Under the pieces are notes generated by a model, which saw only the letters and a list, made by a program, of their open reading frames with translations, did no database searches and was not told the DNA's origin. DNA of 64,000 nt, from positions 3,374,501 through 3,438,500 of the forward strand of contig NZ_CP047045.1 in assembly GCF_009792355.1 (NCBI RefSeq), in the 5' to 3' direction. Origin of the DNA: Terricaulis silvestris. Its GTDB lineage: Bacteria > Pseudomonadota > Alphaproteobacteria > Caulobacterales > Aquidulcibacteraceae. Positions within the stretch are counted from its first letter, which is position 1, and the number at the start of each line of letters is the position of its first letter. This document shows positions 1 to 64,000 of the stretch, in pieces. The position numbers and the translations under genes were made by a program.

Positions 1-278
1 CATTGGTATTCCCAACGCGGAGGGACAACTTCCGCAGGAGGTGGTTGCACCGCTGGACGCGATGGTGTGGCCACCGCTATCGGGTGGGCTGGAGCGCGCT
101 CGCTTGCGCGAGGCCTCTTCAATTTGTCCGTCGCCCAGCGTGCAATCTTGAAGCCGAAGTAGATAATGCTTCCAACTAGTCCAAGGACAGGAACGACCCA
201 GGCGATCTGCTCAAGCGGATTAAGCGCCTCGTAAGCCGCGACGGCACTTTCGATCCATTGGCGTTTGGCGTCCGACAT
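1..278 (-). CDS. Small single-pass membrane protein, 3' end outside the window
   Basis: An open frame of 92 codons runs from an ATG at 278 off the left edge without a stop. The protein starts MSDAKRQWIE, has one hydrophobic stretch at about residues 24-44 (IAWVVPVLGLVGSIIYFGF), then a basic flank and a Pro/Ala-rich tail. This suggests a membrane-anchored protein with a cytoplasmic disordered tail. A GGGGGA-like ribosome binding site lies just upstream of the ATG. I do not recognise the family. It is the leftmost gene of the accessory region and its codon use is less G/C-biased than the housekeeping genes further right. Confidence 0.6.
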   Translation of the reverse strand, partial: MSDAKRQWIESAVAAYEALNPLEQIAWVVPVLGLVGSIIYFGFKIARWATDKLKRPRASERAPAHPIAVATPSRPAVQPPPAEVVPPRWEYQ

Positions 279-496
279 CCCTGCTTCCCCCACCGCTCTG
301 ATTATGACGAGGATTGTGTTCGCGCCTCGACGTTTTTTGCCGGCCGCGCGTCGCACGCATCGGTGTTGTGCGACCAGCGAACCCGCACAACTCACGCCTC
401 ATCCGAATTCAGAGACAGCCCCTCCCGAAACCGTTCTTATGTAGCCTTTGAATTTCCCTACCGAAGTCGATCGCAATCCACGTCTGTGACCCCGGA

Positions 497-1561
497 CTAA
501 TTGAACAGAGGATTGGAGGCGAGTTCGGCGACGCTCTCGCCGGCAGCCATGCGCCTCATCATCTCTATGACGGTGTCTGGAACCAAAATTTTGCGCTCGT
601 GATCCCGATCGAGAGAAATCGAGTTCCTTCCACGATCGCCCGGCGCTCGAACCGGAACCGAAGGATCTTCTGGTCGGCTACCGCGAACCGCAACCAGCAA
701 CCTTTCAAGCCCTTGCGCAAAGCCCTCAGCGCCGGCCCCAGCAAACTTCGGATCAATCGCGATAAAGAAAGCGCCGCAGTCGAATTCGCTTTCACACTCC
801 ATGCCAGCGCGCCCGCCCGGCAGTATCCCCGCGAGAATCTCAATGGCCAGATTTAGCGCAAATCCTTTGCGTCCGCCAAAACCTCGGACGGCATTTACTT
901 CCGATGGTATTGTGGTCACATCACCTGCGGCGTCCAGAAACGGCCCCGTTGGAAGCGCTTTGCCTTCGATGGCAGCCTGACGAATTGCGCCCCAAACGAC
1001 CTCGGAGGTCGCAAAGTCAAACGTCTGGACTTGTCCCTTCGGTTTCGGAAACGAGAAGCAGATGGGGTTCGTACCGGTTAGCGGATCCACCGAGCCAAAA
1101 GGGGTGACGGCAGCCGGGCCGGCCGAATTTGCAAGCAATGTCGCGTAGCCTGCTTTCGCGACGCGTGACGTATAGGGATACAGAGAACTGTAGCGGCTGA
1201 AGTTGTGCACAAATGCTGCGGAGATTCCGTTTCGTGGACATCTCTCGATGAGCATTCCAGCTATCTCACGAAACAGCTTGAAGCCGTTGCCTCTGCATCC
1301 ATCGATCGAAAGCAGCGCGCCATGTTCCTGAATCTTGGGCGCCGCGTTTAGGTCTCCCAAGTTCAACGAAACCAGTTTTCCAATTCCGTGCGTCTTCACA
1401 CCTGCAAGTTCTGCGACAACAAACTCTTCGGCGACTTCCCGCGCCAAGCCCTCGCTCATGCCTTGGCCAACGAGCGCTTTTGCTGCAAGCGCACAAAGGT
1501 CTCTTGCCGTCGATTCAGCCACCGAACCCCCCTCAAATGTGATTGCGCCCTGCCTAACCAC
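497..1561 (-). CDS. Ldh2/malate dehydrogenase-family NAD(P)-dependent oxidoreductase
   Basis: A 354-residue protein of the malate/L-lactate/ureidoglycolate dehydrogenase family (Ldh2 fold, unrelated to classical MDH), whose members reduce 2-keto acids or cyclic imino acids with NAD(P)H. Visible family features are VKTHG with His58, TPFGSVDPLTGTNPI at about 152-166, the DFATS block at 182-186, and GGRKGFALNLAIEILAG near 229-245. The conserved N-S-x-H-x-G stretch reads N-F-S-R-Y-S at 120-125, so the second usual histidine is Arg123. The frame opens at a GTG at 1561; the next Met is residue 35 and lies inside conserved helix sequence, so the GTG or a nearby non-ATG start is needed. The substrate cannot be told. 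The gene stands alone at the left of the defence genes. Confidence 0.8.
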   Translation of the reverse strand: MVRQGAITFEGGSVAESTARDLCALAAKALVGQGMSEGLAREVAEEFVVAELAGVKTHGIGKLVSLNLGDLNAAPKIQEHGALLSIDGCRGNGFKLFREIAGMLIERCPRNGISAAFVHNFSRYSSLYPYTSRVAKAGYATLLANSAGPAAVTPFGSVDPLTGTNPICFSFPKPKGQVQTFDFATSEVVWGAIRQAAIEGKALPTGPFLDAAGDVTTIPSEVNAVRGFGGRKGFALNLAIEILAGILPGGRAGMECESEFDCGAFFIAIDPKFAGAGAEGFAQGLERLLVAVRGSRPEDPSVPVRAPGDRGRNSISLDRDHERKILVPDTVIEMMRRMAAGESVAELASNPLFN

Positions 1562-2009
1562 AGGTTGCCAAACTAAGCTACGACACGCAAGGCAGGCCCT
1601 CTAGGCGAGGCGCACCTGCCTCGTGTGCTCCCTCACCTTTGCCCCGAAAGTCGAACGCGGCAACTTCTCTTCCGGGCAAATGTTTCGCACCCATAGCAGG
1701 AAGCGCCGGGGTCCAGCCAATTGATTGACTTCGCTGAAGTTTAGCACCTTATCCACGTGTACCAACGTTCGAAGTGCCGGAAGCCAATAAATGGCGGAGC
1801 GTGGCTTTCAAGGCTGGAAGATCGACCTCGTGTCAGTGGACAACGCCCGCGGGGACGATTCTCTCACCACCCGTTGAAACACCAACACGGCCGATGCCGC
1901 AACGCCCTCTTCGCCATGAACCCCCGCCCCCGATTACGCGCTGAACGGTTCGACTCCATCTCGCCTCGAATAACCCGAAGTTATCGACACGTGAGAGACG
2001 AGCGTATGG
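1562..2009. other. Intergenic stretch without a supported gene
   Basis: About 450 bases between the start of the Ldh2-type gene and the end of the DUF262 gene, both on the minus strand. It must hold the promoter of the Ldh2 gene. I see only a short inverted repeat (ACTTC-GCT-GAAGT at 1728-1740). An open frame at 1757-2218 has Arg/Ser/Pro-rich, low-information sequence and runs into the DUF262 gene, so I do not call it. Confidence 0.6.
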
Positions 2010-3704
2010 CTAGGCGTCGGGCGCAATATCCCAAGCACTGTAGAGCCTCGCGAGCAGCGCATTCTGGCGATCTTGCAGTACTGTCGGCGTCCATACGTCC
2101 TCACCGAGAACCTGCGTGGTTATCACGAACGGTGACACTCCTCCGCTTTCAGAAAAATATCGCTCCTTCTTTGTTGCGAAGTCCCAATTGCTCGCCTGAA
2201 TATTCTTCCGAAGCGTGAGCAGCATTAGATTGGCAAGCTTGTGAGTCCACGTCTCTCGCTCAGCTTCGTCAGGAAAATCTTTCAGCCATTGGCTGCTGGC
2301 ACTGGGAGTTTGAGGCAGCACATGTTCGACGGAAACGACATCATAATTGTATGTCGCACCGCCAGAAGAGAGCTCCGCATCAAGCCGAAGAAGCAGAGGC
2401 AGGCGAACTCTCGTAATTTGATAGATGGGGCCGTCAAGGTGAACGCGAAACGCGACCTTGTCCGCCGCCGATAGCTGCATAGACTCACCGTCTGGCACTC
2501 CATTGGCCAAGTCCGTGAGGACAGCAGCGTATCTACGAATACGTTCGTTGATGTCCGCGCGCGTCACGAATAAGAAATAGGCGAGCGTCTCTAGTCGCCG
2601 CATGAATTGCGCTGCTTCTTCCGGTTCTGGCTCGGCCTCAGCGAAATACTTTAGTGCAACAGGCAACCAATCGCTGTTGTCCAGCTTGGTTATGTATCGA
2701 AGACGCTTTGCACTCTCCTCGCCATAGTGCACCGCAAAATCAAATGGAGAAACCAGCCTGGCATAGGTCGCCCCGAGCGGCTGCAAGACTTCCCTCAGGA
2801 ACCTCTTGTGGTCGGAGAAGTCGGTCACAAACTTTTTAAACCCAACCTCAAGCCTCTCCCTTGGCTTGTCGCGCTGGTAAATCATCCGAATGTGCTGAAA
2901 CAGCTCAACGAACCGCTCGCGTCCGAGCTGCTCTTCGATTGCTTCCCAGGCGTCCGCGTAGTCCCTTTCATCTTGTGGCGGCACGCGATCAAGCAAATCC
3001 GCTTTAAGGATGTCCGCTGGCGTAAGATCTAGTCCTCGTGCATTGAGCACGGTGAATACGCGATGTGCCATGTCGACATTTGCGACGGCGATGACGACCA
3101 AATAGCAACGCTGCAAAAGAAACGCGACTAAGCGGTCGCGCAATTCCGGCGTCATAGCTTTTGCTCGATCGCTGAAGATTTTGGCTGCTTCGACGATCCT
3201 TAGTCGGCTATCGGTCAACCCCTTCGCGCTCGGCAAAGCGCCCGTTGTGTCTTTCCTCTGGATGGTCTCGCGAAAAAATTCTTCGTCGCGTTTCCGGAGC
3301 GTGAGACGGTATCGGCTCTTTGTGCCTTTGTCTGGGTCGCCGTCCTCGCAAACATAAGAATGACGCCTTATTGCGATCTCCGGCGTTGAAAGATCTCGCA
3401 ACACCGAGAACAATATTGTGAGGGTCGTAAGCCTCTGCTGTCCATCGACGACTTTGGCGTCGGGCGAGCCAGGCTGCTTGATAAGCACGATGCTGCCTAG
3501 AAAGTACGTCACTGGCTCGCGCGTATCAGTCGCATCCGTGAGCGCGGAAAGAATATCGTCGAGCAACGCTTCGACTTGCTCTTTTTCCCAAGCGTAAGGG
3601 CGTTGGTAAGTCGGAATCGCGAAAGCGAATTCATCACTGAATACGCGGCTCAGTCGCTCCTGCCCCGCCTTGATGGGCTCAAGCTCCATGGGCTCAAACT
3701 GCAT
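2010..3704 (-). CDS. GmrSD-like DUF262/DUF1524 protein (modification-dependent nuclease type)
   Basis: A 564-residue protein with the full GmrSD/BrxU architecture. The N-terminal DUF262 domain carries IPTYQRPYAW (30-39), DGQQRLTTL (87-95) and NARGLDLTPADILK (221-234). The C-terminal DUF1524 HNH-type nuclease domain carries VEHVLPQ (459-465) followed by the spaced W, N, L, N and F-x-x-K residues to about 515. In characterised members DUF262 binds and hydrolyses NTP and DUF1524 cuts DNA, giving type IV restriction of glucosylated or otherwise modified phage DNA. That role is inferred here. Its ATG directly follows the TGA of the upstream helicase fragment (TGAATG), so it is probably translated in the same operon as hsdM and hsdS. 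Both active-site signatures look intact. Confidence 0.85.
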   Translation of the reverse strand: MQFEPMELEPIKAGQERLSRVFSDEFAFAIPTYQRPYAWEKEQVEALLDDILSALTDATDTREPVTYFLGSIVLIKQPGSPDAKVVDGQQRLTTLTILFSVLRDLSTPEIAIRRHSYVCEDGDPDKGTKSRYRLTLRKRDEEFFRETIQRKDTTGALPSAKGLTDSRLRIVEAAKIFSDRAKAMTPELRDRLVAFLLQRCYLVVIAVANVDMAHRVFTVLNARGLDLTPADILKADLLDRVPPQDERDYADAWEAIEEQLGRERFVELFQHIRMIYQRDKPRERLEVGFKKFVTDFSDHKRFLREVLQPLGATYARLVSPFDFAVHYGEESAKRLRYITKLDNSDWLPVALKYFAEAEPEPEEAAQFMRRLETLAYFLFVTRADINERIRRYAAVLTDLANGVPDGESMQLSAADKVAFRVHLDGPIYQITRVRLPLLLRLDAELSSGGATYNYDVVSVEHVLPQTPSASSQWLKDFPDEAERETWTHKLANLMLLTLRKNIQASNWDFATKKERYFSESGGVSPFVITTQVLGEDVWTPTVLQDRQNALLARLYSAWDIAPDA

Positions 3705-4805
3705 TCACGCCCCCCGCAAAAAAAACGAAATGGTCACCTTCTCGACCACAGCTCCGCGATTGACCAGTTCGCGCACAAACTGCGCGTGAGCTCGGCGCAC
3801 CCTGGCGTCAGCGATGGCGTATGGGTCGAGGATGTGGAGATGAATAACTCTCCTGCCGCTGAACGGCGCCAAGATCTCGTCCAAAGGCCGTGGCTCATTT
3901 GGCGATAGCCTCCATCGCCCAAAGCTCATCCGTTGTACGAGCCGCTCGCTTGGCGTCGGCACAATAGGCCTCGCAGCGTCCGACACTTGGCCAGTGACCG
4001 TTGGCGCTTCATTCGTCGTGCTCGTATTCTTCGGCCCACCGCCCGAAATCGCTTCAAATAGGGCGGCGATATCACCCGTATCTCCTTCAGGCGCCACCAG
4101 CATCTGTTGCGAAAGGGTACGCTTCTTCTCGATGAGATCGTGCAGTCGCAAATCAAAGCTCATTGGACCGAGGTCTGGATCTGGATGCTCTGCGAGCGGA
4201 AGGTAAACATGCACCGCCTTTTCCTGCCCAATCCGATAGGCGCGGTCGGTGCTCTGATCCTCGACCGCCGGGTTCCACCACCTCGATAAGTGAATCACAT
4301 GATTGGCGGCCGTCAGCGTCAAGCCTACGCCTCCTGCTTTCGGCGAGAGGATCATCACGTCAAAGACGTCTCGGGTTTTCTGAAAGGCTTTGACGAGCTC
4401 CTGCCGCTTTGCACCGGGCACACCACCGTGAATGCGATGCGGCCTCTGTTGTAGCTTAAAGCGTTGCTGAACAATCGCAGCGAGACGCTCCTGCATTGCC
4501 AGACTTTCGACGAAAATGAGCACCTTTTCGCGCTTCAACGCGATCCGATCGAGCTGCTCTATCGTCCACTTCAACCGCGCGGACTCGGCCGCGTACGCAG
4601 CTAGATCACAAGGTTCAACTTCCGGGTCGACAGGATGCAACGATACGCCACGCAACGCGTGCAGGACCTGCAACATCATTCCTGGGGCCGGCTTATCGAT
4701 CTTCGCCGCAAGTGCACTACGGACGATGCCGGCATAGGCGTTCGCTTGCGTCGCTGGCATTTTGAGGCGCTCTGCCTGGACGTGCTTGGCTGGCAAAGCG
4801 AACAA
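3705..4805 (-). pseudogene. SNF2-family helicase, C-terminal half only, fused to the hsdS end
   Basis: The 366-residue frame begins at the linker of a SNF2 helicase (ALPAKHV then a Q...Y motif) and contains only the second RecA lobe: a strand VLIFVES near 95-101, motif V GGVGLTLTAA at 158-167 and motif VI QSTDRAYRIGQ at 184-194. Walker A, the DEAH box and all of lobe 1 are missing, so ATPase activity is not expected. The only in-frame start is a TTG at 4805, inside hsdS. The upstream sequence passes directly into the HsdS frame at about 4790-4805, which marks a deletion junction. A further region (about 310-366, RVIHLHILDPYAIADARV) follows that I do not recognise and that may be the start of another domain cut short. 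SNF2 helicases of this type occur in bacterial defence loci. The fragment is likely inert but could be translated by coupling. Confidence 0.7.
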
Positions 4806-5376
4806 ACCATTCGTCGAAGAGCAGGCGCGTCGCTCGTTCCAGAAGCGCCATTCGACGTTCGTTGTTCGTCACAAGGGCATCATAGACCCTTAGCTTTTCA
4901 GCGATGCTCATCTGCTCATCGACGCTCGGCAACGTAATCGAAAAGCGACGAAGTTCTCCAAGCAGAAGATTTTTCTGAGCAGCTCCCGCCGAGGCATTGA
5001 CCAATCTCTCGCGACTATCAACGAGCGCGTAATAGAGAAACCTTGGGTCAACCAACTCACGAATTGGCTTCAAAACAGCCACGCTCTTTTGAAAGGTCGT
5101 GCAGGCGGTACGGTCGTCTGCCTCCGCAATCGCGATGCGACCGATGGTGCCGCTATTTGTTACGAGGACATCACCTTCGCACAAATCTGTTCGTCGGTGT
5201 GTTTCTTCAAAGTCCGATTGTGTGATTTCGCGCGCTCCCAGGTAGTTCACGCGCCCGTCTCGGATGTCCTTCGCACTGATAAAGAAAAATCCGGAGTCGT
5301 CCTGGTCACGACAATCGCCATGTTTGCCGTCTGTGATGAGGCTGCAAATCTTTCCAAGGGTCACTTGAGGACGCAT
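4717..5376 (-). CDS. hsdS: Type I restriction-modification specificity subunit, one target-recognition domain only
   Basis: A 219-residue HsdS; full-length subunits are usually 400-450 residues with two target-recognition domains (TRDs). Residues 1-150 form a single TRD (start VTLGKICSLITDGKHGD, then NSGTIGR and SAGAAQKNLL). Residues 151-194 are the conserved spacer helix ending LLFDEWFVRF. In full-length homologues an RFPGHE-like link and TRD2 would follow here. Instead a 25-residue out-of-frame tail overlaps the SNF2 fragment and stops at 4717. The start ATG overlaps the hsdM stop as TAATG, typical coupling. Engineered or transposon-cut half-S subunits (EcoR124I, EcoDXXI) can pair to recognise palindromic sites, so this one may still guide methylation. 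Whether it does is inference. Confidence 0.8.
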   Translation of the reverse strand: MRPQVTLGKICSLITDGKHGDCRDQDDSGFFFISAKDIRDGRVNYLGAREITQSDFEETHRRTDLCEGDVLVTNSGTIGRIAIAEADDRTACTTFQKSVAVLKPIRELVDPRFLYYALVDSRERLVNASAGAAQKNLLLGELRRFSITLPSVDEQMSIAEKLRVYDALVTNNERRMALLERATRLLFDEWFVRFASQARPGRAPQNASDASERLCRHRP

Positions 5377-7412
5377 TACAGGAGCAACTCAAGGTTCGAC
5401 GCGATTTGCGATGCTAGTTCCACAGATTCGGCGTTCAATTCTTCCAACTCGCTGTGAATCTCTCGCATGGTTTCGTCAAAATCGAAATCCTCATCGATTT
5501 CTTGCGGAGCTACCCCAACATAGCGTCCCGGTGATAAGCTCCAGTCGTTGGCATCCAATATTTTGAAGTCGACCAGCTTGACTAGGCCATCTACGTCGCG
5601 AAGCTTTGCTTCTGGGAAGCGCAACTGTAACCAGTGTGCATGTCGCGCAAAATGGCGCACGCGGTTGAGCGCATCCGCTGCGAGTCCACGCATCTCTTCC
5701 AGCGCTTTGATAACCTGCTTTGCGTCGCGCGTGCCTTTGCCATTTGGCTCCGCGCTATCGGTCAGGCGAGAGAGCATTTTTGTGACGTGGTCGATGTCCT
5801 TGGCCAAGACGTGTCCGCGTTCTGCGTATGTCGCTATGGACTCCGCACTTACGTGGAGCGTCTTGTTGTCTCTTTTCGCCTTTGCCCAGTTCGATTCAAC
5901 AGCGGTCGTCGCATCCCTGAAGTCACCTGCTTCTTTGCGCAGTTTTTTTGCTAATGACGCAATTTCAGTAAGTGCGGCGGGTTTCTTCCCGTTGCCGACT
6001 GAAGCGATGGTTTTCTCCACGCCTGCCAGTGATTTGAGGAAGTTATCCAATGGTTCGAGTGCAGCCCGGCCAGCCTCAGTCGCAGTTTGGAGGTGATTTG
6101 TCACGAGTGCGAGGAACCGGTCGCTTTGTCCCCGATAGAGCCACACGATAGCGGTCAGGTTGGCAAGTTGCTCGGGTGAAAAGTCGAAAATTCTTCGTGT
6201 AACCTTCCTGTAAACGCCGCGCGCGTCGAGCATCAATATTTTGTCGGCGTGTGCTTTAGGCCTGTCCTTATTCAAGAACCACAGTTCACAAGGCACGCTC
6301 CGCGTATAGAAGAAGTTTCCTCTAATGGAGACCATGGCATCGACGTGACCGCTCTTAATCAGGTCGCGCCGCACAGTCGCTTCTTGACCACTCGCACTCG
6401 AAGCCTGCGAGGACATGACAAATCCTGCACGACCCTTGCCGCTCAGGTATGCGTCAAAATATGAAATCCAAACGTAGTTTCCGTTGGAAACTTTGCCCTT
6501 GTTGTTCACCCCTGGCAGCCCGTAAGGCAGCCTCGGGTCGCGCCTAATTTTGTCGGCGTCAATTTCATCGACGTTGAACGGCGGATTCGCCATGACGAAA
6601 TCCGCCTTGCCGACAAGCTCATGGGAGTCTTCGTAGTAACTGATCGCTTTACTGATGCGCCCCTCCAACCCGTGAACCGCGAGGTTCATTTTCGCGAGAC
6701 GGATGGTCGTCGGGTTTTTCTCCATGCCATAGAAGGTGACGCTCTTGGTCGGGTCCTTCTTCAGGCTTTCAATAAAGTGCGCGCTCTGCACGAACATGCC
6801 GCCAGAGCCGCAGGCGGGGTCGAGAACCTTGCCGTGCTCCGGCTCGATGACGTTGACGATAAGTTGGACGAGCGAGACGGGGGTGAAGAACTCGCCGCCA
6901 TCGTGCGCCTTCAGGTCGGCAAACTGGGTGAGGAAGTATTCGTAGATACGCCCGAATACGTCGCCATTGGCCTTTTGCAGGGCCGGGTCGTTGAAGACGC
7001 GCAAAAGGTTGCCAAGCACGTCGTTGTCCAATTCTGTATATTCGGACTTGGGTAGCGTGCCCGCGAGCGAGTCATAGTCGCCTTCAATCGACTCCATTGC
7101 GGCGATAATGGCCTTGGCGCGGTCTGCGCTATCGGGCAGCGCGGCCAGATGGTCGAACTGGGCGGTGGGTTGAAGGTAGATTGCGCCTCGACCGGAAAAA
7201 TCCTCCTTGGTGAGCGCGCGTGTCTGACCTGCACGCTTGGGAAGCGCCGGCTCAATCTCCGCTCGGACCTTTAGGAAGCGGCTGTAGGCGTGACGGAGGA
7301 AAATCAGCCCCATCACGGGCAGGAAGTATTCGTTGCTCGCAAAATTGGAATTTGCGCGCAGGTTATCGGCGCTAGACCATAGTCGTTTCTCGATTTCGCC
7401 GATGTCGTCCAT
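5376..7412 (-). CDS. hsdM: Type I restriction-modification DNA adenine methyltransferase subunit
   Basis: A 678-residue HsdM. The N-terminal HsdM_N helical domain spans about 1-140 (LWSSADNLRANSN). The methyltransferase domain has DGGEFFTPVSLV at 171-182, the SAM motif DPACGSGGMF at 198-207 and the N6-adenine catalytic motif NPPFN at 276-280. A long helical C-terminal extension (about 430-678) makes it longer than the classical 500-residue form. It transfers methyl groups from SAM to adenine in the site chosen by HsdS. It is followed by hsdS with a TAATG overlap, and preceded after 15 bases by a small RHH gene. No hsdR is found in the window, so the system appears to be modification-only here. 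Both catalytic motifs are intact. Confidence 0.93.
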   Translation of the reverse strand: MDDIGEIEKRLWSSADNLRANSNFASNEYFLPVMGLIFLRHAYSRFLKVRAEIEPALPKRAGQTRALTKEDFSGRGAIYLQPTAQFDHLAALPDSADRAKAIIAAMESIEGDYDSLAGTLPKSEYTELDNDVLGNLLRVFNDPALQKANGDVFGRIYEYFLTQFADLKAHDGGEFFTPVSLVQLIVNVIEPEHGKVLDPACGSGGMFVQSAHFIESLKKDPTKSVTFYGMEKNPTTIRLAKMNLAVHGLEGRISKAISYYEDSHELVGKADFVMANPPFNVDEIDADKIRRDPRLPYGLPGVNNKGKVSNGNYVWISYFDAYLSGKGRAGFVMSSQASSASGQEATVRRDLIKSGHVDAMVSIRGNFFYTRSVPCELWFLNKDRPKAHADKILMLDARGVYRKVTRRIFDFSPEQLANLTAIVWLYRGQSDRFLALVTNHLQTATEAGRAALEPLDNFLKSLAGVEKTIASVGNGKKPAALTEIASLAKKLRKEAGDFRDATTAVESNWAKAKRDNKTLHVSAESIATYAERGHVLAKDIDHVTKMLSRLTDSAEPNGKGTRDAKQVIKALEEMRGLAADALNRVRHFARHAHWLQLRFPEAKLRDVDGLVKLVDFKILDANDWSLSPGRYVGVAPQEIDEDFDFDETMREIHSELEELNAESVELASQIASNLELLL

Positions 7413-7427
7413 TCGCGAGCTCGTCCC

Positions 7428-7640
7428 CTAACCTTCACGACGTTGACGATCCCGCCTCTTGGTGGGCGCGCGCACTTTGCCTGCGCTCTTGGTTTGGTCG
7501 GTGAATCGCTGGACGTATCCTCGCATAAACTCGCGCAGGACTTGCGCGGCAGGGAGGTCTTGAGCCTGACACGCGCCGAGAAATTCCTCTCGGAGCGCCT
7601 TCTCAACTCGAATGCGGAGTCCTGCGTCCTTGGCCGACAT
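7428..7640 (-). CDS. Small ribbon-helix-helix (Arc/antitoxin-like) DNA-binding protein
   Basis: A 70-residue protein starting MSAKDAGLRIRVEKALREEF. It has the short beta strand (LRIRV) and two helices (LREEFLGACQAQ, AAQVLREFMRGYVQRF) of an RHH repressor or antitoxin, followed by a Lys/Arg-rich tail. An upstream TTG at 7745 keeps the frame open, but the extra 35 residues are not family-like, so the ATG at 7640 is preferred. It lies 15 bases upstream of hsdM on the same strand. A perfect palindrome ends seven bases before its ATG. The likely role is an autorepressor that also controls the hsdM-hsdS operon, or the antitoxin half of a decayed toxin-antitoxin pair. No toxin gene is visible beside it. 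Confidence 0.65.
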   Translation of the reverse strand: MSAKDAGLRIRVEKALREEFLGACQAQDLPAAQVLREFMRGYVQRFTDQTKSAGKVRAPTKRRDRQRREG

Positions 7641-7647
7641 TCTCCAA

Positions 7648-7666
7648 GTGTATCCAACGGATACAC
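7648..7666. promoter_or_regulatory. Perfect palindrome GTGTATCC-AAC-GGATACAC, likely operator
   Basis: Two exact 8-base arms with a 3-base spacer, ending seven bases before the ATG of the RHH gene and so upstream of hsdM. Position and symmetry fit a dimeric repressor site that would block the promoter or start region. The RHH protein is the obvious candidate; this is inference. Confidence 0.6.
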
Positions 7667-8161
7667 AGTGAAAAGCCGAATTCGAAGCGGCGACGATGTA
7701 TGAGGCCTTCCAAGCACTCCGCTGGCCCTTCGATGTCGCCTTCAATTTATTTCATATTGTCCGTGGGTTACAGCGTGGGTACGCGGCCTCGGGCATCGGG
7801 AAGCCTTGAAAAAATAGGGCTCCGCGGAGGACTCCTTTCCGCCATCGATGGAGCGTCGTTGGGCCTCTCCACCGACGCGGATCATCGCGCCTCGCACGCG
7901 CGACAGTTGATTGTCCGCTTACCCAGCCTGACGACAGGCCGGCATGTCGCTTGATGCCCCGAAGCGGTCGCCCGATTGTGCGACTATCCGCTGGACTTCG
8001 CTTCGGAAGAGAGCGTGCATGGACCCGATGAACGAGGCCCATGTCGCACCGCAACAACGCATCTCTTTGACCTAGCGCGCGCCCCACTCCTGGCGCGCAC
8101 ACCCCCGCTTTGGCGGGGCTTGCGGTCGTACCGGCGACGGGCCGGTGCAGGAGTAAGAGAC
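7667..8161. other. Intergenic region between divergent RM operon and recombinase cassette
   Basis: About 500 bases between the minus-strand RHH gene and the plus-strand DUF3489 gene, so it should hold two divergent promoters. I see a G/C hairpin CCCCGC-TTTG-GCGGGG at 8103-8118, about 45 bases before the DUF3489 start, without a following T run. The longer open frames on both strands here (for example 7752-8330 minus) have no family-like sequence. Confidence 0.5.
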
Positions 8162-8410
8162 ATGGCCAAACAAACCGCGAAGCAGCGCAAGACGCCGCCC
8201 AAATCCCCATCCAGCAAACTCGATCAAATCGTAACCGCGCTGCGCGCACGCAAAGGCGCAACGATCGGGCAACTCGTAACGCTAACCGGTTGGCAGGCGC
8301 ATTCCGTGCGCGGCGCGATGTCAGGCGCACTGAAGAAGCAGCGGGGCTTCACGATAACGTCGACCAAATCCGGTAGCGAGCGCGTCTACAAAATCGAGGG
8401 CGCGCGATGA
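8162..8410 (+). CDS. DUF3489-family small protein
   Basis: An 82-residue basic protein starting MAKQTAKQRKTPP. The core KLDQIVTALRARKGATIGQLVTLTGW, then HSVRGAMSGALKKQRGF and GSERVYKIEG, match the DUF3489 family, a winged-helix-like domain often found next to serine recombinases in alphaproteobacteria. The frame is open further upstream, but an AGGAG site nine bases before this ATG and the family N-terminus support this start. It is the first gene of a tight four-gene cassette: its TGA overlaps the next ATG (ATGA). A DNA-binding or directionality role for the recombinase is plausible but unproven. Confidence 0.8.
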   Translation: MAKQTAKQRKTPPKSPSSKLDQIVTALRARKGATIGQLVTLTGWQAHSVRGAMSGALKKQRGFTITSTKSGSERVYKIEGAR

Positions 8411-8613
8411 ACGTTGCCGAAGAAGCTGGCATGGCGCTCGCGCATGTCTGGGAAACTATGGTGGTGTTGGCGGAGGCCGGCAACGACATGGTTGTTGATC
8501 AACAGCGCCTGGCCCCCGCCAATGGCGCTGGCGAGATCGCGAAGATCGCCGCCGATCTATCCGCTCTTTCGCGCGCAGCGGAGGTGTTGGCGAAACTGAG
8601 GGATCGGACGTGA
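8407..8613 (+). CDS. Small helical hypothetical protein of the recombinase cassette
   Basis: A 68-residue, Ala-rich, acidic protein (MNVAEEAGMALAHVWETMVV) predicted to be all-helical. It has no motif I recognise. Support comes from context: its ATG overlaps the DUF3489 stop by four bases and its own TGA overlaps the start of the next gene, so the cassette is packed as one translation-coupled operon. The coding probability is good and the function is unknown. Confidence 0.6.
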   Translation: MNVAEEAGMALAHVWETMVVLAEAGNDMVVDQQRLAPANGAGEIAKIAADLSALSRAAEVLAKLRDRT

Positions 8614-9038
8614 TGGCGCCCATCGACTTTGACGCGCTGACGCTTCATCAGGCGCGAGTTCTGTGGGCAAAGCATCTCAAAACTCGGCTTCCTCGCCACC
8701 GCTCGCGCGACCTTCTCGCGCGCGCCCTTTCGTATCATCTGCAGGCGCGCACAGACGGTGGCCTTACGCAAACGCTTCGGCGCAAACTCGACGATCTAGC
8801 GCCACGCTTTGTTGCGGACAAAGACTTCGCCCCTGCTCCAGCAGAACGGCCCAAACCTGGCAGCGTTCTGGTGCGCGAGTGGAACGGTGTCAGCCACGCC
8901 GTGACGGTGACCAGTACGGGCTTCCTGTACGACGGCAAACCGTTCGCCTCGCTGACTGCAGTCGCGCGCGCCATCACGGGCACGCACTGGAATGGTCCCC
9001 ACTTCTTCCGCCTCAAAGACGGAGTGAGGAAGAAATGA
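8613..9038 (+). CDS. DUF2924-family protein
   Basis: A 141-residue protein of the DUF2924 family, known mainly as the gene in front of serine recombinases in alphaproteobacterial mobile elements. Visible family features are LWAKHLKTRLPRHRSRDLLARALSYHLQ near 18-46, the PGSVLVREWNGVSHAVTV block near 81-98, and FASLTAVARAITGTHWNGPHFF near 110-132. A GTG at 8610 directly precedes the chosen ATG and either could start it. Its stop overlaps the recombinase ATG (ATGA). The C-terminal half resembles a small beta-rich nucleic-acid-binding fold, but no activity is established. Confidence 0.8.
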   Translation: MAPIDFDALTLHQARVLWAKHLKTRLPRHRSRDLLARALSYHLQARTDGGLTQTLRRKLDDLAPRFVADKDFAPAPAERPKPGSVLVREWNGVSHAVTVTSTGFLYDGKPFASLTAVARAITGTHWNGPHFFRLKDGVRKK

Positions 9039-10594
9039 AGACCAAACGGCAATGTGCGATCTACACACGCACCTCGACGGAAGAAGGCCTCGCTCAGGAT
9101 TTCAATTCGCTGCACGCACAAGCCGAAGCGTGCACCGCTTTCATCAAGTCTCAAGCAAGCGAGGGGTGGATTACGGCGCGACGCATCTACGAGGACGGCG
9201 GATATTCCGGCGGTTCGATTGAGCGCCCAGCTCTTCGTGAGCTGCTTGATGACATCGCGGCCGGCCGCGTTGATGTGGTCGTGGTCTACAAAGTCGACCG
9301 CCTCACGCGCTCATTGGCGGATTTCGCTAAGATCGTTGAAATCATGGATGCCGAAGGCGCATCGTTTGTTTCGGTCACACAGTCATTCAACACCACGACC
9401 AGCATGGGACGGCTGACGCTGAACGTCTTGCTGTCCTTCGCGCAGTTTGAACGCGAAGTTACTGGCGAGCGCATCCGCGATAAGTTCGCAGCATCGAAGG
9501 CTAAGGGCATCTTCATGGGCGGGACGCCGCCACTAGGCTACGACATTGGTGAGCGTGCGTTGGTCGTCAATGCTGCCGAAGGGGAGACGGTTCGCTTCAT
9601 CTTTCAGCGTTTTCTCGAAATTGGATCGGTGTCGTTGCTAGCGGACGATTTGCGCGATCGCGGCATAAAGTCGAAGCGGCACACGAGTCGAAAGGGCAAC
9701 ACACGGGGCGGCGTCACGATCTATCCCGGCGCACTGGCGCAAATACTCGACAACCCGATCTATTGCGGCGTCATCCGACATAAGGGCGTTCAACACGCTG
9801 GCCAGCATGAACGGATCATCGACCCTGAGCTTTGGGAGGCCGTCCAGGAATTGAGAAGCAAGACGCGCGGCAAAGGTCGCAGCGCTCAACTACGCTCGGG
9901 CGCGCGGCTGATAGGCAAGGTGTTCGACTCGCTCGGCAATCCGATGAGTCCGACCATCACCAAGAAGCAGTCAATACGCTATCGCTACTACATGACGCGC
10001 GAGCACGGTCTGGAAGGGCCGAAGGGTTCAATCCACCGCGTCCCGATGACCGCATTGGAAGGTGCTGTCATTGCAGAAGTCACGCCGCAGTTGGCTCCGA
10101 GTTGGCGAGGCGACGTCCACGATTCCGCGCAACGCGCCATGGAGGCGGTCCTCCGCGTTCGGATCTTTCCGACCGAGTTGCTGATCGACATCACCGCAGA
10201 CGCTGTCGGTGGAGACACCGATGCAGAGCCGGTCATTCTGAAATGCGAGGTGTCCTTCGAACGGCCGCGCAATTCGACAACGCTCATCCGAAGCGGCGCG
10301 CCGGCGCCCACGAAGGTCGATCGTTCTTTGGTCCGCGCAGTTGTGATGGCTCGTGCCTGGGTGAAGCGACTAGAGGCAGGCGAGCCCCAATCCATCAAGG
10401 GATTGGCTCGCGAGGAGGGTATTTGCGTGCTTCACACGGCAAAACTCCTGCCCCTCGCTTTCCTGGCACCTGACCTGGTGGGCCGGATTCTCGAGGGCCG
10501 GCAGCCGCGAACGCTGACGCTGACCGCGTTGATTTCTGAGCCTCTCCCCCTGGGTTGGGCCGATCAACGCGCGCGGTTTGCCGCCTTTGCCTGA
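9035..10594 (+). CDS. Large serine recombinase (site-specific integrase)
   Basis: A 519-residue recombinase. The N-terminal resolvase domain (about 1-150) has the nucleophile in YTRTSTEEG (Ser14), then YKVDRLTRSLADF and the SFAQFEREVTGERIRDK block. The recombinase domain (about 160-270) includes GYD, LADDLRDRGIKSK and ILDNPIYCGVIRHKG. The C-terminal third contains no Cys-rich zinc ribbon and resembles the forms paired with DUF2924. The open frame extends back to 8663, but the part before 9035 is a shadow of DUF2924. A GAGGAAG site and the ATGA overlap fix the ATG at 9035. It would integrate and excise a mobile element. A candidate repeat begins 12 bases after its stop. Confidence 0.92.
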   Translation: MKTKRQCAIYTRTSTEEGLAQDFNSLHAQAEACTAFIKSQASEGWITARRIYEDGGYSGGSIERPALRELLDDIAAGRVDVVVVYKVDRLTRSLADFAKIVEIMDAEGASFVSVTQSFNTTTSMGRLTLNVLLSFAQFEREVTGERIRDKFAASKAKGIFMGGTPPLGYDIGERALVVNAAEGETVRFIFQRFLEIGSVSLLADDLRDRGIKSKRHTSRKGNTRGGVTIYPGALAQILDNPIYCGVIRHKGVQHAGQHERIIDPELWEAVQELRSKTRGKGRSAQLRSGARLIGKVFDSLGNPMSPTITKKQSIRYRYYMTREHGLEGPKGSIHRVPMTALEGAVIAEVTPQLAPSWRGDVHDSAQRAMEAVLRVRIFPTELLIDITADAVGGDTDAEPVILKCEVSFERPRNSTTLIRSGAPAPTKVDRSLVRAVVMARAWVKRLEAGEPQSIKGLAREEGICVLHTAKLLPLAFLAPDLVGRILEGRQPRTLTLTALISEPLPLGWADQRARFAAFA

Positions 10595-10605
10595 TGCAGG
10601 CAGCG

Positions 10606-10640
10606 GCGAAGAGCTAACTTTTTCGATACGGCGAGAGAGA
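10606..10640. repeat. 35-bp direct repeat, copy 1
   Basis: Starts GCGAAGAGCTAACTTT and ends ACGGCGAGAGAGA. It matches the copy at 11370-11404 at 32 of 35 positions in the same orientation. It lies just after the serine recombinase stop codon, a place where attachment sites of such elements are common. Confidence 0.7.
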
Positions 10641-10869
10641 CCGAGGCTCAGTGGCGCCGTATCGCGCGCTTTCTGGCCAGCAGTTCGCGTTCTCTGACCA
10701 CCCGTTGCCCGGATTAGTGCCGCGAAGTCCGGCGTTTGCGGCGGCGGCGACCCGCGGCAGCGACACACAGGAAATGGGTGGTGGTCGGACAGTTCGATCG
10801 AACCTCTCACAGTGTGGATTTCACGCGCATCCATGCGCAGATGCATGGCTCAACGAGCTCGCGCTCGGC

Positions 10870-11166
10870 TCAAACCTGGCAGACGATCCGGTCCATCGCG
10901 GCATCGCCCCGCTTGTATCCCGGCCGCGGAGCTTGCGACGCCTCGTCGGTCAGATGCGCGGAAAACGTCTCATCGGCGCGCATCAGCTTCCAGCCAGAGC
11001 GCTCACCGCTAACGCTGCCACCGCGCACTTGCCACACGCGCATGATCGCGTTTCCGTCCTTGGAGTAGCCGGCGGCATGCACCTCAACCACGCGGCTGTA
11101 GCCATCGTAGCGAAGCTCCAAACACTTCTGCGCCCGAAGGGCTGCGCAAGCGGTCTCAAGCCACAT
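10870..11166 (-). CDS. Conserved small hypothetical protein between the direct repeats
   Basis: A 98-residue protein (MWLETACAALRAQKCLELRY) with a compact alternating pattern that looks like real protein: ELRYDGYSRVVEVHAAGYS, then IMRVWQVRGG, SGWKLMRAD and APRPGYKRGDAAM. The beta-rich layout with LRYDGYSR and GWKLMR resembles the WYL-like sensing fold, but I cannot assign a family with confidence. Frames on the plus strand across the same stretch (10651-11310) are low-information. It sits exactly between two copies of a 35-bp repeat, beside tRNA-Ala, so it could be cargo or a host gene caught between att-like sites. Confidence 0.6.
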   Translation of the reverse strand: MWLETACAALRAQKCLELRYDGYSRVVEVHAAGYSKDGNAIMRVWQVRGGSVSGERSGWKLMRADETFSAHLTDEASQAPRPGYKRGDAAMDRIVCQV

Positions 11167-11369
11167 CGCCTGACGCTACACCGACTCGCTCTGCCTGTTC
11201 AGCCGCGCCCCGAGCGAGCAGCATCCCCTGCGTACTGTGGGCTTTCGAAAGTGTTTAATGCGATCAGCGCCCGCGCGAATGCGCCTTTGCGAGCGAAGGC
11301 CAGGCAATGAACGCGTGTGCGACACCCGACATACGGGCACCGCGCGCGCACTCAATGATGCACTCAAAC

Positions 11370-11404
11370 GCGAAGAGCTAACTTTCTCCAGACGGCGAGA
11401 GAGA
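11370..11404. repeat. 35-bp direct repeat, copy 2
   Basis: Second copy of the repeat at 10606-10640, with three differences in the middle (T/C, G/C and T/G). The two copies are 764 bases apart in direct orientation and enclose one small gene. This copy lies about 140 bases from tRNA-Ala. Confidence 0.7.
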
Positions 11405-11542
11405 GCCCGCGCAAACAGGCGCATTCTCGCGCGATTTGGACCACTAGTTCGGCCGCTCTCACCAGCTCGTCCGCGAAGAAAGCGCCAATTGTCCGAGGCT
11501 TAGGGTGAGAGAAAAATCACTGCAAAAACAGCATGTTATGGG

Positions 11543-11618
11543 TGGTGGACCCTAGCGGGATCGAACCGCTGACCTCCTGCATGCCATGCAGGCGCTCTCC
11601 CAGCTGAGCTAAGGGCCC
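11543..11618 (-). tRNA. tRNA-Ala (anticodon GGC)
   Basis: A 76-base cloverleaf with an encoded CCA end. The acceptor arms GGGCCCT / AGGGTCC pair with one G-T. The D arm begins AGCTCAGCTGGGAGAGC. The anticodon stem CCTGC/GCAGG encloses the loop ATGGCAT (anticodon GGC, reading GCC and GCT alanine codons). The T arm holds GGTTCGATCC. It lies between the repeat region and the FYDLN-acid gene. tRNA genes are common island boundaries, but the 3' end is intact and no second copy of it is seen in this window. Confidence 0.96.
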
Positions 11619-11700
11619 ATTTTCCGTCGGGACGCTTGAGCAGTCCCGAGTCATGGACGGCGCGGAACCTAGGCCACGCCTCCCACCGGTTCAAGCGGAC

Positions 11701-12204
11701 TTAGCGTCCGCTGTCGTCGTCCTCGTTCTCGCCGGCGACGCCACCGAGCTCGTCTTCGGGAAACTCTTCTTCGTCGTCGATCAAGGGCACGGTGTCGTCA
11801 TCAGCGGCGTCTTCGCCCAGATCGGCTTCTTCCTCAGAAAACCCTTCGGGCAACTCGTCTTCCGAGCTTTTCGCCGTGGCGTCCTCTTCTTCGTCGTCCG
11901 TTACGATCGGGTCCGGTTCGGCCTCAGCGTCAACTTCCGTTGCCTCCTCAGCCTCTTCTTCTTCGTCCTCATCGTCGTCGCCGGTCTTGGCCTTCTTCTT
12001 CTTGGCGTCGACTTCCTCGTCATCGTCATAGGCTGGGTCGTGCGCGGCGACGCGGGCGCGGCCACGCTTGGCGCGGACGCCTTCCTCGGCCGGATCGAAG
12101 CTGGTCGTGCACTTGGGGCACACCGCCGGGCGACGGCGAAGATCGTAGAACTTCGCCCCGCAGTTCGGGCAGACCTGCTTGTCGCCCAAATCGGTCTTGG
12201 CCAA
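11701..12204 (-). CDS. FYDLN-acid domain protein (TIGR02300 family)
   Basis: A 167-residue protein with two parts. Residues 1-38 form a zinc-ribbon-like head with Cys12, Cys15, Cys29 and Cys32 around the name-giving AKFYDLRRRP. The rest is an extremely acidic low-complexity tail of long Asp/Glu runs with a short Lys patch near 70. The family is restricted to alphaproteobacteria and has no established function. The acidic tail suggests binding to basic partners or metal. It is divergent from aroA with a shared 127-base promoter region, an arrangement often seen in the group. The Ser-rich open frame on the other strand is an artefact of the acidic codons. Confidence 0.93.
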   Translation of the reverse strand: MAKTDLGDKQVCPNCGAKFYDLRRRPAVCPKCTTSFDPAEEGVRAKRGRARVAAHDPAYDDDEEVDAKKKKAKTGDDDEDEEEEAEEATEVDAEAEPDPIVTDDEEEDATAKSSEDELPEGFSEEEADLGEDAADDDTVPLIDDEEEFPEDELGGVAGENEDDDSGR

Positions 12205-12331
12205 ATGCCTCTCCTATCCGCTCTACGTCGGGCGTTTCGCCCCGTACGCGGGGCGCTCGCTTGCCACCTCCCGGACCGCCTGTCAAAAGCTTTGTCCCCT
12301 CCTTCCAGCACTTGCGGGCAAAGGTTTCGTG

Positions 12332-13639
12332 ATGCGTCTCAAGGCGCGATTCGCAGGCCCCCTGAGCGGCCGCGCACGGCCGCCGGGGGACAAATCGATC
12401 TCCCACCGCGCCCTCATCATGGGCGGGCTGGCTCATGGCCGCACCGAGATTGGCTGCCTGCTCAACGCCGCCGACGTGCAGAATACCGCCGCCGCCGTTC
12501 GCCGCTTTGGCGCGACCGTGGAGCGCGGCGATGGAGACACTTGGGTCGTCACCGGCGCCGGCGGCTTCAGCCAACCGAGCGAAACCATCGATTGCGGCAA
12601 CTCGGGAACCGCCGCGCGTCTGCTGCTGGGCGCGGCCTCTGGCTACAAACTCTCCGCCCGCTTCGACGGCGACGCTTCGCTGCGCAAGCGGCCCATGAAC
12701 CGGGTTATCGCCCCACTCACCCAAATGGGCGCGCGGTTCGATGCGCCAAACCAGCGCATGCCGCTGATCATGCATGGCGGGCGCCTCAAAGGGATCACTT
12801 ACCGCTCGCCGGTGTCGTCGGCGCAAGTGAAGTCGGCCGTGCTGCTCGCGGGTCTCGAGGCGGACGGCGAGACCGTCCTGATCGAACCGGAACGATCGCG
12901 CGACCATACCGAGCGCATGTTGGGCGTATTCGGCGCCGCGATCGATGACGTCGAGATCGACGGCGCGCGCCACCCGCGCGTGCGGGCTGGCAAGCTCACC
13001 GGCGCCAACATCTATGTTCCGGGCGATCCCTCCTCGGCCGCTTTCCCCGCCGCAGCGGCGCTGATCGTCGCCAAATCGGAAATCCGCATCGAGGACGTGC
13101 TGGTCAATCCGCTCCGGCTCGGCTTCTACGAGACCCTGCTCGAGATGGGCGCGAAGATCACCTACGAAGAACGCCGCGATCCGATCGGCGAACCGATCGC
13201 CAATCTCATCGTCAACGCCAGTAAACTCCGCGGCGCAAACCCACCGGCCCGGCGCGCACCTGCTATGATTGACGAATTCCCAATTCTCGCCGTCGTCGCC
13301 GCGTTTGCCGAGGGCGAGACGCGTATCGTAGGCGCCGCCGAACTCCGCGTCAAAGAGAGCGACCGCATCACCATGATGGTTGACGGATTGCGTGCATGCG
13401 GCGTTGACGCTGAGGAATTGCCGGACGGGCTGGTCGTGCGCGGCCATGGGCCAAAGAGCGTGCGCGGCGGCGCGAGCATCCGTACCTTGGGCGATCACCG
13501 CGTCGCCATGTCGTTTCTGGTGCTTGGTCTGGCGTCCAAGGAGCCGGTGGTCGTCGATGACGCCGACATGATCGCCACGTCTTTCCCCGGCTTTGCCGAC
13601 TTCATGCAGGGCCTAGGCGCCGACATCGCGGCGGCCTGA
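12332..13639 (+). CDS. aroA: 3-phosphoshikimate 1-carboxyvinyltransferase (EPSP synthase)
   Basis: A 435-residue enzyme of the shikimate pathway that joins PEP to shikimate-3-phosphate. Family marks are PGDKSISHRA (18-27), NSGTAARLL (90-98), the RPM at 120-122, SAQVKSAVLL, RDHTE, LRVKESDR and LGDHRVAMS. The SAQ-x-K and R-x-H-x-x-E type motifs are those of class II enzymes, which are often less sensitive to glyphosate; that property is inferred. The frame is open upstream to 12179, but the ATG at 12332 matches the family start. Cmk follows about 6 kb downstream, so the usual aroA-cmk-rpsA block is split by a kinase, a transporter and a monooxygenase. Confidence 0.96.
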   Translation: MRLKARFAGPLSGRARPPGDKSISHRALIMGGLAHGRTEIGCLLNAADVQNTAAAVRRFGATVERGDGDTWVVTGAGGFSQPSETIDCGNSGTAARLLLGAASGYKLSARFDGDASLRKRPMNRVIAPLTQMGARFDAPNQRMPLIMHGGRLKGITYRSPVSSAQVKSAVLLAGLEADGETVLIEPERSRDHTERMLGVFGAAIDDVEIDGARHPRVRAGKLTGANIYVPGDPSSAAFPAAAALIVAKSEIRIEDVLVNPLRLGFYETLLEMGAKITYEERRDPIGEPIANLIVNASKLRGANPPARRAPAMIDEFPILAVVAAFAEGETRIVGAAELRVKESDRITMMVDGLRACGVDAEELPDGLVVRGHGPKSVRGGASIRTLGDHRVAMSFLVLGLASKEPVVVDDADMIATSFPGFADFMQGLGADIAAA

Positions 13640-13726
13640 GATTTCACAGTAAACCGTAATTCACCACGCTCTTGCGCGCTCCCTTAACGAGCGGTGTGCA
13701 TAAGCTTCACAAAACAGGTGGGGCTC

Positions 13727-16033
13727 ATGCGAGCTTTGGGTATTCGCGCGCTTGTAGCGAGCGCGTGTGCGATAGCAGCTTTCAGTTCGACGGCGTTTGC
13801 TCAGCAAGCGCCGGAGACGCCGCAACAGCCGCCGGAATGGGTGGTGCGCGGTGAAGCGCTCGCGCGCCGCATCGACGCTGAGAATCTGCTCATCACCCCA
13901 GAGAACCGTCACTCGCGTGAAGCAGACGCGCGCCGCCTCAGCGGCGAAGCGCGTTTGCAGGTTCTTTACGATCTCGCGGCCGACGATTATGTCGCGTCCG
14001 ACGTTGAAGCCTCGCGCTCGTCGATGGCCATGCTCGAATCCGAAGCCCGGGCGCAAAACAACGCCCGCTTCACGGCCATGTCGAATATCCTGCGCGCATA
14101 CGGCCCGGCGCTCGATGGCGACTACGTCGCGTCGCGGCAAAACCTGGAACAAGCGCTGCGCAACGTCCAGGATCCCTTCGTGCGGGCCGCTGGCTCGCGC
14201 CTGCTGGCTTATTCTTTCACTGACCTCGGCCTCTTCGGCAACTCGCTCGAAGCCGCCCGCGCCGGGCTGGTTCACCTGCCGGATTCACCGGCGACCACGA
14301 CGCTTCGTTCGGGCCTGCACGACGCAATGGCCTACAACGCCGTCCGCGTCGGCGACTACGAAACGGCGCTGCAGCACCTCGAACGCACAGTTGAACTCGA
14401 CACCTCGGTCGGCCGCCCCGTCGATGGCGCCGTCATCGTCAACAACCTCGCTGGCATGTTCGCGCTTGCTGGCTCGACCGAGGAAGCGTTGCGCCTCGTC
14501 ACCATCCACGAGTCGCTGGTGCAACGGACCGGCCAACCCAATCTGCAGTTCTTCGGCTATCTGATCTGCGCGCGCGTGAACTTCATTGCCCGCCACTACG
14601 AAGACGCCGTGCGCTGCTCCAATAGCGGCCGCGCCATGGCCGAGGCGCCGCCCGAATACATGCCACGCCTTCTCGTTCATCGCGTCCACGCGCTGGCCCG
14701 CCTCAACCGCGGGACGGAGGCACGCACAGCGTTGCAAGAGCTGCGCGCAATCGCCGCCGAACGTGGCGACCCGGGCCTGACCGAACGTCTAGACATTATC
14801 GAGCCGGAAGTTCTCGCCGCCGAAGGTCGCTACGAAGAAGCCTTCACCATGCTCCGCGACGCTCACGAGAGCGCCGAGACGAACTTGATGTCGCGCTTCA
14901 ACAACGGCGTGCGCGAACTGCGCGCCACCATGGAAAGCGAAGTCGCCGACGCCGAGCAGCGCGCGCAATCCGAGTCGATGCGCTCCGAGCTGCAGGCCCG
15001 CACGCTTGAGAAGATGACGCTGGCAACGCTGCTTGCCGGCGCCTGCCTGATCGGCCTTGGCGCTGTCGCCGTGCTGATCTATCGCAGCCGCCGCAACATG
15101 CTGCGCGCTGTCGGCCGCGCCGAAGAGATCCTCGCCCGCCGCGGCCAACCCGTCATGGAAGCCGCCAACGATACACCGACGAAGAAGGTCGGCCCGACGC
15201 AGCGCTTGCGCACCATCCTCGACGAAATCGAGCACCGTGACGTGGAGCTGAAACGCGCGTTCGAGGAACTTGAGAAAGCACGTGTCGCCGCCGAACAAGC
15301 CAGCATCGCGAAGTCGCAATTCCTGGCCACCATGAGCCACGAACTGCGCACGCCGCTCAACGCGATTATTGGTTACGGCGAAATGCTCAAGGAGAACGCG
15401 GAAGATCGCGGCGACGAACAAGATGGCGCCGACCTGATGCGCATCCACGGCGCGGCGCATCGATTACTCGCGCTGATCAACGACGTGCTCGATCTCTCCA
15501 AGATCGAAGCCGGAGGCACGGATGTCTCGCTGGAGCCCGTCGATCTCGATGCCCTGCTCCACGAAGCCGCAGAAACAGTACGCCCGGCCGCAGCTGCCAA
15601 TGGCGCAGAGATCGTCGTCGAAACGCCGGCGCCGCTTGGCGTCGTGGAGACGGACGGCTTCAAGCTCAGCCAGTGCTTGCTAAACCTCGCCTCGAACGCT
15701 GCGAAGTTCACCAGGGACGGTCAGATCAAGTTGAGCGGGCGCCGCGAAAGCGAAGCCGGCGCAGAGTGGTTGGTGTTCGACGTCATCGATACCGGCATCG
15801 GCATCTCGCCCGAAGCACTCGGACGCTTGTTCCAGCCATTCGTTCAGGCCGACGCATCCACCACGCGCGCCTACGGCGGCACCGGTCTGGGTCTCGCGAT
15901 CACGCGGCGCCTCGCCCGCATGCTGGGCGGAGACGTGACAGTGGTCAGCGTTGTCGGCCAAGGCTCGACGTTCACACTGCGCGTGCCCGCGCTCGCACTC
16001 GCGGAACAAGATCAAGCGCGCAGCGCGGCTTAA
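13727..16033 (+). CDS. Sensor histidine kinase with secreted TPR-like input domain
   Basis: A 768-residue membrane kinase. A signal peptide ([19 protein letters not shown]...AFAQQ) leads an all-helical, TPR-like periplasmic region (about 25-415). One membrane helix lies at about 431-452 ([19 protein letters not shown]), followed by a coiled linker, the HisKA box [19 protein letters not shown] with phospho-acceptor His538, and an HATPase domain with [16 protein letters not shown] and [10 protein letters not shown]. No receiver domain is present and no response regulator gene adjoins it, so it is an orphan kinase. The start is chosen at the ATG giving a good signal peptide and preceded by GGTGGGG; the open frame runs 11 codons further upstream. 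The next gene codes for a small exported protein that may be co-transcribed. Confidence 0.88.
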
Positions 16034-16098
16034 TCGGGTTCCGAACGCAACTCCCTGCTCGCGCGCGCGTTGTCGCGCCAAAGCATGAGGAGTTCGCC

Positions 16099-16572
16099 AT
16101 GCGTAAAGTGTTCGCCGCCGCCGTCCTGGTCGGCGCAGTGTCTCTTGGCTCAATCGCGCTCGCGCAGGTTAAACCGCTTGGGCCAGACGGCCAATACCAG
16201 CCGAGTCTCACTACCCAGCAAACGATGACCGCCGATCCCGCCATGACCGAGCCGGTGGATGCAGCGCCACAGGACGCGCGTTCGATCGCCAGCGACCAGG
16301 AAGTCGGCGAAGCGCGCCGCGCGTACCGCGCCGCTTGCGACCGCTACGAATCCACCAGCTTCTGCGAATGCGTGACCGCAGGCGTCGCCCAGGCGCTGCA
16401 TCCGTCTGAAGTGCGCATCGCCGCCCGCACCATCGGCGACCGCATTACCGCGCAAGGTGATGCCGCGATAAGCTCTGAGACCGACAGCACCGCTGGCCTC
16501 CAAAGTTCAGCAGCGCGCATCGAGCAAGTCGAAGGCCACTACGCCGACGCCTGCGCACAGTTCCGCGGCTAG
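16099..16572 (+). CDS. Small exported hypothetical protein
   Basis: A 157-residue protein with a clear signal peptide (MRKVFAAAVLVGAVSLGSIALAQ, cut near 23). The mature part has a flexible stretch and then a helical region with three cysteines (RAACDRYESTSFCECVTAG and, at the end, ADACAQF). These look like disulphides in a periplasmic protein. GAGGAG precedes the ATG. I do not recognise the family. It lies 65 bases after the TPR kinase and may be its partner or simply downstream. Its stop overlaps the end of the convergent symporter gene by four bases. Confidence 0.75.
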   Translation: MRKVFAAAVLVGAVSLGSIALAQVKPLGPDGQYQPSLTTQQTMTADPAMTEPVDAAPQDARSIASDQEVGEARRAYRAACDRYESTSFCECVTAGVAQALHPSEVRIAARTIGDRITAQGDAAISSETDSTAGLQSSAARIEQVEGHYADACAQFRG

Positions 16573-17840
16573 CCTTCGTCGGCCACGGCCGCGGCAATAT
16601 CATCCTCGCGCGTGCGCCCGCGCGCGAGGATTGATGTTGCCGCCAAATCACCGGTGACATTGCCGAGCGTGCGGAAGATGTCGGGGAACACTTCGACCGC
16701 AATCAGAATGCCCAGAACTTCCGTCGGCACGCCGAGCGCCAAACAGATTGGCGCGATGGAGGCGATGAACGACACCTGCCCGGGCAAGCCCACCGACGCG
16801 ACACTCATCGCGTAGGCCACAAACACGCCGCCTGCGATCTGCAGCGGCGTCGGCTGGATCCCATAAAGATGCGCTACGAAGAACACGACCGCGAGGTTCG
16901 CCACCGGGCTAGTAAAGCGGAAAATCGCCACCGCGAGCGGCAACACAACGTCGGCCACGCTCGGCGGAATGCGCAAGCCCCGCAACGCCGCATCAAGCAT
17001 CGCCGGTAGCGAAGCCAGCGAAGACTGAGTGGAGGCAGCGATAGCCCACACGGGCGTCGCAGCGGTGGTGAAGCGCCCAATCGGCTGGCCGCCCAATGTG
17101 ATCGCGATGAGCCAGGCAACCACGGTGATGCCGGCCGTCACCGACGTCACGATCACCACGTATTGCGCCAGGGTGCCTGCAGCCCCGAAGCCGGTGTGCA
17201 GGCCAACGCCTAGCGCCAGGGCGAACACGCCGAGCGGTCCGGCCAACAGCACCCAGCCAACGATAACGATCATCGCTTCCGAAACGGCGCGGAAGAAACC
17301 GACGATCTGATCGCGCATTGGCGGCGCTAGCCGCGTCGTGGCGAAACCGAAGAACACGGAGAACACCACCAGCGCCAGCACGCCGTCTTCGGCGGCCGCT
17401 TTCACTGGATTATAAGGCGCAAGCCCCTGCAGCCAGCTCGCGAACGTCGGCGGCTCGACGACCCTCACCGCCTGATCGCCGACGCCGGCGATAAAGGCCG
17501 CCGCTGCCTCGCGATCGACGGGCCAAGCTGCGAGGAAGCTGTTGGTCGCGATGACCGAATACGTGGCGGCGAAGAAGATCAGCACCGTGAAGAGGAGGAT
17601 TGCCCGCAGCACCAGACCGCCGGTCTTCCCAGCGTCCGCGACTGAGGCGATTCCCGTGATCAACAGCGATACCACAAGCGGGATCACCGTCATCCGGAGT
17701 GTGTTAAGCCAAAGCCCGCCAAACGCCTCGACGCCCTCGCCGACCGCCGTCAGCTGCGGCGCCTCTGCGCGAATGAGAGCGCCCGCGGCCAATCCAGCGA
17801 TCAGCCCCGCGAACACGAGCAAGCTCAAACTAAGTTTCAA
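16569..17840 (-). CDS. Dicarboxylate/amino acid:cation symporter (DAACS family)
   Basis: A 423-residue inner-membrane transporter with the GltPh/DctA fold: eight membrane helices plus two re-entrant hairpins. Visible marks are LNTLRMTVIPLVVSLLITG (the MxVxPL helix), a Ser-rich hairpin AASTQSSLASLPAM, and the last hairpin AYAMSVASVGLPGQVSF. Family members import C4-dicarboxylates, glutamate, aspartate or Ser/Thr with Na+ or H+. The usual NMDGT-type binding motif in helix 7 reads FRFTSPVANLAVV, so the substrate may differ from glutamate or succinate. It is a single gene between two unrelated ones. Confidence 0.9.
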   Translation of the reverse strand: MKLSLSLLVFAGLIAGLAAGALIRAEAPQLTAVGEGVEAFGGLWLNTLRMTVIPLVVSLLITGIASVADAGKTGGLVLRAILLFTVLIFFAATYSVIATNSFLAAWPVDREAAAAFIAGVGDQAVRVVEPPTFASWLQGLAPYNPVKAAAEDGVLALVVFSVFFGFATTRLAPPMRDQIVGFFRAVSEAMIVIVGWVLLAGPLGVFALALGVGLHTGFGAAGTLAQYVVIVTSVTAGITVVAWLIAITLGGQPIGRFTTAATPVWAIAASTQSSLASLPAMLDAALRGLRIPPSVADVVLPLAVAIFRFTSPVANLAVVFFVAHLYGIQPTPLQIAGGVFVAYAMSVASVGLPGQVSFIASIAPICLALGVPTEVLGILIAVEVFPDIFRTLGNVTGDLAATSILARGRTREDDIAAAVADEG

Positions 17841-17898
17841 ACGCGCGCCCCAATTAACTCAGAGCGCGTGTAACGCACCTGCGAACAGCGCGCCAGCG

Positions 17899-19398
17899 TC
17901 AGGCGAGTTCGCGGGCGCGATCAGGCGCCGAAGCGGGCGCTGCAGCCGGCGCGCGCTCGAACTTCAGCACGCCATCCTCGAGCGGGCCGAACCGCAGGTC
18001 GAAGATGTCGTGCATATAGCTCTGGTTCTGCTTCCAGGGCGCGGAACTGGTCTGCTTCGGCATCAGATGCTCGGCGCGCCTAAAGTAGCCGGACGAGAAA
18101 TCAGCGAACGGCAACGCCTCTTCCGGCGGCGCTTCCATCACGGGCGTGGCCGACGCCAGATCGTAATCATCGAGATATTTGATCAGGCGGCAGGTGTATT
18201 CGCAGATCAGATCCGCCCGCAGCGTCCACGAAGCGTTGGTGTAGCCAAACACGAACGTCATGTTCGGCACGTTGGAGAGCATCGAGCCTTTGTAGGCGTA
18301 GCACTTGCCGGTATCGATCTTGGCGCCATCGACACTGATCTCCGCCCCGCCGAGCATGCGCAGATTGAGCCCGGTCGCGGAGATGATGATGTCGGCCTCC
18401 AGCTCCTGGCCGGAGGCGAGCTTGATGCCCTTCTCGGTGAACGTCTCGATCGTGTCGGTGACGATAGACGCTTTGCCATCGCGGATCGCCGTGAACATAT
18501 CGTTGTCCGGCACCAGGCAGAGGCGCTGCTCCCACGGATTATAGCTGGGCGTGAAATGCGTCTCCATGTCGTAGTCAGGGCCGAGCTGTTCGCGGATGAG
18601 CGCTAGCAAACGCTCCTTCGTCTTGCCCGGCCGCGAGCGCGCCAAGCGGAAGAAAAATTGCTGGAACAGAATTTTCCGCATCCGCGTCAGATCGTAGGCA
18701 AAGTGCTTCGGCAGATTGCGCCGGCCCCAATTCGCCAGCTTATCCTCTGACGGCAGCGAGACCATGTAAGTCGGCGAACGCTGCAACATGGTCACGTGCG
18801 CGGCTTTGTCCGTCATCGCCGGCACCAATGTCACCGCCGTCGCGCCTGAGCCGATCACGACAACGCGCTTGCCGCTGTACTCCAAATCTTCCGGCCAGTG
18901 CTGCGGATGGATCAGCGTTCCCTTGAACTGCTCCGCGCCCGGAAACTCCGGCTGATAGCCCTGTTCGTAATTGTAATAGCCCGCCGCCATCAGCACGAAC
19001 TTGGCTTTGAAGCGCTTCACCACGCCGTCTTGCTCGGCCTCCACGGTCCAGCGCGCCTCGCGCGAATCCCACGATGAGCGCACCACACGATGCTTAAAAC
19101 GGATGTGTTCGCGGATGCCGTATTCGTCCGCCGTCTCATTGACGTATTTCCAGATCGACGGCCCGTCCGCGATCGCCTTCTCTTCGGCCCACGGCTTGAA
19201 CGCGTAGCCCAAGGTGAACATGTCGCTGTCGGAGCGGATGCCGGGATAGCGGAAAAGGTCCCAAGTGCCGCCGATGGCGTCGCGGTTTTCCAGGATGACG
19301 TAGCTATGATCCGGTAGATCACGCTGTAGATAATACCCCGCGCCGATGCCGGAAATCCCAGCGCCTACGATTAGGACGTCGAACTCATCAATGCTCAT
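17899..19398 (-). CDS. Flavin-containing monooxygenase, Baeyer-Villiger type
   Basis: A 499-residue FAD/NADPH enzyme. The first Rossmann motif is VGAGISGIGAGYYL (11-24), the second GSGATAVTLVP (183-193), and between them lies the Baeyer-Villiger fingerprint F-x-G-x-x-x-H-x-x-x-W-P at 158-169 (FKGTLIHPQHWP). The ATG (MSIDEFDV) fits the family; 15 more upstream codons are open. Such enzymes insert oxygen next to a carbonyl or oxidise soft nucleophiles (for example EthA-like ones), using NADPH and O2. The substrate is unknown. It is transcribed away from cmk across an 86-base gap. Confidence 0.92.
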   Translation of the reverse strand: MSIDEFDVLIVGAGISGIGAGYYLQRDLPDHSYVILENRDAIGGTWDLFRYPGIRSDSDMFTLGYAFKPWAEEKAIADGPSIWKYVNETADEYGIREHIRFKHRVVRSSWDSREARWTVEAEQDGVVKRFKAKFVLMAAGYYNYEQGYQPEFPGAEQFKGTLIHPQHWPEDLEYSGKRVVVIGSGATAVTLVPAMTDKAAHVTMLQRSPTYMVSLPSEDKLANWGRRNLPKHFAYDLTRMRKILFQQFFFRLARSRPGKTKERLLALIREQLGPDYDMETHFTPSYNPWEQRLCLVPDNDMFTAIRDGKASIVTDTIETFTEKGIKLASGQELEADIIISATGLNLRMLGGAEISVDGAKIDTGKCYAYKGSMLSNVPNMTFVFGYTNASWTLRADLICEYTCRLIKYLDDYDLASATPVMEAPPEEALPFADFSSGYFRRAEHLMPKQTSSAPWKQNQSYMHDIFDLRFGPLEDGVLKFERAPAAAPASAPDRARELA

Positions 19399-19484
19399 GC
19401 CTTGAATCCGCGCGTTAGCGGCGCGCGTGTCAAGCCGACGCAAGGGAACATGACTGCAAACGCATGGCCTGCTAGAGCCGCCCC

Positions 19485-20120
19485 ATGATCATCGCCATCG
19501 ATGGACCCACTGCGTCGGGCAAGGGCACGGTCGCTGCCGGCGTCGCCCGGCACTACGGGCTGAAGCGCCTAGACACCGGCGCGCTCTACCGCGCCGTGGG
19601 CCTCGCCGTGATCGATGTGGGCGGCAATCCATCGGACGAAGCTGCCGCCGTCGCCGCCGCCAAAGCGCTGGATCTCACAGCCATCGACGAGACCCGCATC
19701 CGGTCGAGCGCCGCTGGTCTTGCCGCCTCCAAGGTCGCCAGCCAGCCAGCCGTCCGCGCCGCACTCCTCGCGGCCCAGCGCGCCTTCGCCGCCGACCCGG
19801 CGGGCGCGGTGCTCGATGGCCGCGACATTGGCACCGTCATCTGCCCGGACGCGGACGTGAAGCTCTTTGTCACGGCTGACCTTCCCGTCCGTACCGAGCG
19901 CCGGCTGAACGAACTCCGCTCTCGCGGCGAGCAGATCAGCTTTGAAGAATTGCAGGCCCAGATCGCCGAGCGCGACCGCCGCGACACCAGCCGCGCCGAT
20001 GCGCCGCTCCGCCAGGCCGAGGGGGCGCACTTGCTGGACACGACCCATCTTTCTATAGAGGGCGCGGTTGAGGCCGCTTGTCGGCTCATCGACGCGGCGC
20101 TGGCGCGTCCCGGGGCTTGA
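19485..20120 (+). CDS. cmk: Cytidylate kinase
   Basis: A 211-residue CMP/dCMP kinase that makes CDP/dCDP from ATP and CMP. It has Walker A GPTASGKGT (7-15), the CMP-binding LDTGALYRAVG, the DGRDIGTVICPDADVKLFVTA block and the RDRRDTSRADAPL lid. It is slightly shorter than the 225-residue E. coli enzyme, normal for the group. It lies upstream of rpsA, an arrangement conserved across proteobacteria. Confidence 0.96.
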   Translation: MIIAIDGPTASGKGTVAAGVARHYGLKRLDTGALYRAVGLAVIDVGGNPSDEAAAVAAAKALDLTAIDETRIRSSAAGLAASKVASQPAVRAALLAAQRAFAADPAGAVLDGRDIGTVICPDADVKLFVTADLPVRTERRLNELRSRGEQISFEELQAQIAERDRRDTSRADAPLRQAEGAHLLDTTHLSIEGAVEAACRLIDAALARPGA

Positions 20121-20171
20121 GGGCCTGCGGGGCGTTTCTCATATGCCGTGCCTCAGCCAAGCTAGTTCGGA

Positions 20172-20190
20172 CGGCCCCATGGTGGGGCCG
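20172..20190 (+). promoter_or_regulatory. Hairpin in the rpsA leader
   Basis: A perfect 8-base inverted repeat CGGCCCCA-TGG-TGGGGCCG, 55 bases before the rpsA ATG, with no T run. It may be a weak terminator or attenuator after cmk, or part of an mRNA structure used in S1 autoregulation. Neither role can be shown from sequence. Confidence 0.4.
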
Positions 20191-20245
20191 AGACCGCCGG
20201 AGCCAACCGGTCGGCCCGTTTTGAACGTTGGAGTTGAAGTAAAGT

Positions 20246-21937
20246 ATGTCTGTCCAAACAATGACCCCCACGCGCGACGATTTCGCGGCTCTTCTGGATG
20301 AAAGCCTTGGAACACGCGGCATGGTGGAAGGCCGGGTCATCCCGGCGACCGTCGTGGCGATCGAAAACGATTTCGTCGTCGTCGACATTGGCCTCAAGAC
20401 CGAAGGCCGCATCCCAGTCCGTGAATTCCTGATCGATGACGGCGCCGGCGCTCCGAAAGTGGGCGACATCGTCGAAGTCTATCTTGAGCGCATCGAGAAC
20501 GCGCTGGGCGACGCTGTCGTCAGCCGTGAGAAGGCGCGTCGCGAAGAAGCGTGGACCCGTCTCGAAAAATCGTTCGCCGCGCAAGAAGCGGTCAACGGCG
20601 CGCTCGTCGGTCGCGTCAAGGGCGGCTTCACTGTCGACCTCGGCGGCGCCAATGCGTTCTTGCCTGGCTCGCAAGTTGATATCCGCCCCGTGCGCGACGT
20701 CGGCCCGCTGATGAACATCGTGCAGCCGTTCGCGATCCTAAAAATGGACCGTCAGCGCGGCAACATCGTCGTCTCGCGTCGCGCCGTGCTCGAAGAGAGC
20801 CGCGCTTCGGAACGCGCCGAAATCGTCGGCCAGCTGAAGGAAGGCGAAGTCCGCGAAGGCATCGTCAAGAACATCACCGATTACGGTGCGTTCGTTGATC
20901 TCGGCGGCATCGACGGCCTGCTGCACGTCACCGATATGAGCTGGAAGCGCGTCTCCCACCCAAGCCAAGTGCTCAATGTGGGCGACACCGTCAAAGTCCA
21001 GATCGTCAAGATCAACCCGGAAACCCAGCGCATCAGCCTCGGCATGAAGCAGCTGCTCACCGATCCGTGGGATGGCGTTGATGCGAAGTATCCGGCGGGT
21101 GGCAAGTTCACCGGCCGCGTCACCAACATCACCGACTACGGCGCTTTCGTTGAACTCGAGCCGGGCGTTGAAGGCCTGGTGCATGTCAGCGAAATGAGCT
21201 GGACCAAGAAGAACCTGCACCCGTCGAAGATCCTAAGCACCAGCCAGGAAGTCGACGTGCAAGTGCTCGACGTGGACGGCGAAAAACGTCGTATCTCACT
21301 CGGCATCAAGCAAGTGCAGAACAATCCGTGGGACGCGTTCGTCGCCGACCACCCGGTTGGCTCCGTCATCGAAGGCGAGATCAAGAACATCACCGAGTTC
21401 GGTCTGTTCGTTGGCCTCACCCCGGAACTCGACGGCATGGTTCACCTCTCCGACATCGCTTGGGACGTGCAGGGCGAAGAAGCCCTTGCTCGCTTCAACA
21501 AAGGCGACGTCGTGAAGGCCAAGTTGCTCGACGTTGACATCGAGAAGGAGCGCATCTCGCTCGGCATGAAGCAGGTCGACAACGACCCGATGGCGGATGC
21601 CGACTACAAGCGCGGCCAGATCATCACGGTCGAAATCGTCGACGTCGCCACTGGCGGCATCGAAGTCGCATTCGGCGAAGGCAACGCATTGCGCAGCTTC
21701 ATCCGCAAGTCGGATCTGTCGCGCGATCGCCAAGAGCAACGTGCGGACCGCTTCTCCAAGGGCGACCGCATCGATGCGATGGTGACCGGCTTCGACAAGT
21801 CCAGCCGCAAGGTGGCGCTCTCGATCAAGGCCATGGAATTGGCCGATGAGAAGGAAGCGATTGCCCAGTTCGGTTCGTCGGACTCGGGCGCCTCTCTCGG
21901 CGACATTCTGGGCGCGGCCTTGAAGGACAAGAAGTAA
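20246..21937 (+). CDS. rpsA: 30S ribosomal protein S1
   Basis: A 563-residue S1 with six OB-fold S1 repeats. The first two are divergent and bind the ribosome (through S2); the four C-terminal ones carry the typical ITDYGAFVDL/ITEFGLFVGL, GLVHVSEMSW and RISLGMKQ blocks and bind mRNA. It is required for starting translation of structured messages. The length fits the 557-residue E. coli protein. The ATG follows a short GGAG-like site. A strong terminator follows and ihfB comes next, the conserved cmk-rpsA-ihfB order. Confidence 0.98.
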   Translation: MSVQTMTPTRDDFAALLDESLGTRGMVEGRVIPATVVAIENDFVVVDIGLKTEGRIPVREFLIDDGAGAPKVGDIVEVYLERIENALGDAVVSREKARREEAWTRLEKSFAAQEAVNGALVGRVKGGFTVDLGGANAFLPGSQVDIRPVRDVGPLMNIVQPFAILKMDRQRGNIVVSRRAVLEESRASERAEIVGQLKEGEVREGIVKNITDYGAFVDLGGIDGLLHVTDMSWKRVSHPSQVLNVGDTVKVQIVKINPETQRISLGMKQLLTDPWDGVDAKYPAGGKFTGRVTNITDYGAFVELEPGVEGLVHVSEMSWTKKNLHPSKILSTSQEVDVQVLDVDGEKRRISLGIKQVQNNPWDAFVADHPVGSVIEGEIKNITEFGLFVGLTPELDGMVHLSDIAWDVQGEEALARFNKGDVVKAKLLDVDIEKERISLGMKQVDNDPMADADYKRGQIITVEIVDVATGGIEVAFGEGNALRSFIRKSDLSRDRQEQRADRFSKGDRIDAMVTGFDKSSRKVALSIKAMELADEKEAIAQFGSSDSGASLGDILGAALKDKK

Positions 21938-21968
21938 AGCCTAAACCGCTACCACAGCGGAAAAGGCG

Positions 21969-22007
21969 AAGGCCCGGCGCGGAAACCCCGCGCCGGGCCT
22001 TTTCTTT
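21969..22007 (+). terminator. Rho-independent terminator after rpsA
   Basis: A 14-base perfect stem AAGGCCCGGCGCGG / CCGCGCCGGGCCTT (21969-21982 and 21988-22001) with a 5-base loop, then TTTTCTTT. It lies 32 bases after the rpsA stop. Confidence 0.92.
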
Positions 22008-22089
22008 GTGCGAATTCAACCAGCTGGCCAGTTGACGAGCGCCCCGCCGGGGCTTCTAGTCGGGCCTTGGGGATGACGGGGAGCACCGA

Positions 22090-22380
22090 ATGCTTCGATC
22101 CGAGCTGGTAGCCAAACTGCAGGAAGAAATGGCGCCGCTGAAAGCGGCCGAGATCGAGCACGCTGTTGACGTCGTGCTCGACGAGATTTCCGTAGCGTTG
22201 GCCCAAGGCGGGCGCGTTGAGCTGCGTGGATTTGGCGCATTCTCGGTGCGGAAACGCGAAGCCCGCACCGGCCGCAATCCGCGCACGGGCGCGGCGGTAA
22301 AAGTGTCGGCGAAGAAAGTGCCTTTCTTCAAGCCTGGCAAAGAGTTGCGTCTCAAGGTCAATGGCGGCGAGGAGCCGTGA
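22090..22380 (+). CDS. ihfB: Integration host factor beta subunit
   Basis: A 96-residue DNABII protein. LRSELVAKLQ and the VELRGFGAFSVR block match IhfB better than HU. The beta arm carries RTGRNPRTGAAVKV with the DNA-intercalating proline, and FFKPGKELR closes the fold. It pairs with IhfA to bend DNA at specific sites for recombination, replication and transcription. It has its own start after the rpsA terminator. Confidence 0.94.
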   Translation: MLRSELVAKLQEEMAPLKAAEIEHAVDVVLDEISVALAQGGRVELRGFGAFSVRKREARTGRNPRTGAAVKVSAKKVPFFKPGKELRLKVNGGEEP

Positions 22381-22488
22381 CGCGAAAATAGGCGCCTGAC
22401 TTCAGATCAAAATGAACAGCACACGCAACGTTGGCGCCGGTGCGCGCGCGTGTTCAACATCCGGCGTCTTCACTCACTCGGAGCTTCC

Positions 22489-23091
22489 ATGCGTATCTTA
22501 TCGACACTTGTGCTTGCGTTGTTGGTTCAGGTGTCCGGCGCTGCCGCGCAAACACTTGACGATCCTCGTCTGCAGCCCATGTCGGCGCACTACGTGCGCC
22601 TCTCGCAAGCATATTCTGAGGGCGATGCGGCAATGATCCTCGCGTATCGCACACCGGACTTCTTCGTCGAAACTCCGGGGGGCGGACGCATCGAGGCCGA
22701 CGTCGCCTCGCAAATCCTGGTCGACTTCCTCGCCAACAGCCGCCCGCCCATCGAGCAACGCACTGACGTTTTGTGCGCGGGCATGGCAGGCGAGAGCGAA
22801 GCGCTTTTCACGGTTGTCCAACACACGACGCGCACCACCGATCTCAGTGGCTCTGACCACCGTCTTGAGAGCGCGATCACACAGACGGAAACCTGGCGTC
22901 TAACCGCTGACGGCTGGCGCCTTGCGTCCGTGTCCAACATGCACGACACGCGCCGCTGGGTTGATGGCGCCGAGATCGATCCATCGCAGCCGTACGATCC
23001 ACGCGCGCGGCGCGCTTTCACTTACACCCCCGGCGTACCTGAAACCTGCGCCGTGCAAGCGCCGGCAGAGCCGGGACCGGGTCTGGAATAA
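22489..23091 (+). CDS. Exported SnoaL/DUF4440-like protein
   Basis: A 200-residue protein with a signal peptide ([21 protein letters not shown]). The mature part resembles the NTF2-like fold used by DUF4440/SnoaL proteins: a helical start ([20 protein letters not shown]), [11 protein letters not shown], then [18 protein letters not shown] near the end. In this fold the cavity may bind a small ligand or be non-catalytic. The start follows GGAG; the open frame extends 13 codons upstream. The function is unknown. A hairpin terminator follows. Confidence 0.75.
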
Positions 23092-23115
23092 AATCAAACA
23101 AAGCGTTTCGCTTCG

Positions 23116-23150
23116 AAGGCGCGGTCGGCAACGGCCGCGCCTTCCTTGTT
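23116..23150 (+). terminator. Terminator after the SnoaL-like gene
   Basis: Stem AAGGCGCGG / CCGCGCCTT (23116-23124 and 23135-23143) with a 10-base loop, then CCTTGTT. It lies 25 bases past the stop and before mscL. Confidence 0.65.
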
Positions 23151-23212
23151 CCGCCTTGCGCCAAGCACTGAAATCGTGTCGCTTGCGGCGCAAGAAATCG
23201 CGAGGGTCGCCG

Positions 23213-23632
23213 ATGTCGATGCTGAAAGAATTCCGTGAGTTCGCCCTCAAAGGCAGCGTGGTCGATCTCGCCGTCGGCGTCATCATCGGCGCGGCGTTCG
23301 GCACCATCGTCTCGTCACTTGTGGACGACGTCATCATGCCGCTCGTCGGCGCAGTGACGGGCGGTCTCGACTTCTCAAATTATTTCTTGCCGCTCTCCGG
23401 CGCGGTGACGGCGACAACGCTCGCGGAGGCGCGCGAGCAAGGCGCGGTCTTCGCTTACGGCAAATTTCTTACTGCGGTGCTGAAATTCATCATCATCGCC
23501 TGGGTGCTGTTTTTCGTGATCAAGGCGATGAACACGATGAAGCGCAAGGAAGAAGCCAAGCCCGCGCCCGTCGCCGAAACGCCAGCCGACGTAAAGCTGC
23601 TCACCGAAATTCGCGACCTGCTAAAGAAGTAA
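23213..23632 (+). CDS. mscL: Large-conductance mechanosensitive channel
   Basis: A 139-residue MscL. The N-terminal helix [24 protein letters not shown] is the diagnostic start. TM1 ([17 protein letters not shown]) and TM2 ([23 protein letters not shown]) flank a periplasmic loop, and a charged C-terminal helix bundle ([11 protein letters not shown]) ends the protein. It is a pentameric safety valve in the inner membrane that opens on hypo-osmotic shock. The ATG is set by the family N-terminus inside a longer open frame. Confidence 0.96.
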
Positions 23633-23662
23633 TAGAGAGCGCCCCTCCCTACATGCGTAAAC

Positions 23663-24298
23663 ATGCCTGACGCGAAAATTTGCGGCATCACGACGCCGGA
23701 AGCGCTCGACGCCGCCATCGAAGGCGGCGCGCGTTTCGTTGGCTTTGTCACCTACCCGAAAAGCCCACGCTTCCTCACGCAAGACAAGCTCGCCGCACTG
23801 GCCCGCCGCGCGGCCGGACGCGTGGAGACGGTGCTGGTGACCGTCGCCGCCGATGATGCGCACCTTGTCGCCGCCATCGAGGCCGCCCAGCCGGACTGGA
23901 TCCAGCTTCACGGTGGCGAGGCGCCTGGCCGGGTCGCCGAGGTCCGCCGCTTCGCCCGCCGGGGCGTCATCAAAGCCATGGGCGTCGGCCGGCGCGAGGA
24001 CCTGATGGCCGCCAGCGCCTACGAGCCGGTCGCCGATATGCTGCTGTTCGACGCTCAGGCGCCCTCAGCGGCCGCCCAGCCGGGCGGCAACGCCATGGCG
24101 TTTGACTGGAGCCTTCTTGGCAGCTGGACCTTCGGCCGCCCCTGGCTGCTTGCCGGCGGATTGACCCCGGTGAACGTCAGAGAGGCGATCCGGGTCTCCG
24201 GGGCCGACCTCGTGGACGTGTCCTCTGGCGTGGAAAGCGCCCCCGGCCTAAAGGACCCCCTCCTGATCGCCCAATTTCTGGCGGCTGTGGAAGTTTAA
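23663..24298 (+). CDS. trpF: Phosphoribosylanthranilate isomerase
   Basis: A 211-residue TIM-barrel enzyme that converts phosphoribosylanthranilate to CdRP in tryptophan synthesis. It has [10 protein letters not shown] with the catalytic Cys7, [16 protein letters not shown], the LLFDAQ strand bearing the catalytic Asp, [13 protein letters not shown], and the phosphate-binding LAGGLTP and VDVSSGVE. It starts the trpF-trpB-X-trpA-accD-folC run; the trpB ATG is 10 bases after its stop. Confidence 0.96.
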
Positions 24299-24308
24299 AA
24301 CCCGCCCG

Positions 24309-25519
<1,211 letters not shown>

Positions 25520-25523
<4 letters not shown>

Positions 25524-25984
25524 AATTCGCACACCTCATCTTCTGCGGCGTCGCCGCTTTCGCCCTGCCCGCTGTCGCCGTGCCGAAGGAAAGCGTTCGC
25601 GCCGCTCCTGTCGCGGCGACGGCAACCTCCTCCACGCTCTTCCCGGGCGAGCTGGATATTCCGATCGCTGACGGCTCGAACGTCCCGTCCAATTGTGAGT
25701 TTCCCTCATCGCTGACCGCGAGCGGCCTGGAGCTCGCCTGCATCGTCGCCGACGGCGCCGCTGAAGACGAAGTTGGCATCGAGTACATTTCGTGGCTGGG
25801 CTCGAACGGCTTCCGCCACAGCGCCGACATCATCGGCGGCTTCGTCGCCGCTCGCGAAACCGGAAACGGCTGCGAGCAGACGCTCAACATCTACCCGCAT
25901 GGCGAAGAGGGCGAGACCGCCGGCATCTGGTTCGCGCTCGAACGCGAGCCGCGTTGCGCGGCGGCACAACCCGAGACGCCATGA
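25520..25984 (+). CDS. Small exported protein inserted between trpB and trpA
   Basis: A 154-residue protein with a signal peptide ([20 protein letters not shown]). It starts at a TTG overlapping the trpB stop (TTGA) with AGGAG seven bases upstream. The mature part is acidic, with three cysteines ([24 protein letters not shown]) and a fourth near the end (PRCAA), probably two disulphides in the periplasm. Its stop overlaps the trpA ATG (ATGA), so the three genes are translationally coupled. I do not recognise a family, and no tryptophan-related role is evident. Confidence 0.8.
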
Positions 25985-26808
25985 CGTCACGTCTCGATCA
26001 GCGATTTGCCGCACTCAAACGCGACGGGCGCTCAGCGCTCGTCGCGTATGTGATGGCGAGTGATCCTGATGCGGAGACGTGCTTCGAGATTCTGAAAGGC
26101 CTTCCTCTCGCCGGCGCTGACATCATCGAACTGGGCTTCCCGTTCAGCGATCCGATGGCCGACGGCCCGAGCGTGCAGAAGGCAGCGTTGCGCGCGCTGA
26201 AAGCCGGCGGCTCACTCAAACAATCGCTCGATCTCGCGCGCCGCTTTCGCGCCACCAATGCCGACACGCCGCTCATCCTGATGGGCTACGCCAATCCGAT
26301 CGAGAGCCTGGGCTACGACGCGTTCGCCGAAGCCATGCACGCATCCGGCGCCGATGGCGCGATCATCGTCGATCTGCCGCCGGAGGAAGACGCCCCGCTC
26401 CGCGCGGCGTTCGACGCCCGCGGCCTCTCCATTATCCGCCTGGCCACGCCAACTACGGATAGCAGCCGGTTAACCAAGGTGCTCGAAGGCGCCTCCGGGT
26501 TCCTGTATTATGTCTCGGTCGCTGGGGTTACCGGCGCCAATCAAGCCGCCTCCGACAGCATTCGCGCCGCCGTGGAACGCCTGAAGCGGGCCACGACTTT
26601 ACCGATTGCGGTTGGGTTCGGCGTGCGCGAGCCGGAAGCGGCGCGCGCGATCGCGAAGACCGCTGACGCCGTGGTTGTAGGCTCGGCGATTGTGGATGAG
26701 ATCACCGCCGGCCCAGAGGCCCAAGCGGTCGAACGCGTCTTGCGCAAAGTCGCTCAATTGAGCGAAGCTGTGCGATCAGCGCGTGCACTGGAAGGGACAC
26801 CGGCATGA
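25981..26808 (+). CDS. trpA: Tryptophan synthase alpha chain
   Basis: A 275-residue TIM barrel that splits indole-3-glycerol phosphate and passes indole to Trp[16 protein letters not shown] holds the catalytic Glu50 and Asp61. [17 protein letters not shown] (the loop 6 region) and VGFGVREPE / VVVGSAIV are family blocks. The ATG overlaps the stop of the inserted exported-protein gene, and its own stop overlaps accD (ATGA). Confidence 0.97.
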
Positions 26809-27788
26809 ACTGGCTGTCGAATTTCGCGCGGCCCGGCCTCTCCAACAAGAAGAAGCCCGAGGACGCGCCAGGTACGCCAGACAATCTCTGGATCAAGGAC
26901 CCGCTGAGCGGAGACCTGATCTATCGCGCCGAGCTTGAGCAAGCCGATTGGGTCACACCCTCCGGCTTCCACATGCGCATCGGCCCCGACGCGCGCTTCA
27001 AACAAATGTTCGACGACCAAGCCTGGCAAAAAATCACGCTGCCCAAGGTCGCGACCGATCCGCTGAAATTCAAAGACGATAAGAAGTATGTCGATCGCCT
27101 GAAAGCCGCGCGCGCGAAAGTTGGCCGCGACGATTGTATGGCCGCGGGTTACGGCCGCATCGGTGGTGCGCACGCGGTCGTGCTGGTGCAGGATTTCGAG
27201 TTCATGGGCGGCTCGCTCGGCATGGCCGCGGGCGAAGCCTTCATCGCCGCCGCTGAAGCCGCGGTGCGGCGCAAGGCGGCGATGGTGGTCGTGACCTCGT
27301 CCGGCGGCGCGCGCATGCAGGAAGGCATCCTCTCGCTGATGCAAATGCCGCGCACCACGCTGGCGATCCAGCTGCTGCACGAAGCGGGGCTGCCGTACAT
27401 CGTAGTGCTCGCTGATCCGACGACTGGCGGCGTTACCGCAAGCTACGCCATGCTCGGCGACATCCACATCGCCGAACCCGGCGCACTGATCGGCTTCGCC
27501 GGCCCTCGGGTGATCGAAAACACCATCCGCCAGAAGCTGCCCGAAGGCTTCCAGCGTTCGGAATATCTGCTCGACAAAGGCATGGTCGATCTCGTTGTCG
27601 ATCGTCGCCAGCTCAAGGCTACCATCGCCACGCTGCTGTCGGTGCTGATGCACAAGCGCGCGATGAAGCAGGGCGATAGCGGCGAGACGATTGAGCTGAA
27701 CGAGCTTGCGTCGGACGAAGAGGCCGAAGCGCCGGCCAAGTCCAAGCGCAAAGCGCCGAAGCCGACCCGCGCGAAAGCGGCGGAGTAG
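26805..27788 (+). CDS. accD: Acetyl-CoA carboxylase carboxyltransferase beta subunit without zinc-ribbon cysteines
   Basis: A 327-residue AccD, which moves carboxyl from biotin to acetyl-CoA in the first step of fatty-acid synthesis, as alpha2-beta2 with AccA. The crotonase-like core is intact: [48 protein letters not shown], and [12 protein letters not shown] with [13 protein letters not shown]. In the N-terminal ribbon, where other AccD proteins have two Cys pairs, this one has [17 protein letters not shown] and GFHMRIGP with no cysteine at all. Zinc binding is therefore lost, a trait I believe is partly shared by related alphaproteobacteria. The C-terminus has a Lys/Ala-rich tail. It overlaps trpA and is followed by folC. 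Confidence 0.95.
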
Positions 27789-27790
27789 GT

Positions 27791-29077
27791 TTGCGCGATC
27801 CCGCGCGCGAACGCTTCGAAGCGCTGTTCGGCCCGGAGTTTGGCCACGGCAAGCCATTTGATCTGAACCCGCTGCGGGCCTCACTGAGCGCGCTTGGCAA
27901 TCCGCACGAAAAGCTCCCGCCTGTCATCCACGTCGCCGGCACCAACGGGAAAGGCTCCACCATTGCGTTCACGCGCGCGATCGCCGAAGCAGCGGGCCTT
28001 GAAGTGCACGCCTTCACCAAACCGCATCTCTTCACGCTCAACGAACGCTTCGTGATTGCGGGCGCACCTACGCAAACGGACGCGCTGATCGCCGCCGCAG
28101 AACGAATAGCTGCCGTTGCACCCGATTTCACCCAGTTCGACGCGCAGGTCGCCGCGGCCTTCTTGTTGTTCAGCGAAACGCCAGCCGACCTCATTCTGCT
28201 CGAAACCGGAATGGGCGGACGCGACGATTCCACCAACGTCATCGCCAAGCCCGCGCTCAGTGTGATCACGCCGATTGGGCTCGATCACCAGGACGCGCAT
28301 GGCGCGACGCTGTCCGAAATCGCGGCCCACAAGGCCGGGATCATCAAGGCAGGCGTTCCGGCGGTGATTGGGCGCCAAACCGACGATGCCCGCGATGTTC
28401 TCGAAGCAACCGCCGAGCGGTTCGGCGCGCCGTTGCATCGCCAAGGCGTCGAGTGGGACGCCTACGCGAATTCCGGCCGCCTTGTCGTCCAAACCGAAAC
28501 CCGCGCGCTCGATCTGCCGCTGCCGGCGCTCTACGGCGCACATCAGATCGACAATGCCGGTCTCGCCTGCGCGGCGCTGCTTGCGCAATCACACTACAAG
28601 ATTAGCGATGACGCGTTCGCCGAAGGTGTCGCAAACGCGGTTTGGCCGGCGCGGCTCCAACCACTAACACGCGGTGGGTTTAGCGCCCCTGTTCGCGCGA
28701 TAGGTGGTGAAGTCTGGATCGATGGCGGCCACAACGCGCACGGCGCACAAGCGTTGGCACAAGCGCTGAGCGCCATGCGGCGCAGACGCGAAGCGCCAAC
28801 GGTCGCCATCATCGGCATGCTCGCGCGCAAAGACGCCGAAGGTTTTGTCCGCGCCTTTGCTGGCGCGGTCGATCACATCATCGCCGTGCCGCTCCCCGAA
28901 CCGCACGTCGCTCCAGCACTAATCGCGTCCCAAGCCGAAGCGTACGGCATTGTTGCAACCACGACACCATCCCTCGCCGCCGCAATGCAAAACGCGGCGC
29001 AGTTTCCTGCGCCGCGTGTGCTGATCTGTGGCTCGTTCGTGTTGGCGGCTGAAGCGCTTGCCGCCGAAAGCGATTAG
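27791..29077 (+). CDS. folC: Bifunctional folylpolyglutamate / dihydrofolate synthase
   Basis: A 428-residue Mur-ligase-type enzyme that adds glutamate to dihydropteroate and to folates using ATP. The P-loop is HVAGTNGKGST, followed by FTKPHLFTLNERF, ETGMGGRDDSTN, the carbamylated-lysine region LDHQDAHGATLSEIAAHKAGIIK, and GGHNAHGAQ in the C-terminal domain. It starts at TTG 27791, two bases after the accD stop, with GGAG inside the end of accD. No nearer ATG gives the family N-terminus. It converges on trxA with a four-base overlap of the ends. Confidence 0.95.
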   Translation: MRDPARERFEALFGPEFGHGKPFDLNPLRASLSALGNPHEKLPPVIHVAGTNGKGSTIAFTRAIAEAAGLEVHAFTKPHLFTLNERFVIAGAPTQTDALIAAAERIAAVAPDFTQFDAQVAAAFLLFSETPADLILLETGMGGRDDSTNVIAKPALSVITPIGLDHQDAHGATLSEIAAHKAGIIKAGVPAVIGRQTDDARDVLEATAERFGAPLHRQGVEWDAYANSGRLVVQTETRALDLPLPALYGAHQIDNAGLACAALLAQSHYKISDDAFAEGVANAVWPARLQPLTRGGFSAPVRAIGGEVWIDGGHNAHGAQALAQALSAMRRRREAPTVAIIGMLARKDAEGFVRAFAGAVDHIIAVPLPEPHVAPALIASQAEAYGIVATTTPSLAAAMQNAAQFPAPRVLICGSFVLAAEALAAESD

Positions 29078-29418
29078 GCGCGCTGCGCGTCGGTCGCCGG
29101 AATGCTCTCGTTAAGCCACTCGACGATCTTCGACTTCGGCATCGCGCCGACTTTCGTCGCGGCGACTTTGCCGTCCTTGAACACCATCAAGGTCGGGATG
29201 CCGCGCACGCCGTAGCGGCCGGGGGTCATCGGGTTTTCGTCGATGTTCAACTTCACGACCTGAACGCGCTCGCCCATCTCGGCGGCGATTTCCTCCAGCG
29301 CCGGGCCGATTTGCTTGCACGGCCCGCACCACTCAGCCCAGAAATCGACCAGCACGGGCGTGCCAGACTTCAGCACGTCGGCTTCGAAACTATCGTCCGA
29401 GACTTTGTTGGTGGCCAC
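29074..29418 (-). CDS. trxA: Thioredoxin 1
   Basis: A 114-residue thioredoxin with the active site WCGPC at 30-34, the cis-Pro in GIPTLMVF and the standard fold length. It reduces protein disulphides in the cytoplasm, kept reduced by thioredoxin reductase and NADPH. It lies downstream of addA on the same strand, as in many alphaproteobacteria. Confidence 0.97.
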   Translation of the reverse strand: MATNKVSDDSFEADVLKSGTPVLVDFWAEWCGPCKQIGPALEEIAAEMGERVQVVKLNIDENPMTPGRYGVRGIPTLMVFKDGKVAATKVGAMPKSKIVEWLNESIPATDAQRA

Positions 29419-29480
29419 GCGGAATGCTCCTGTTGGGCAACGGATTCGTTGCTTCGATGTAGGGGGCGCCGGTTAACGTT

Positions 29481-32400
29481 TCAACCTCGGCGGAACACCT
29501 CGAAAACGGCGTCCAGACGGGGATCCGGCAACTCCATGAGGAGTGGTTTTTCCGTCCAAAGCAGAGCGCAAGTTACGCGCTTGCCGGGAAAGATTTGCCG
29601 CAGAACTTCACGATAAAGTGCAAGCTGCAACACGTAAGCGTCGGGCGCATCTGTGGCGTTCGCCGGCGCGGGGCGATCCGTCTTGAAGTCGAGCACGATC
29701 ACGCGATCGCCGTCGACCGCAAGCCGATCGACAATTCCGCTCACCGCCTTGCCCGCCGCTTCGCCAACGATCGGCGCCTCGGCACGGCTCTGCGCGCCGA
29801 ACACCGCAGCAAAGCGCGGATCATCGATCACCGCAATCGCTTCGCGCGCATACGCTTCAGCTTCGGCAGCATCGGCGCCCTGCCGCTTCAGCCACGCATG
29901 CGCGCTCTCAACGCGACGCGCGGGCGCGACATCCGGCAAACGCTCCAGCAAGCCGTGGATCAACCGCCCGCGGCGGAAGCGCTTGGCGCCATCGCCGCGC
30001 GGCGAAAACAACGCGGGGTCAATGCGCTTGATCCGCGACGGCGCCGCAAGCTCACGCGACACGCCGCCAACCGCAGGCTTGCGCGCCCAGTCTGGCAACG
30101 CAAACGAAGCGCGCTCAGCGACGGCCTGTGCCTCCGCAATCTGCGGTGCGCCAAAGCGCAAACCTTCGCCGTACGGCGTTTCGATCGGCGCTGCGCTCAA
30201 CCCTTGCAACGCTTCCTGCACCGCAAGCCGCCAGCTTTCCTTGGTCTCGCCGTCCTTCGAATTGCCGTGCTGCGTGCCGCAAACGATCAGCCGATCGCGC
30301 GCGCGCGTCATCGCCACATAAAGCAGGCGCCAATGCTCGCCCTCCATGCGGTCTTTGTGGGCTTGGCGCGCAGTGGCCACCGCCGCGTCGTCGTCGCCAG
30401 CGCGGAACGAGATGAACGGACCCTTCTCGTCGTCGAACATCAGGCCGTCATCGGGTTGGGCCGCAGATGGGCCGGTAGAGTCCGGCAGAATCACCAGCGG
30501 CGCTTCCAGGCCCTTTGCGCCGTGCACAGTCTTCACGCGGATGGCGCCGGTTTCCGCTTCCAGCTCGCGCTTCACCTGCCCGGAGTCGACTTCAATCTCG
30601 TAGAGGAAGCGCTGCAACGTCGCCGCGCCCATCATCGATGGCTTTAGCGCTCGCTGCAGCAATTCCTCCAATGGATCGCGCGACTCCGCGCCAAGGCGCG
30701 ACAGCACCAGATCCCAACCGGCGCGCGCGTCACGATGCGGCGCCTCGAGCGCCCAGCTCAAGAACGCGAACGGATCAGCGCCAGCGCGAACGCCGAGCTC
30801 GGCCACAAACGCTCGAGCGAAGGCGTACTTCTCGTCCGCGCTGGCGTTCAACCGCTGCATCAGCGTCTCGCCGCGCCCACGGCCGTAGGCGAGTGGAAAG
30901 ATGTCCAAGTCGTCGTCATCAAGGCCAACCCATGGCCCCTTCAGCGCGCTCGCCAACGCCAAATCATCCGCCGGATCAAGCGCGACGCGCATTAGCGCGA
31001 GACAATCCTCCACGGCGAGTTCATCGCGCAGCACCATACGATCGGCGCCGGCAACTGGCAGCCCCGCGCGCTTGAACGCCTTGATCAACTCGCGGAACAT
31101 CGCCCCACGCGTGCGCACCAGCGCCAACACGTCGCCGGGCCGGAGCGGTCGCATGCGGCGCGTGTCTTTGTCCAACACCGCCTCGCGCGTATCGATCATC
31201 TCCTTCACGCGCTTGGCGATCGCCTTGCTCAGCTGTGCATGCACGGTGACGCCAGTCTCGACGTCCATCGGCGCATCCCACGCGACGGCTGGTTGCGCAA
31301 CCGGCCGCATCGCCAGAGGCCAGACCTCAACAACGCCGCCCTCTTGGTCCCGTGCCGCCAAGTGCACGACCTCATCGTGCTTGCCGGGCTCACCCGCAAC
31401 CAAGCGTCGGCGCGGATCCGCAAACACGGCATCGACGGCACGCAGAACCTCAGGCGCGGAGCGAAACGATGTGCGCAACTCCGGCGCGGCGAAGCTTTGC
31501 TTAGCTTTGCGTGAGCGCTTCTCGAGCACGCGCGCTTCGTTCAGGAAGCGCTCCGGGTCGGCGCCCTGGAAGGCGTAGATGCTCTGCTTCGGATCGCCGA
31601 CAGCAAAGACCGTGCGCGGCCGTTCGCGCGCGCCGACGCCGGCGAAGAACTCTTCTTGCAGCGGCGCGATCAGTTCCCATTGTGTCGGGCTGGTGTCCTG
31701 GCCTTCGTCGATCAGAATGTGATCAATGCCGCCGTCGAGTTTGTAGAGCACCCAGGGCGCTGCATCGGCGCGCTGCAAGAGCTTTTGCGCGTTCGCGATC
31801 AGATCGTCGAAATCGAGCACGCCGCTGCGCTGTTTCGCGCGCTCATACGCGCGATCCAAGGTCATCGCCAACTGCAGCGCGGCCGCTGCGTCTTCGGCGC
31901 GCTCGATGGCGTTGAGCTTCGCCCGCGCATCGGCCGCATCCTCGGCGACGCGCTGCAGCAGGGAATCGATCCAAGGGAAATCGTCCTTGATCTTCTTGGT
32001 CGCGAACGCGCTGCGCAACTCGCCCTTGTCGGTCAGCGCGAACTTGAAACACGACATCAACGCATCGCGTGGCGCATGCTCCATGCAATCGAGCGCCGCA
32101 CGCAAACGTTCCGCTGCATCCTGATCCTTGGCGCTACCCGTCTCCAGCGCCGCCGCCGCTTCGCGCAAGGCGCGCCAATCCTGCCGCGCCAGGAAATCAC
32201 GAATGAACACGTCGGCGCTCTGTCGCACGTTGTGCCGATTGCGGATCGCCGCCTCGGCGTAGATCGCATTGTCGTGCTTTGCCGCGAAACGATGGAAATC
32301 CGCGCGGCGCAACGCGAGGCGATCGAGGAAGCTGTCGAGCGCATCGCCGTTCATCCGGGCCGCAAAGCGCTGAAACGCTTCCGCCGGCGCCTCCGCGCCG

Positions 32401-32894
32401 AGGGCCGCGCTCGCCCGCGCTTCGCCGAGCATCGCGGCGGCGCGTGCTTCGTCGGCGATGTCGAACCCTGGCGGAACGCCGGCTTCGAGCGGGAAGCGCG
32501 CGAGCAAGCGCTCGCAAAACGCGTGGATGGTTTGAATGTGCAAACCCCCTGGCGTCTCCAGAGCGCGCGCAAACAGTGCTCGCGCCGTGCCCATATCGCT
32601 CGCACTCGCGCCGAGCTTGGTCAGTTCGGCTTCGAGTGTTGCGTCATCCGCAACGCACCAGCTGCCCAGCCGCTCGAACAAACGCCGCTGCATCTCGGCG
32701 GCGGCTGCCTTGGTGTAGGTGATGCACAAGAACGCGGACGGTTTTGCGTTGGGCAGCAGAAGCAAGCGCGCGATGCGATCGACCAGCACCTTGGTCTTGC
32801 CCGATCCGGCGTTCGCGGTGACGAACACCGACGTGCCGGGATCGGCCGCAACGCGCTGTTGCTTGTCGGCATCCTTCAGCGCGCGGGCGCTCAT
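29481..32894 (-). CDS. addA: Double-strand break repair helicase-nuclease AddA
   Basis: A 1137-residue UvrD-type helicase with a C-terminal nuclease. Walker A TANAGSGKT lies at 26-34, DEGQDTSPTQWEL is the DExx box region, FAVGDPKQSIYAFQGADP is motif III, VKTVHGAKGLEAP is motif V, and LLYVAMTRARDRL is motif VI. The PD-(D/E)XK nuclease at the end shows SGIVDRLAVDGDRVIVLDFKT. With AddB it unwinds and resects double-strand ends up to a Chi-like site and loads RecA. It overlaps addB by four bases (ATGA), and trxA follows. Confidence 0.96.
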   Translation of the reverse strand: MSARALKDADKQQRVAADPGTSVFVTANAGSGKTKVLVDRIARLLLLPNAKPSAFLCITYTKAAAAEMQRRLFERLGSWCVADDATLEAELTKLGASASDMGTARALFARALETPGGLHIQTIHAFCERLLARFPLEAGVPPGFDIADEARAAAMLGEARASAALGAEAPAEAFQRFAARMNGDALDSFLDRLALRRADFHRFAAKHDNAIYAEAAIRNRHNVRQSADVFIRDFLARQDWRALREAAAALETGSAKDQDAAERLRAALDCMEHAPRDALMSCFKFALTDKGELRSAFATKKIKDDFPWIDSLLQRVAEDAADARAKLNAIERAEDAAAALQLAMTLDRAYERAKQRSGVLDFDDLIANAQKLLQRADAAPWVLYKLDGGIDHILIDEGQDTSPTQWELIAPLQEEFFAGVGARERPRTVFAVGDPKQSIYAFQGADPERFLNEARVLEKRSRKAKQSFAAPELRTSFRSAPEVLRAVDAVFADPRRRLVAGEPGKHDEVVHLAARDQEGGVVEVWPLAMRPVAQPAVAWDAPMDVETGVTVHAQLSKAIAKRVKEMIDTREAVLDKDTRRMRPLRPGDVLALVRTRGAMFRELIKAFKRAGLPVAGADRMVLRDELAVEDCLALMRVALDPADDLALASALKGPWVGLDDDDLDIFPLAYGRGRGETLMQRLNASADEKYAFARAFVAELGVRAGADPFAFLSWALEAPHRDARAGWDLVLSRLGAESRDPLEELLQRALKPSMMGAATLQRFLYEIEVDSGQVKRELEAETGAIRVKTVHGAKGLEAPLVILPDSTGPSAAQPDDGLMFDDEKGPFISFRAGDDDAAVATARQAHKDRMEGEHWRLLYVAMTRARDRLIVCGTQHGNSKDGETKESWRLAVQEALQGLSAAPIETPYGEGLRFGAPQIAEAQAVAERASFALPDWARKPAVGGVSRELAAPSRIKRIDPALFSPRGDGAKRFRRGRLIHGLLERLPDVAPARRVESAHAWLKRQGADAAEAEAYAREAIAVIDDPRFAAVFGAQSRAEAPIVGEAAGKAVSGIVDRLAVDGDRVIVLDFKTDRPAPANATDAPDAYVLQLALYREVLRQIFPGKRVTCALLWTEKPLLMELPDPRLDAVFEVFRRG

Positions 32895-35794
32895 TCGTCG
32901 CCCTCCGCGTCAGCCCATTCCTTGCGCCGCGCCAGATGGTCGTACTCGGTGTACGGCTTCACGAATTGCACGCGCGGCTTGGACAGAAACGGCTGATCTG
33001 CCTGCGCGTAGCGCTGCAACAAGCCGCGCAACGAAGAGAGAGCTTTCTCCGCTTCCGCTTGAGCGTCGAGATCGAGCGGCTTTGGTGTCGGATCAGCGCC
33101 GCCGAAGCGCCAGTAGAGCAGCTCGGTCGCCACCGCCGCCGGCACGCCTTCGAACTTGCCGCGCGCAAGCATCACAGCGAGCAAAGGCAGTTGCGGCGAC
33201 AATCCGCTCTCAACTTGGCTCTTCGTCGCTGGTGCGCCCGTTTTGAAATCGAGCACCGCGACATGCGCCAGGCCAATTTCGATGCGGTCAGCAACGCCTG
33301 AGAGCTCGACGCCCTCAACCGGCAACACGCCCTTCGCCTCGCGATACACGATCGCGTTGTGCGCGCGCCGCTCGGCGAACCAGTCGATCAGCGCCGACAC
33401 CGAAAGCGCCAGCCGCGCCCGCTCAGCCGCCCGACGCTCCGCCGAAACACCGGCGTGGCGCAATTGTTCATCGAGTAAGTCGATCAGCTTGCCGTGATCT
33501 GCGCCGTCTTCGAACAACTCGATGGCGCGGTGAACAGCGGTGCCACGTTCGGCTGGTCCTGCGGGCGCGCCGATCGGCTTCAAATACTCCAAACCGAGAA
33601 TGCGCCGCGCGTAGACGGCATAGGGATCGCGGATGAGGGATTCCACCTGTGTGACACTGATGCGCTTCAGGCGTTTGTCCGTGGGCGGCTTTGGGCGCGG
33701 TATTTTCGGCGTGCGCGCCTTGCTCGGCGCATTGAGCGCGCGCGCCCAGGCCAGGTGCTCGTCGGCGTGGTCGAGCTTCGCGTGCGCGCCTTGGACCAAG
33801 GTTTGCAAGCGCCACAGCCAGCGCGACGCCAAGGTCGGCGAACCATCGCGCCGCAGCGATCGCGTCAGCACCACGTTCGGCGCATTGGCCAGTTGCGCGA
33901 AGTCATGCGCGGCCAGCCCAATGCGCTGATCGAGCGATGGCAAGCCCAACGCCTCGCGCATCGTGCGCGAGAGAAACGGATCTTCGCCGGGCGGCGCAGG
34001 CCACACGCCTTCGTTCAGTCCGCCGAGGATCATCAGGTCGCGACGCTGAAGGCGCGCTTCGAGCGGCCCCCAGATCGCGACGCGCGGATCGCCGCCAGAG
34101 GCCGGCGGCGCTTCCTTGCCGTCCATTAGGCGCAACAGCACGCGAGGCGCAGCGCCCGGCGACATTGCGCCGAGATCAGCGCCGTGCGCGATGGCGTCGC
34201 GCAGTACTTCCGCTGCGATCTCGCCGTCGCGCTCTTGCCAGACGTCTGCGCCGGTCGCGGTTTCGGCGCCTTGTGCGATGGCGTCAGCAAACTGCGCCAG
34301 CGTGATTTGCGGTTGCGCCGTTACCGCCGTGAGTGGCGCCAATGCTTGCTCCACGCTCGCAACGATTGCGCGCGCGCGGTCGTACTTGGCGAGTTTGTCG
34401 AGCGCCGCGAGGTCCTGCAGTGTTTCATGACGCCGCGCGCCGCGCAGCGCTTCGTGCTCCAATGTAGCCAGCGCCGCTGCATTACCGGCCAAGCGCACGC
34501 GCGGATGCTTCAGGAACGCCGCTAGCGCCACGGGCTCGCCTGGATCGCGCGCCAGGTCGCACAGCAACGCGATCAGTGCGCCTGCTTCGCTCTCGCGCAA
34601 CGGGCGTCCGTGCGAAACGGACGGCACGATGCCCCAGCGCGTCAGCTTCGCTTCGACCCGGCGCGCCAAGCCGGCGTCCGGCGTTGCGAGCGCGGCGCTG
34701 TCGCCCTTCTCTAGAGCTTCGCGCAGCAGAATGGCGATTGCGCTCGCCTCTTCGTCTTCTGTTGTGGCCTCGACCAAGCGCAAGCCTTCAGCGCCCGCTT
34801 TCACAAATGCGGCGCCGCCGGCAGCGTCCAGGCGCTTCAGCCAGTCCGCCGTGCGCTCCGCTGGCGCCAGCGCTTCGCGCATTAGCACGCGCCGCGCGCG
34901 GCCTTGGGTGGTCTCCTGCACCATCGACCGAATGTCGCCCCGCGCTACGCCAAGCGCCGCCAACGTTTCCTTCAGCACATGCTGCGGATGCTGATCACCG
35001 ACCAACGCCCAAGACTCGTCATCGAGATCGACATCCAGTCCTGGCAGCACGACGACGCCACGCGGCAGCGCAGCGACGACCCGCATCAGCGCGCGCGTAG
35101 CGCCCATTGAGCCAGTCGATCCCGCAATGATAACTGGCCGCGTCGGTGGTTCGCGCGTCCAATCGCGGGCCAAGGCGTGGAGCATCTCGGCACGCCGTCC
35201 ACCGGGATCGCTCAAACCGTCTAGCTTCAAGCGTTGCGGCCAGTAGTTCGCGATGATCGCGAGAAACTGCGCCGACGCTTCCCAGTGCCGCGCCAAGTCG
35301 CGCTCCTGCACGAGCGTCGGCAACTTGTCCCAATGCACTTCGTCGGCAGCAGCCGCACTATCGAGCAGCTTGCGCAACTCGTCCGCCAACGCCAATGCAC
35401 GCGCGGGATCTTCGACGCCGCCCGCCGCCTTGTCGCGCGCACGTATCAGCGCAGCGAGCTCCATGCGTTGGCGCGTGACATCGATCGCCGACGCAACGTC
35501 GAGCGCAATCGGATCGGCGCCCCAAACTTGCGGGTCTTCGTCGAGATCGCCGAGCGGGCGGATCGCGGGCAAAATCGCAGCACCACCGAGGCGCTTCTGG
35601 AATGCATCGATCAAGCCGCGCGCGGCGCGCCGGTTCGGCAACAGCACCAGCGCGTCGGAGAGCGCGAATGGATCGTCTTCGCGCACAAGCGCTGCGACCA
35701 TGGAATCGGCGAGCACGTCGAGGAATGGCGCCGACGCAGGCGCTGCCCGGAGCCTTGGCGCCGGGCCTTCAAACAGTCCGAGCGGCGATGTCAT
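32891..35794 (-). CDS. addB: Double-strand break repair protein AddB (alphaproteobacterial type)
   Basis: A 967-residue AddB. The N-terminal half is a degenerate helicase fold (ALVLLPNRRAARGLIDAFQ, then IIAGSTGSMGATRALMRVV). The C-terminal half contains a PD-(D/E)XK nuclease: ISVTQVESLIRDPYAVYARRIL, GTAVHRAIELF, SGVADRIEIGLAHVAVLDFKTG. The four-Cys iron-sulphur staple of Bacillus AddB is not visible, as is usual for the alphaproteobacterial form (TIGR02786). The ATG at 35794 (MTSPLGLFEGPAPRL) is chosen over a frame extension that would overlap murU by 130 bases. The true overlap with murU is four bases. Confidence 0.94.
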   Translation of the reverse strand: MTSPLGLFEGPAPRLRAAPASAPFLDVLADSMVAALVREDDPFALSDALVLLPNRRAARGLIDAFQKRLGGAAILPAIRPLGDLDEDPQVWGADPIALDVASAIDVTRQRMELAALIRARDKAAGGVEDPARALALADELRKLLDSAAAADEVHWDKLPTLVQERDLARHWEASAQFLAIIANYWPQRLKLDGLSDPGGRRAEMLHALARDWTREPPTRPVIIAGSTGSMGATRALMRVVAALPRGVVVLPGLDVDLDDESWALVGDQHPQHVLKETLAALGVARGDIRSMVQETTQGRARRVLMREALAPAERTADWLKRLDAAGGAAFVKAGAEGLRLVEATTEDEEASAIAILLREALEKGDSAALATPDAGLARRVEAKLTRWGIVPSVSHGRPLRESEAGALIALLCDLARDPGEPVALAAFLKHPRVRLAGNAAALATLEHEALRGARRHETLQDLAALDKLAKYDRARAIVASVEQALAPLTAVTAQPQITLAQFADAIAQGAETATGADVWQERDGEIAAEVLRDAIAHGADLGAMSPGAAPRVLLRLMDGKEAPPASGGDPRVAIWGPLEARLQRRDLMILGGLNEGVWPAPPGEDPFLSRTMREALGLPSLDQRIGLAAHDFAQLANAPNVVLTRSLRRDGSPTLASRWLWRLQTLVQGAHAKLDHADEHLAWARALNAPSKARTPKIPRPKPPTDKRLKRISVTQVESLIRDPYAVYARRILGLEYLKPIGAPAGPAERGTAVHRAIELFEDGADHGKLIDLLDEQLRHAGVSAERRAAERARLALSVSALIDWFAERRAHNAIVYREAKGVLPVEGVELSGVADRIEIGLAHVAVLDFKTGAPATKSQVESGLSPQLPLLAVMLARGKFEGVPAAVATELLYWRFGGADPTPKPLDLDAQAEAEKALSSLRGLLQRYAQADQPFLSKPRVQFVKPYTEYDHLARRKEWADAEGDE

Positions 35795-36513
35795 GGACTG
35801 GGCGCCGCGCTCGCCAGGCGCGCTTCGGCTTCGCTCCGCGCGTCGGGGTCGCCGACGTGCATCCAATAGCCGCCGAGCGGCGCACCGTGGAGCCGCCCTT
35901 CTCGCGCCAGCCTCCGCCACACGCGCGTGAACGAGAACGGCTTGAGCGGCTCTTCATCAACGATGCGCGGATCGATGATCTGTGCACCCATGTAGGCCCA
36001 CGGCGTGTGCGGCAGCGCATCGCGGAACGAGAGCACGCCGGCTTCGTCCATGAAGAAATCGCCATCGCCGTCGTAGCCGAGCTGGGCGTTCATCGCCGCC
36101 AGCATAAGGCGCGCGCCCATTCGCGTGGAATCGAAACCTTCCGCCAGACGCGCGAGCGCCGAGCCATACGGCTCCTCCCAAACGCTGTCGATGTTGCAGA
36201 CAATGATCGGGTCATTACCAAGCAGCGGTCGCGCTTGGCGAACACCACCACCGGTTTCCATCAATTGTGCCCGTTCATCTGAGATCACGATCTCGATGTC
36301 GGCGCGGCGGCGCACATGCGCTTCGAGTAAGTCTGCGAACGAATGGACGTTCACCACTGCGCGCCGCACGCCCGCGGCGACAAGACGATCCAGCACATGA
36401 TCAACCAGCACGCGCCCGCTGACTTGCACCAGCGCCTTCGGCCGATCGTCCGTCAGCGGCTTCATCCGCGTGCCGAGGCCCGCGGCGAGCACCATGGCGG
36501 TGTGCGGCGTCAA
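35791..36513 (-). CDS. murU: MurU-like sugar-phosphate nucleotidyltransferase
   Basis: A 240-residue nucleotidyltransferase with VLAAGLGTRMKPLTDDRPKAL (the family signature), METGGGVRQA and the metal-binding NIDSVW. Paired with AmgK just upstream, it matches the MurU of Pseudomonas and Caulobacter that makes UDP-MurNAc from MurNAc-1-phosphate and UTP. The pair forms the cell-wall recycling shortcut that bypasses fosfomycin-sensitive MurA. Substrate choice is inferred from the pairing; a mannose-1-phosphate guanylyltransferase is the alternative. It overlaps both neighbours by four bases. Confidence 0.85.
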   Translation of the reverse strand: MTPHTAMVLAAGLGTRMKPLTDDRPKALVQVSGRVLVDHVLDRLVAAGVRRAVVNVHSFADLLEAHVRRRADIEIVISDERAQLMETGGGVRQARPLLGNDPIIVCNIDSVWEEPYGSALARLAEGFDSTRMGARLMLAAMNAQLGYDGDGDFFMDEAGVLSFRDALPHTPWAYMGAQIIDPRIVDEEPLKPFSFTRVWRRLAREGRLHGAPLGGYWMHVGDPDARSEAEARLASAAPSP

Positions 36514-37631
36514 GCGGCTTGCTCCAGGTAGGGCCGCGCCACGCTTTCGACGAAGGCTTTCGCCTCGGAGAGCGACGGGTGCTCAAGCGTCCGCGCCAAG
36601 TGTCCCCACTCGCGCGGCATGAAGGCGAGATAGCGCTGCTTGCCGTCACGGCCCGCGAGGCGCGAGAAGATGCCGAGGATGCGCATGGCGTTGATTGCGC
36701 CGAGCACCGCGAGTTCGCGCTGAAATTCAGCTTCGCTTGCGCCGGTCGCGTCGAGATAGGCGCGGATCGCGGCTTCGTGCGCGGGATAACTCACGTCGCG
36801 CCGCGCATCGTGCAGCAGCATGGCGAAATCCCACGCCCGCCAGCCCCGCACCGCGTCCTGGAAATCCAGCAGCCCGACGCGCTGCAAGCCATCGCGCTCA
36901 GGCAGCCAGAGCAAGTTCTCGGCGTGGTAGTCGCGGATCGTGAACGCGCGCGGGAAGCCCAACGCTTTCACGATCAAGCTATCGCGCACCTTTTCCCAAC
37001 GCGCCCGCGCGGCATCATCAATATCAACATCGGCGGCGCGCGGCAGCCAATCGACGAACAGGTCCGCGTTCACTTCGAGTGCAAGGGCATCGTAGTCTTG
37101 TACCGGCCACGACGCGCCGCCCGTGCCTTCAAGCCTGCTCGGTGCTGGCGCTTGGTGCACATGCGCCAGCACACGCGCGGCTTCTTCGTAAAGCGCGATC
37201 TCGTCCTGGCCGCCGTCGCCAATCACATGCGCGTAGAGGCTGTCGCCGAGATCCTCGATCACCGCGTATCCGGCATCACAATCGGCGCCGTATATGCGCG
37301 GCGGTGAGAGACCGATATCTTCGAGATGCTTCGCCACCGCGACGAACGCCTCAACCCGAGAAGCGGCCAGCCGGGAGGTGGCGTTCCAGCCCATGGCGCG
37401 GCGTTCCGCCGGAGTCGCCCCTGGCGGACAAGGGGCGCTTTCGTTCGACCGGGGCGCATCCATGAGCATGGCGCGGCGGTCACCCAGCTTCAGGCGCTCG
37501 TAGCGGCGCGTGGAAGCGTCGCCGGCGAGCGGGGTGCGCTCGGCGCCGGCGAAGCCGGTTTCGGCCAACAACCGCTCCAGCGCCTCGGCCCTTACGGAAG
37601 CCAACGAATCGTTAGGGGATTTCAATGTCAC
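36510..37631 (-). CDS. amgK: AmgK-like anomeric amino-sugar kinase
   Basis: A 373-residue aminoglycoside-phosphotransferase-fold kinase. GDASTRRYERL is the ATP-binding N-lobe, IRDYHAENLLWL the catalytic loop (Asp, then Asn), and VGLLDFQDAVRGWRAWDFAMLLHD the metal site and flank. AmgK phosphorylates MurNAc/GlcNAc at the anomeric carbon, giving the substrate for MurU. It starts at a GTG at 37631 with no ATG near. In related genomes tsaE usually precedes it; here the upstream neighbour is a divergent ferredoxin reductase, so tsaE has moved. Confidence 0.87.
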   Translation of the reverse strand: MTLKSPNDSLASVRAEALERLLAETGFAGAERTPLAGDASTRRYERLKLGDRRAMLMDAPRSNESAPCPPGATPAERRAMGWNATSRLAASRVEAFVAVAKHLEDIGLSPPRIYGADCDAGYAVIEDLGDSLYAHVIGDGGQDEIALYEEAARVLAHVHQAPAPSRLEGTGGASWPVQDYDALALEVNADLFVDWLPRAADVDIDDAARARWEKVRDSLIVKALGFPRAFTIRDYHAENLLWLPERDGLQRVGLLDFQDAVRGWRAWDFAMLLHDARRDVSYPAHEAAIRAYLDATGASEAEFQRELAVLGAINAMRILGIFSRLAGRDGKQRYLAFMPREWGHLARTLEHPSLSEAKAFVESVARPYLEQAA

Positions 37632-37714
37632 GGCGGCGGAATCTGCCTTGCGGCAAGCGCCGCATCAAGGGCCGCTTGCGCCCCATACTGCTTGGCCTTT
37701 AACACTAAGCCGCT

Positions 37715-38956
37715 GTGACTATGGGCGAAATCAAACGCATCATCATCATCGGCGCTGGCCAAGCCGGCGGCGAGACCGCGCAACGGCTGCGCCAGGGCGG
37801 TTTTGCCGGGGATATCACGCTGATCGGCGAGGAGCCGGCCGCGCCCTATCAGCGCCCGCCGCTGTCGAAGGCCTACCTCAAGGGCGAACTCAGCATGGAC
37901 CGGCTGCTGCTGCGGCCGGCCGAAATGTACGCCGAGGAAAACATCACCCTCCTCACCAAATTGCGCGCGGTCTGGATCGATCGCTCCAACAAGAAGGTGC
38001 GCGTCGAGGGCGGGCGCGAACTGCCGTACGACGCGCTGGTTTTGGCCACCGGCGCGAAGCCGCGGAAGCTGCCGCTGGTCGGCGCTGACCTTGAGGGCGT
38101 GTTTCTGTTTCGCACGGCCGGCGATGTTGACCGCGTGCGCGAGCGCTTCGTTTCGGGCGCCAGGCTCGTTGTGATTGGGGCTGGTTACATCGGGCTCGAA
38201 GTCGCGGCGGTTGCGCGGCAATGCGGGCTTGAAGTCACGGTGGTTGAAACCGCTGTGCGGCCGCTTGCGCGGGTGACTAGCCCGGAAGTTGCTGGGTTCT
38301 TCCTGGATGAGCACACGCGCCAGGGCGTGCGCTTCGTGCTTGGCGGCCAGCCTGCGGTGCTGAAAGGTCAGGACCGCGTCACCGGCGTTGCGCTCACCGA
38401 CGGGATGGAGATCCCCGCCGACATCGTCATTGCCGGCATTGGCGTGACGCCGGACATCGCGTTGGCGGAGCAGTGCGGGCTCACCGTCGCCAACGGCATT
38501 CTCACTGACCGCCATTGCCGCACCGCCGATCCGGCGATCTACGCCATCGGCGATTGCGCGGCGCGGCCGATGGTGCATTTCGAGGGCCGCATCGCGCGGC
38601 TGGAGAGCGTCCATAATGCCGTGGAAGGCGCGAAGGTCGTCGCCGCCCATTTGCTCGGGGCCAAGGATCACACCGAGGAAGCGCCCTGGTTCTGGTCGGA
38701 TCAGTACGACCTCAAACTGCAAATCGCAGGGCTGTTCCACGGCTATGAGCATGTCGCGTTCCGTGGCGTTATGGCTGACCGCGCCTTCGCGGCGTTCTAC
38801 TATAAGGGCGAGCGGCTGATCGCTGTGGATGCAGTGAACAAGCCGGCGGAGTATCTGGGCGCTAAGATGCTGATCCAAACCGGGCGGTCGTTACCGCCCG
38901 CCGTGTTGGAAGACACATCGAGGCCAATGAAAGAGCTTGTCGCGTCCGCGCGCTGA
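37715..38956 (+). CDS. NAD(P)H:ferredoxin reductase (putidaredoxin/rhodocoxin reductase type)
   Basis: A 413-residue FAD enzyme of the oxygenase-coupled reductase family. IIIGAGQAGGETAQRL binds FAD, YQRPPLSKAYL and ALVLATGAKPR are the family core, VVIGAGYIGLEVAAVAR is the NAD site, and IYAIGDCA the second FAD site. The C-terminal dimer domain is present. GTG 37715 and ATG 37721 are both possible starts. It passes electrons from NADH to a 2Fe-2S ferredoxin, here encoded 15 bases downstream. No P450 or dioxygenase is adjacent, so the final acceptor is unknown. Confidence 0.92.
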   Translation: MTMGEIKRIIIIGAGQAGGETAQRLRQGGFAGDITLIGEEPAAPYQRPPLSKAYLKGELSMDRLLLRPAEMYAEENITLLTKLRAVWIDRSNKKVRVEGGRELPYDALVLATGAKPRKLPLVGADLEGVFLFRTAGDVDRVRERFVSGARLVVIGAGYIGLEVAAVARQCGLEVTVVETAVRPLARVTSPEVAGFFLDEHTRQGVRFVLGGQPAVLKGQDRVTGVALTDGMEIPADIVIAGIGVTPDIALAEQCGLTVANGILTDRHCRTADPAIYAIGDCAARPMVHFEGRIARLESVHNAVEGAKVVAAHLLGAKDHTEEAPWFWSDQYDLKLQIAGLFHGYEHVAFRGVMADRAFAAFYYKGERLIAVDAVNKPAEYLGAKMLIQTGRSLPPAVLEDTSRPMKELVASAR

Positions 38957-39292
<336 letters not shown>

Positions 39293-39437
39293 TAGGTTAT
39301 TAGAGTCATTCCCGTGCATCGCGCGGGTAGTGTGGAATCTATCCTCGGAATATCCGTCAGCTTTTTCGCCGAAAGCTGGCGAGAAAGTGAGAGGCCGCTC
39401 GGCATCCTGCGGCCTTCCGCTGGCGACCTGGGGTTCG

Positions 39438-39467
39438 TTGACATAAAGTCGCACTCAAATCTATCAG
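39438..39467 (+). promoter_or_regulatory. Possible promoter for the PIG-L-like gene
   Basis: TTGACA at 39438-39443 is followed after 18 bases by TATCAG, with the gene starting 20 bases later behind a GGAGG site. The -35 is consensus and the -10 matches TATAAT at four of six. Weak evidence. Confidence 0.35.
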
Positions 39468-39486
39468 CCCGGCGTGGCGGAGGACG

Positions 39487-40287
39487 ATGATCTTGTCAGA
39501 CACGCGAGAGGCCGCTGGCGGGCGGACTTTGTTGCTCCACGCGCATCCCGGCCACGAACTGCGGCTGTTCGGCTGGATGGCGCAACAAAAGCCGACACTG
39601 TTCCTGATGACGGACGGGTCAGGCGCCGGCGCCCCGCGAACACATCATTCGCTGCAATCTGCCCTACGTGCGGGAGCGCGCCCGGGCGCCGTGTTCGGGC
39701 TGGCCCCGGATCGCGACTGGTATGCGGCTATTCTAAACACAGACCTGACGATGTTCGACAAGGTGATCAGCGCAATTGTTGAGGCAGCGACCGCGAAAGG
39801 CAGCACGCTGATCGTGAGTGACGCCGTCGATGGCTACAATCCGATGCATGACCTTTGTGAAGTTGTTGCCGCTTCGGCCACACTGAGACTGAGGCGTCAA
39901 GGACGAGACGTTTCACATCTGGTTGCCCGCGCGGTTGCGGGCGGCAATAGCGATGACATCGTCACCGAGATTAGGCTCGACAGGGACGAGCAGCAGCGCA
40001 AACAGGAGGCTGTCGATGCCTACGCGTCGCTCGCCGAAGAGGTGCAGCGCCTACTTGACGAGGACCCCGCAGCGCTGTCTCGCGAACGGCTGCGGCGGCC
40101 GACGTTCGCATGGGATGCGCGTTGGTCGCCTTCATGGGAGAGCATCGGCGCATCGCGCGTCGCGGCGAGCAAGTATACGCAACGGATCGAGTACGAGCGG
40201 CATGTGAGGCCACTGGCGCTGGCCTTGTTAGAACGCTGGTCGGCTGAGCCAATCGGGAGCGGGGAGCGCGTCGATTGCGCATCCTGA
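39487..40287 (+). CDS. PIG-L/LmbE-like deacetylase-family protein with altered metal motif
   Basis: A 266-residue protein resembling the PIG-L fold: a first strand LLLHAHPGHELRLFGWM, then LFLMTDGSG and an AVDGYNPMHDLCEVVA segment. Classical PIG-L deacetylases have A-H-P-D-D-E; here it reads A-H-P-G-H-E, so the catalytic Asp is replaced and one zinc ligand differs. It may be an inactive relative or use a different metal arrangement. The context helps: its 3' end overlaps a glycosyltransferase gene, and PIG-L enzymes often work on sugars. A GGAGG site precedes the ATG. Confidence 0.65.
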   Translation: MILSDTREAAGGRTLLLHAHPGHELRLFGWMAQQKPTLFLMTDGSGAGAPRTHHSLQSALRAGARPGAVFGLAPDRDWYAAILNTDLTMFDKVISAIVEAATAKGSTLIVSDAVDGYNPMHDLCEVVAASATLRLRRQGRDVSHLVARAVAGGNSDDIVTEIRLDRDEQQRKQEAVDAYASLAEEVQRLLDEDPAALSRERLRRPTFAWDARWSPSWESIGASRVAASKYTQRIEYERHVRPLALALLERWSAEPIGSGERVDCAS

Positions 40288-41519
40288 TAACCAACCTTTA
40301 CCTGGCCAACAATTCCGGGTCCGAAGTCGTTGTGGAGCTGTTGGCGGATGGGCTGCGCCGCGCAGGCCATCAACCGATGGTGCTGGCGCCCACGCTTGGC
40401 CCCCAAGCGGCGCGGATGCGAGAACGCGGCCATATCATTGTCGATCGCGTGAGCGCCCTGCCCGCGGCGCCCGAGATCATCCACGCACAACATATATCCG
40501 TGGCGCTGGCCGCCTTAGCGGCGTTTCCGGAAACGCCCGCCGTATTCGCCTGTCATAGCGCCAATTTCGAAATCGAGGCGCCGCGGCCTCATCCGCAGAT
40601 TCGGCGCTGGATTGCGGTGGATAATCTTTGCAGGGATCGCTGCCTGTCACGCGGCGTTCCCGCCGATCGCTTGACCGTAATCCAGAACGCTGTGGACCTG
40701 GAGCGCTTCGCACGCCGTTCGCCACTTCCCGAGCGGCCGCGACGAGCACTCCTACTCACCAAGAATGCGGGTCACGTCGAAGCCGTCCGCGCCGCCTGCA
40801 CCAGTCAAGACGTCGAACTCGCCGAACTTGGTCCCGCCTTTGGGCGCGTGAGCGATCAAATCGAACGCGACCTGCCGAACTATGACCTCGTTTTCGCTAC
40901 AGCGCGCATGGCCCTGGAAGCCGCCGCGATCGGATGTGCGGTCGTCGTTTGCGACGGGCGCGGCTTTGCGGGACTTCTTACCGCGAAGCGGCTTGCGGAC
41001 TGGCGTCGGTTCAATTTCGGCGCGGGGCTATTAGCGCGGCCGGCATCGCAACAGCTGGTGGCTGAAGCGATTGCGGCTTACGACGCGGGTGATGCTGGCC
41101 TTGTCACCGATCGGTTGCGGGCCGAGGCCTCGTTGACGGACTGCGTCGCACAGCATGTCGCCATCTACGAAGCGGCGCTCGCTGACCCGAAGCCGAACCC
41201 ACGGGATGTCGCTGCCGCTACTGCATCCTGGATCGAAGAGCTGGTCCCGATGTCGCCGGGGCGAAGCTGGGCGGTTATCGCGCGGGAGCTGTTCGGCGTA
41301 GAAGCCGAGACCTTAACGAGGGCGCTAGCGGACAGCGAACAGCGGCTGGCGCAAGAGATGGCTCGGCTTTCGGATCAGAATGCCCAGCGCATCATCACGC
41401 GCATCGAGAACCCGCCGATGACGTTCTTCAGCAACGCTTGGCGAACAATCATGCCGGGCGCGATCCGCGCTCCGCTGTACAAGCTGCGGCAGCGCCTGCT
41501 TGGCCACAAAATGTCTTGA
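40275..41519 (+). CDS. GT-B-fold glycosyltransferase
   Basis: A 414-residue protein. The N-terminus MRILITNLYLANNSGSEVVVELLADGLRRAGH is the donor-independent lobe start of GT4-like enzymes. VIQNAVDLERF is the interlobe hinge, and MALEAAAIGCAVVVCDGRGFAGLL is the nucleotide-sugar region with the E-A-x-x-x-G helix. A C-terminal helical extension follows (about 330-414). It starts at a TTG overlapping the previous gene by 13 bases. With the PIG-L-like protein it probably forms a two-gene sugar-transfer unit for a surface glycan or lipid; acceptor and donor are unknown. Confidence 0.8.
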   Translation: MRILITNLYLANNSGSEVVVELLADGLRRAGHQPMVLAPTLGPQAARMRERGHIIVDRVSALPAAPEIIHAQHISVALAALAAFPETPAVFACHSANFEIEAPRPHPQIRRWIAVDNLCRDRCLSRGVPADRLTVIQNAVDLERFARRSPLPERPRRALLLTKNAGHVEAVRAACTSQDVELAELGPAFGRVSDQIERDLPNYDLVFATARMALEAAAIGCAVVVCDGRGFAGLLTAKRLADWRRFNFGAGLLARPASQQLVAEAIAAYDAGDAGLVTDRLRAEASLTDCVAQHVAIYEAALADPKPNPRDVAAATASWIEELVPMSPGRSWAVIARELFGVEAETLTRALADSEQRLAQEMARLSDQNAQRIITRIENPPMTFFSNAWRTIMPGAIRAPLYKLRQRLLGHKMS

Positions 41520-41580
41520 AATTTCGCCGTTGGGTGCACCTGCGCGCGGACCAATGGCCGCTTCGGCGCAATCAAGAGCG

Positions 41581-41599
41581 AGCCCTTTTGCGAAGGGCT
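41581..41599. terminator. Possible shared hairpin between convergent genes
   Basis: Perfect stem AGCCCTT / AAGGGCT with loop TTGCG, between the ends of the glycosyltransferase and divL. It lacks a clear T run on either strand, so termination is uncertain. Confidence 0.3.
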
Positions 41600-41646
41600 G
41601 AAATCGAGTTGAATGGTCAACGGCTGGAAAGGGCCCAGAAGCGGAC

Positions 41647-44172
41647 CTAAGCCGCGCGTCTCTCGCCTGGTGGTGTTGGCGGTGGGCCAGCTTGCGGGGC
41701 GTGTACGGGCAAATGGCACGTCACCGTGACGCCGCGGCCTGGTTCGCTGGCTAGCGCGACCCAGCCGCCGTGCATTTCTACGAACGAACGCACCAGCGCC
41801 AAACCTAACCCCGCGCCGCGGCGGTCGCCGGATTCGAAGCTGTCGAAGGCTTTGGCTTGTTGGTCGAACGCCATGCCTTTGCCGGTGTCGGCCACGGTGA
41901 GGCGGATGACGCCGTCGAGGCGATCGGCGGAGACGGTGATAGTGTCGCCGCGCTCGGTGTGACGGAGTGCGTTGGAGAGCAGGTTCACGATCACTTGGGT
42001 GATGCGCTTTTGGTCGGCGTCGATGGCGCCGATCTTCGGATCGCACTTCACGCGGATCGGCACTTCAGTGTCGCGCGCCTTGGAGGCGGCCATCTGCACG
42101 GAGTCCGCGATGGTTTCGTAGACATCCATGGGCGCGAGATCGAGCGCGACATTGCCGGCTTCGACCATGGCGACGTCGAGGATGTTGTCGATCAGCTTCG
42201 AGAGATTGCCCGAGGCTTCGATGATGGAGCCGACTTGATCGATCTGGCGATCGTTGAGCGGGCCGAACACCTTGTGCTGCAGCATTTCGGCGTTGCCGTA
42301 GATCGCCTGCAGCGGGTTGCGGAGCTGGTAGGAAACGTTCTCGACGAACTGGCCTTTGAGCTTGTCGGCGGTTTCGAACGCTTCGGCGCGCTCACGCAGC
42401 GCTTCTTCGACGCGGCGGTCGGCGGTGATGTCCTGGAATGCGACGAGCGTGGCGCCGTCCGGCAGCGGACGGGTGAGGAATTTGAGCACGCTCTCGTCGC
42501 TGCGGCGCATTTCGCTGCGATATTCGGTGCGCGCCTCCGGGGACGGGTCGGTGATGCGGGCGCGGACTTTCGCCCACTCGGCTTTGTCGTGGAACAGGTG
42601 CTCGCAGGCGGCGACGACTTTGTCGAACGGCATGTCGTCTTCGAGCGCGCTGGGCTCCAGCGTCCACATTTTCGAGAATGCGGCGTTGGAGAGCTTCAAG
42701 CGCCCGTCGAGGCCGAACACGACGATGGCTTCGTGCAATTTATCGAGTGCTGCCTTCTGCGTTTGCAGTAGCGCGTCGTAGGAGCTCTTCAGCGACACTT
42801 CATTGGTGATGTCGGAGAAGATCAGCAGCAAGCCGCCGCTGGGGTGACGCTGGCGCGCGATGCGGAGCATGCGGCCATCGGGCAGCACCCACATGTCTTG
42901 CGGCAGTTCCGCGACTTCCTGGTAGAGCGCGAGTTCGCCGGCGCGCCACTCGGCGTAGTTGGCGTGCGCCGGGAGTTTGCGCTTCTCTTTGAGGTAATCG
43001 AGCCACGCGGCGTGCACCGGGCGATCCTGCAAGAAGGCGGGATCGAGACCCCACATCGCTTCGAAGGCGCGGTTGTGAAAGACGAGGCGCTTTTGCGCGT
43101 CGAACACGGCGATGCCTTCGGCGAGGTGGTCGAGCGTCTCGTCGTGCGCGCGCTGTTGCTTGGAGAGCTGCTCGCGCGAGGCTTCGGTGTCGGTGACGTC
43201 GATGGCGATGCCGGCAGCGCCCCCGGCGACGGGGCTCATGCGGATGCGCAGTGTGCGGAGCTGGCCGCCGACAACGGCGGAGCGGGTTTCTTCGACGGCA
43301 GCGCCGGCTTCGATGGCTTTGCGCGCCAGTTCGGTGGCGCCTTGGTCGAGCTGCAGGTTGCGTTGGATGGCTTGGTCGAGCGACTTGGCTTCGAGTGCGG
43401 CCAGATAATCCGGGTTGGCCCATTCGAGCTTCAGCGCGCCATTGACGCGCCAGGCCATGAACGGCGCTGCGTTCCACATTTCGAGGAAGGCGGCGGGATC
43501 GCGGGCGATGACTTCGCGACCGCCTTCGATGCGGCCACGGGCGCCGCCCTCTTCCACACCGCGGACGCTGGCGTCGAGCATCCACACCACGGCGCGGGCG
43601 CCGGCGGTGCGGCCGTCGACTTCGACGTAGATGCCGTCGGGCGTCGAGATCTTGATCGAGAACGGCGCGCCTTCGCGGCGGAGCCTTGCGAGTGATGGCG
43701 CGAGGCGGGTGACGTTGCCGGTGGCGTCGTTAGCGTCGAACAGCGTCAGGCCCTGCAGGATGCGGATCGAGGGCTCGGCGGAGACGGCGCTGTCGGAGAA
43801 GCGCAGCAGGCTCGCGAGCGCGAGCGGGCTGCCATAGATGCGCGGGCGGCCCCACTCGCCTTCGCCGTCGGTGACGAGGTCTTCCCAGATCAGCACGACA
43901 CCGGGAAACGCGCCAAACACGGCGTCGGCCCAGGCGACTTTGTCTTCGAGTTCGCGGACGCGCTTCTTCCAGACTTCGACGGTGCCTCGCGCGCCATCGG
44001 TTACGCGCAGCGCCCACAGGAGCGATGCTACCGCGATGGCCGCTGCGCCAGCCGCCACAAGCAAGCTTGCGAATCCACCGTCCAAGGCGCCGACCCCTAA
44101 ATTCCATCCGAACAGCGAAACGAATCGCTGCAACCCCGCGCTCATTCTTAGCTGCTTCGCGGCTAAAGCCAT
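41647..44172 (-). CDS. divL: DivL-type PAS-domain pseudokinase with Tyr in the H-box
   Basis: An 841-residue membrane protein. One N-terminal membrane helix lies near 30-55 (FASLLVAAGAAAIAVASLLWAL). Several PAS domains cover about 85-580, the last two ending in DITNEVSLKSSY and FQDITADRRVEE. The dimerisation helix reads VENVSYQLRNPLQAIYG, so the phospho-acceptor His is Tyr615. The ATPase domain keeps NLLSNALRHTERG, DTGKGMAF and GAGLGLALVRSF. This is the hallmark of Caulobacter DivL, which does not act as a normal kinase but senses DivK~P/DivJ state and controls CckA, and so CtrA. Its place between ahcY and amgK-murU-addB fits the alphaproteobacterial order. Met10 is an alternative start. A CtrA-type box precedes it. 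Confidence 0.88.
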   Translation of the reverse strand: MALAAKQLRMSAGLQRFVSLFGWNLGVGALDGGFASLLVAAGAAAIAVASLLWALRVTDGARGTVEVWKKRVRELEDKVAWADAVFGAFPGVVLIWEDLVTDGEGEWGRPRIYGSPLALASLLRFSDSAVSAEPSIRILQGLTLFDANDATGNVTRLAPSLARLRREGAPFSIKISTPDGIYVEVDGRTAGARAVVWMLDASVRGVEEGGARGRIEGGREVIARDPAAFLEMWNAAPFMAWRVNGALKLEWANPDYLAALEAKSLDQAIQRNLQLDQGATELARKAIEAGAAVEETRSAVVGGQLRTLRIRMSPVAGGAAGIAIDVTDTEASREQLSKQQRAHDETLDHLAEGIAVFDAQKRLVFHNRAFEAMWGLDPAFLQDRPVHAAWLDYLKEKRKLPAHANYAEWRAGELALYQEVAELPQDMWVLPDGRMLRIARQRHPSGGLLLIFSDITNEVSLKSSYDALLQTQKAALDKLHEAIVVFGLDGRLKLSNAAFSKMWTLEPSALEDDMPFDKVVAACEHLFHDKAEWAKVRARITDPSPEARTEYRSEMRRSDESVLKFLTRPLPDGATLVAFQDITADRRVEEALRERAEAFETADKLKGQFVENVSYQLRNPLQAIYGNAEMLQHKVFGPLNDRQIDQVGSIIEASGNLSKLIDNILDVAMVEAGNVALDLAPMDVYETIADSVQMAASKARDTEVPIRVKCDPKIGAIDADQKRITQVIVNLLSNALRHTERGDTITVSADRLDGVIRLTVADTGKGMAFDQQAKAFDSFESGDRRGAGLGLALVRSFVEMHGGWVALASEPGRGVTVTCHLPVHAPQAGPPPTPPGERRAA

Positions 44173-44193
44173 GGGCGCGGCTGGGCTTAAGCG

Positions 44194-44208
44194 TTAACAA
44201 CAACTTAA
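44194..44208. promoter_or_regulatory. CtrA-type box TTAA-N7-TTAA upstream of divL
   Basis: An exact TTAACAACAACTTAA at 22-36 bases before the divL ATG (49-63 before the alternative Met10). TTAA-N7-TTAA is the consensus site of the CtrA cell-cycle regulator. More TTAA units lie near (44225-44233). The match is exact but short, so chance is not excluded. Confidence 0.55.
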
Positions 44209-44259
44209 AATGATGAACGCGCGGTTAAGTTAAGAAAGATCAACGTCTTAACGTGCCGC

Positions 44260-44955
44260 TCAGCCGGTGCGGCGGATTTTTTCCACGGCTTGCTGCGCGG
44301 CGTGGAGCGTGGGGCGGAGTTTCCGCGCGCGGCGGCCGCTCTCTTGCACCTTCGCGGCGCCGGCGATGCGGAAGACGAACGGGATGCGGTAGCTCGAGCC
44401 GAAGCGGACGTGGGTGTCAGGCTTGGGTTGAAACTTCGCGACGGTGAGCGCTTCGCGTGCGGCTTCGTAGAACACGTCGGACGGCCATGCATAGACGCAG
44501 TGGATGTTCTTGGCGACGCCGTTGGCGCTGACTTCGAACTCGGCCACCGCCACGCCTTCGACGCCGAGGCGGCGCGCGAGCTTCGGGTAGCGCGCATGCA
44601 GGGGTCCGGCGATTTCCCAGGGCATAGCGTTGGGATCGTCTTCGTCGCGCTGCGCCGGTTCGGCGTTTTTCCAGACCACACAGCACGGGCCGCCGGGTAG
44701 TCCCTGCTTCATGCGCTGCACTTCGCGGTGCGCGGCGCGCCTCTCGCGCGCCCAGTCGGCAAAGTTCACCATCAGCAGCACGAGGCCGAGCACGACGGCG
44801 CCTGAGGCGAGCAAAGATGCGCTTGGGCCCCAGCCTTGCGCGCGCAACGCGCCGGTGAGGCCGAGATGGACGACGACGACGATGATGAAGAGCGCGCCGT
44901 AAAACAGCGCGCGCATGGTCAGCGTCGAGAGCGTGCGTGTGGCTTGAACCAGCAT
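44260..44955 (-). CDS. Membrane protein with TonB C-terminal-like domain
   Basis: A 231-residue protein with two hydrophobic helices at about 16-34 (LFYGALFIIVVVVHLGL) and 48-64 (LLASGAVVLGLVLLMVNF). It then has a soluble domain like the TonB_C fold: RYPKLARRLGVEGVAVAEFEVSANGVAKNI, and FYEAAREALTVAKFQPKP, with a basic tail. TonB_C domains contact outer-membrane receptors or peptidoglycan, but a two-helix anchor without a Pro-rich spacer is not classical TonB and no ExbB/ExbD lies nearby. It sits between ahcY and divL on the same strand. The role is unknown. Confidence 0.75.
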   Translation of the reverse strand: MLVQATRTLSTLTMRALFYGALFIIVVVVHLGLTGALRAQGWGPSASLLASGAVVLGLVLLMVNFADWARERRAAHREVQRMKQGLPGGPCCVVWKNAEPAQRDEDDPNAMPWEIAGPLHARYPKLARRLGVEGVAVAEFEVSANGVAKNIHCVYAWPSDVFYEAAREALTVAKFQPKPDTHVRFGSSYRIPFVFRIAGAAKVQESGRRARKLRPTLHAAQQAVEKIRRTG

Positions 44956-45058
44956 GGCGCGTCGTTATCCCCAGGCGTTCATGCCGAACGCGCGTCGCCC
45001 GCGCAATGATCCCGCGCACGCGGCGGGGCGGCGCTTGTGAGTAACGCTAGCAAACGAA

Positions 45059-45087
45059 AGACGCCGCCCCTGCTTGGGACGGCGTCT
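45059..45087 (-). terminator. Terminator after ahcY
   Basis: A 12-base stem (45059-45070 with 45076-45087, one G-T pair, 5-base loop) 26 bases past the ahcY stop on the minus strand, followed there by TTTCGTTTG. Confidence 0.75.
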
Positions 45088-45112
45088 CGCGTTCTGATCG
45101 TTGGCCGCCAGC

Positions 45113-46510
45113 TTAGTAGCGATAGTGATCCGGCTTGAACGGGCCGGCGGTGGGCACGCCGATATAGTCGGCTTGCTCTTTCGTGAGCGTCGTCAGTTTC
45201 ACGCCGAGCTTGTCGAGGTGGAGCGTGGCGACCTTTTCGTCGAGGTGCTTCGGCAGCGTGTAGACCTGGTTTTGGTAGGCTTTGCCGTTGGTCCAGAGTT
45301 CGATCTGCGCCAGCGTTTGGTTGGTGAAGCTGGCGGACATTACGAAGCTCGGGTGGCCGGTGGCGTTGCCGAGGTTCACGAGGCGGCCTTCCGAGAGCAC
45401 GATGATCTTCTTGCCGTCCTGGAATTCGACGTGGTGGACTTGCGGCTTGATCTCGTCCCACTTGAAGTTCTTCAGACCCGAAATTTGAATCTCGGAATCG
45501 AAGTGGCCGATGTTGGCGACGATGGCGTTGTTCTTCATCGCGCGCATGTGATCGACGGTGAGGACGTCCTTGTTGCCGGTGGCGGTGACGAAGATGTCGG
45601 CGAGCGGCGCGGCCTCTTCCATGGTCACAACCTGATAGCCTTCCATCGCCGCCTGCAGCGCGCAGATCGGATCGACTTCAGTGACCATCACGCGCGCGCC
45701 GCCTTGGCGCAGCGATGCGGCCGAGCCTTTGCCGACATCGCCGTAGCCGGCGACGACCGCGACTTTGCCGGAGAGCATGACGTCGGTGCCGCGGCGGATG
45801 GCGTCGACCAGTGACTCACGGCAGCCATAGAGGTTATCGAACTTCGACTTGGTAACGCTATCGTTGACGTTGATGGCCGGGAACGGGAGCTCGCCCTTCT
45901 TGGCCATTTCGTAGAGGCGATGCACGCCTGTGGTGGTTTCTTCCGAGACGCCCTTCACCGAGGCCTTGATGGCTTCGTAGAACCCAGGCTTGTCCTTCAG
46001 ATACTTCTTCATCGTGGCAAAGAGCGCTTCTTCTTCCTCGTTGGAATGATCGGCGATGACGCCGGCATCCTTCTCCGCCTTCGGGCCGAGCACGCAGAGC
46101 AACGTCGCGTCGCCGCCATCGTCGAGGATCATGTTGGCGTATTGGCCGTTCGGCCATTGGAAGATGCGGTGGGTGTAGTCCCAGTACTCCGCGAGACTCT
46201 CGCCTTTCACGGCGAACACCGGCGTGCCCTTGGCGGCTATGGCCGCGGCGGCGTGGTCTTGCGTCGAGAAGATGTTGCACGAAGCCCAGCGCACTTCGGC
46301 GCCGAGCGCTTGCAGCGTCTCGATCAGCACCGCGGTTTGGATCGTCATGTGCAGGGAGCCCGCGATGCGCGCGCCCTTCAGCGGCTGCTTCGGGCCATAC
46401 TCGGCGCGCACAGCCATCAGGCCGGGCATTTCGGTTTCGGCGATGTTGATTTCCTTGCGGCCGTAGTCCGCGAGGCTGATGTCTTTCACGACGTAATCTT
46501 TAGCGCTCAT
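45113..46510 (-). CDS. ahcY: Adenosylhomocysteinase (S-adenosylhomocysteine hydrolase)
   Basis: A 465-residue tetrameric enzyme that splits S-adenosylhomocysteine into adenosine and homocysteine, relieving product inhibition of methyltransferases. [15 protein letters not shown], the NAD-binding [39 protein letters not shown] and the C-terminal KPDHYRY are diagnostic. A bacterial-type insert of about 35 residues is present. The ATG at 46510 follows GGAGGG; an open frame extends 36 codons upstream but would cover the leader structure. The leader carries an SAH riboswitch. A terminator follows. Confidence 0.98.
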
Positions 46511-46532
46511 CGCGCGCCCTCCTTCGAGAGTT

Positions 46533-46612
46533 CGCGAGCGTCGTTTTCCAATTGGAAAACCCGTCGAGCCTGGCGGAGTGGATACCGTCGCAACGCTCCT
46601 CGGCGGGCGGCG
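46533..46612 (-). promoter_or_regulatory. SAH riboswitch in the ahcY leader
   Basis: Read on the minus strand, the leader contains CGAGGAGCGTTGCGAC, then CAGGCTCG, then ACGACGCTC. These are the conserved blocks of the S-adenosylhomocysteine riboswitch. P1 pairs CCCGCCGAG with CTCGACGGG (one C-A mismatch). The pseudoknot pairs GAGCGT (about 46593-46598) with ACGCTC (46536-46541). A perfect hairpin GTTTTCCAATTGGAAAAC fills the variable loop before the pseudoknot strand. It ends about 23 bases before the ahcY ATG, near the GGAGGG site. SAH binding would stabilise the fold and turn on ahcY; how expression is switched is not clear from sequence. Confidence 0.85.
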
Positions 46613-46659
46613 TGGCATAGCAAAAGACGGGACGGCTGCAAACCCCGCCCGTCAGCAAA

Positions 46660-46683
46660 GAGCCGCCGGTTTCCCGGCGGCTC
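46660..46683 (-). terminator. Terminator after the TM-helix channel gene
   Basis: Perfect 10-base stem GAGCCGCCGG / CCGGCGGCTC with a 4-base loop, 26 bases past the channel gene stop on the minus strand. The T run is short (CTTTG). It separates that gene from the ahcY riboswitch. Confidence 0.7.
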
Positions 46684-46708
46684 CTATGCTTTTCCGTAGA
46701 TTAGGGCA

Positions 46709-47947
46709 TTATTCGCCAGTCCACCGCGCCAGCAGTTTCTTGGCGGCGTCGCGTCCGCCGACACCGAAGGCAATCGCGACCGCGACCGCCACCGAGCCGA
46801 GGATGAGGCCGAACGCCAGCACGATGATGTCGTTGGCGAGGCCCATGAACCGGAGGCCCACCGCCGTCGCCAGCGCGATCACACCCCAGCGCACGAAAGC
46901 TGAGATGATCTCGGACGAAGGCTTGCCTTCCTTGGTCGAGGCGGCCGCGAAGATGTTCGCGAGCAGGATGCCCAAGGCGATGATCACGGCGCCGAAGAGA
47001 ACGCGCGTGGCCAAGGTGAGCACTTCGCCCAGCATCGACGCCATGGCGCCGAACTCGAGCAGACGCGCTGCTTCGACCGCGGCGAACAGGACGATGCCGA
47101 TCAGCACCGCGAGGCCGATCATGCGTGATGGCGGGAATTTCGCGAAGTTGATGGTGTCGACGCCAGGCGTGAGATCCATCTTCTCGCGGCCGACGCGGAT
47201 CGGTTCGGCGTTGGCGATCGAGGAGATGATGTCGTCGAAGCCGATCGACTTCAGGCCCTCTTCCGTCAGCGTCATGATCCAGCGGCCGACGACGTAGGCG
47301 ATGAAGATGATCAAAGCCGCGCCGATGACGCGCGGGATGGTCATCAGGATGTTGTTCAACATCGCCGTAGCCGGATCGGAGATGGCAGTGATGTTCAAGA
47401 CATCGAGCGCGGCGATCGAGACCGGGATGATGATGAGTGTGAACACCAGGATGCCGAGCAGACGCGCGAGGCCAGGGCCGCTCGGGGTGTGGGTAAGGCC
47501 CGCATCGACCAGGCGGCGATCGAGCTCGACCGCTTCGACCGCGGCCTCGACCATGCGCCGCACGATGGTGGCGAGCACAAAACCGATGAAAAAGATCAGC
47601 GCCGCGCCGACAACCGCCGGCAGATAGGCCAGGAAGCCGCGCACCATGTCATAGAGCGGCGTCACCACTGCAGTCAGCCGCAGCACAGTCAGCGCCGCCA
47701 TGAAGCCGAGCAGCCAGACCAGCCAGTAGCCGACCTCGCCGACACGTTCGCCGACATCGACCATGGGTTTGGCGGTCGCTGGGCTGGCGCCGTCGCGGCG
47801 CGAGAAGAACGGGATGCGATCAACGCCTTTGGCAATCGCCCACTTCACGGCCTTCGCCGCAAAGTGCGCGATGATAAGAATGATGATCGCGCCGCCAATG
47901 CGGACCGCCCAGTCCTGAGCAGCCACATAGTCAATGGTAATCGGCAT
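46709..47947 (-). CDS. Membrane protein with repeated MS-channel TM-helix domains (CmpX-like)
   Basis: A 412-residue inner-membrane protein with about ten hydrophobic helices and several copies of the conserved TM_helix repeat (for example FLAYLPAVVGAALIFFIGFVLA, then ILMTIPRVIGAALIIFIAYVVG, then LATRVLFGAVIIALGILLA). These repeats occur in Pseudomonas CmpX and cyanobacterial relatives of mechanosensitive channels. The MscS beta domain itself is absent. A role in osmotic or envelope stress is inferred. It has its own terminator and precedes ahcY. Confidence 0.8.
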   Translation of the reverse strand: MPITIDYVAAQDWAVRIGGAIIILIIAHFAAKAVKWAIAKGVDRIPFFSRRDGASPATAKPMVDVGERVGEVGYWLVWLLGFMAALTVLRLTAVVTPLYDMVRGFLAYLPAVVGAALIFFIGFVLATIVRRMVEAAVEAVELDRRLVDAGLTHTPSGPGLARLLGILVFTLIIIPVSIAALDVLNITAISDPATAMLNNILMTIPRVIGAALIIFIAYVVGRWIMTLTEEGLKSIGFDDIISSIANAEPIRVGREKMDLTPGVDTINFAKFPPSRMIGLAVLIGIVLFAAVEAARLLEFGAMASMLGEVLTLATRVLFGAVIIALGILLANIFAAASTKEGKPSSEIISAFVRWGVIALATAVGLRFMGLANDIIVLAFGLILGSVAVAVAIAFGVGGRDAAKKLLARWTGE

Positions 47948-48092
47948 GTGCAGTCTCTCCCTCGTGAGCTGCGTTAAAGATGCGCCGAGGATCGCCGGAA
48001 CGCACGCAAATCATAGGATTTGCACGCGCTAGGCGTGCGTTCGCCATGCTGCGACCGCGAGATATTCGCTTTTTGCGCGCGTTGCGCTGCGC

Positions 48093-48956
48093 TTAGTTCA
48101 ACGCTTCGGGGAAACGCGGCATGGCGTCGAAATCTTCCTGCACGTGCTCACGAATCACCAGCGCCTCGTTTTCGCGGGCAAGGGCTTCGACTTTATCCAT
48201 CGAAGCGATGGTTTGGGCGCGGTCGGTGTTGAAGCTCGGCACCAGGCGTCGTTCGCGACTTTCGGCGAGGTGCCACATGTCGCCGGTGACCAGCACGGCG
48301 CCGGCGTTGGGTAGCTGCACCAGGAGCACGGTGTGACCCGGCGTATGACCTGGCGCTTGAATAACTCGCACCGAGCCGTCGCCGAACACGTCGTGCTCCG
48401 CATCGCCTTCAATCAGCTGGGTCTCAGCGGTTTCGAGGCGGTTGTAATTGTTGAAGTCCTGCGGATCGGCGCGGTGTTCAGCGTCGAACATGCGCGTGCG
48501 CTCGTCCGCATCGACGATCCACGTTGAGGCGGTGAAGAGATTGCCATTGCCGGTGTGATCCGAGTGCATGTGGGAGAACGATACAAACTCGATGTCGGCG
48601 GGCGTGAGGCCAAGTTGTTGTAATTGCGCGGTGAGCTTCACCGGAACGACGAAGTGTGCGGGGAAGCCATCGGGGCGCCAGCCGTCGGGCATGTCGGCGA
48701 TCGCTTCGGGCAAACCTGTGTCCCAGATCAGATCGCCGCTCGGGTGGCGGATCAGATAGCAAGGCACGACGAGCGTGCGGCTTTGGCCGTTCATGGAGCC
48801 GTCGTCGGCGAACATGCCGATGTCGGAGAACGTCGAGTGACCGCAATCCATGGCGTAGAGCTGCACGGCTGGCGGATCAGGTTCAGGTGCGCCGGATTGA
48901 TTGCACGCCGCAAGCGCACACGCCGCCGCAGCCAACAACGCATTACGCAATGCCAT
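48093..48956 (-). CDS. Lipoprotein metallo-beta-lactamase-fold hydrolase (AHL lactonase-like)
   Basis: A 287-residue protein. The N-terminus MALRNALLAAAACALAACNQ gives a lipobox with Cys18, so it is membrane-anchored outside the cytoplasm. The fold shows HMHSDHTGN (129-137, the H-x-H-x-D-H metal site), GHTPGHTVLL, VTGDMWH and a last metal ligand in REH. Order and length resemble N-acyl-homoserine lactonases of the AttM/AiiA group, but an exported lipoprotein form is unusual for that activity, so the substrate is open. The second ATG (48956) is chosen because GAGGGAG precedes it and it gives the lipoprotein signal. Confidence 0.85.
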   Translation of the reverse strand: MALRNALLAAAACALAACNQSGAPEPDPPAVQLYAMDCGHSTFSDIGMFADDGSMNGQSRTLVVPCYLIRHPSGDLIWDTGLPEAIADMPDGWRPDGFPAHFVVPVKLTAQLQQLGLTPADIEFVSFSHMHSDHTGNGNLFTASTWIVDADERTRMFDAEHRADPQDFNNYNRLETAETQLIEGDAEHDVFGDGSVRVIQAPGHTPGHTVLLVQLPNAGAVLVTGDMWHLAESRERRLVPSFNTDRAQTIASMDKVEALARENEALVIREHVQEDFDAMPRFPEALN

Positions 48957-48983
48957 CGCGAACTCCCTCACATTCGGCGCCGT

Positions 48984-49265
48984 TCAAGCGCGTCCGTCGC
49001 CGAAACGCAAGCGGAGGACGAAGATGACGCTTACGAGAACAAGGCATACGGCGTTCGCGAGCATCACCGGCCAAGAACCACTGAGCGCGCCGTAGATCGT
49101 CCAACAGATGAAGCCGACAATTGTCACTGCATACATGCGAAGCGAGACGCCTGAGGCGTCTCGCTCGCGCAGCATCTTCACAATCTGCGGCACGAAGCTC
49201 GCCATCGAACACAAGCCGGCGGCGACGCCGAACGCGTTTATCAACCAGATCGGCGCGTCGGGCAT
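48984..49265 (-). CDS. SemiSWEET-type sugar transporter (PQ-loop)
   Basis: A 93-residue protein with three membrane helices, the minimal SWEET unit. SMASFVPQIVKMLRERDASGVSLRMY carries the PQ motif (the first helix and its loop), followed by FICWTIYGALSG and a last helix LANAVCLVLVSVIFVL. SemiSWEETs dimerise to move sugars passively. Substrate unknown. It lies close behind a GlsB-type gene, perhaps in one transcript. Confidence 0.88.
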   Translation of the reverse strand: MPDAPIWLINAFGVAAGLCSMASFVPQIVKMLRERDASGVSLRMYAVTIVGFICWTIYGALSGSWPVMLANAVCLVLVSVIFVLRLRFGDGRA

Positions 49266-49270
49266 GCGCG

Positions 49271-49525
49271 CTAGGCGCGTTTGATGACGCGCACGATCAG
49301 CAGCAGAATCACGGCGCCGATGAAGGCGGTGATGATGGTGTTGATGATGCCCGGCATGAAAGCGAAGCCGATGGCGCCGAACAACCAGCCGCCGAGAATG
49401 GCGCCCAGGATGCCGACGATGATGTTGCCCAGCAGGCCGAAGCCGAAGCCTCGTACGACAAGGCCAGCGAGCCAGCCGGCAACTGCGCCGACGATAATCC
49501 AGATGATGAGGGTTTCAGCGCTCAT
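49271..49525 (-). CDS. GlsB/YeaQ/YmgE family small membrane protein
   Basis: An 84-residue protein with three glycine-rich membrane helices (LIIWIIVGAVAGWLAGLVV, LLGNIIVGILGAILGGWLF, TIITAFIGAVILLLIV). It matches the transglycosylase-associated GlsB/YeaQ family, which is often induced by stress. The molecular role is not established. The open frame continues far upstream through another reading, but only this ATG gives the family N-terminus (MSAETLIIW). Confidence 0.88.
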   Translation of the reverse strand: MSAETLIIWIIVGAVAGWLAGLVVRGFGFGLLGNIIVGILGAILGGWLFGAIGFAFMPGIINTIITAFIGAVILLLIVRVIKRA

Positions 49526-49595
49526 TACCAATCTCCCAGCGCCATAGGGCGCTTTCGTGAGGTAACGGGCGAATGCAGGCAGAGTTCCCTTCCGC

Positions 49596-51281
49596 TCAAC
49601 CGCCGCCGAGAACGGCGCGGCATTGCGCGAGGCGCTCGCCTTCAAGCGGCGCCTCAAGCACGAATTCCTGCAGCGTGTAAGAGCCAGTCCCGCGCGGCAT
49701 GAAGCGAATGGTGCGTTCGGCGTCGCCGTCGCGCACGATGTAGACGATTTCGACGTCGGCGTTGCCGACCTCGCCGGCTTCGCGGCGCAGAATTGCCATG
49801 CCGTCACGCAAGCCTGCCGCATACGCCGGCGATTGCGGATTGAGGCCGGTGACGACGTTGTTGTTCGCGGTCGTGGCTTCGACATCGAAACCGCGGTGAA
49901 ACCGCGTGACCTCGCGCGTCGTGACGCGGCCACACGGCGCGAAGGCGTCTTCAGGCAACAGCACCGCTGCGCCCTGCTCGACATAGGTTTGCAGGTCGTC
50001 GCCCAGCGCTAGCCCCATCTCCGGCGCGACGCGCGCGAAGAGATCGGTGGCATAGACTTGCGGTTCGCGCGCCATCGCGCCGGCCATCGAACGGCGCTTC
50101 ATCTCCAGCACGACGTCGTCGAAATCGCGCCCACCGCCGGCGGCGCGAAGACGGTGATCCCAGATCGTCGCGAGCAAACGCCCGCGCTGATAGGGCAGCG
50201 AGCGCACGTCGGGATCGTTCCAGAAATCCACATTGATGCGCGCATTGGTTTCGGTACGCGCGGGCGACCCGCCGTAGGCGCGCAGCATACGGTTCAGATC
50301 GCTCGCGAACTCCTGCGGCGTCCACAACCCCGAACGCACCATGACGCGGCCGGTGTAGAAATCGGTGAAGCCTTCGGAGAGCCAATATTGCGAGGCCTCG
50401 TCCACTTCCGAAATGCCGCCGATCCGGCGCGGCACCCACGTGTGCTGGCCTTCGTGCGCAAGCGTGCGCGCGATCGCGGCTTCTTCGGCGTTTGGCGTGG
50501 CGAAGAACGCGAACGCGTCGGCTAGGCCGGTGCCGCCGAGGCTGCGGAAACCCGGGGCGGTTTGCGCGAGCTGCGTCATCGTCACCAGGAACGGTTCGTC
50601 ACGGTCGCCCCAGAAGGCGCGCTGCGCCGCGAGGATCGCGCCGATGCGATCGGTCAGCGCTTCATCAGTGAACGCCCAGGCGCCACGGATCGCCACGCGC
50701 ATCGGTCCGCGCGTCAACACCCGATAGTCGCCGCCGACAAGCACGCTTTGATGAACCGCCTCGAGCGTCAGACCACGATGTTCGAGATCCGAGGCGAAGC
50801 TCCAGCCGCGTGGAAAACCGCGTGCGCGCACGGACACCCGCGTGGCTGCATCGAGGTCAGGCGTGATGAGCGCGGTCTCGCCGATGAGATGGTAATAGGT
50901 CGAGCGCACGATTGGCCGATACGGATTGCCGCCGATGCCCGTGGGCTCGCCGTCCCAATCCTGGATCACGCGGTACGAGATGCGCACGCGCGCGTTCGGA
51001 CGATGGCGGAGCACGCGTTCGCCCGCATCTCCGGTCTCGACAATCTCGGCGCCGGAGGCGCTTAGGCCCTCGATGCCGCGCCAGAGTTCGGACTCACTGG
51101 CCCATGAATCGGGAAGTCTGATGCTGGTTTCGCCGTCGGCGTCGCCACGGAAAGAAAAATGAACCGCGACCGCCGTAAGCGCGCCGTCGCGCATCACCGG
51201 CGACAGCGTGTACTCAACACGCGGCGCCGGCGCGAACGCGGCGCAGACCAACACCGCCAGTGCAGCAATGAAGCGCTTCAT
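49596..51281 (-). CDS. M61-type exported metallopeptidase with PDZ domain
   Basis: A 561-residue protein with a signal peptide (MKRFIAALAVLVCAAFAPAP). The zinc site is HEGQH (276-280) with the downstream Glu in WLSEGFTDFY, as in glycyl aminopeptidases of family M61. A PDZ-like domain follows near 455-530 (TGLNPQSPAYAAGLRDGMAIL). An N-terminal beta domain lies before the catalytic part. It would cleave small peptides or N-terminal residues in the periplasm. Its start overlaps the HPr stop by four bases. Confidence 0.87.
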   Translation of the reverse strand: MKRFIAALAVLVCAAFAPAPRVEYTLSPVMRDGALTAVAVHFSFRGDADGETSIRLPDSWASESELWRGIEGLSASGAEIVETGDAGERVLRHRPNARVRISYRVIQDWDGEPTGIGGNPYRPIVRSTYYHLIGETALITPDLDAATRVSVRARGFPRGWSFASDLEHRGLTLEAVHQSVLVGGDYRVLTRGPMRVAIRGAWAFTDEALTDRIGAILAAQRAFWGDRDEPFLVTMTQLAQTAPGFRSLGGTGLADAFAFFATPNAEEAAIARTLAHEGQHTWVPRRIGGISEVDEASQYWLSEGFTDFYTGRVMVRSGLWTPQEFASDLNRMLRAYGGSPARTETNARINVDFWNDPDVRSLPYQRGRLLATIWDHRLRAAGGGRDFDDVVLEMKRRSMAGAMAREPQVYATDLFARVAPEMGLALGDDLQTYVEQGAAVLLPEDAFAPCGRVTTREVTRFHRGFDVEATTANNNVVTGLNPQSPAYAAGLRDGMAILRREAGEVGNADVEIVYIVRDGDAERTIRFMPRGTGSYTLQEFVLEAPLEGERLAQCRAVLGGG

Positions 51282-51553
51282 TCGTCTTCATAGAATTTGG
51301 CGGCGAACAGCTTTTCGACTTCCGCCATCGCCTCTTCGGCCTGCGGCCCGCGCGCTTCGACTTCGACGTCGGAGCCGATGCCAGCGCCGAGCATCATCAG
51401 ATCCATCAGCGAGCGGGCGTCGGCTTCATCCTCCTCGCGGCGGACCATGATGCGGGTGCTCTCATAATTGAGCGCAAGTTCGGCCAGCCGGCGCGAGGCG
51501 CGTGCGTGCAGGCCCTTCTTGTTGGTGACCGCTATCGTGCGTCTTACGCTCAT
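51278..51553 (-). CDS. ptsH: HPr phosphocarrier (nitrogen-type PTS)
   Basis: A 91-residue HPr. GLHARAS carries the phospho-His16, and ARSLMDLMML carries Ser48, equivalent to Ser46 of Gram-positive HPr that HPr kinase phosphorylates. It passes phosphate from EI(Ntr) to the EIIA encoded 21 bases upstream; no sugar-specific permease is near, so the role is regulatory. In most alphaproteobacteria this pair sits beside hprK, which is missing here. Confidence 0.94.
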   Translation of the reverse strand: MSVRRTIAVTNKKGLHARASRRLAELALNYESTRIMVRREEDEADARSLMDLMMLGAGIGSDVEVEARGPQAEEAMAEVEKLFAAKFYEDE

Positions 51554-51574
51554 GCCAGCTCAGCCGCGCCCCTG

Positions 51575-51982
51575 TTAGGCCGCACCGCCAGCGAGTTCGA
51601 TCGAGGCGACACGGATGTAACGACGGCCGGCATCCTGCGCGGCAAGAGCTGCTTCGGGCAAGCTCACTTTGTCCCGGACCTCGGCGAGCTTGATCAGCAT
51701 GGGCAGGTTCACGCCGGCAATGACTTCGGTCTTGACCTGGTTGATCACCGAGATGGCCAGGTTCGACGGCGTGCCGCCGAACATGTCTGTGAGGATGACG
51801 ACGCCGTCGCCGGTTTCAACGGCGCGTACAGCGTCAATGATGTCGCCGCGACGCTCTTCCATGTTGTCATGAGGCCCGATGGCGATAGCGCGCATCTGTT
51901 CTTGAGGCCCAAGGACGTGCTCGGCGGCAGCGACGAACTCGTCAGCAAGCCGGCCGTGGGACACCACGACTACGCCAATCAT
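51575..51982 (-). CDS. PTS EIIA component, mannose family (EIIA-Man type)
   Basis: A 135-residue protein with GVVVVSHGRLADEF, where His9 accepts phosphate from HPr, and LTDMFGGTPSNLA, the family signature. It has no fused EIIB. In alphaproteobacteria this lone EIIA works with HPr in a regulatory phosphorelay linked to ChvG/ChvI and carbon/nitrogen state. It is 121 bases downstream of chvG. Confidence 0.92.
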   Translation of the reverse strand: MIGVVVVSHGRLADEFVAAAEHVLGPQEQMRAIAIGPHDNMEERRGDIIDAVRAVETGDGVVILTDMFGGTPSNLAISVINQVKTEVIAGVNLPMLIKLAEVRDKVSLPEAALAAQDAGRRYIRVASIELAGGAA

Positions 51983-52103
51983 TTAGTGCTCCCGCCACCC
52001 GCCAAGGTGGGCCTGCTTCGAAGGGCCGGACAATAGACCTTCGCGCCCTCGATAAAAGCGAAAGCCGCACGCCGCTTACAGTTTTCGACGAATAGTCGCA
52101 GCA

Positions 52104-53759
52104 TCAAGCCCTCGCGGCTGCCGCAAGCGGCAATTCCACTATTAGGCGTGCTCCACCGCGCTCGCCACGGCCTAGGCCGTCGAGATTTTGCGCGAAGATG
52201 CGGCCGCCGTGACTGGTCACGATCTGGCGAGCGATGGAGAGGCCGAGGCCAGAATTGCCGCCGAAGGCCACGCCCTTGGGGCGCTGGGTGTAGAAACGCT
52301 CGAACACGGTTTCGAGATTCTCCGGCGGAATGCCCGGGCCTTGGTCTTCGACCTGCGCACGTACGATCGAGCCGTCTTTGTTTTTCAGAATCTCGATCGT
52401 GACCGTGACCATGCCGCCGGGCGGGCTGAATGAACGCGCGTTGTCGATCAGGTTGCGGAACACCTGGCCGAGCGGGCCCTCTTGGCCGAGGACGATCACG
52501 CCCGCGGGCCGATCGCCTTTGAATACGACGGGCGCTTTCAATTCTTCGTCCGGCGCCGGCGCATAGGCGCGCGTCAGTTCGTAGAGCAGCGCGCCGAGAT
52601 CGACTTTGCCGAGATCACCGCGTGCGGTCTCCGCTTCGATGCGACTGGCGCGGGCGATATCGGTGACGAGGCGGTCGAGCCGCTGCACGTCTTGGGCGAC
52701 GATGGCGAGCATTTGGGTTTGCTGCGCCGGCTCGCGGGCGTTGCGGGCGGATTCCACCGCGGACTTGATCGACGCCAGCGGGTTCTTGATTTCGTGGCTG
52801 ACATCGGCGGCGAAGCGTTCGTTGGCGTCGATACGATCGGCGAGAGCGCCGGTCATGGCTTCCATGGAATGGCTGAGAGCGCCGATTTCGTCCTTACGAC
52901 GTGAAACATCGGGCAGCGAAAGGCGGGTTGAGCCGCTGAGGCGCAGACTATCCGCCGCTTGCGCCAATGTGCGCAGCGGGCGCGCGATGAAGAGTGCGAG
53001 CAGCAGCGAAGAGAGGAAGATCGCGACGGTGGCGCCGAGCACGAACGGGATCATGCTAGCGCGCTCGGCGACCAGGATGCGCTCCACGTCGGCGCTTTCG
53101 ATAGTGACGGTGCCCATCACGGCTTGGACGCGCCGGAGCGGCAGCGTCACGGAGACAACGCGCTCACCTTTTTCGTTGAGCCGCTCGCCGCGCGCGATCT
53201 CACCGCGCTGGGCGCGGGCAATTTCTTCTTCCAGTGAGATGGTCGGCCGCCATGGCGTGAGCCGTATGTATTCGACGCGCTGCGCGGTGCGGCGGATCGA
53301 CTGGCCGATGCTTTCCTCTTGGCCGACTTCCGGCAGCGCCGTTTCTTCAAGCCGATCGTAGATCACGTCGCTGTCGGCGATCAGCCGCCCGTCGTCCGCG
53401 AACATCCGTACGCGTGGCTGCCCGACGCCGCCCCGTGCGCCCTCCGCGATGGGCGGCAAGATGCGCCTCAGCGTGTCGCGCACTCTGACCTCGTTCACAT
53501 ACGGATAGGGATCGCCCTCAACCGTACCGGTCTCGATCAGCAGGTTGGTGATGAGCTCGCCCTGCGTGCGCAGATTGCGGAACTGCGCGTCGGTCAGGCC
53601 TGCGCGCATTTCGGTGAGCAACAGCACGCCGAGCACCAGGACGAACAGTCCGGCGAAATTCCAGATGAAGATGATGCGGGCGATGCGTGAGCGCGCAACC
53701 GCGCGCAAGCCCTCGCCGCGACCGCCTTCAGGCTTCGTTGTAGCGATAGCCGACGCCAT
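52104..53759 (-). CDS. chvG: ChvG/ExoS-type sensor histidine kinase
   Basis: A 551-residue kinase of the ChvG-ChvI system for acid, envelope and host-associated stress. Two membrane helices ([19 protein letters not shown] and [21 protein letters not shown]) flank a periplasmic domain of about 230 residues, followed by [20 protein letters not shown] with His322, and an HATPase domain with [17 protein letters not shown] and GLGLSIARQ. The ATG at 53759 overlaps chvI by 32 bases; a TTG at 53708, 20 bases after the chvI stop, is an alternative. The frame extends to 53867 but that part is a shadow of chvI. Confidence 0.93.
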
Positions 53760-54426
53760 AGAGGGTTTCGATCGCGTCGAAGTCGCCGTCGATGTCGCGG
53801 AACTTCTTGCGGAGCCGCTTGATGTGCGAGTCGATGGTTCTGTCGTCGACATAGACCTGATCGTCATAAGCCGCGTCCATCAGCTGATCCCGGCTCTTCA
53901 CGTAGCCCGGGCGCTGCGCGAGCGCTTGGAGGATAAGAAATTCGGTGACCGTGAGCCGCACTTGCTCGCCCTTCCAGGTGCAGGCGTGGCGGTTCGGATC
54001 GAGCGTGAGTTCGCCACGCACGATCGGCTTTTTGTCCCCTCCCGGATCGGCGCCAGGCATGTTGGCGCGCGTGCGGCGCAGCAACGCTTTCACGCGCTCA
54101 CTGAGCAGGCGCTGAGAGAAAGGCTTTTTGATGTAGTCGTCGGCGCCGACATTGAAGCCGACCACTTCGTCCATCTCGTCATCCTTCGAGGTCAGGAAGA
54201 TAACCGGCAGGTTCGACGATTGGCGCAGGCGCCGCAGCACTTCGACGCCATCCATGCGCGGCATCTTGATGTCGAGAATGGCGATGTCCGGCGGCGCCTC
54301 GGCGAGCGCCGCCAAAGCCGTGGCGCCATCGGTGTAGCTGCGCACGGTGTAGCCTTCCGCTTCGAAGAAGACCTTCAGTGAAGCGAGGATGTTCTCGTCG
54401 TCGTCGACAAGGGCGATGGTGGCCAT
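53728..54426 (-). CDS. chvI: ChvI/ExoI-type response regulator (OmpR family)
   Basis: A 232-residue regulator: receiver domain (about 1-120) with [10 protein letters not shown], phospho-acceptor Asp52 in [11 protein letters not shown] and IFLTSKDDE, then a winged-helix domain ending [10 protein letters not shown]. It is phosphorylated by ChvG and controls genes for envelope, exopolysaccharide and acid response. The ATG giving [10 protein letters not shown] is chosen; the open frame extends 20 codons upstream without a family match. It is the first gene of the chvI-chvG-EIIA-HPr run. Confidence 0.94.
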
Positions 54427-54643
54427 GGGGGGCTGCGGTTCCTGACTTTGCCGTAATGAACTGGCGTTGGCAGTCTTAGCCGTCAATGCCGGGGTTGGAA
54501 ACAGGTTCTAGGGCCGCGCGCGCCCGCTCTCTGGAAATTGACTGCGCGATTGTGCCGGCGGCGAGCGCGTGGCGCGAATGATGATGAAACTGTGGCGGAA
54601 AGGCTGACTGGACAAGTCTTTGCGCCGCTCCAGATCAACCCGC

Positions 54644-55054
54644 ATGCCTACCTATCATCGCGGTCGCCTCGTCGACCATGTTCACCTCCGTGTCTCGGAT
54701 CTTGGCGCTTCAAAGCGCTTCTATCGCGACGTCCTGGCTACGCTCGGACGCGAGCCGACGATCGAAACTGACGACGCTATCGGCTTCGACGAACTCTGGA
54801 TTGACGCCGCCGACAGCGCCGGGCCGAGCCACGTCCACCTCGCCTTCCAGGCCGCGGATCGCGATGCGGTGAAACGGTTCTACGAAGCTGGCCTCGCAGC
54901 CGGCGGGCGCGACAACGGCAAGCCGGGCGAGCGCGACTATCACCCCGGCTACTACGCCTGCTTCCTGCTCGATCCGGATGGGCACAACATCGAGGCGGTG
55001 CATCACGGCCCGTTTACGCGCAACGTAGAGTCGGTTGAGTTCAAAGTCGGCTAG
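54644..55054 (+). CDS. VOC-family (glyoxalase-like) metalloprotein
   Basis: A 136-residue single VOC domain: LVDHVHLRVSDLGASKRFYRDVL for the first strand and helix, SHVHLAFQAADRDAVKRFYEAGL for the second half, and YACFLLDPDGHNIEAVHHGPF with a metal-binding Glu. The first metal His is in DHVHL. Members include glyoxalase I-like, fosfomycin-resistance and dioxygenase types; the substrate cannot be told. The start at MPTYHRGRL fits the fold better than upstream codons. Confidence 0.85.
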   Translation: MPTYHRGRLVDHVHLRVSDLGASKRFYRDVLATLGREPTIETDDAIGFDELWIDAADSAGPSHVHLAFQAADRDAVKRFYEAGLAAGGRDNGKPGERDYHPGYYACFLLDPDGHNIEAVHHGPFTRNVESVEFKVG

Positions 55055-55134
55055 GAACTCGGCGGCGGGTCCGATAGCGGCCAGACTTCGAGGGACGACG
55101 CTCGCACTCTCGCTCCAAGTTCAAAGGAGCGAAC

Positions 55135-55899
55135 ATGAAGGTGCTTGCAAACAAAGTAGCGATCATCACGGGCGCCAGTTCCGGCATCGGCCACGCCGCG
55201 GCGAAACTGTTTGCCGCCGAAGGCGCGCGCCTTGTGCTTGTCGCACGGCGGCAGGCCGAACTGGAAGCGCTCGCCAGTGAAATCGGCGCGCATGGCGGCG
55301 AATGCGCCATCTTGGCTGGCGACGTGCGCCATGAAGAGACCGCGCTGGACGCGGTCACTCTAGCGCAGCGCGCTTTCGGTGGGCTCGACATCGCCTTCAA
55401 CAATGCGGGCTCACTCGGCGAAATGGGCGAGGTCACCGAGATTTCGCCCGACGGCTGGCGCGACGCCATAGAAGTGAACCTCACCAGCGCCTTCTTCGCC
55501 GCACGCCACCAAATCCCGGCCATGCTCGCGCGCGGCCGCGGGTCGCTGATCTACACCTCGACCTTCGTCGGCCACACCGCAGGCTTCCCCGGCATGAGCG
55601 CCTATGCGGCGAGCAAGGCGGGCGTGATCGGACTCACGCGCAACCTTGCGGCGGAGTACGGACGCAAAGGCATTCGCGTGAATGCCCTGCTACCGGGCGC
55701 TGTCGATACGCCGATGGGCCGGAGCGTCGCGCACAGCGAAGAGATCCGCTCTTTCGTCGCCAACTTAAACGCCATGAAGCGCATTGCCGCGCCCGAGGAA
55801 CTGGCACGCGCGGCGCTCTTTCTGGCGTCGGATGCGTCGAGCTTCATGACGGGCGAAGCGATGCTGGTGGACGGAGGCGTCTCGATCAACCGGACTTAG
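55135..55899 (+). CDS. Short-chain dehydrogenase/reductase
   Basis: A 254-residue classical SDR. The cofactor motif is TGASSGIGHAA, NNAGSLG follows, the catalytic Ser lies in LIYTSTFVGH and Y-x-x-x-K is YAASK. The C-terminal LVDGGVSINR is the usual end. It oxidises or reduces a carbonyl/alcohol with NAD(P)(H). AGGAG lies six bases before the ATG. Substrate unknown. Confidence 0.93.
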   Translation: MKVLANKVAIITGASSGIGHAAAKLFAAEGARLVLVARRQAELEALASEIGAHGGECAILAGDVRHEETALDAVTLAQRAFGGLDIAFNNAGSLGEMGEVTEISPDGWRDAIEVNLTSAFFAARHQIPAMLARGRGSLIYTSTFVGHTAGFPGMSAYAASKAGVIGLTRNLAAEYGRKGIRVNALLPGAVDTPMGRSVAHSEEIRSFVANLNAMKRIAAPEELARAALFLASDASSFMTGEAMLVDGGVSINRT

Positions 55900-56330
55900 T
55901 GCACGTCGGCGCGTGCGCGGCTGAGCGTGAAGCCGTGGCCGGCGGCGCTGGCGCAGGCGACGCCGGCGTCAGTGATGTCGCAGGTGTACGGGCCTTCGGC
56001 CCAGCGATCGCCGTAGGCGATGGTCTCGCCGCTGCAACAGCCGCGCTCGTCGGTTTGAACGATGCGCGCCTCGCCGTTTTCCGGCAGCACGACGCGGACG
56101 TATTCCGGCTCTGCGCGGTCGCACTGCAGCTCGGCGCCGGGTTCGGCGGGTTGGTACACGTCCGTGCCGCCGGACGGGATGTAGATGCAGCCGATGTTCC
56201 CGGATGGCGCCATAAAGGTGACGGCCGCGCCAGGCGTGGCGGCAACTTCCACCGCTGGTTCGGCGGGCGGTGGCGCTGCCGGCGAACACGCGGCGCACGC
56301 CATCAGGGCCAAGGCGAGAAAGAAGCGCAT
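55896..56330 (-). CDS. Exported lipoprotein, DUF6636-like
   Basis: A 144-residue protein with a lipoprotein signal MRFFLALALMACAACSPAAPPP. The mature part has FMAPSGNIGCIYIPSGG, a PSGNIxC block typical of DUF6636-like small secreted domains, and several Cys (GAELQCDRAE, RGCCSGET, PYTCDITD, VACASAAG) probably in disulphides. Function unknown. Its stop overlaps the end of the convergent SDR gene. The open frame goes 11 codons upstream; the lipobox supports this ATG. Confidence 0.75.
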   Translation of the reverse strand: MRFFLALALMACAACSPAAPPPAEPAVEVAATPGAAVTFMAPSGNIGCIYIPSGGTDVYQPAEPGAELQCDRAEPEYVRVVLPENGEARIVQTDERGCCSGETIAYGDRWAEGPYTCDITDAGVACASAAGHGFTLSRARADVH

Positions 56331-56372
56331 GAGAGCAGTCTGCGCTCGCGCCTGCTTCGGCACAACGGCGGA

Positions 56373-56786
56373 CTAGTCGTCAGTGCGCGATTTTTGAAAC
56401 GCCGGCAGGCCGTCGCCAAACTTCACCCAATCGAGATCGTGGGCGAGCCAGGAATGGTGCGTGGGCGGGAAGGCGTTGGGTTTGTCGAGGCTGGCGGTGG
56501 TGACGTCGATGTAGCTGTCGTCGTCGGTGCGGCGGTAGGTGAGCTGCGTGCCGCACGCGCCGCAGAACGTGCGCTCGACATGCGCGGAGGATTTGTACTT
56601 CTTCGGGCGGCCTTGAGTGACGGCGTAGGCTTCGGGCGCCACCGTGATCCAGGCGACGACCGGCGCGCCGGAGACGCCGCGACATGTCTTGCAGTGGCAG
56701 ATCATGCTGTTGGTTGGCTTGGCGGAAATGGCGTAGCGGATCGCGCCGCAGTGGCAGGCGCCGGTGGCTTGCTTTGACATGCTCAC
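56373..56786 (-). CDS. GFA-family (glutathione-dependent formaldehyde-activating) zinc protein
   Basis: A 137-residue protein with the GFA/CENP-V zinc sites: CHCGAIRY, CHCKTCRGVSG and FCGACGTQL, then FPPTHHSW near the end. Some members of the family were linked to S-hydroxymethyl-glutathione formation; most are uncharacterised. It overlaps the next minus-strand gene by four bases. Confidence 0.88.
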   Translation of the reverse strand: MSMSKQATGACHCGAIRYAISAKPTNSMICHCKTCRGVSGAPVVAWITVAPEAYAVTQGRPKKYKSSAHVERTFCGACGTQLTYRRTDDDSYIDVTTASLDKPNAFPPTHHSWLAHDLDWVKFGDGLPAFQKSRTDD

Positions 56787-57094
56787 TCCGCCGACGTGTC
56801 GACCTTCTTAAATCGATCTAAGAGCAGGCCGATCAGGCTCGCGATAACGACTATTACAATGAAAACGATTAGAAAGAAGGACGACCAAGTCGCCGATGAT
56901 GAGAGAACTGTCGGGGCAATGTAATCCAGAGCCGGCAGGGCACGTCGCCACGGCAATTCGCCCCTAGCAACCATGAGCAGCACTTCAACAATGGCGGCGC
57001 CACACAAATAAAAAGCCATCAGCAGAAAGAGCGCTAGCCAACCGCCAATTAGCCTTAGCACGATGTTGCGCAGAGCGATCCCGCGCGCGGTCAA
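56783..57094 (-). CDS. Small membrane protein, two to three helices
   Basis: A 103-residue protein with hydrophobic segments at about 8-34 (IVLRLIGGWLALFLLMAFYLCGAAIV) and 65-90 (SSFFLIVFIVIVVIASLIGLLLD), and a short charged tail. I recognise no family. It overlaps polA and the GFA gene by four bases each, so it is probably part of their transcript. Confidence 0.65.
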   Translation of the reverse strand: MTARGIALRNIVLRLIGGWLALFLLMAFYLCGAAIVEVLLMVARGELPWRRALPALDYIAPTVLSSSATWSSFFLIVFIVIVVIASLIGLLLDRFKKVDTSAE

Positions 57095-59976
57095 TGCGCT
57101 GCGCCCCAGCTCGCGCCCGCTTTCGCTTCCACAGTCAGCGGCACGCTGAGCACTGCCGCCGGCTCCGGTGCGGCTTCCATCACGTCTTTCGCCAGCTTGC
57201 AGAGTTTATCCGCTTCATCCTTCGGCGCTTCGAAGACGAGTTCGTCGTGGACTTGCAGCAGCATGCGCGACTTGAGTTTGGCTTTCGCCAGCGCCGGAGG
57301 AAGCCGGACCATGGCGCGGCGGATGATGTCGGCGGCAGCGCCTTGGAGTGGCGCGTTGATGGATTGGCGTTCGCCGAAGGCGCGCTCCTGGTGGTTTTTC
57401 GATTGCACGCCTTTGACCCAGATGCGGCGGCCGAAGATGGTCTGCACGTAGCCGTGCTCGCGCGCGAACGCTTTGGTGGATTCCATGTAGTCGCGGATGC
57501 CGGGGAAGCGTTCGAAATATTTCTTGATATAGGCGCCGGCTTCTTCGCGCTCGATGCCGAGATTGCGCGCGAGGCCGAAGGCGCTGATGCCGTAGATGAT
57601 GCCGAAATTGATCGCCTTGGCATTGTTGCGGATTTCCTTCGGCATGCCTTCGACCGGCACGCCGAACATTTCCGACGCGGTGCGCGCGTGAATGTCGACG
57701 CCGTCGGCGAAGGCTTGCTTCAGCTGCGGAATGTCGGCGACGTGCGCGAGCAGACGGAGTTCGATTTGGCTGTAGTCAGCGGAGACGAGGACGTTGCCCT
57801 TCTCCGCGATAAACGCATCGCGGATGCGGCGGCCTTCTTCGGTGCGGATCGGGATGTTTTGCAAGTTCGGGTCGTTGGACGCGAGGCGCCCTGTGGTGCT
57901 GGCGGCGAGCGCGTAGGTGGTGTGAACGCGGTTTGTTTGCGGATTGACGGCCGCTTGCAGCGCCTCGGTGTAGGTGTTGCGGAGCTTCGAGAGCTGACGC
58001 CACTCGAGCACTTTTGCCGGCAGTGCGTGCTCTTCGGCGAGCCCGCTCAGAATGGACTCGTCGGTAGACCAGGCGCCGGTTTTGGTTTTCGAGCCGCCTT
58101 GCAGCTTCATCTCGTCGAATAGCACTTCGCCGATCTGCTTGGGTGAGCCGATGTTGAACTCACGGCCAGCCAAGCCATACGCTTCGGCTTCGTACTGAGC
58201 CATGCGCTGCGCGAAATCGCCGGAGAGACTCGACAGCATTTGCGGGTCGATCTTGATCCCCTCGCGTTCCATCGCCGCGAGCACCGGCGGCAACGGGCGC
58301 TCCAGCGTTTCGTAAACCGTGACGAGGCGTTCGGCGCCGAGTTCTGGCTTTAGCTTGCGCCACAGGCGGAGCGCTGCGTCGGCCTGTTCGCACGAATAAG
58401 CCACGGCGCGCTCGATGGGCGCGAGATCGAAGGTGATTTGCGCTTTGCCTTTGCCGGTGACATCGGCGCGGGACGCCAATTCGTGGCCAAGGTGCTTCTC
58501 GATCAGCGCAAACTTGTCGTGATCGTCCATGCCGCCATAGAGCGTGTAGGAGATCAGCATCGGATCGTCGTAGGGCGCGAGCGTGATCTTGTGCTTGGCG
58601 AAGAGCGCGATGTCCCATTTGACGTTGAGGCCGACCTTCACGACGGACGGATCTTCCAGCAGCGGATGCAGCGCAGCGAGCGCTGCGGTGAGCGGGATTT
58701 GTTCGCCGACATCGGGCGCCGCTTTCTCCGCCGGGACTTCAGACGCGAACAGTTCGCCTGCGCGCGAATCCGCGCCGCGGTGCGCGAGCGGCACATAGAT
58801 CGCATCGTTGGCGCCGAGGGAGAGTGAAAGGCCGACGAGTTGCGCGCGCGTTGCGTCGTGCGCGTCGGCTTCGGTGTCGAGGCCGACGGCGCCGGCGGCT
58901 TTGGCGCGCGCGATGTAGGCTTCCAGCGTTGGGAGATCGCGGACGGTTTTGTAGGCGTCGCGCTTGAATTCTTTCTCTACGGCTTCAACAACGCGACCGG
59001 GCGCGCGCGTGGATTGAGCGGCGGCTTGTGGGGCTGCTGCTTGGGCGGCGGCGTATTGGGCGACGATCTCTTCGCCTTTTTCCTTCGAGTAGTAATCGCG
59101 CACGCGACGGCTGAGCGTGCGGAATTCCATGGCTTCGAGGAACGTCAGCAACATGCCGGGATCGGGTTCGCGGACGGCGAAGTCTTCCCACTTGTCTTCC
59201 ACGGCGACGTCATCGCGCAGCGTCACTAGCTGGCGCGAGATGCGGATTTGGTCGGCGAAGTTGATCAGGGTTTCGCGGCGCTTTTGTTGCTTTACTTCGT
59301 TGGCGCGTTCGAGGATGGCGTCGAGCGAGCCGAACGTGTTGATGAGTTCGGCGGCGGTCTTGGGGCCGATGCCGGGGGCGCCGGGGACGTTGTCGGTGCT
59401 ATCGCCGATCAACGCTTGCGCATCGATCACCTTGTCCGGCGTAACGCCGAACTTCTCCATCACTGCTTCGGGGCCGAGCGCCTTGTTCTTCATCGGATCG
59501 TAAAGCTGGATCACTTCATCGACGATGAGCTGCATCAGATCCTTGTCGGACGAGATGATTTTCACCGTGGCGCCGTTCGCGGCGGCTTGGCGCGCGTAGG
59601 TGGCGATCAGATCGTCGGCCTCGAAACCGCCCATCTCGATGCACGGCAGATTGAACGCGCGCGTGGCGTCGCGGATCAGCGGGAATTGCGGCACCAGATC
59701 TTCTGGCGCCGGCGGGCGATGCGCTTTGTATTCGGGATAGAGTTCGTTGCGGAAGGTTTGCTCACTCTTGTCGAAGATGACCGCGAGGTGCGTCGGCGCC
59801 TCGCTCCCCTTCATCTCGGAGAGAAACTTCCAGATCATATTGCAAAAGCCGGCGACAGCGCCGACGGACACGCCATCAGACGCGCGCGTCAGCGGCGGCA
59901 GTGCGTGATAAGCACGAAAAATGTAGCCCGATCCGTCGATCAGGAAGAGCCGCGGTGCATTCTGCTTCTTAGCCAT
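57091..59976 (-). CDS. polA: DNA polymerase I
   Basis: A 961-residue three-domain polymerase. The 5'-3' exonuclease covers about 1-290 (GFEADDLIATYARQA, SSDKDLMQL, DSTDNVPG). The 3'-5' exonuclease (about 340-540) keeps GLDTEAD with its Asp and Glu, so proofreading looks active. The polymerase domain has DYSQIELRLLAH (Asp734), RNNAKAINFGIIYGIS and QVHDELVFE (Asp911). It fills gaps in repair and removes RNA primers. The family start is at MAKKQNAPRLFLID. Confidence 0.97.
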   Translation of the reverse strand: MAKKQNAPRLFLIDGSGYIFRAYHALPPLTRASDGVSVGAVAGFCNMIWKFLSEMKGSEAPTHLAVIFDKSEQTFRNELYPEYKAHRPPAPEDLVPQFPLIRDATRAFNLPCIEMGGFEADDLIATYARQAAANGATVKIISSDKDLMQLIVDEVIQLYDPMKNKALGPEAVMEKFGVTPDKVIDAQALIGDSTDNVPGAPGIGPKTAAELINTFGSLDAILERANEVKQQKRRETLINFADQIRISRQLVTLRDDVAVEDKWEDFAVREPDPGMLLTFLEAMEFRTLSRRVRDYYSKEKGEEIVAQYAAAQAAAPQAAAQSTRAPGRVVEAVEKEFKRDAYKTVRDLPTLEAYIARAKAAGAVGLDTEADAHDATRAQLVGLSLSLGANDAIYVPLAHRGADSRAGELFASEVPAEKAAPDVGEQIPLTAALAALHPLLEDPSVVKVGLNVKWDIALFAKHKITLAPYDDPMLISYTLYGGMDDHDKFALIEKHLGHELASRADVTGKGKAQITFDLAPIERAVAYSCEQADAALRLWRKLKPELGAERLVTVYETLERPLPPVLAAMEREGIKIDPQMLSSLSGDFAQRMAQYEAEAYGLAGREFNIGSPKQIGEVLFDEMKLQGGSKTKTGAWSTDESILSGLAEEHALPAKVLEWRQLSKLRNTYTEALQAAVNPQTNRVHTTYALAASTTGRLASNDPNLQNIPIRTEEGRRIRDAFIAEKGNVLVSADYSQIELRLLAHVADIPQLKQAFADGVDIHARTASEMFGVPVEGMPKEIRNNAKAINFGIIYGISAFGLARNLGIEREEAGAYIKKYFERFPGIRDYMESTKAFAREHGYVQTIFGRRIWVKGVQSKNHQERAFGERQSINAPLQGAAADIIRRAMVRLPPALAKAKLKSRMLLQVHDELVFEAPKDEADKLCKLAKDVMEAAPEPAAVLSVPLTVEAKAGASWGAAH

Positions 59977-60007
59977 CGCGCCTATCTAGGCGCTTCGCGG
60001 CAGCGCC

Positions 60008-60811
60008 TCAACCGAACAGCTTGTTGTAGTCCGGCGGCGTGCCGCGGCGGGCCCAGAGGGCGTCGGCGTCGCCGTCGCGCAGGAATTCCTCGGTCGATGC
60101 GATCAGGGCGGCCATGGCGATGGTGTAAGGCGACGTCGCCGCGGACATGCGCTTGACGCCGAGCGCTTTGAGTTCGTCGAGCTTCGGCAGGCCGGGGCGC
60201 GCCATGATGTTCACCGGCATCCCTGCGCCATCGACGACGGCCTTGATCTCATCAGCTTTCACGATGCCTGGCACAAAGAGCCCGCTCGCGCCTGCAGCTT
60301 TGATCGCAGCCGCGCGGCGCAGCGTTTCGGCTTGCGCCTGCTCGGCCGGGACGAGTTGCTTCAAGTAGACGTCGGTGCGGGCGTTGATGAAGAGATTGAC
60401 GCCTGCCTTCTCGACGGCGTTGCGGATGGCTTCGATCTTTTTCAGATGCAGTTCGTGCGGCTGTTTGCCGTCTTCGAGATTGATGCCGACGGCGCCGGCG
60501 TTGATGAACGCCAGCACGTTCGCCGCTGCTTGCTTCGGATCGTCCGAGTAGCCGCCTTCAGCGTCGCACGTGATCGGGACGCTGACGACGCGGGCGATGT
60601 CGGCGACGGTGATGGCAAGGCGCTCTGGCGGGAAGTGGTGCCCATCGGCGTAGCCTTGCGACCACGCCACGGCGGCGCTCGATGTCGCGATCGCCTTGGC
60701 GCCCAGATCCTGCGTCACCCGCGCCGAGCCCGCGTCCCACGCATTGGGCAGCAACAGCAGCTCCTTGTGCAGAGCATGAAAGGCGGCGGCGTCTTGCGGG
60801 CGTGCGGGCAT
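60008..60811 (-). CDS. Isocitrate lyase/PEP mutase-family enzyme
   Basis: A 267-residue TIM-barrel lyase: LLPNAWDAGSARV, CDAEGGYSDD for the metal-binding region, VGINLEDGK and NARTDVYL. These are the marks of the PEP mutase-like subgroup found in many genomes, which is distinct from methylisocitrate lyase and often uncharacterised. The active-site Cys of isocitrate lyase is missing, as usual for this subgroup. AAGGAGAG precedes the ATG at 60811; 14 more codons are open upstream. Confidence 0.87.
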   Translation of the reverse strand: MPARPQDAAAFHALHKELLLLPNAWDAGSARVTQDLGAKAIATSSAAVAWSQGYADGHHFPPERLAITVADIARVVSVPITCDAEGGYSDDPKQAAANVLAFINAGAVGINLEDGKQPHELHLKKIEAIRNAVEKAGVNLFINARTDVYLKQLVPAEQAQAETLRRAAAIKAAGASGLFVPGIVKADEIKAVVDGAGMPVNIMARPGLPKLDELKALGVKRMSAATSPYTIAMAALIASTEEFLRDGDADALWARRGTPPDYNKLFG

Positions 60812-60926
60812 GGGTCTCTCCTTTGCAGCGGAGATAGTGCGTCGGCGCCGCACTCACACGCCGCAAACGGACTCTAGCATTTCTTTTAGGTTGCGGGCAC
60901 ACGGGAATGCGGGGAAAATCTTCGCG

Positions 60927-61637
60927 ATGAAGCTATCGCTCCTGGCCGGTTTGGCGTTCCTTGCGCTTGCCGCACCCGCACAAGCGCATGCACAGGTCAG
61001 CGGGCTTGCCGTCGATCCGCCACCGGCGCCGAATCCGGAAGAGGCGGCGCCTTCCGCAGAGCGCGCGGCCTTCCTCCAGCGTTACGTGCAATCGGATGCG
61101 CCGCGCCATGAGCGCGATCGCGCTTTCCGGCGCCTGCTCAGGCGGTTGGAGACGGGTTCGCAGGAGCACCAGCGCTGGGTTGGGCGCTACCGGGACTTTC
61201 TCGTTCAGCAGGCCGGTTTGATCGCGGCTGAGCACGCGGCGGCGCCTCGACCGGCTGTCACCGTCTGCACGGTGGCAAGTGATGCGCCATCCGGCATGAA
61301 CTTTATTGGGCTCCGTCAGTATTGTGCGCCAGATTTCGCCGGTGACTCGGCCTACGCGGACGATCTCGATCTGATGGCGCGTGCAGCAGCGATCGAGGGC
61401 AACCAGGCGCGACGCATCGCGCTTATGGAATCCGTGACGATCCTGCGCTGGTGGCGCGTGCCGGATCAAACGCGGTGGGCAATGTTGGCGCGTGACGCAG
61501 CACGCGCGGGGCTTCGCGATACCGCCATCGGATATTGCTCAGCGACGCGCATCTATCCGATCTATCAAGCATTCCCGGATGCTGCCGGCGCCGCGCCGGA
61601 CGCGGTTGAACGATGCATCGAGTCGCTCAGCGGCTAG
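60927..61637 (+). CDS. Exported hypothetical protein
   Basis: A 236-residue protein with a signal peptide (MKLSLLAGLAFLALAAPAQAHA). The mature part is helical and rich in Arg/Ala, with Cys in VCTVASD, QYCAPDF, GYCSATR and ERCIESL near the end. No known domain is evident. It is divergent from the PEP-mutase gene and converges on the zinc-finger gene with a four-base overlap of the stops. Confidence 0.7.
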   Translation: MKLSLLAGLAFLALAAPAQAHAQVSGLAVDPPPAPNPEEAAPSAERAAFLQRYVQSDAPRHERDRAFRRLLRRLETGSQEHQRWVGRYRDFLVQQAGLIAAEHAAAPRPAVTVCTVASDAPSGMNFIGLRQYCAPDFAGDSAYADDLDLMARAAAIEGNQARRIALMESVTILRWWRVPDQTRWAMLARDAARAGLRDTAIGYCSATRIYPIYQAFPDAAGAAPDAVERCIESLSG

Positions 61638-61867
61638 TGCCCATCGTCCGCGCCTTCGGCCAGCACGAAGCGGCGGTCGCAGTAGAGGCACTCGACGAAA
61701 TTGTCTTCGCCCATGTCGTAGAACACGACCGGGTGACCGAGCGCGCCGCCGCCGCCGTCGCATTTCACGCGCTTGGCAGTCACGGTTACGACTTCCGGCG
61801 CCGGCATCGCGTCGGGATCGCCCGGCGTCATCTGGTCGGTCCTCGGATTGTCGTGAAGCTTGCTCAT
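61634..61867 (-). CDS. zf-CHCC zinc-finger domain protein
   Basis: A 77-residue protein with the CHCC finger: VKCDGGGGALGHPVV and VECLYCDRRFVL give Cys, His, Cys, Cys. This domain is the bacterial form of the NDUFS6 (complex I 13-kDa) zinc finger, common as a lone gene in alphaproteobacteria and probably linked to complex I assembly or stability. The start is at MSKLHDNPRTD; the open frame is longer upstream but without family sequence. Confidence 0.85.
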   Translation of the reverse strand: MSKLHDNPRTDQMTPGDPDAMPAPEVVTVTAKRVKCDGGGGALGHPVVFYDMGEDNFVECLYCDRRFVLAEGADDGH

Positions 61868-61960
61868 TATATTGCCGGTCCGGGTTGAAGCGTTTGGCGC
61901 GCGCCCGTACCTAAAGCGCATCGCGCGCCCGCGCAATGCGGCGCCTCCCCCAGGACTTCC

Positions 61961-62905
61961 ATGCTCGCACCCGCCGCGCCGCCCGATTTCGCGATCCAGG
62001 CCAAGGGGCTGGACAAGACGTACCGCGCTCAGGGCAAGGGCAAGGCGGTGCATGCGCTGAAGGCGATCGATCTGGAGATACCGCGCGGCTCGTTCTTCGG
62101 GCTGCTGGGGCCGAACGGCGCCGGCAAATCGACCTTCATCAACATTCTCGGCGGCCTGGTGGTGAAGAGCGGTGGAACCGCGTCGATCTGGGGCAACGAC
62201 ATCGACGGCGATCCGATGAACGCGCGCGGCGCGATCGGCATCGTGCCGCAAGAGCTGAACATGGATCCGTTCTTCTCGCCTGGCGAAGCGCTGGAGATTC
62301 AAGCGGGCTATTACGGCGTGCCGAAGAGTGAGCGTAAGACGGAAGAGATTCTGAAGGCCGTCGGGCTTTGGGATAAGCGCGATGTGTACGCGCGCACATT
62401 GTCTGGCGGCATGAAGCGGCGGCTGTTGGTGGCGAAGGCGATGGTGCATGCGCCGCCCGTGTTGGTACTGGATGAGCCGACGGCTGGTGTGGATGTCGAG
62501 CTGCGGCGCCAGCTTTGGGATTATGTGCGCGAGCTGCATGCGAGCGGCGTCACGATCGTGCTGACGACGCACTATCTCGAAGAGGCGCAAGAGCTTTGCG
62601 ATACGATCGCGATCATCAACCACGGCAATGTGATTGCGTGCGAGCCAACGTCGAAGCTGATTTCACGGCTGGATAGTAAGACTTTGGTAGTGACGCCGAC
62701 CGATCCGATCACGCTGCCGGTGCAGGGCTTCGAGGACGTGACGTTCGCGATGCGGCCGACGGGCGCGATCGCGGTCACGTATCACACCAAGGAACACAGC
62801 GTCGAAGAGATGCTGGACCGCGTGCGCAACGCCGGCATCGCGATCAAGGATCTCTCGATCGAAGAGCCAGACTTGGAAGACGTGTTCGTGGAGCTAACGG
62901 CATGA
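61961..62905 (+). CDS. ABC-2-type exporter ATPase subunit
   Basis: A 314-residue ATPase: Walker A GPNGAGKST, Q-loop IVPQELN, signature LSGGMKRR, Walker B VLVLDEPTAG, switch TTHYLEEA, and a C-terminal DrrA-like domain of about 90 residues (LEDVFVELTA at the end). Such subunits drive ABC-2 drug, lipid or polysaccharide exporters and normally have the permease gene next. Here a palindromic repeat and an aldo/keto reductase follow, so the permease is elsewhere or lost. Confidence 0.93.
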   Translation: MLAPAAPPDFAIQAKGLDKTYRAQGKGKAVHALKAIDLEIPRGSFFGLLGPNGAGKSTFINILGGLVVKSGGTASIWGNDIDGDPMNARGAIGIVPQELNMDPFFSPGEALEIQAGYYGVPKSERKTEEILKAVGLWDKRDVYARTLSGGMKRRLLVAKAMVHAPPVLVLDEPTAGVDVELRRQLWDYVRELHASGVTIVLTTHYLEEAQELCDTIAIINHGNVIACEPTSKLISRLDSKTLVVTPTDPITLPVQGFEDVTFAMRPTGAIAVTYHTKEHSVEEMLDRVRNAGIAIKDLSIEEPDLEDVFVELTA

Positions 62906-62909
62906 TTCA

Positions 62910-63011
62910 GAGTCATTCCAGGCGAAGCGAAGCGGAGACCTGGAATCCAGGCAACCGGTCAGCCGTTGGCCCTGGATTCCAGATCACCGCTCCGCGTGTC
63001 TGGAATGACTC
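62910..63011. repeat. Nested palindromic intergenic element
   Basis: About 100 bases forming two nested exact inverted repeats: GAGTCATTCCAG (62910-62921) with CTGGAATGACTC (63000-63011), and CTGGAATCCAGG (62940-62951) with CCTGGATTCCAG (62971-62982). It lies five bases after the ABC ATPase stop. The form is that of the dispersed REP/BIME-like elements found between genes of many alphaproteobacteria. As RNA it would fold into a long hairpin that may end or stabilise the upstream transcript. Confidence 0.85.
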
Positions 63012-63027
63012 GAAGGTGGTATGACCA

Positions 63028-64000
63028 ATGAAATATGTAAATCTCGGAACGTCCGGCCTCAAGGTCTCGCGCATCTGCCTCGGCACGATGACGTATGCCG
63101 ACGCATCGAAAGGCCTGCACCCTTGGGCGCTGAGCGAAGAGGCGTCGCAGCCGTTCTACAAACGCGCCATCAAGGCCGGCATCAATTTCTTCGACACCGC
63201 GAACGCCTATTCCTCCGGCACCAGCGAAGAATTCCTTGGCCGCGCCATCAAGAAATACGCCAAGCGCGACGAGATCGTGATCGCGACAAAAGTCTTCTAC
63301 GACATGCGGCCGAACGATCCGAACGGCAAAGGGCTTTCGCGCAAGGCCATTCTTGGCGAGATCGACAACAGTCTGAGACGGCTTGGTACGGACTACGTCG
63401 ATCTCTATCAAATCCATCGCCTCGATCCGGAAACGCCGATCGAGGAAACGCTGGAGGCGCTGCATGATGTCGTGAAGGCCGGCAAGGCGCGTTACATCGG
63501 CGCGTCGTCGATGTGGGCGTGGCAATTCATGCAGGCATTGGCGCTACAGAAGGCCAATGGCTGGGCGCGTTTTGTCTCGATGCAGAACCATTTGAACCTG
63601 CTCTACCGCGAGGAAGAGCGCGAGATGCTGCCGCTCTGCCGCGATCAGGGCATCGGTGTGATCCCGTGGTCGCCGCTGGCGCGCGGACGCTTGGCGCGCG
63701 CCGCGGACGCCAGCACGGATCGCAGTGAGACGGACAAGTTCGGCCAATATCTCTATCGCAAGACTGCCGAAGCCGATCGCGCCGTGATCGACCGCGTTGG
63801 CGAGATCGCCGCCGCGCGCGGTGTCTCGCGCGGACAAGTGGCGCTGGCTTGGCACTTCGCGAAACCTGGCGTCACGGCGCCGATCGTCGGCGCCACCAAG
63901 CTGGAACAGCTCGACGACGCCATTGCCGCCGTCGAGGTCACGTTGTCGCCCGAAGACGTCGTTAGGCTGGAAGAGCCTTACATCCCCCACCCTGTCGTAG
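63028..64000 (+). CDS. Aldo/keto reductase, 3' end outside the window
   Basis: A frame of 324 codons, without a stop, from the ATG at 63028. NLGTSGLKVSRICLGTMTY, FFDTANAYSSGTSEEFLG (the catalytic Asp and Tyr), IATKVF with the catalytic Lys, and YQIHRLDPETP with the His are all present, as are NHLNLLYREEEREML and IVGATKLEQLDDA. The last residues visible (EEPYIPHPVV) are the usual C-terminus, so only a few residues are missing. It reduces carbonyls with NADPH; substrate unknown. The start follows a small TGA/ATG-rich gap just after the palindromic element. Confidence 0.92.
   Translation, partial: MKYVNLGTSGLKVSRICLGTMTYADASKGLHPWALSEEASQPFYKRAIKAGINFFDTANAYSSGTSEEFLGRAIKKYAKRDEIVIATKVFYDMRPNDPNGKGLSRKAILGEIDNSLRRLGTDYVDLYQIHRLDPETPIEETLEALHDVVKAGKARYIGASSMWAWQFMQALALQKANGWARFVSMQNHLNLLYREEEREMLPLCRDQGIGVIPWSPLARGRLARAADASTDRSETDKFGQYLYRKTAEADRAVIDRVGEIAAARGVSRGQVALAWHFAKPGVTAPIVGATKLEQLDDAIAAVEVTLSPEDVVRLEEPYIPHPVV

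Follow-up and report, generated by a model that had tools for sequence, protein, structure and literature searches.

Gene content of the locus

The window analysed here is a 64-kb stretch of the Terricaulis silvestris genome, a single 3.86 Mb contig with a completeness of 97.4%. Towards its left end, hsdM, hsdS, a ZorD-like helicase fragment and gmrSD follow one another in that order, all on the minus strand. The features discussed below are:

5376..7412, minus strand: hsdM, an intact type I methyltransferase of 678 aa (Pfam N6_Mtase, E 1e-71, and HsdM_N; PADLOC MTase_I PDLC03035)
4717..5376, minus strand: hsdS open reading frame, 219 aa, its ATG overlapping the hsdM stop
4795..5376, minus strand: native part of hsdS, residues 1–194, with the first TRD and the central conserved helix
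4717..4794, minus strand: foreign tail of hsdS, 25 aa, apparently ZorD DNA read in the wrong frame and then a stop
4794..4797, minus strand: apparent junction 1 (hsdS/zorD), where the family likeness of the two frames meets
3705..4805, minus strand: apparent internal ZorD-like fragment, an open frame of 366 aa with the second helicase lobe and part of the C-terminal domain
3690..3729, minus strand: apparent junction 2 (zorD/gmrSD start), uncertain to about 40 bases and containing a T8 run and a G6 run
2010..3704, minus strand: gmrSD-type gene, 564 aa, with intact DUF262 and DUF1524 (Pfam, PADLOC)
9035..10594, plus strand: large serine recombinase (Pfam Resolvase and Recombinase)
11543..11618, minus strand: tRNA-Ala(GGC), its 3′ end being the apparent right edge of an island

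HsdM aligns over residues 3–677 with positions 6–651 of the 653-position MTase_I profile, DPACGSGG and NPPF motifs can be recognized by eye, and the N6-adenine methylase domain that a type I restriction–modification (RM) system calls for is present. Just upstream of hsdM (7428–7745) lies a gene for a short ribbon-helix-helix protein, possibly a regulator.

The hsdS–zorD junction

The original prediction placed a switch from HsdS to helicase sequence near 4790–4805, and alignments together with PADLOC profiles uphold and narrow it to approximately 4794–4797. On the HsdS side, residues 32–180 match Pfam Methylase_S (E 6e-15), and the top five PADLOC Specificity_I profiles end at residues 194–195 of 219. 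Aligned with six full-length relatives (389, 404, 385, 384, 409 and 397 aa), the protein is family-like through LLFDEWFVRF, the point at which likeness had been predicted to end, with F194 at nt 4797–4795. After this motif the relatives run on into RFPGHE, or a close variant of it, and TRD2; the window HsdS reads ASQARPG. It thus has one TRD and one conserved region, against the two TRDs of a type I system. Some BLAST alignments extend HsdS likeness to residues 212–219 at 25–33% identity, which we take as chance, the same DNA in the other frame being part of the ZorD match.

On the helicase side, the frame (4805–3705) overlaps the last part of hsdS, and compared with 19 ZorD-like relatives its family likeness sets in at LPAKHV (L4 at nt 4796–4794). 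The relatives carry an (L/M)RR(M/L)K block followed by (L/M)P.(K/R), a block that the window fragment does not have, and the PADLOC ZorD1 match starts at fragment residue 3, equivalent to profile position 738 of 1208. By these alignments, junction 1 is a switch from hsdS to zorD within about 4 bases. TRD2 and the N-terminal helicase lobe are both gone, as had been predicted. A structure model of the half-HsdS, built from two sequences, is poor (mean pLDDT 41.5) except for one long helix at 152–198.

Identity and state of the helicase fragment

The best PADLOC profile for the fragment is ZorD1 of type I Zorya (PDLC00634, E 1e-135), with residues 3–359 falling on 738–1118 of 1208. NCBIfam returns the SCO1167/SCO6262 SNF2 helicase family (1.2e-38) and ZorD (1.3e-38), both far under their cut-offs, as expected since the query is a fragment. 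Among solved structures, the nearest chain is 8qy7_A, a 1080-residue DEAD/DEAH box helicase that we take to be E. coli ZorD. Judged by these matches, the fragment is ZorD-like and closest to the ZorD of type I Zorya; the SNF2 likeness originally described stands, now in a more specific form. The fragment comprises approximately 360 of the approximately 1200 residues of ZorD, and lacks lobe 1 with the ATP site.

Its relatives sit in recognizable Zorya systems. In genome G018 the homologue, 1228 aa long, follows ZorA, ZorB and ZorC (profile-confirmed), and zor genes lie upstream of the homologue in all seven loci from the order that have long flanks (L084, L105–L110), L108 being cut before ZorA. 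As a query, the fragment found at least 80 ZorD-like genome-contig loci, with flanks of up to 9 kb. Ten of the 80 loci listed match ZorA, ZorB and ZorC of G018 as well as ZorD and 70 match ZorD only, so many of them would be more distant SNF2 helicases or cut contigs. In 73 loci of the same list, 500 residues or more precede the matched place; six are cut by a record edge and one (L025) is short.

All 51 residues invariant in 20 relatives (aligned core) are kept in the fragment, and there is no stop in its 366 codons; it is not visibly decayed. Its terminal branch (0.64) ranks fourth in length among 21, that of its nearest tree partner being about half as long (L098, same order, 0.33; support only 0.58), and the long branch means that some relaxed evolution is possible. 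An undecayed frame fits a fairly recent break, or could mean retained function. We infer that the ZorD piece has no function.

A second junction in front of gmrSD

Likeness to ZorD ends near residue 359–360 (nt 3731–3726), after which the frame reads FFLRGA and TGA, with the gmrSD ATG directly following. We aligned 14 relatives across this region, three of which (L010, L012 and L016) have a different C-terminus; all 11 with the C-terminal domain extend 87–107 residues past the fragment end, through an HDR motif. The evidence for junction 2 is limited to these 11, since 74 frames of the 80 helicase loci listed stop shortly after lobe 2 and have never carried such a domain. A frameshift in place of a second junction was rejected: after 3729 no reading frame continues ZorD. 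Judged against the relatives that share the C-terminal domain, the fragment is an internal piece of ZorD, broken at both ends. The prediction that a C-terminal half had been fused therefore falls, as the piece stops inside the C-terminal domain, before an intact GmrSD gene. The single deletion proposed with it does not explain the locus either, having missed the junction at approximately 3729–3690. An internal piece needs two breaks, which could be two deletions or one patch of ZorD set between hsdS and gmrSD. We saw no convincing repeats at the two junctions.

GmrSD carries GmrSD_N (E 5e-37) and GmrSD_C (E 8e-23) in one chain, the domain content of a type IV GmrSD, and aligns over residues 11–558 with positions 3–566 of the 566-position PADLOC profile Orf5 (PDLC02686). 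It shares DUF262 and DUF1524 with single-chain GmrSD/HEC-06 type IV proteins, has 564 aa here and differs from them by neighbourhood alone; it presumably acts alone as a modification-dependent nuclease. The start of the gene has an imperfect 15-base tandem duplication (3673–3702, MQFEP MELEP), so that two start codons are candidates. A terminator-like hairpin with a T-rich tail (3749–3730, minus strand) immediately precedes junction 2 and the beginning of gmrSD. Terminator-like sites, this one included, number 14 against a mean of 8.0 (sd 3.3) in shuffles, and promoter-like sites two against a mean of 2.1.

Partners not detected in the genome

The original prediction presumed hsdR lost, and no hsdR-type gene was detected in the genome (97.4% complete), where a type I RM system would have HsdR encoded. 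The HSDR_N profile (PF04313) has no match in the genome, with controls matching in 10 of 14 genomes, and the hsdR of G115 found none in a search run without a positive control. Methylase_S matches once in the genome, at this hsdS, leaving no sign of another HsdS that might complete the half.

Of the Zorya genes, likewise, one piece was seen. With the full ZorD of G018 as query, the genome match is limited to residues 755–1135, at this fragment; ZorA of G018 has no match in the genome (again without a positive control), and ZorB and ZorC have none within the 64-kb window. The locus shares the PADLOC ZorD1 assignment with type I Zorya (zorABCD), but the ZorA, ZorB, ZorC and full-length ZorD that define such a system were not found in these searches.

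Relatives of the individual genes

Our searches with hsdM found relatives in 4 of 289 class genomes and 5 of 398 phylum genomes (own genome included in both), 12 plasmid records and one viral-contig locus. Of the 20 relatives found, 11 were examined, including 3 of the 12 plasmid records. An hsdS is readable in ten of the 11 and is full in all ten (384–418 aa), L149 being cut by a contig end; hsdR follows in all seven loci with enough downstream sequence. In G187 (L091 8843–10845), the hsdM reading frame is broken into two that overlap (350 and 321 aa), likely by a frameshift, with whole hsdS and hsdR behind. The viral-contig scan with hsdM gave one locus, a full operon, and that with the half-HsdS gave no match. 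On the viral contig (L151 594–9917), a distant GmrSD-like gene (27% identity) is followed by hsdM, hsdS and hsdR.

Among 398 genomes of the order, the helicase fragment matches in 10 including its own, and eight of the nine others have frames of 1096–1270 aa. The ninth, G519 (L112 5459–7269), encodes a 362-aa truncated ZorD that starts beside a transposase-like ORF (by eye); this is an independent break at another place. The hsdS of the window is absent from all 80 ZorD-like loci listed (E ≤ 1e-4, within flanks of 9 kb or less), and the pairing of half-HsdS with a short helicase ORF, whose conservation in distant genomes would have spoken for a stable gene pair, is thus not seen there. Three of the seven order Zorya loci with long flanks have a type I gene nearby (L105, L107 and L110). 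In one, from G329 (L105 2547–13402), a zorABCD operon stands head to head with an hsdM–hsdS pair.

Five relatives of gmrSD were examined: all three genome matches and 2 of 97 plasmid records. Three of these (L119, L120 and L122) adjoin a gene weakly similar (23–26%) to this hsdM, and L118 and L121 do not. In no relative was this hsdS found beside a close gmrSD. A DNA search of 20 relatives matched G018 alone, in the ZorD part; a tblastx match to 4688–4879 of L138, one of 11 genus loci fetched at the same tRNA, was set aside as a wrong-frame chance match (27% identity).

A variable site at tRNA-Ala

The tRNA-Ala(GGC) stretch and the gene behind it are matched in all 30 genus genomes, 28 times as long pieces and twice (G012 and G576) as short ones, and in most of these homology begins at the 3′ end of the tRNA (11543) or a few bases from it. 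In 11 fetched sister loci (7–19.5 kb) the left side differs, four sharing parts of the recombinase stretch (~7980–10785). None of hsdM, hsdS, hsdR, zorABCD or gmrSD has a match in the 11 (E ≤ 1e-3). The tRNA-Ala site is a variable hotspot. G+C is 53–59% over 1–8 kb, 57–63% over 8–12 kb and 60–68% from 12 to 24 kb. Within the window, no copy of the tRNA end was found that would mark the island on its left side. The large serine recombinase (9035–10594) lies beside this tRNA, whose 3′ end edges the variable cargo; tRNA ends are more usual for tyrosine integrases.

Origin of the array

The locus is most probably the scar of a recombination within a defence island at tRNA-Ala, and what remains is an hsdM and half-HsdS pair built like NgoAV. 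A type I RM operon (hsdM–hsdS, perhaps accompanied by a GmrSD gene) would have collapsed together with a type I Zorya system: the cut in hsdS would lie just past the central conserved helix, with an out-of-frame join to the middle of zorD, and the ZorD piece would have been cut a second time just ahead of gmrSD. Left over would be hsdM, an HsdS half made of a complete TRD plus helix, an intact gmrSD and a ZorD piece that lacks the ATP-site lobe. As read from the aligned sequences, the anatomy and both breaks are shown. Two breaks are less simple than one, which counts against a scar.

Alignment to full-length relatives, as originally proposed, fixed the junction. The sister with an undeleted locus that was also sought did not turn up, either in the order search (398 genomes including its own) or among the 11 genus loci at the same tRNA, so the parental gene order has to be reconstructed. 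One guide is the VPI-2 island of V. cholerae, described as having a predicted Zorya I (VC1761-64) and a type I RM system (VC1765-69) with two GmrSD-family genes embedded; the same source says that GmrSD homologues are frequent in type I loci (PMC11411939). VPI-2 resembles our locus in combining type I RM, GmrSD and Zorya I, but its systems, as described, are uncollapsed and its GmrSD is two proteins (TgvAB). By analogy, the VPI-2 locus tags in that account suggest a parental order M-S-gmrSD-R-zor. Given such a parent, it would take a patch insertion to set ZorD between S and gmrSD, as deletions alone do not; from a parent M-S-R-zorABCD-gmrSD, two deletions would suffice.

We consider it possible, if somewhat doubtful, that a 1.1 kb zorD fragment was patched into an M-S-gmrSD operon as a break was repaired, at the cost of the 3′ half of hsdS, with hsdR lost separately; this would be a variant of the scar. 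A ZorD piece broken at both ends beside a whole gmrSD start would fit such an event, and S near gmrSD in the parent is favoured by three of the five gmrSD relatives and by the VPI-2 type I operon as described. Set against it are the want of any relative with this hsdS beside a close gmrSD, and the orientation of the piece, the same as that of the operon, which a deletion series would also give. An assembly or sequencing chimera is very unlikely, given the single 3.86 Mb contig, two separate junctions 1.1 kb apart and a ZorD piece found nowhere else in the genome. Similarly unlikely is a stable array maintained by selection, with some task for the short ZorD lobe-2 protein, for example with the M/half-S pair or GmrSD: the open 366-codon frame with its 51 invariant residues and the TGA-ATG coupling to gmrSD would suit it, but none of the 80 listed ZorD-like loci carries this hsdS, eight of nine order relatives have long frames (1096–1270 aa) and one a different truncation, and the piece is without lobe 1 and its ATP site.

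A half-HsdS beside an intact methyltransferase

Under the scar interpretation, the surviving pair has a counterpart in NgoAV of Neisseria gonorrhoeae, whose natural HsdS of 208 aa is described as active (PMC9577141) and whose specificity is listed as symmetric (PMC3874165). Both loci place an N-terminal HsdS half by an intact hsdM, 208 of 410 aa in NgoAV as reported and 194 native residues here (relatives 384–418), and the half in the window has a complete TRD and the central helix, as an NgoAV-like half-HsdS should. NgoAV is described as arising by a poly-G frameshift and as keeping the second half, as hsdS2, together with hsdR, whereas here hsdS has lost its second half and is fused at its end to zorD DNA, and no hsdR was detected. 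An engineered half-HsdS of S. aureus CC398 is reported to dimerise and to methylate the palindrome ACCN5GGT (PMC6158711); that M/half-S pair is laboratory-made and, by the same account, cleaves once HsdR is added. The suggestion in the original prediction that the half may act as a dimer accordingly has precedent in these accounts. The half-HsdS dimer principle is already established, and the locus would be a further natural example. Among the titles and abstracts found on Zorya with truncation, gene fragments or structure, none reports an hsdS–zorD-type fusion.

By analogy, a homodimeric, palindrome-specific orphan m6A methylase is plausible. We put at about even the chance that two HsdS halves would pair helix to helix, recruit two HsdM and, without restricting DNA, methylate a bipartite palindromic site. 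The foreign 25-aa tail might disturb the half-HsdS. Together with the failure to detect an HsdR that would select for modification, this tail speaks for a dead pair, in which the half-HsdS fails to assemble and all of the operon but gmrSD is in decay; the intact hsdM, and a kept half near in size to the NgoAV half (208 aa) described as working, speak against it. A dead pair, which concerns activity only and is compatible with a scar, seems a little short of evenly likely. It is highly improbable that the collapse made a working two-part system, in which a homodimeric half-HsdS methylase with a new palindromic site, free of restriction, stands beside a GmrSD nuclease whose translation is coupled via the ZorD remnant, the lobe being kept as leader or partner; two defence systems would then have become an orphan epigenetic methylase plus a type IV enzyme.

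In this natural example, a type I methylase seems to have lost its nuclease, and kept half a specificity subunit, through recombination between neighbouring defence systems. Restriction systems could take this path to become orphan methylases that recognise a new, symmetric site.
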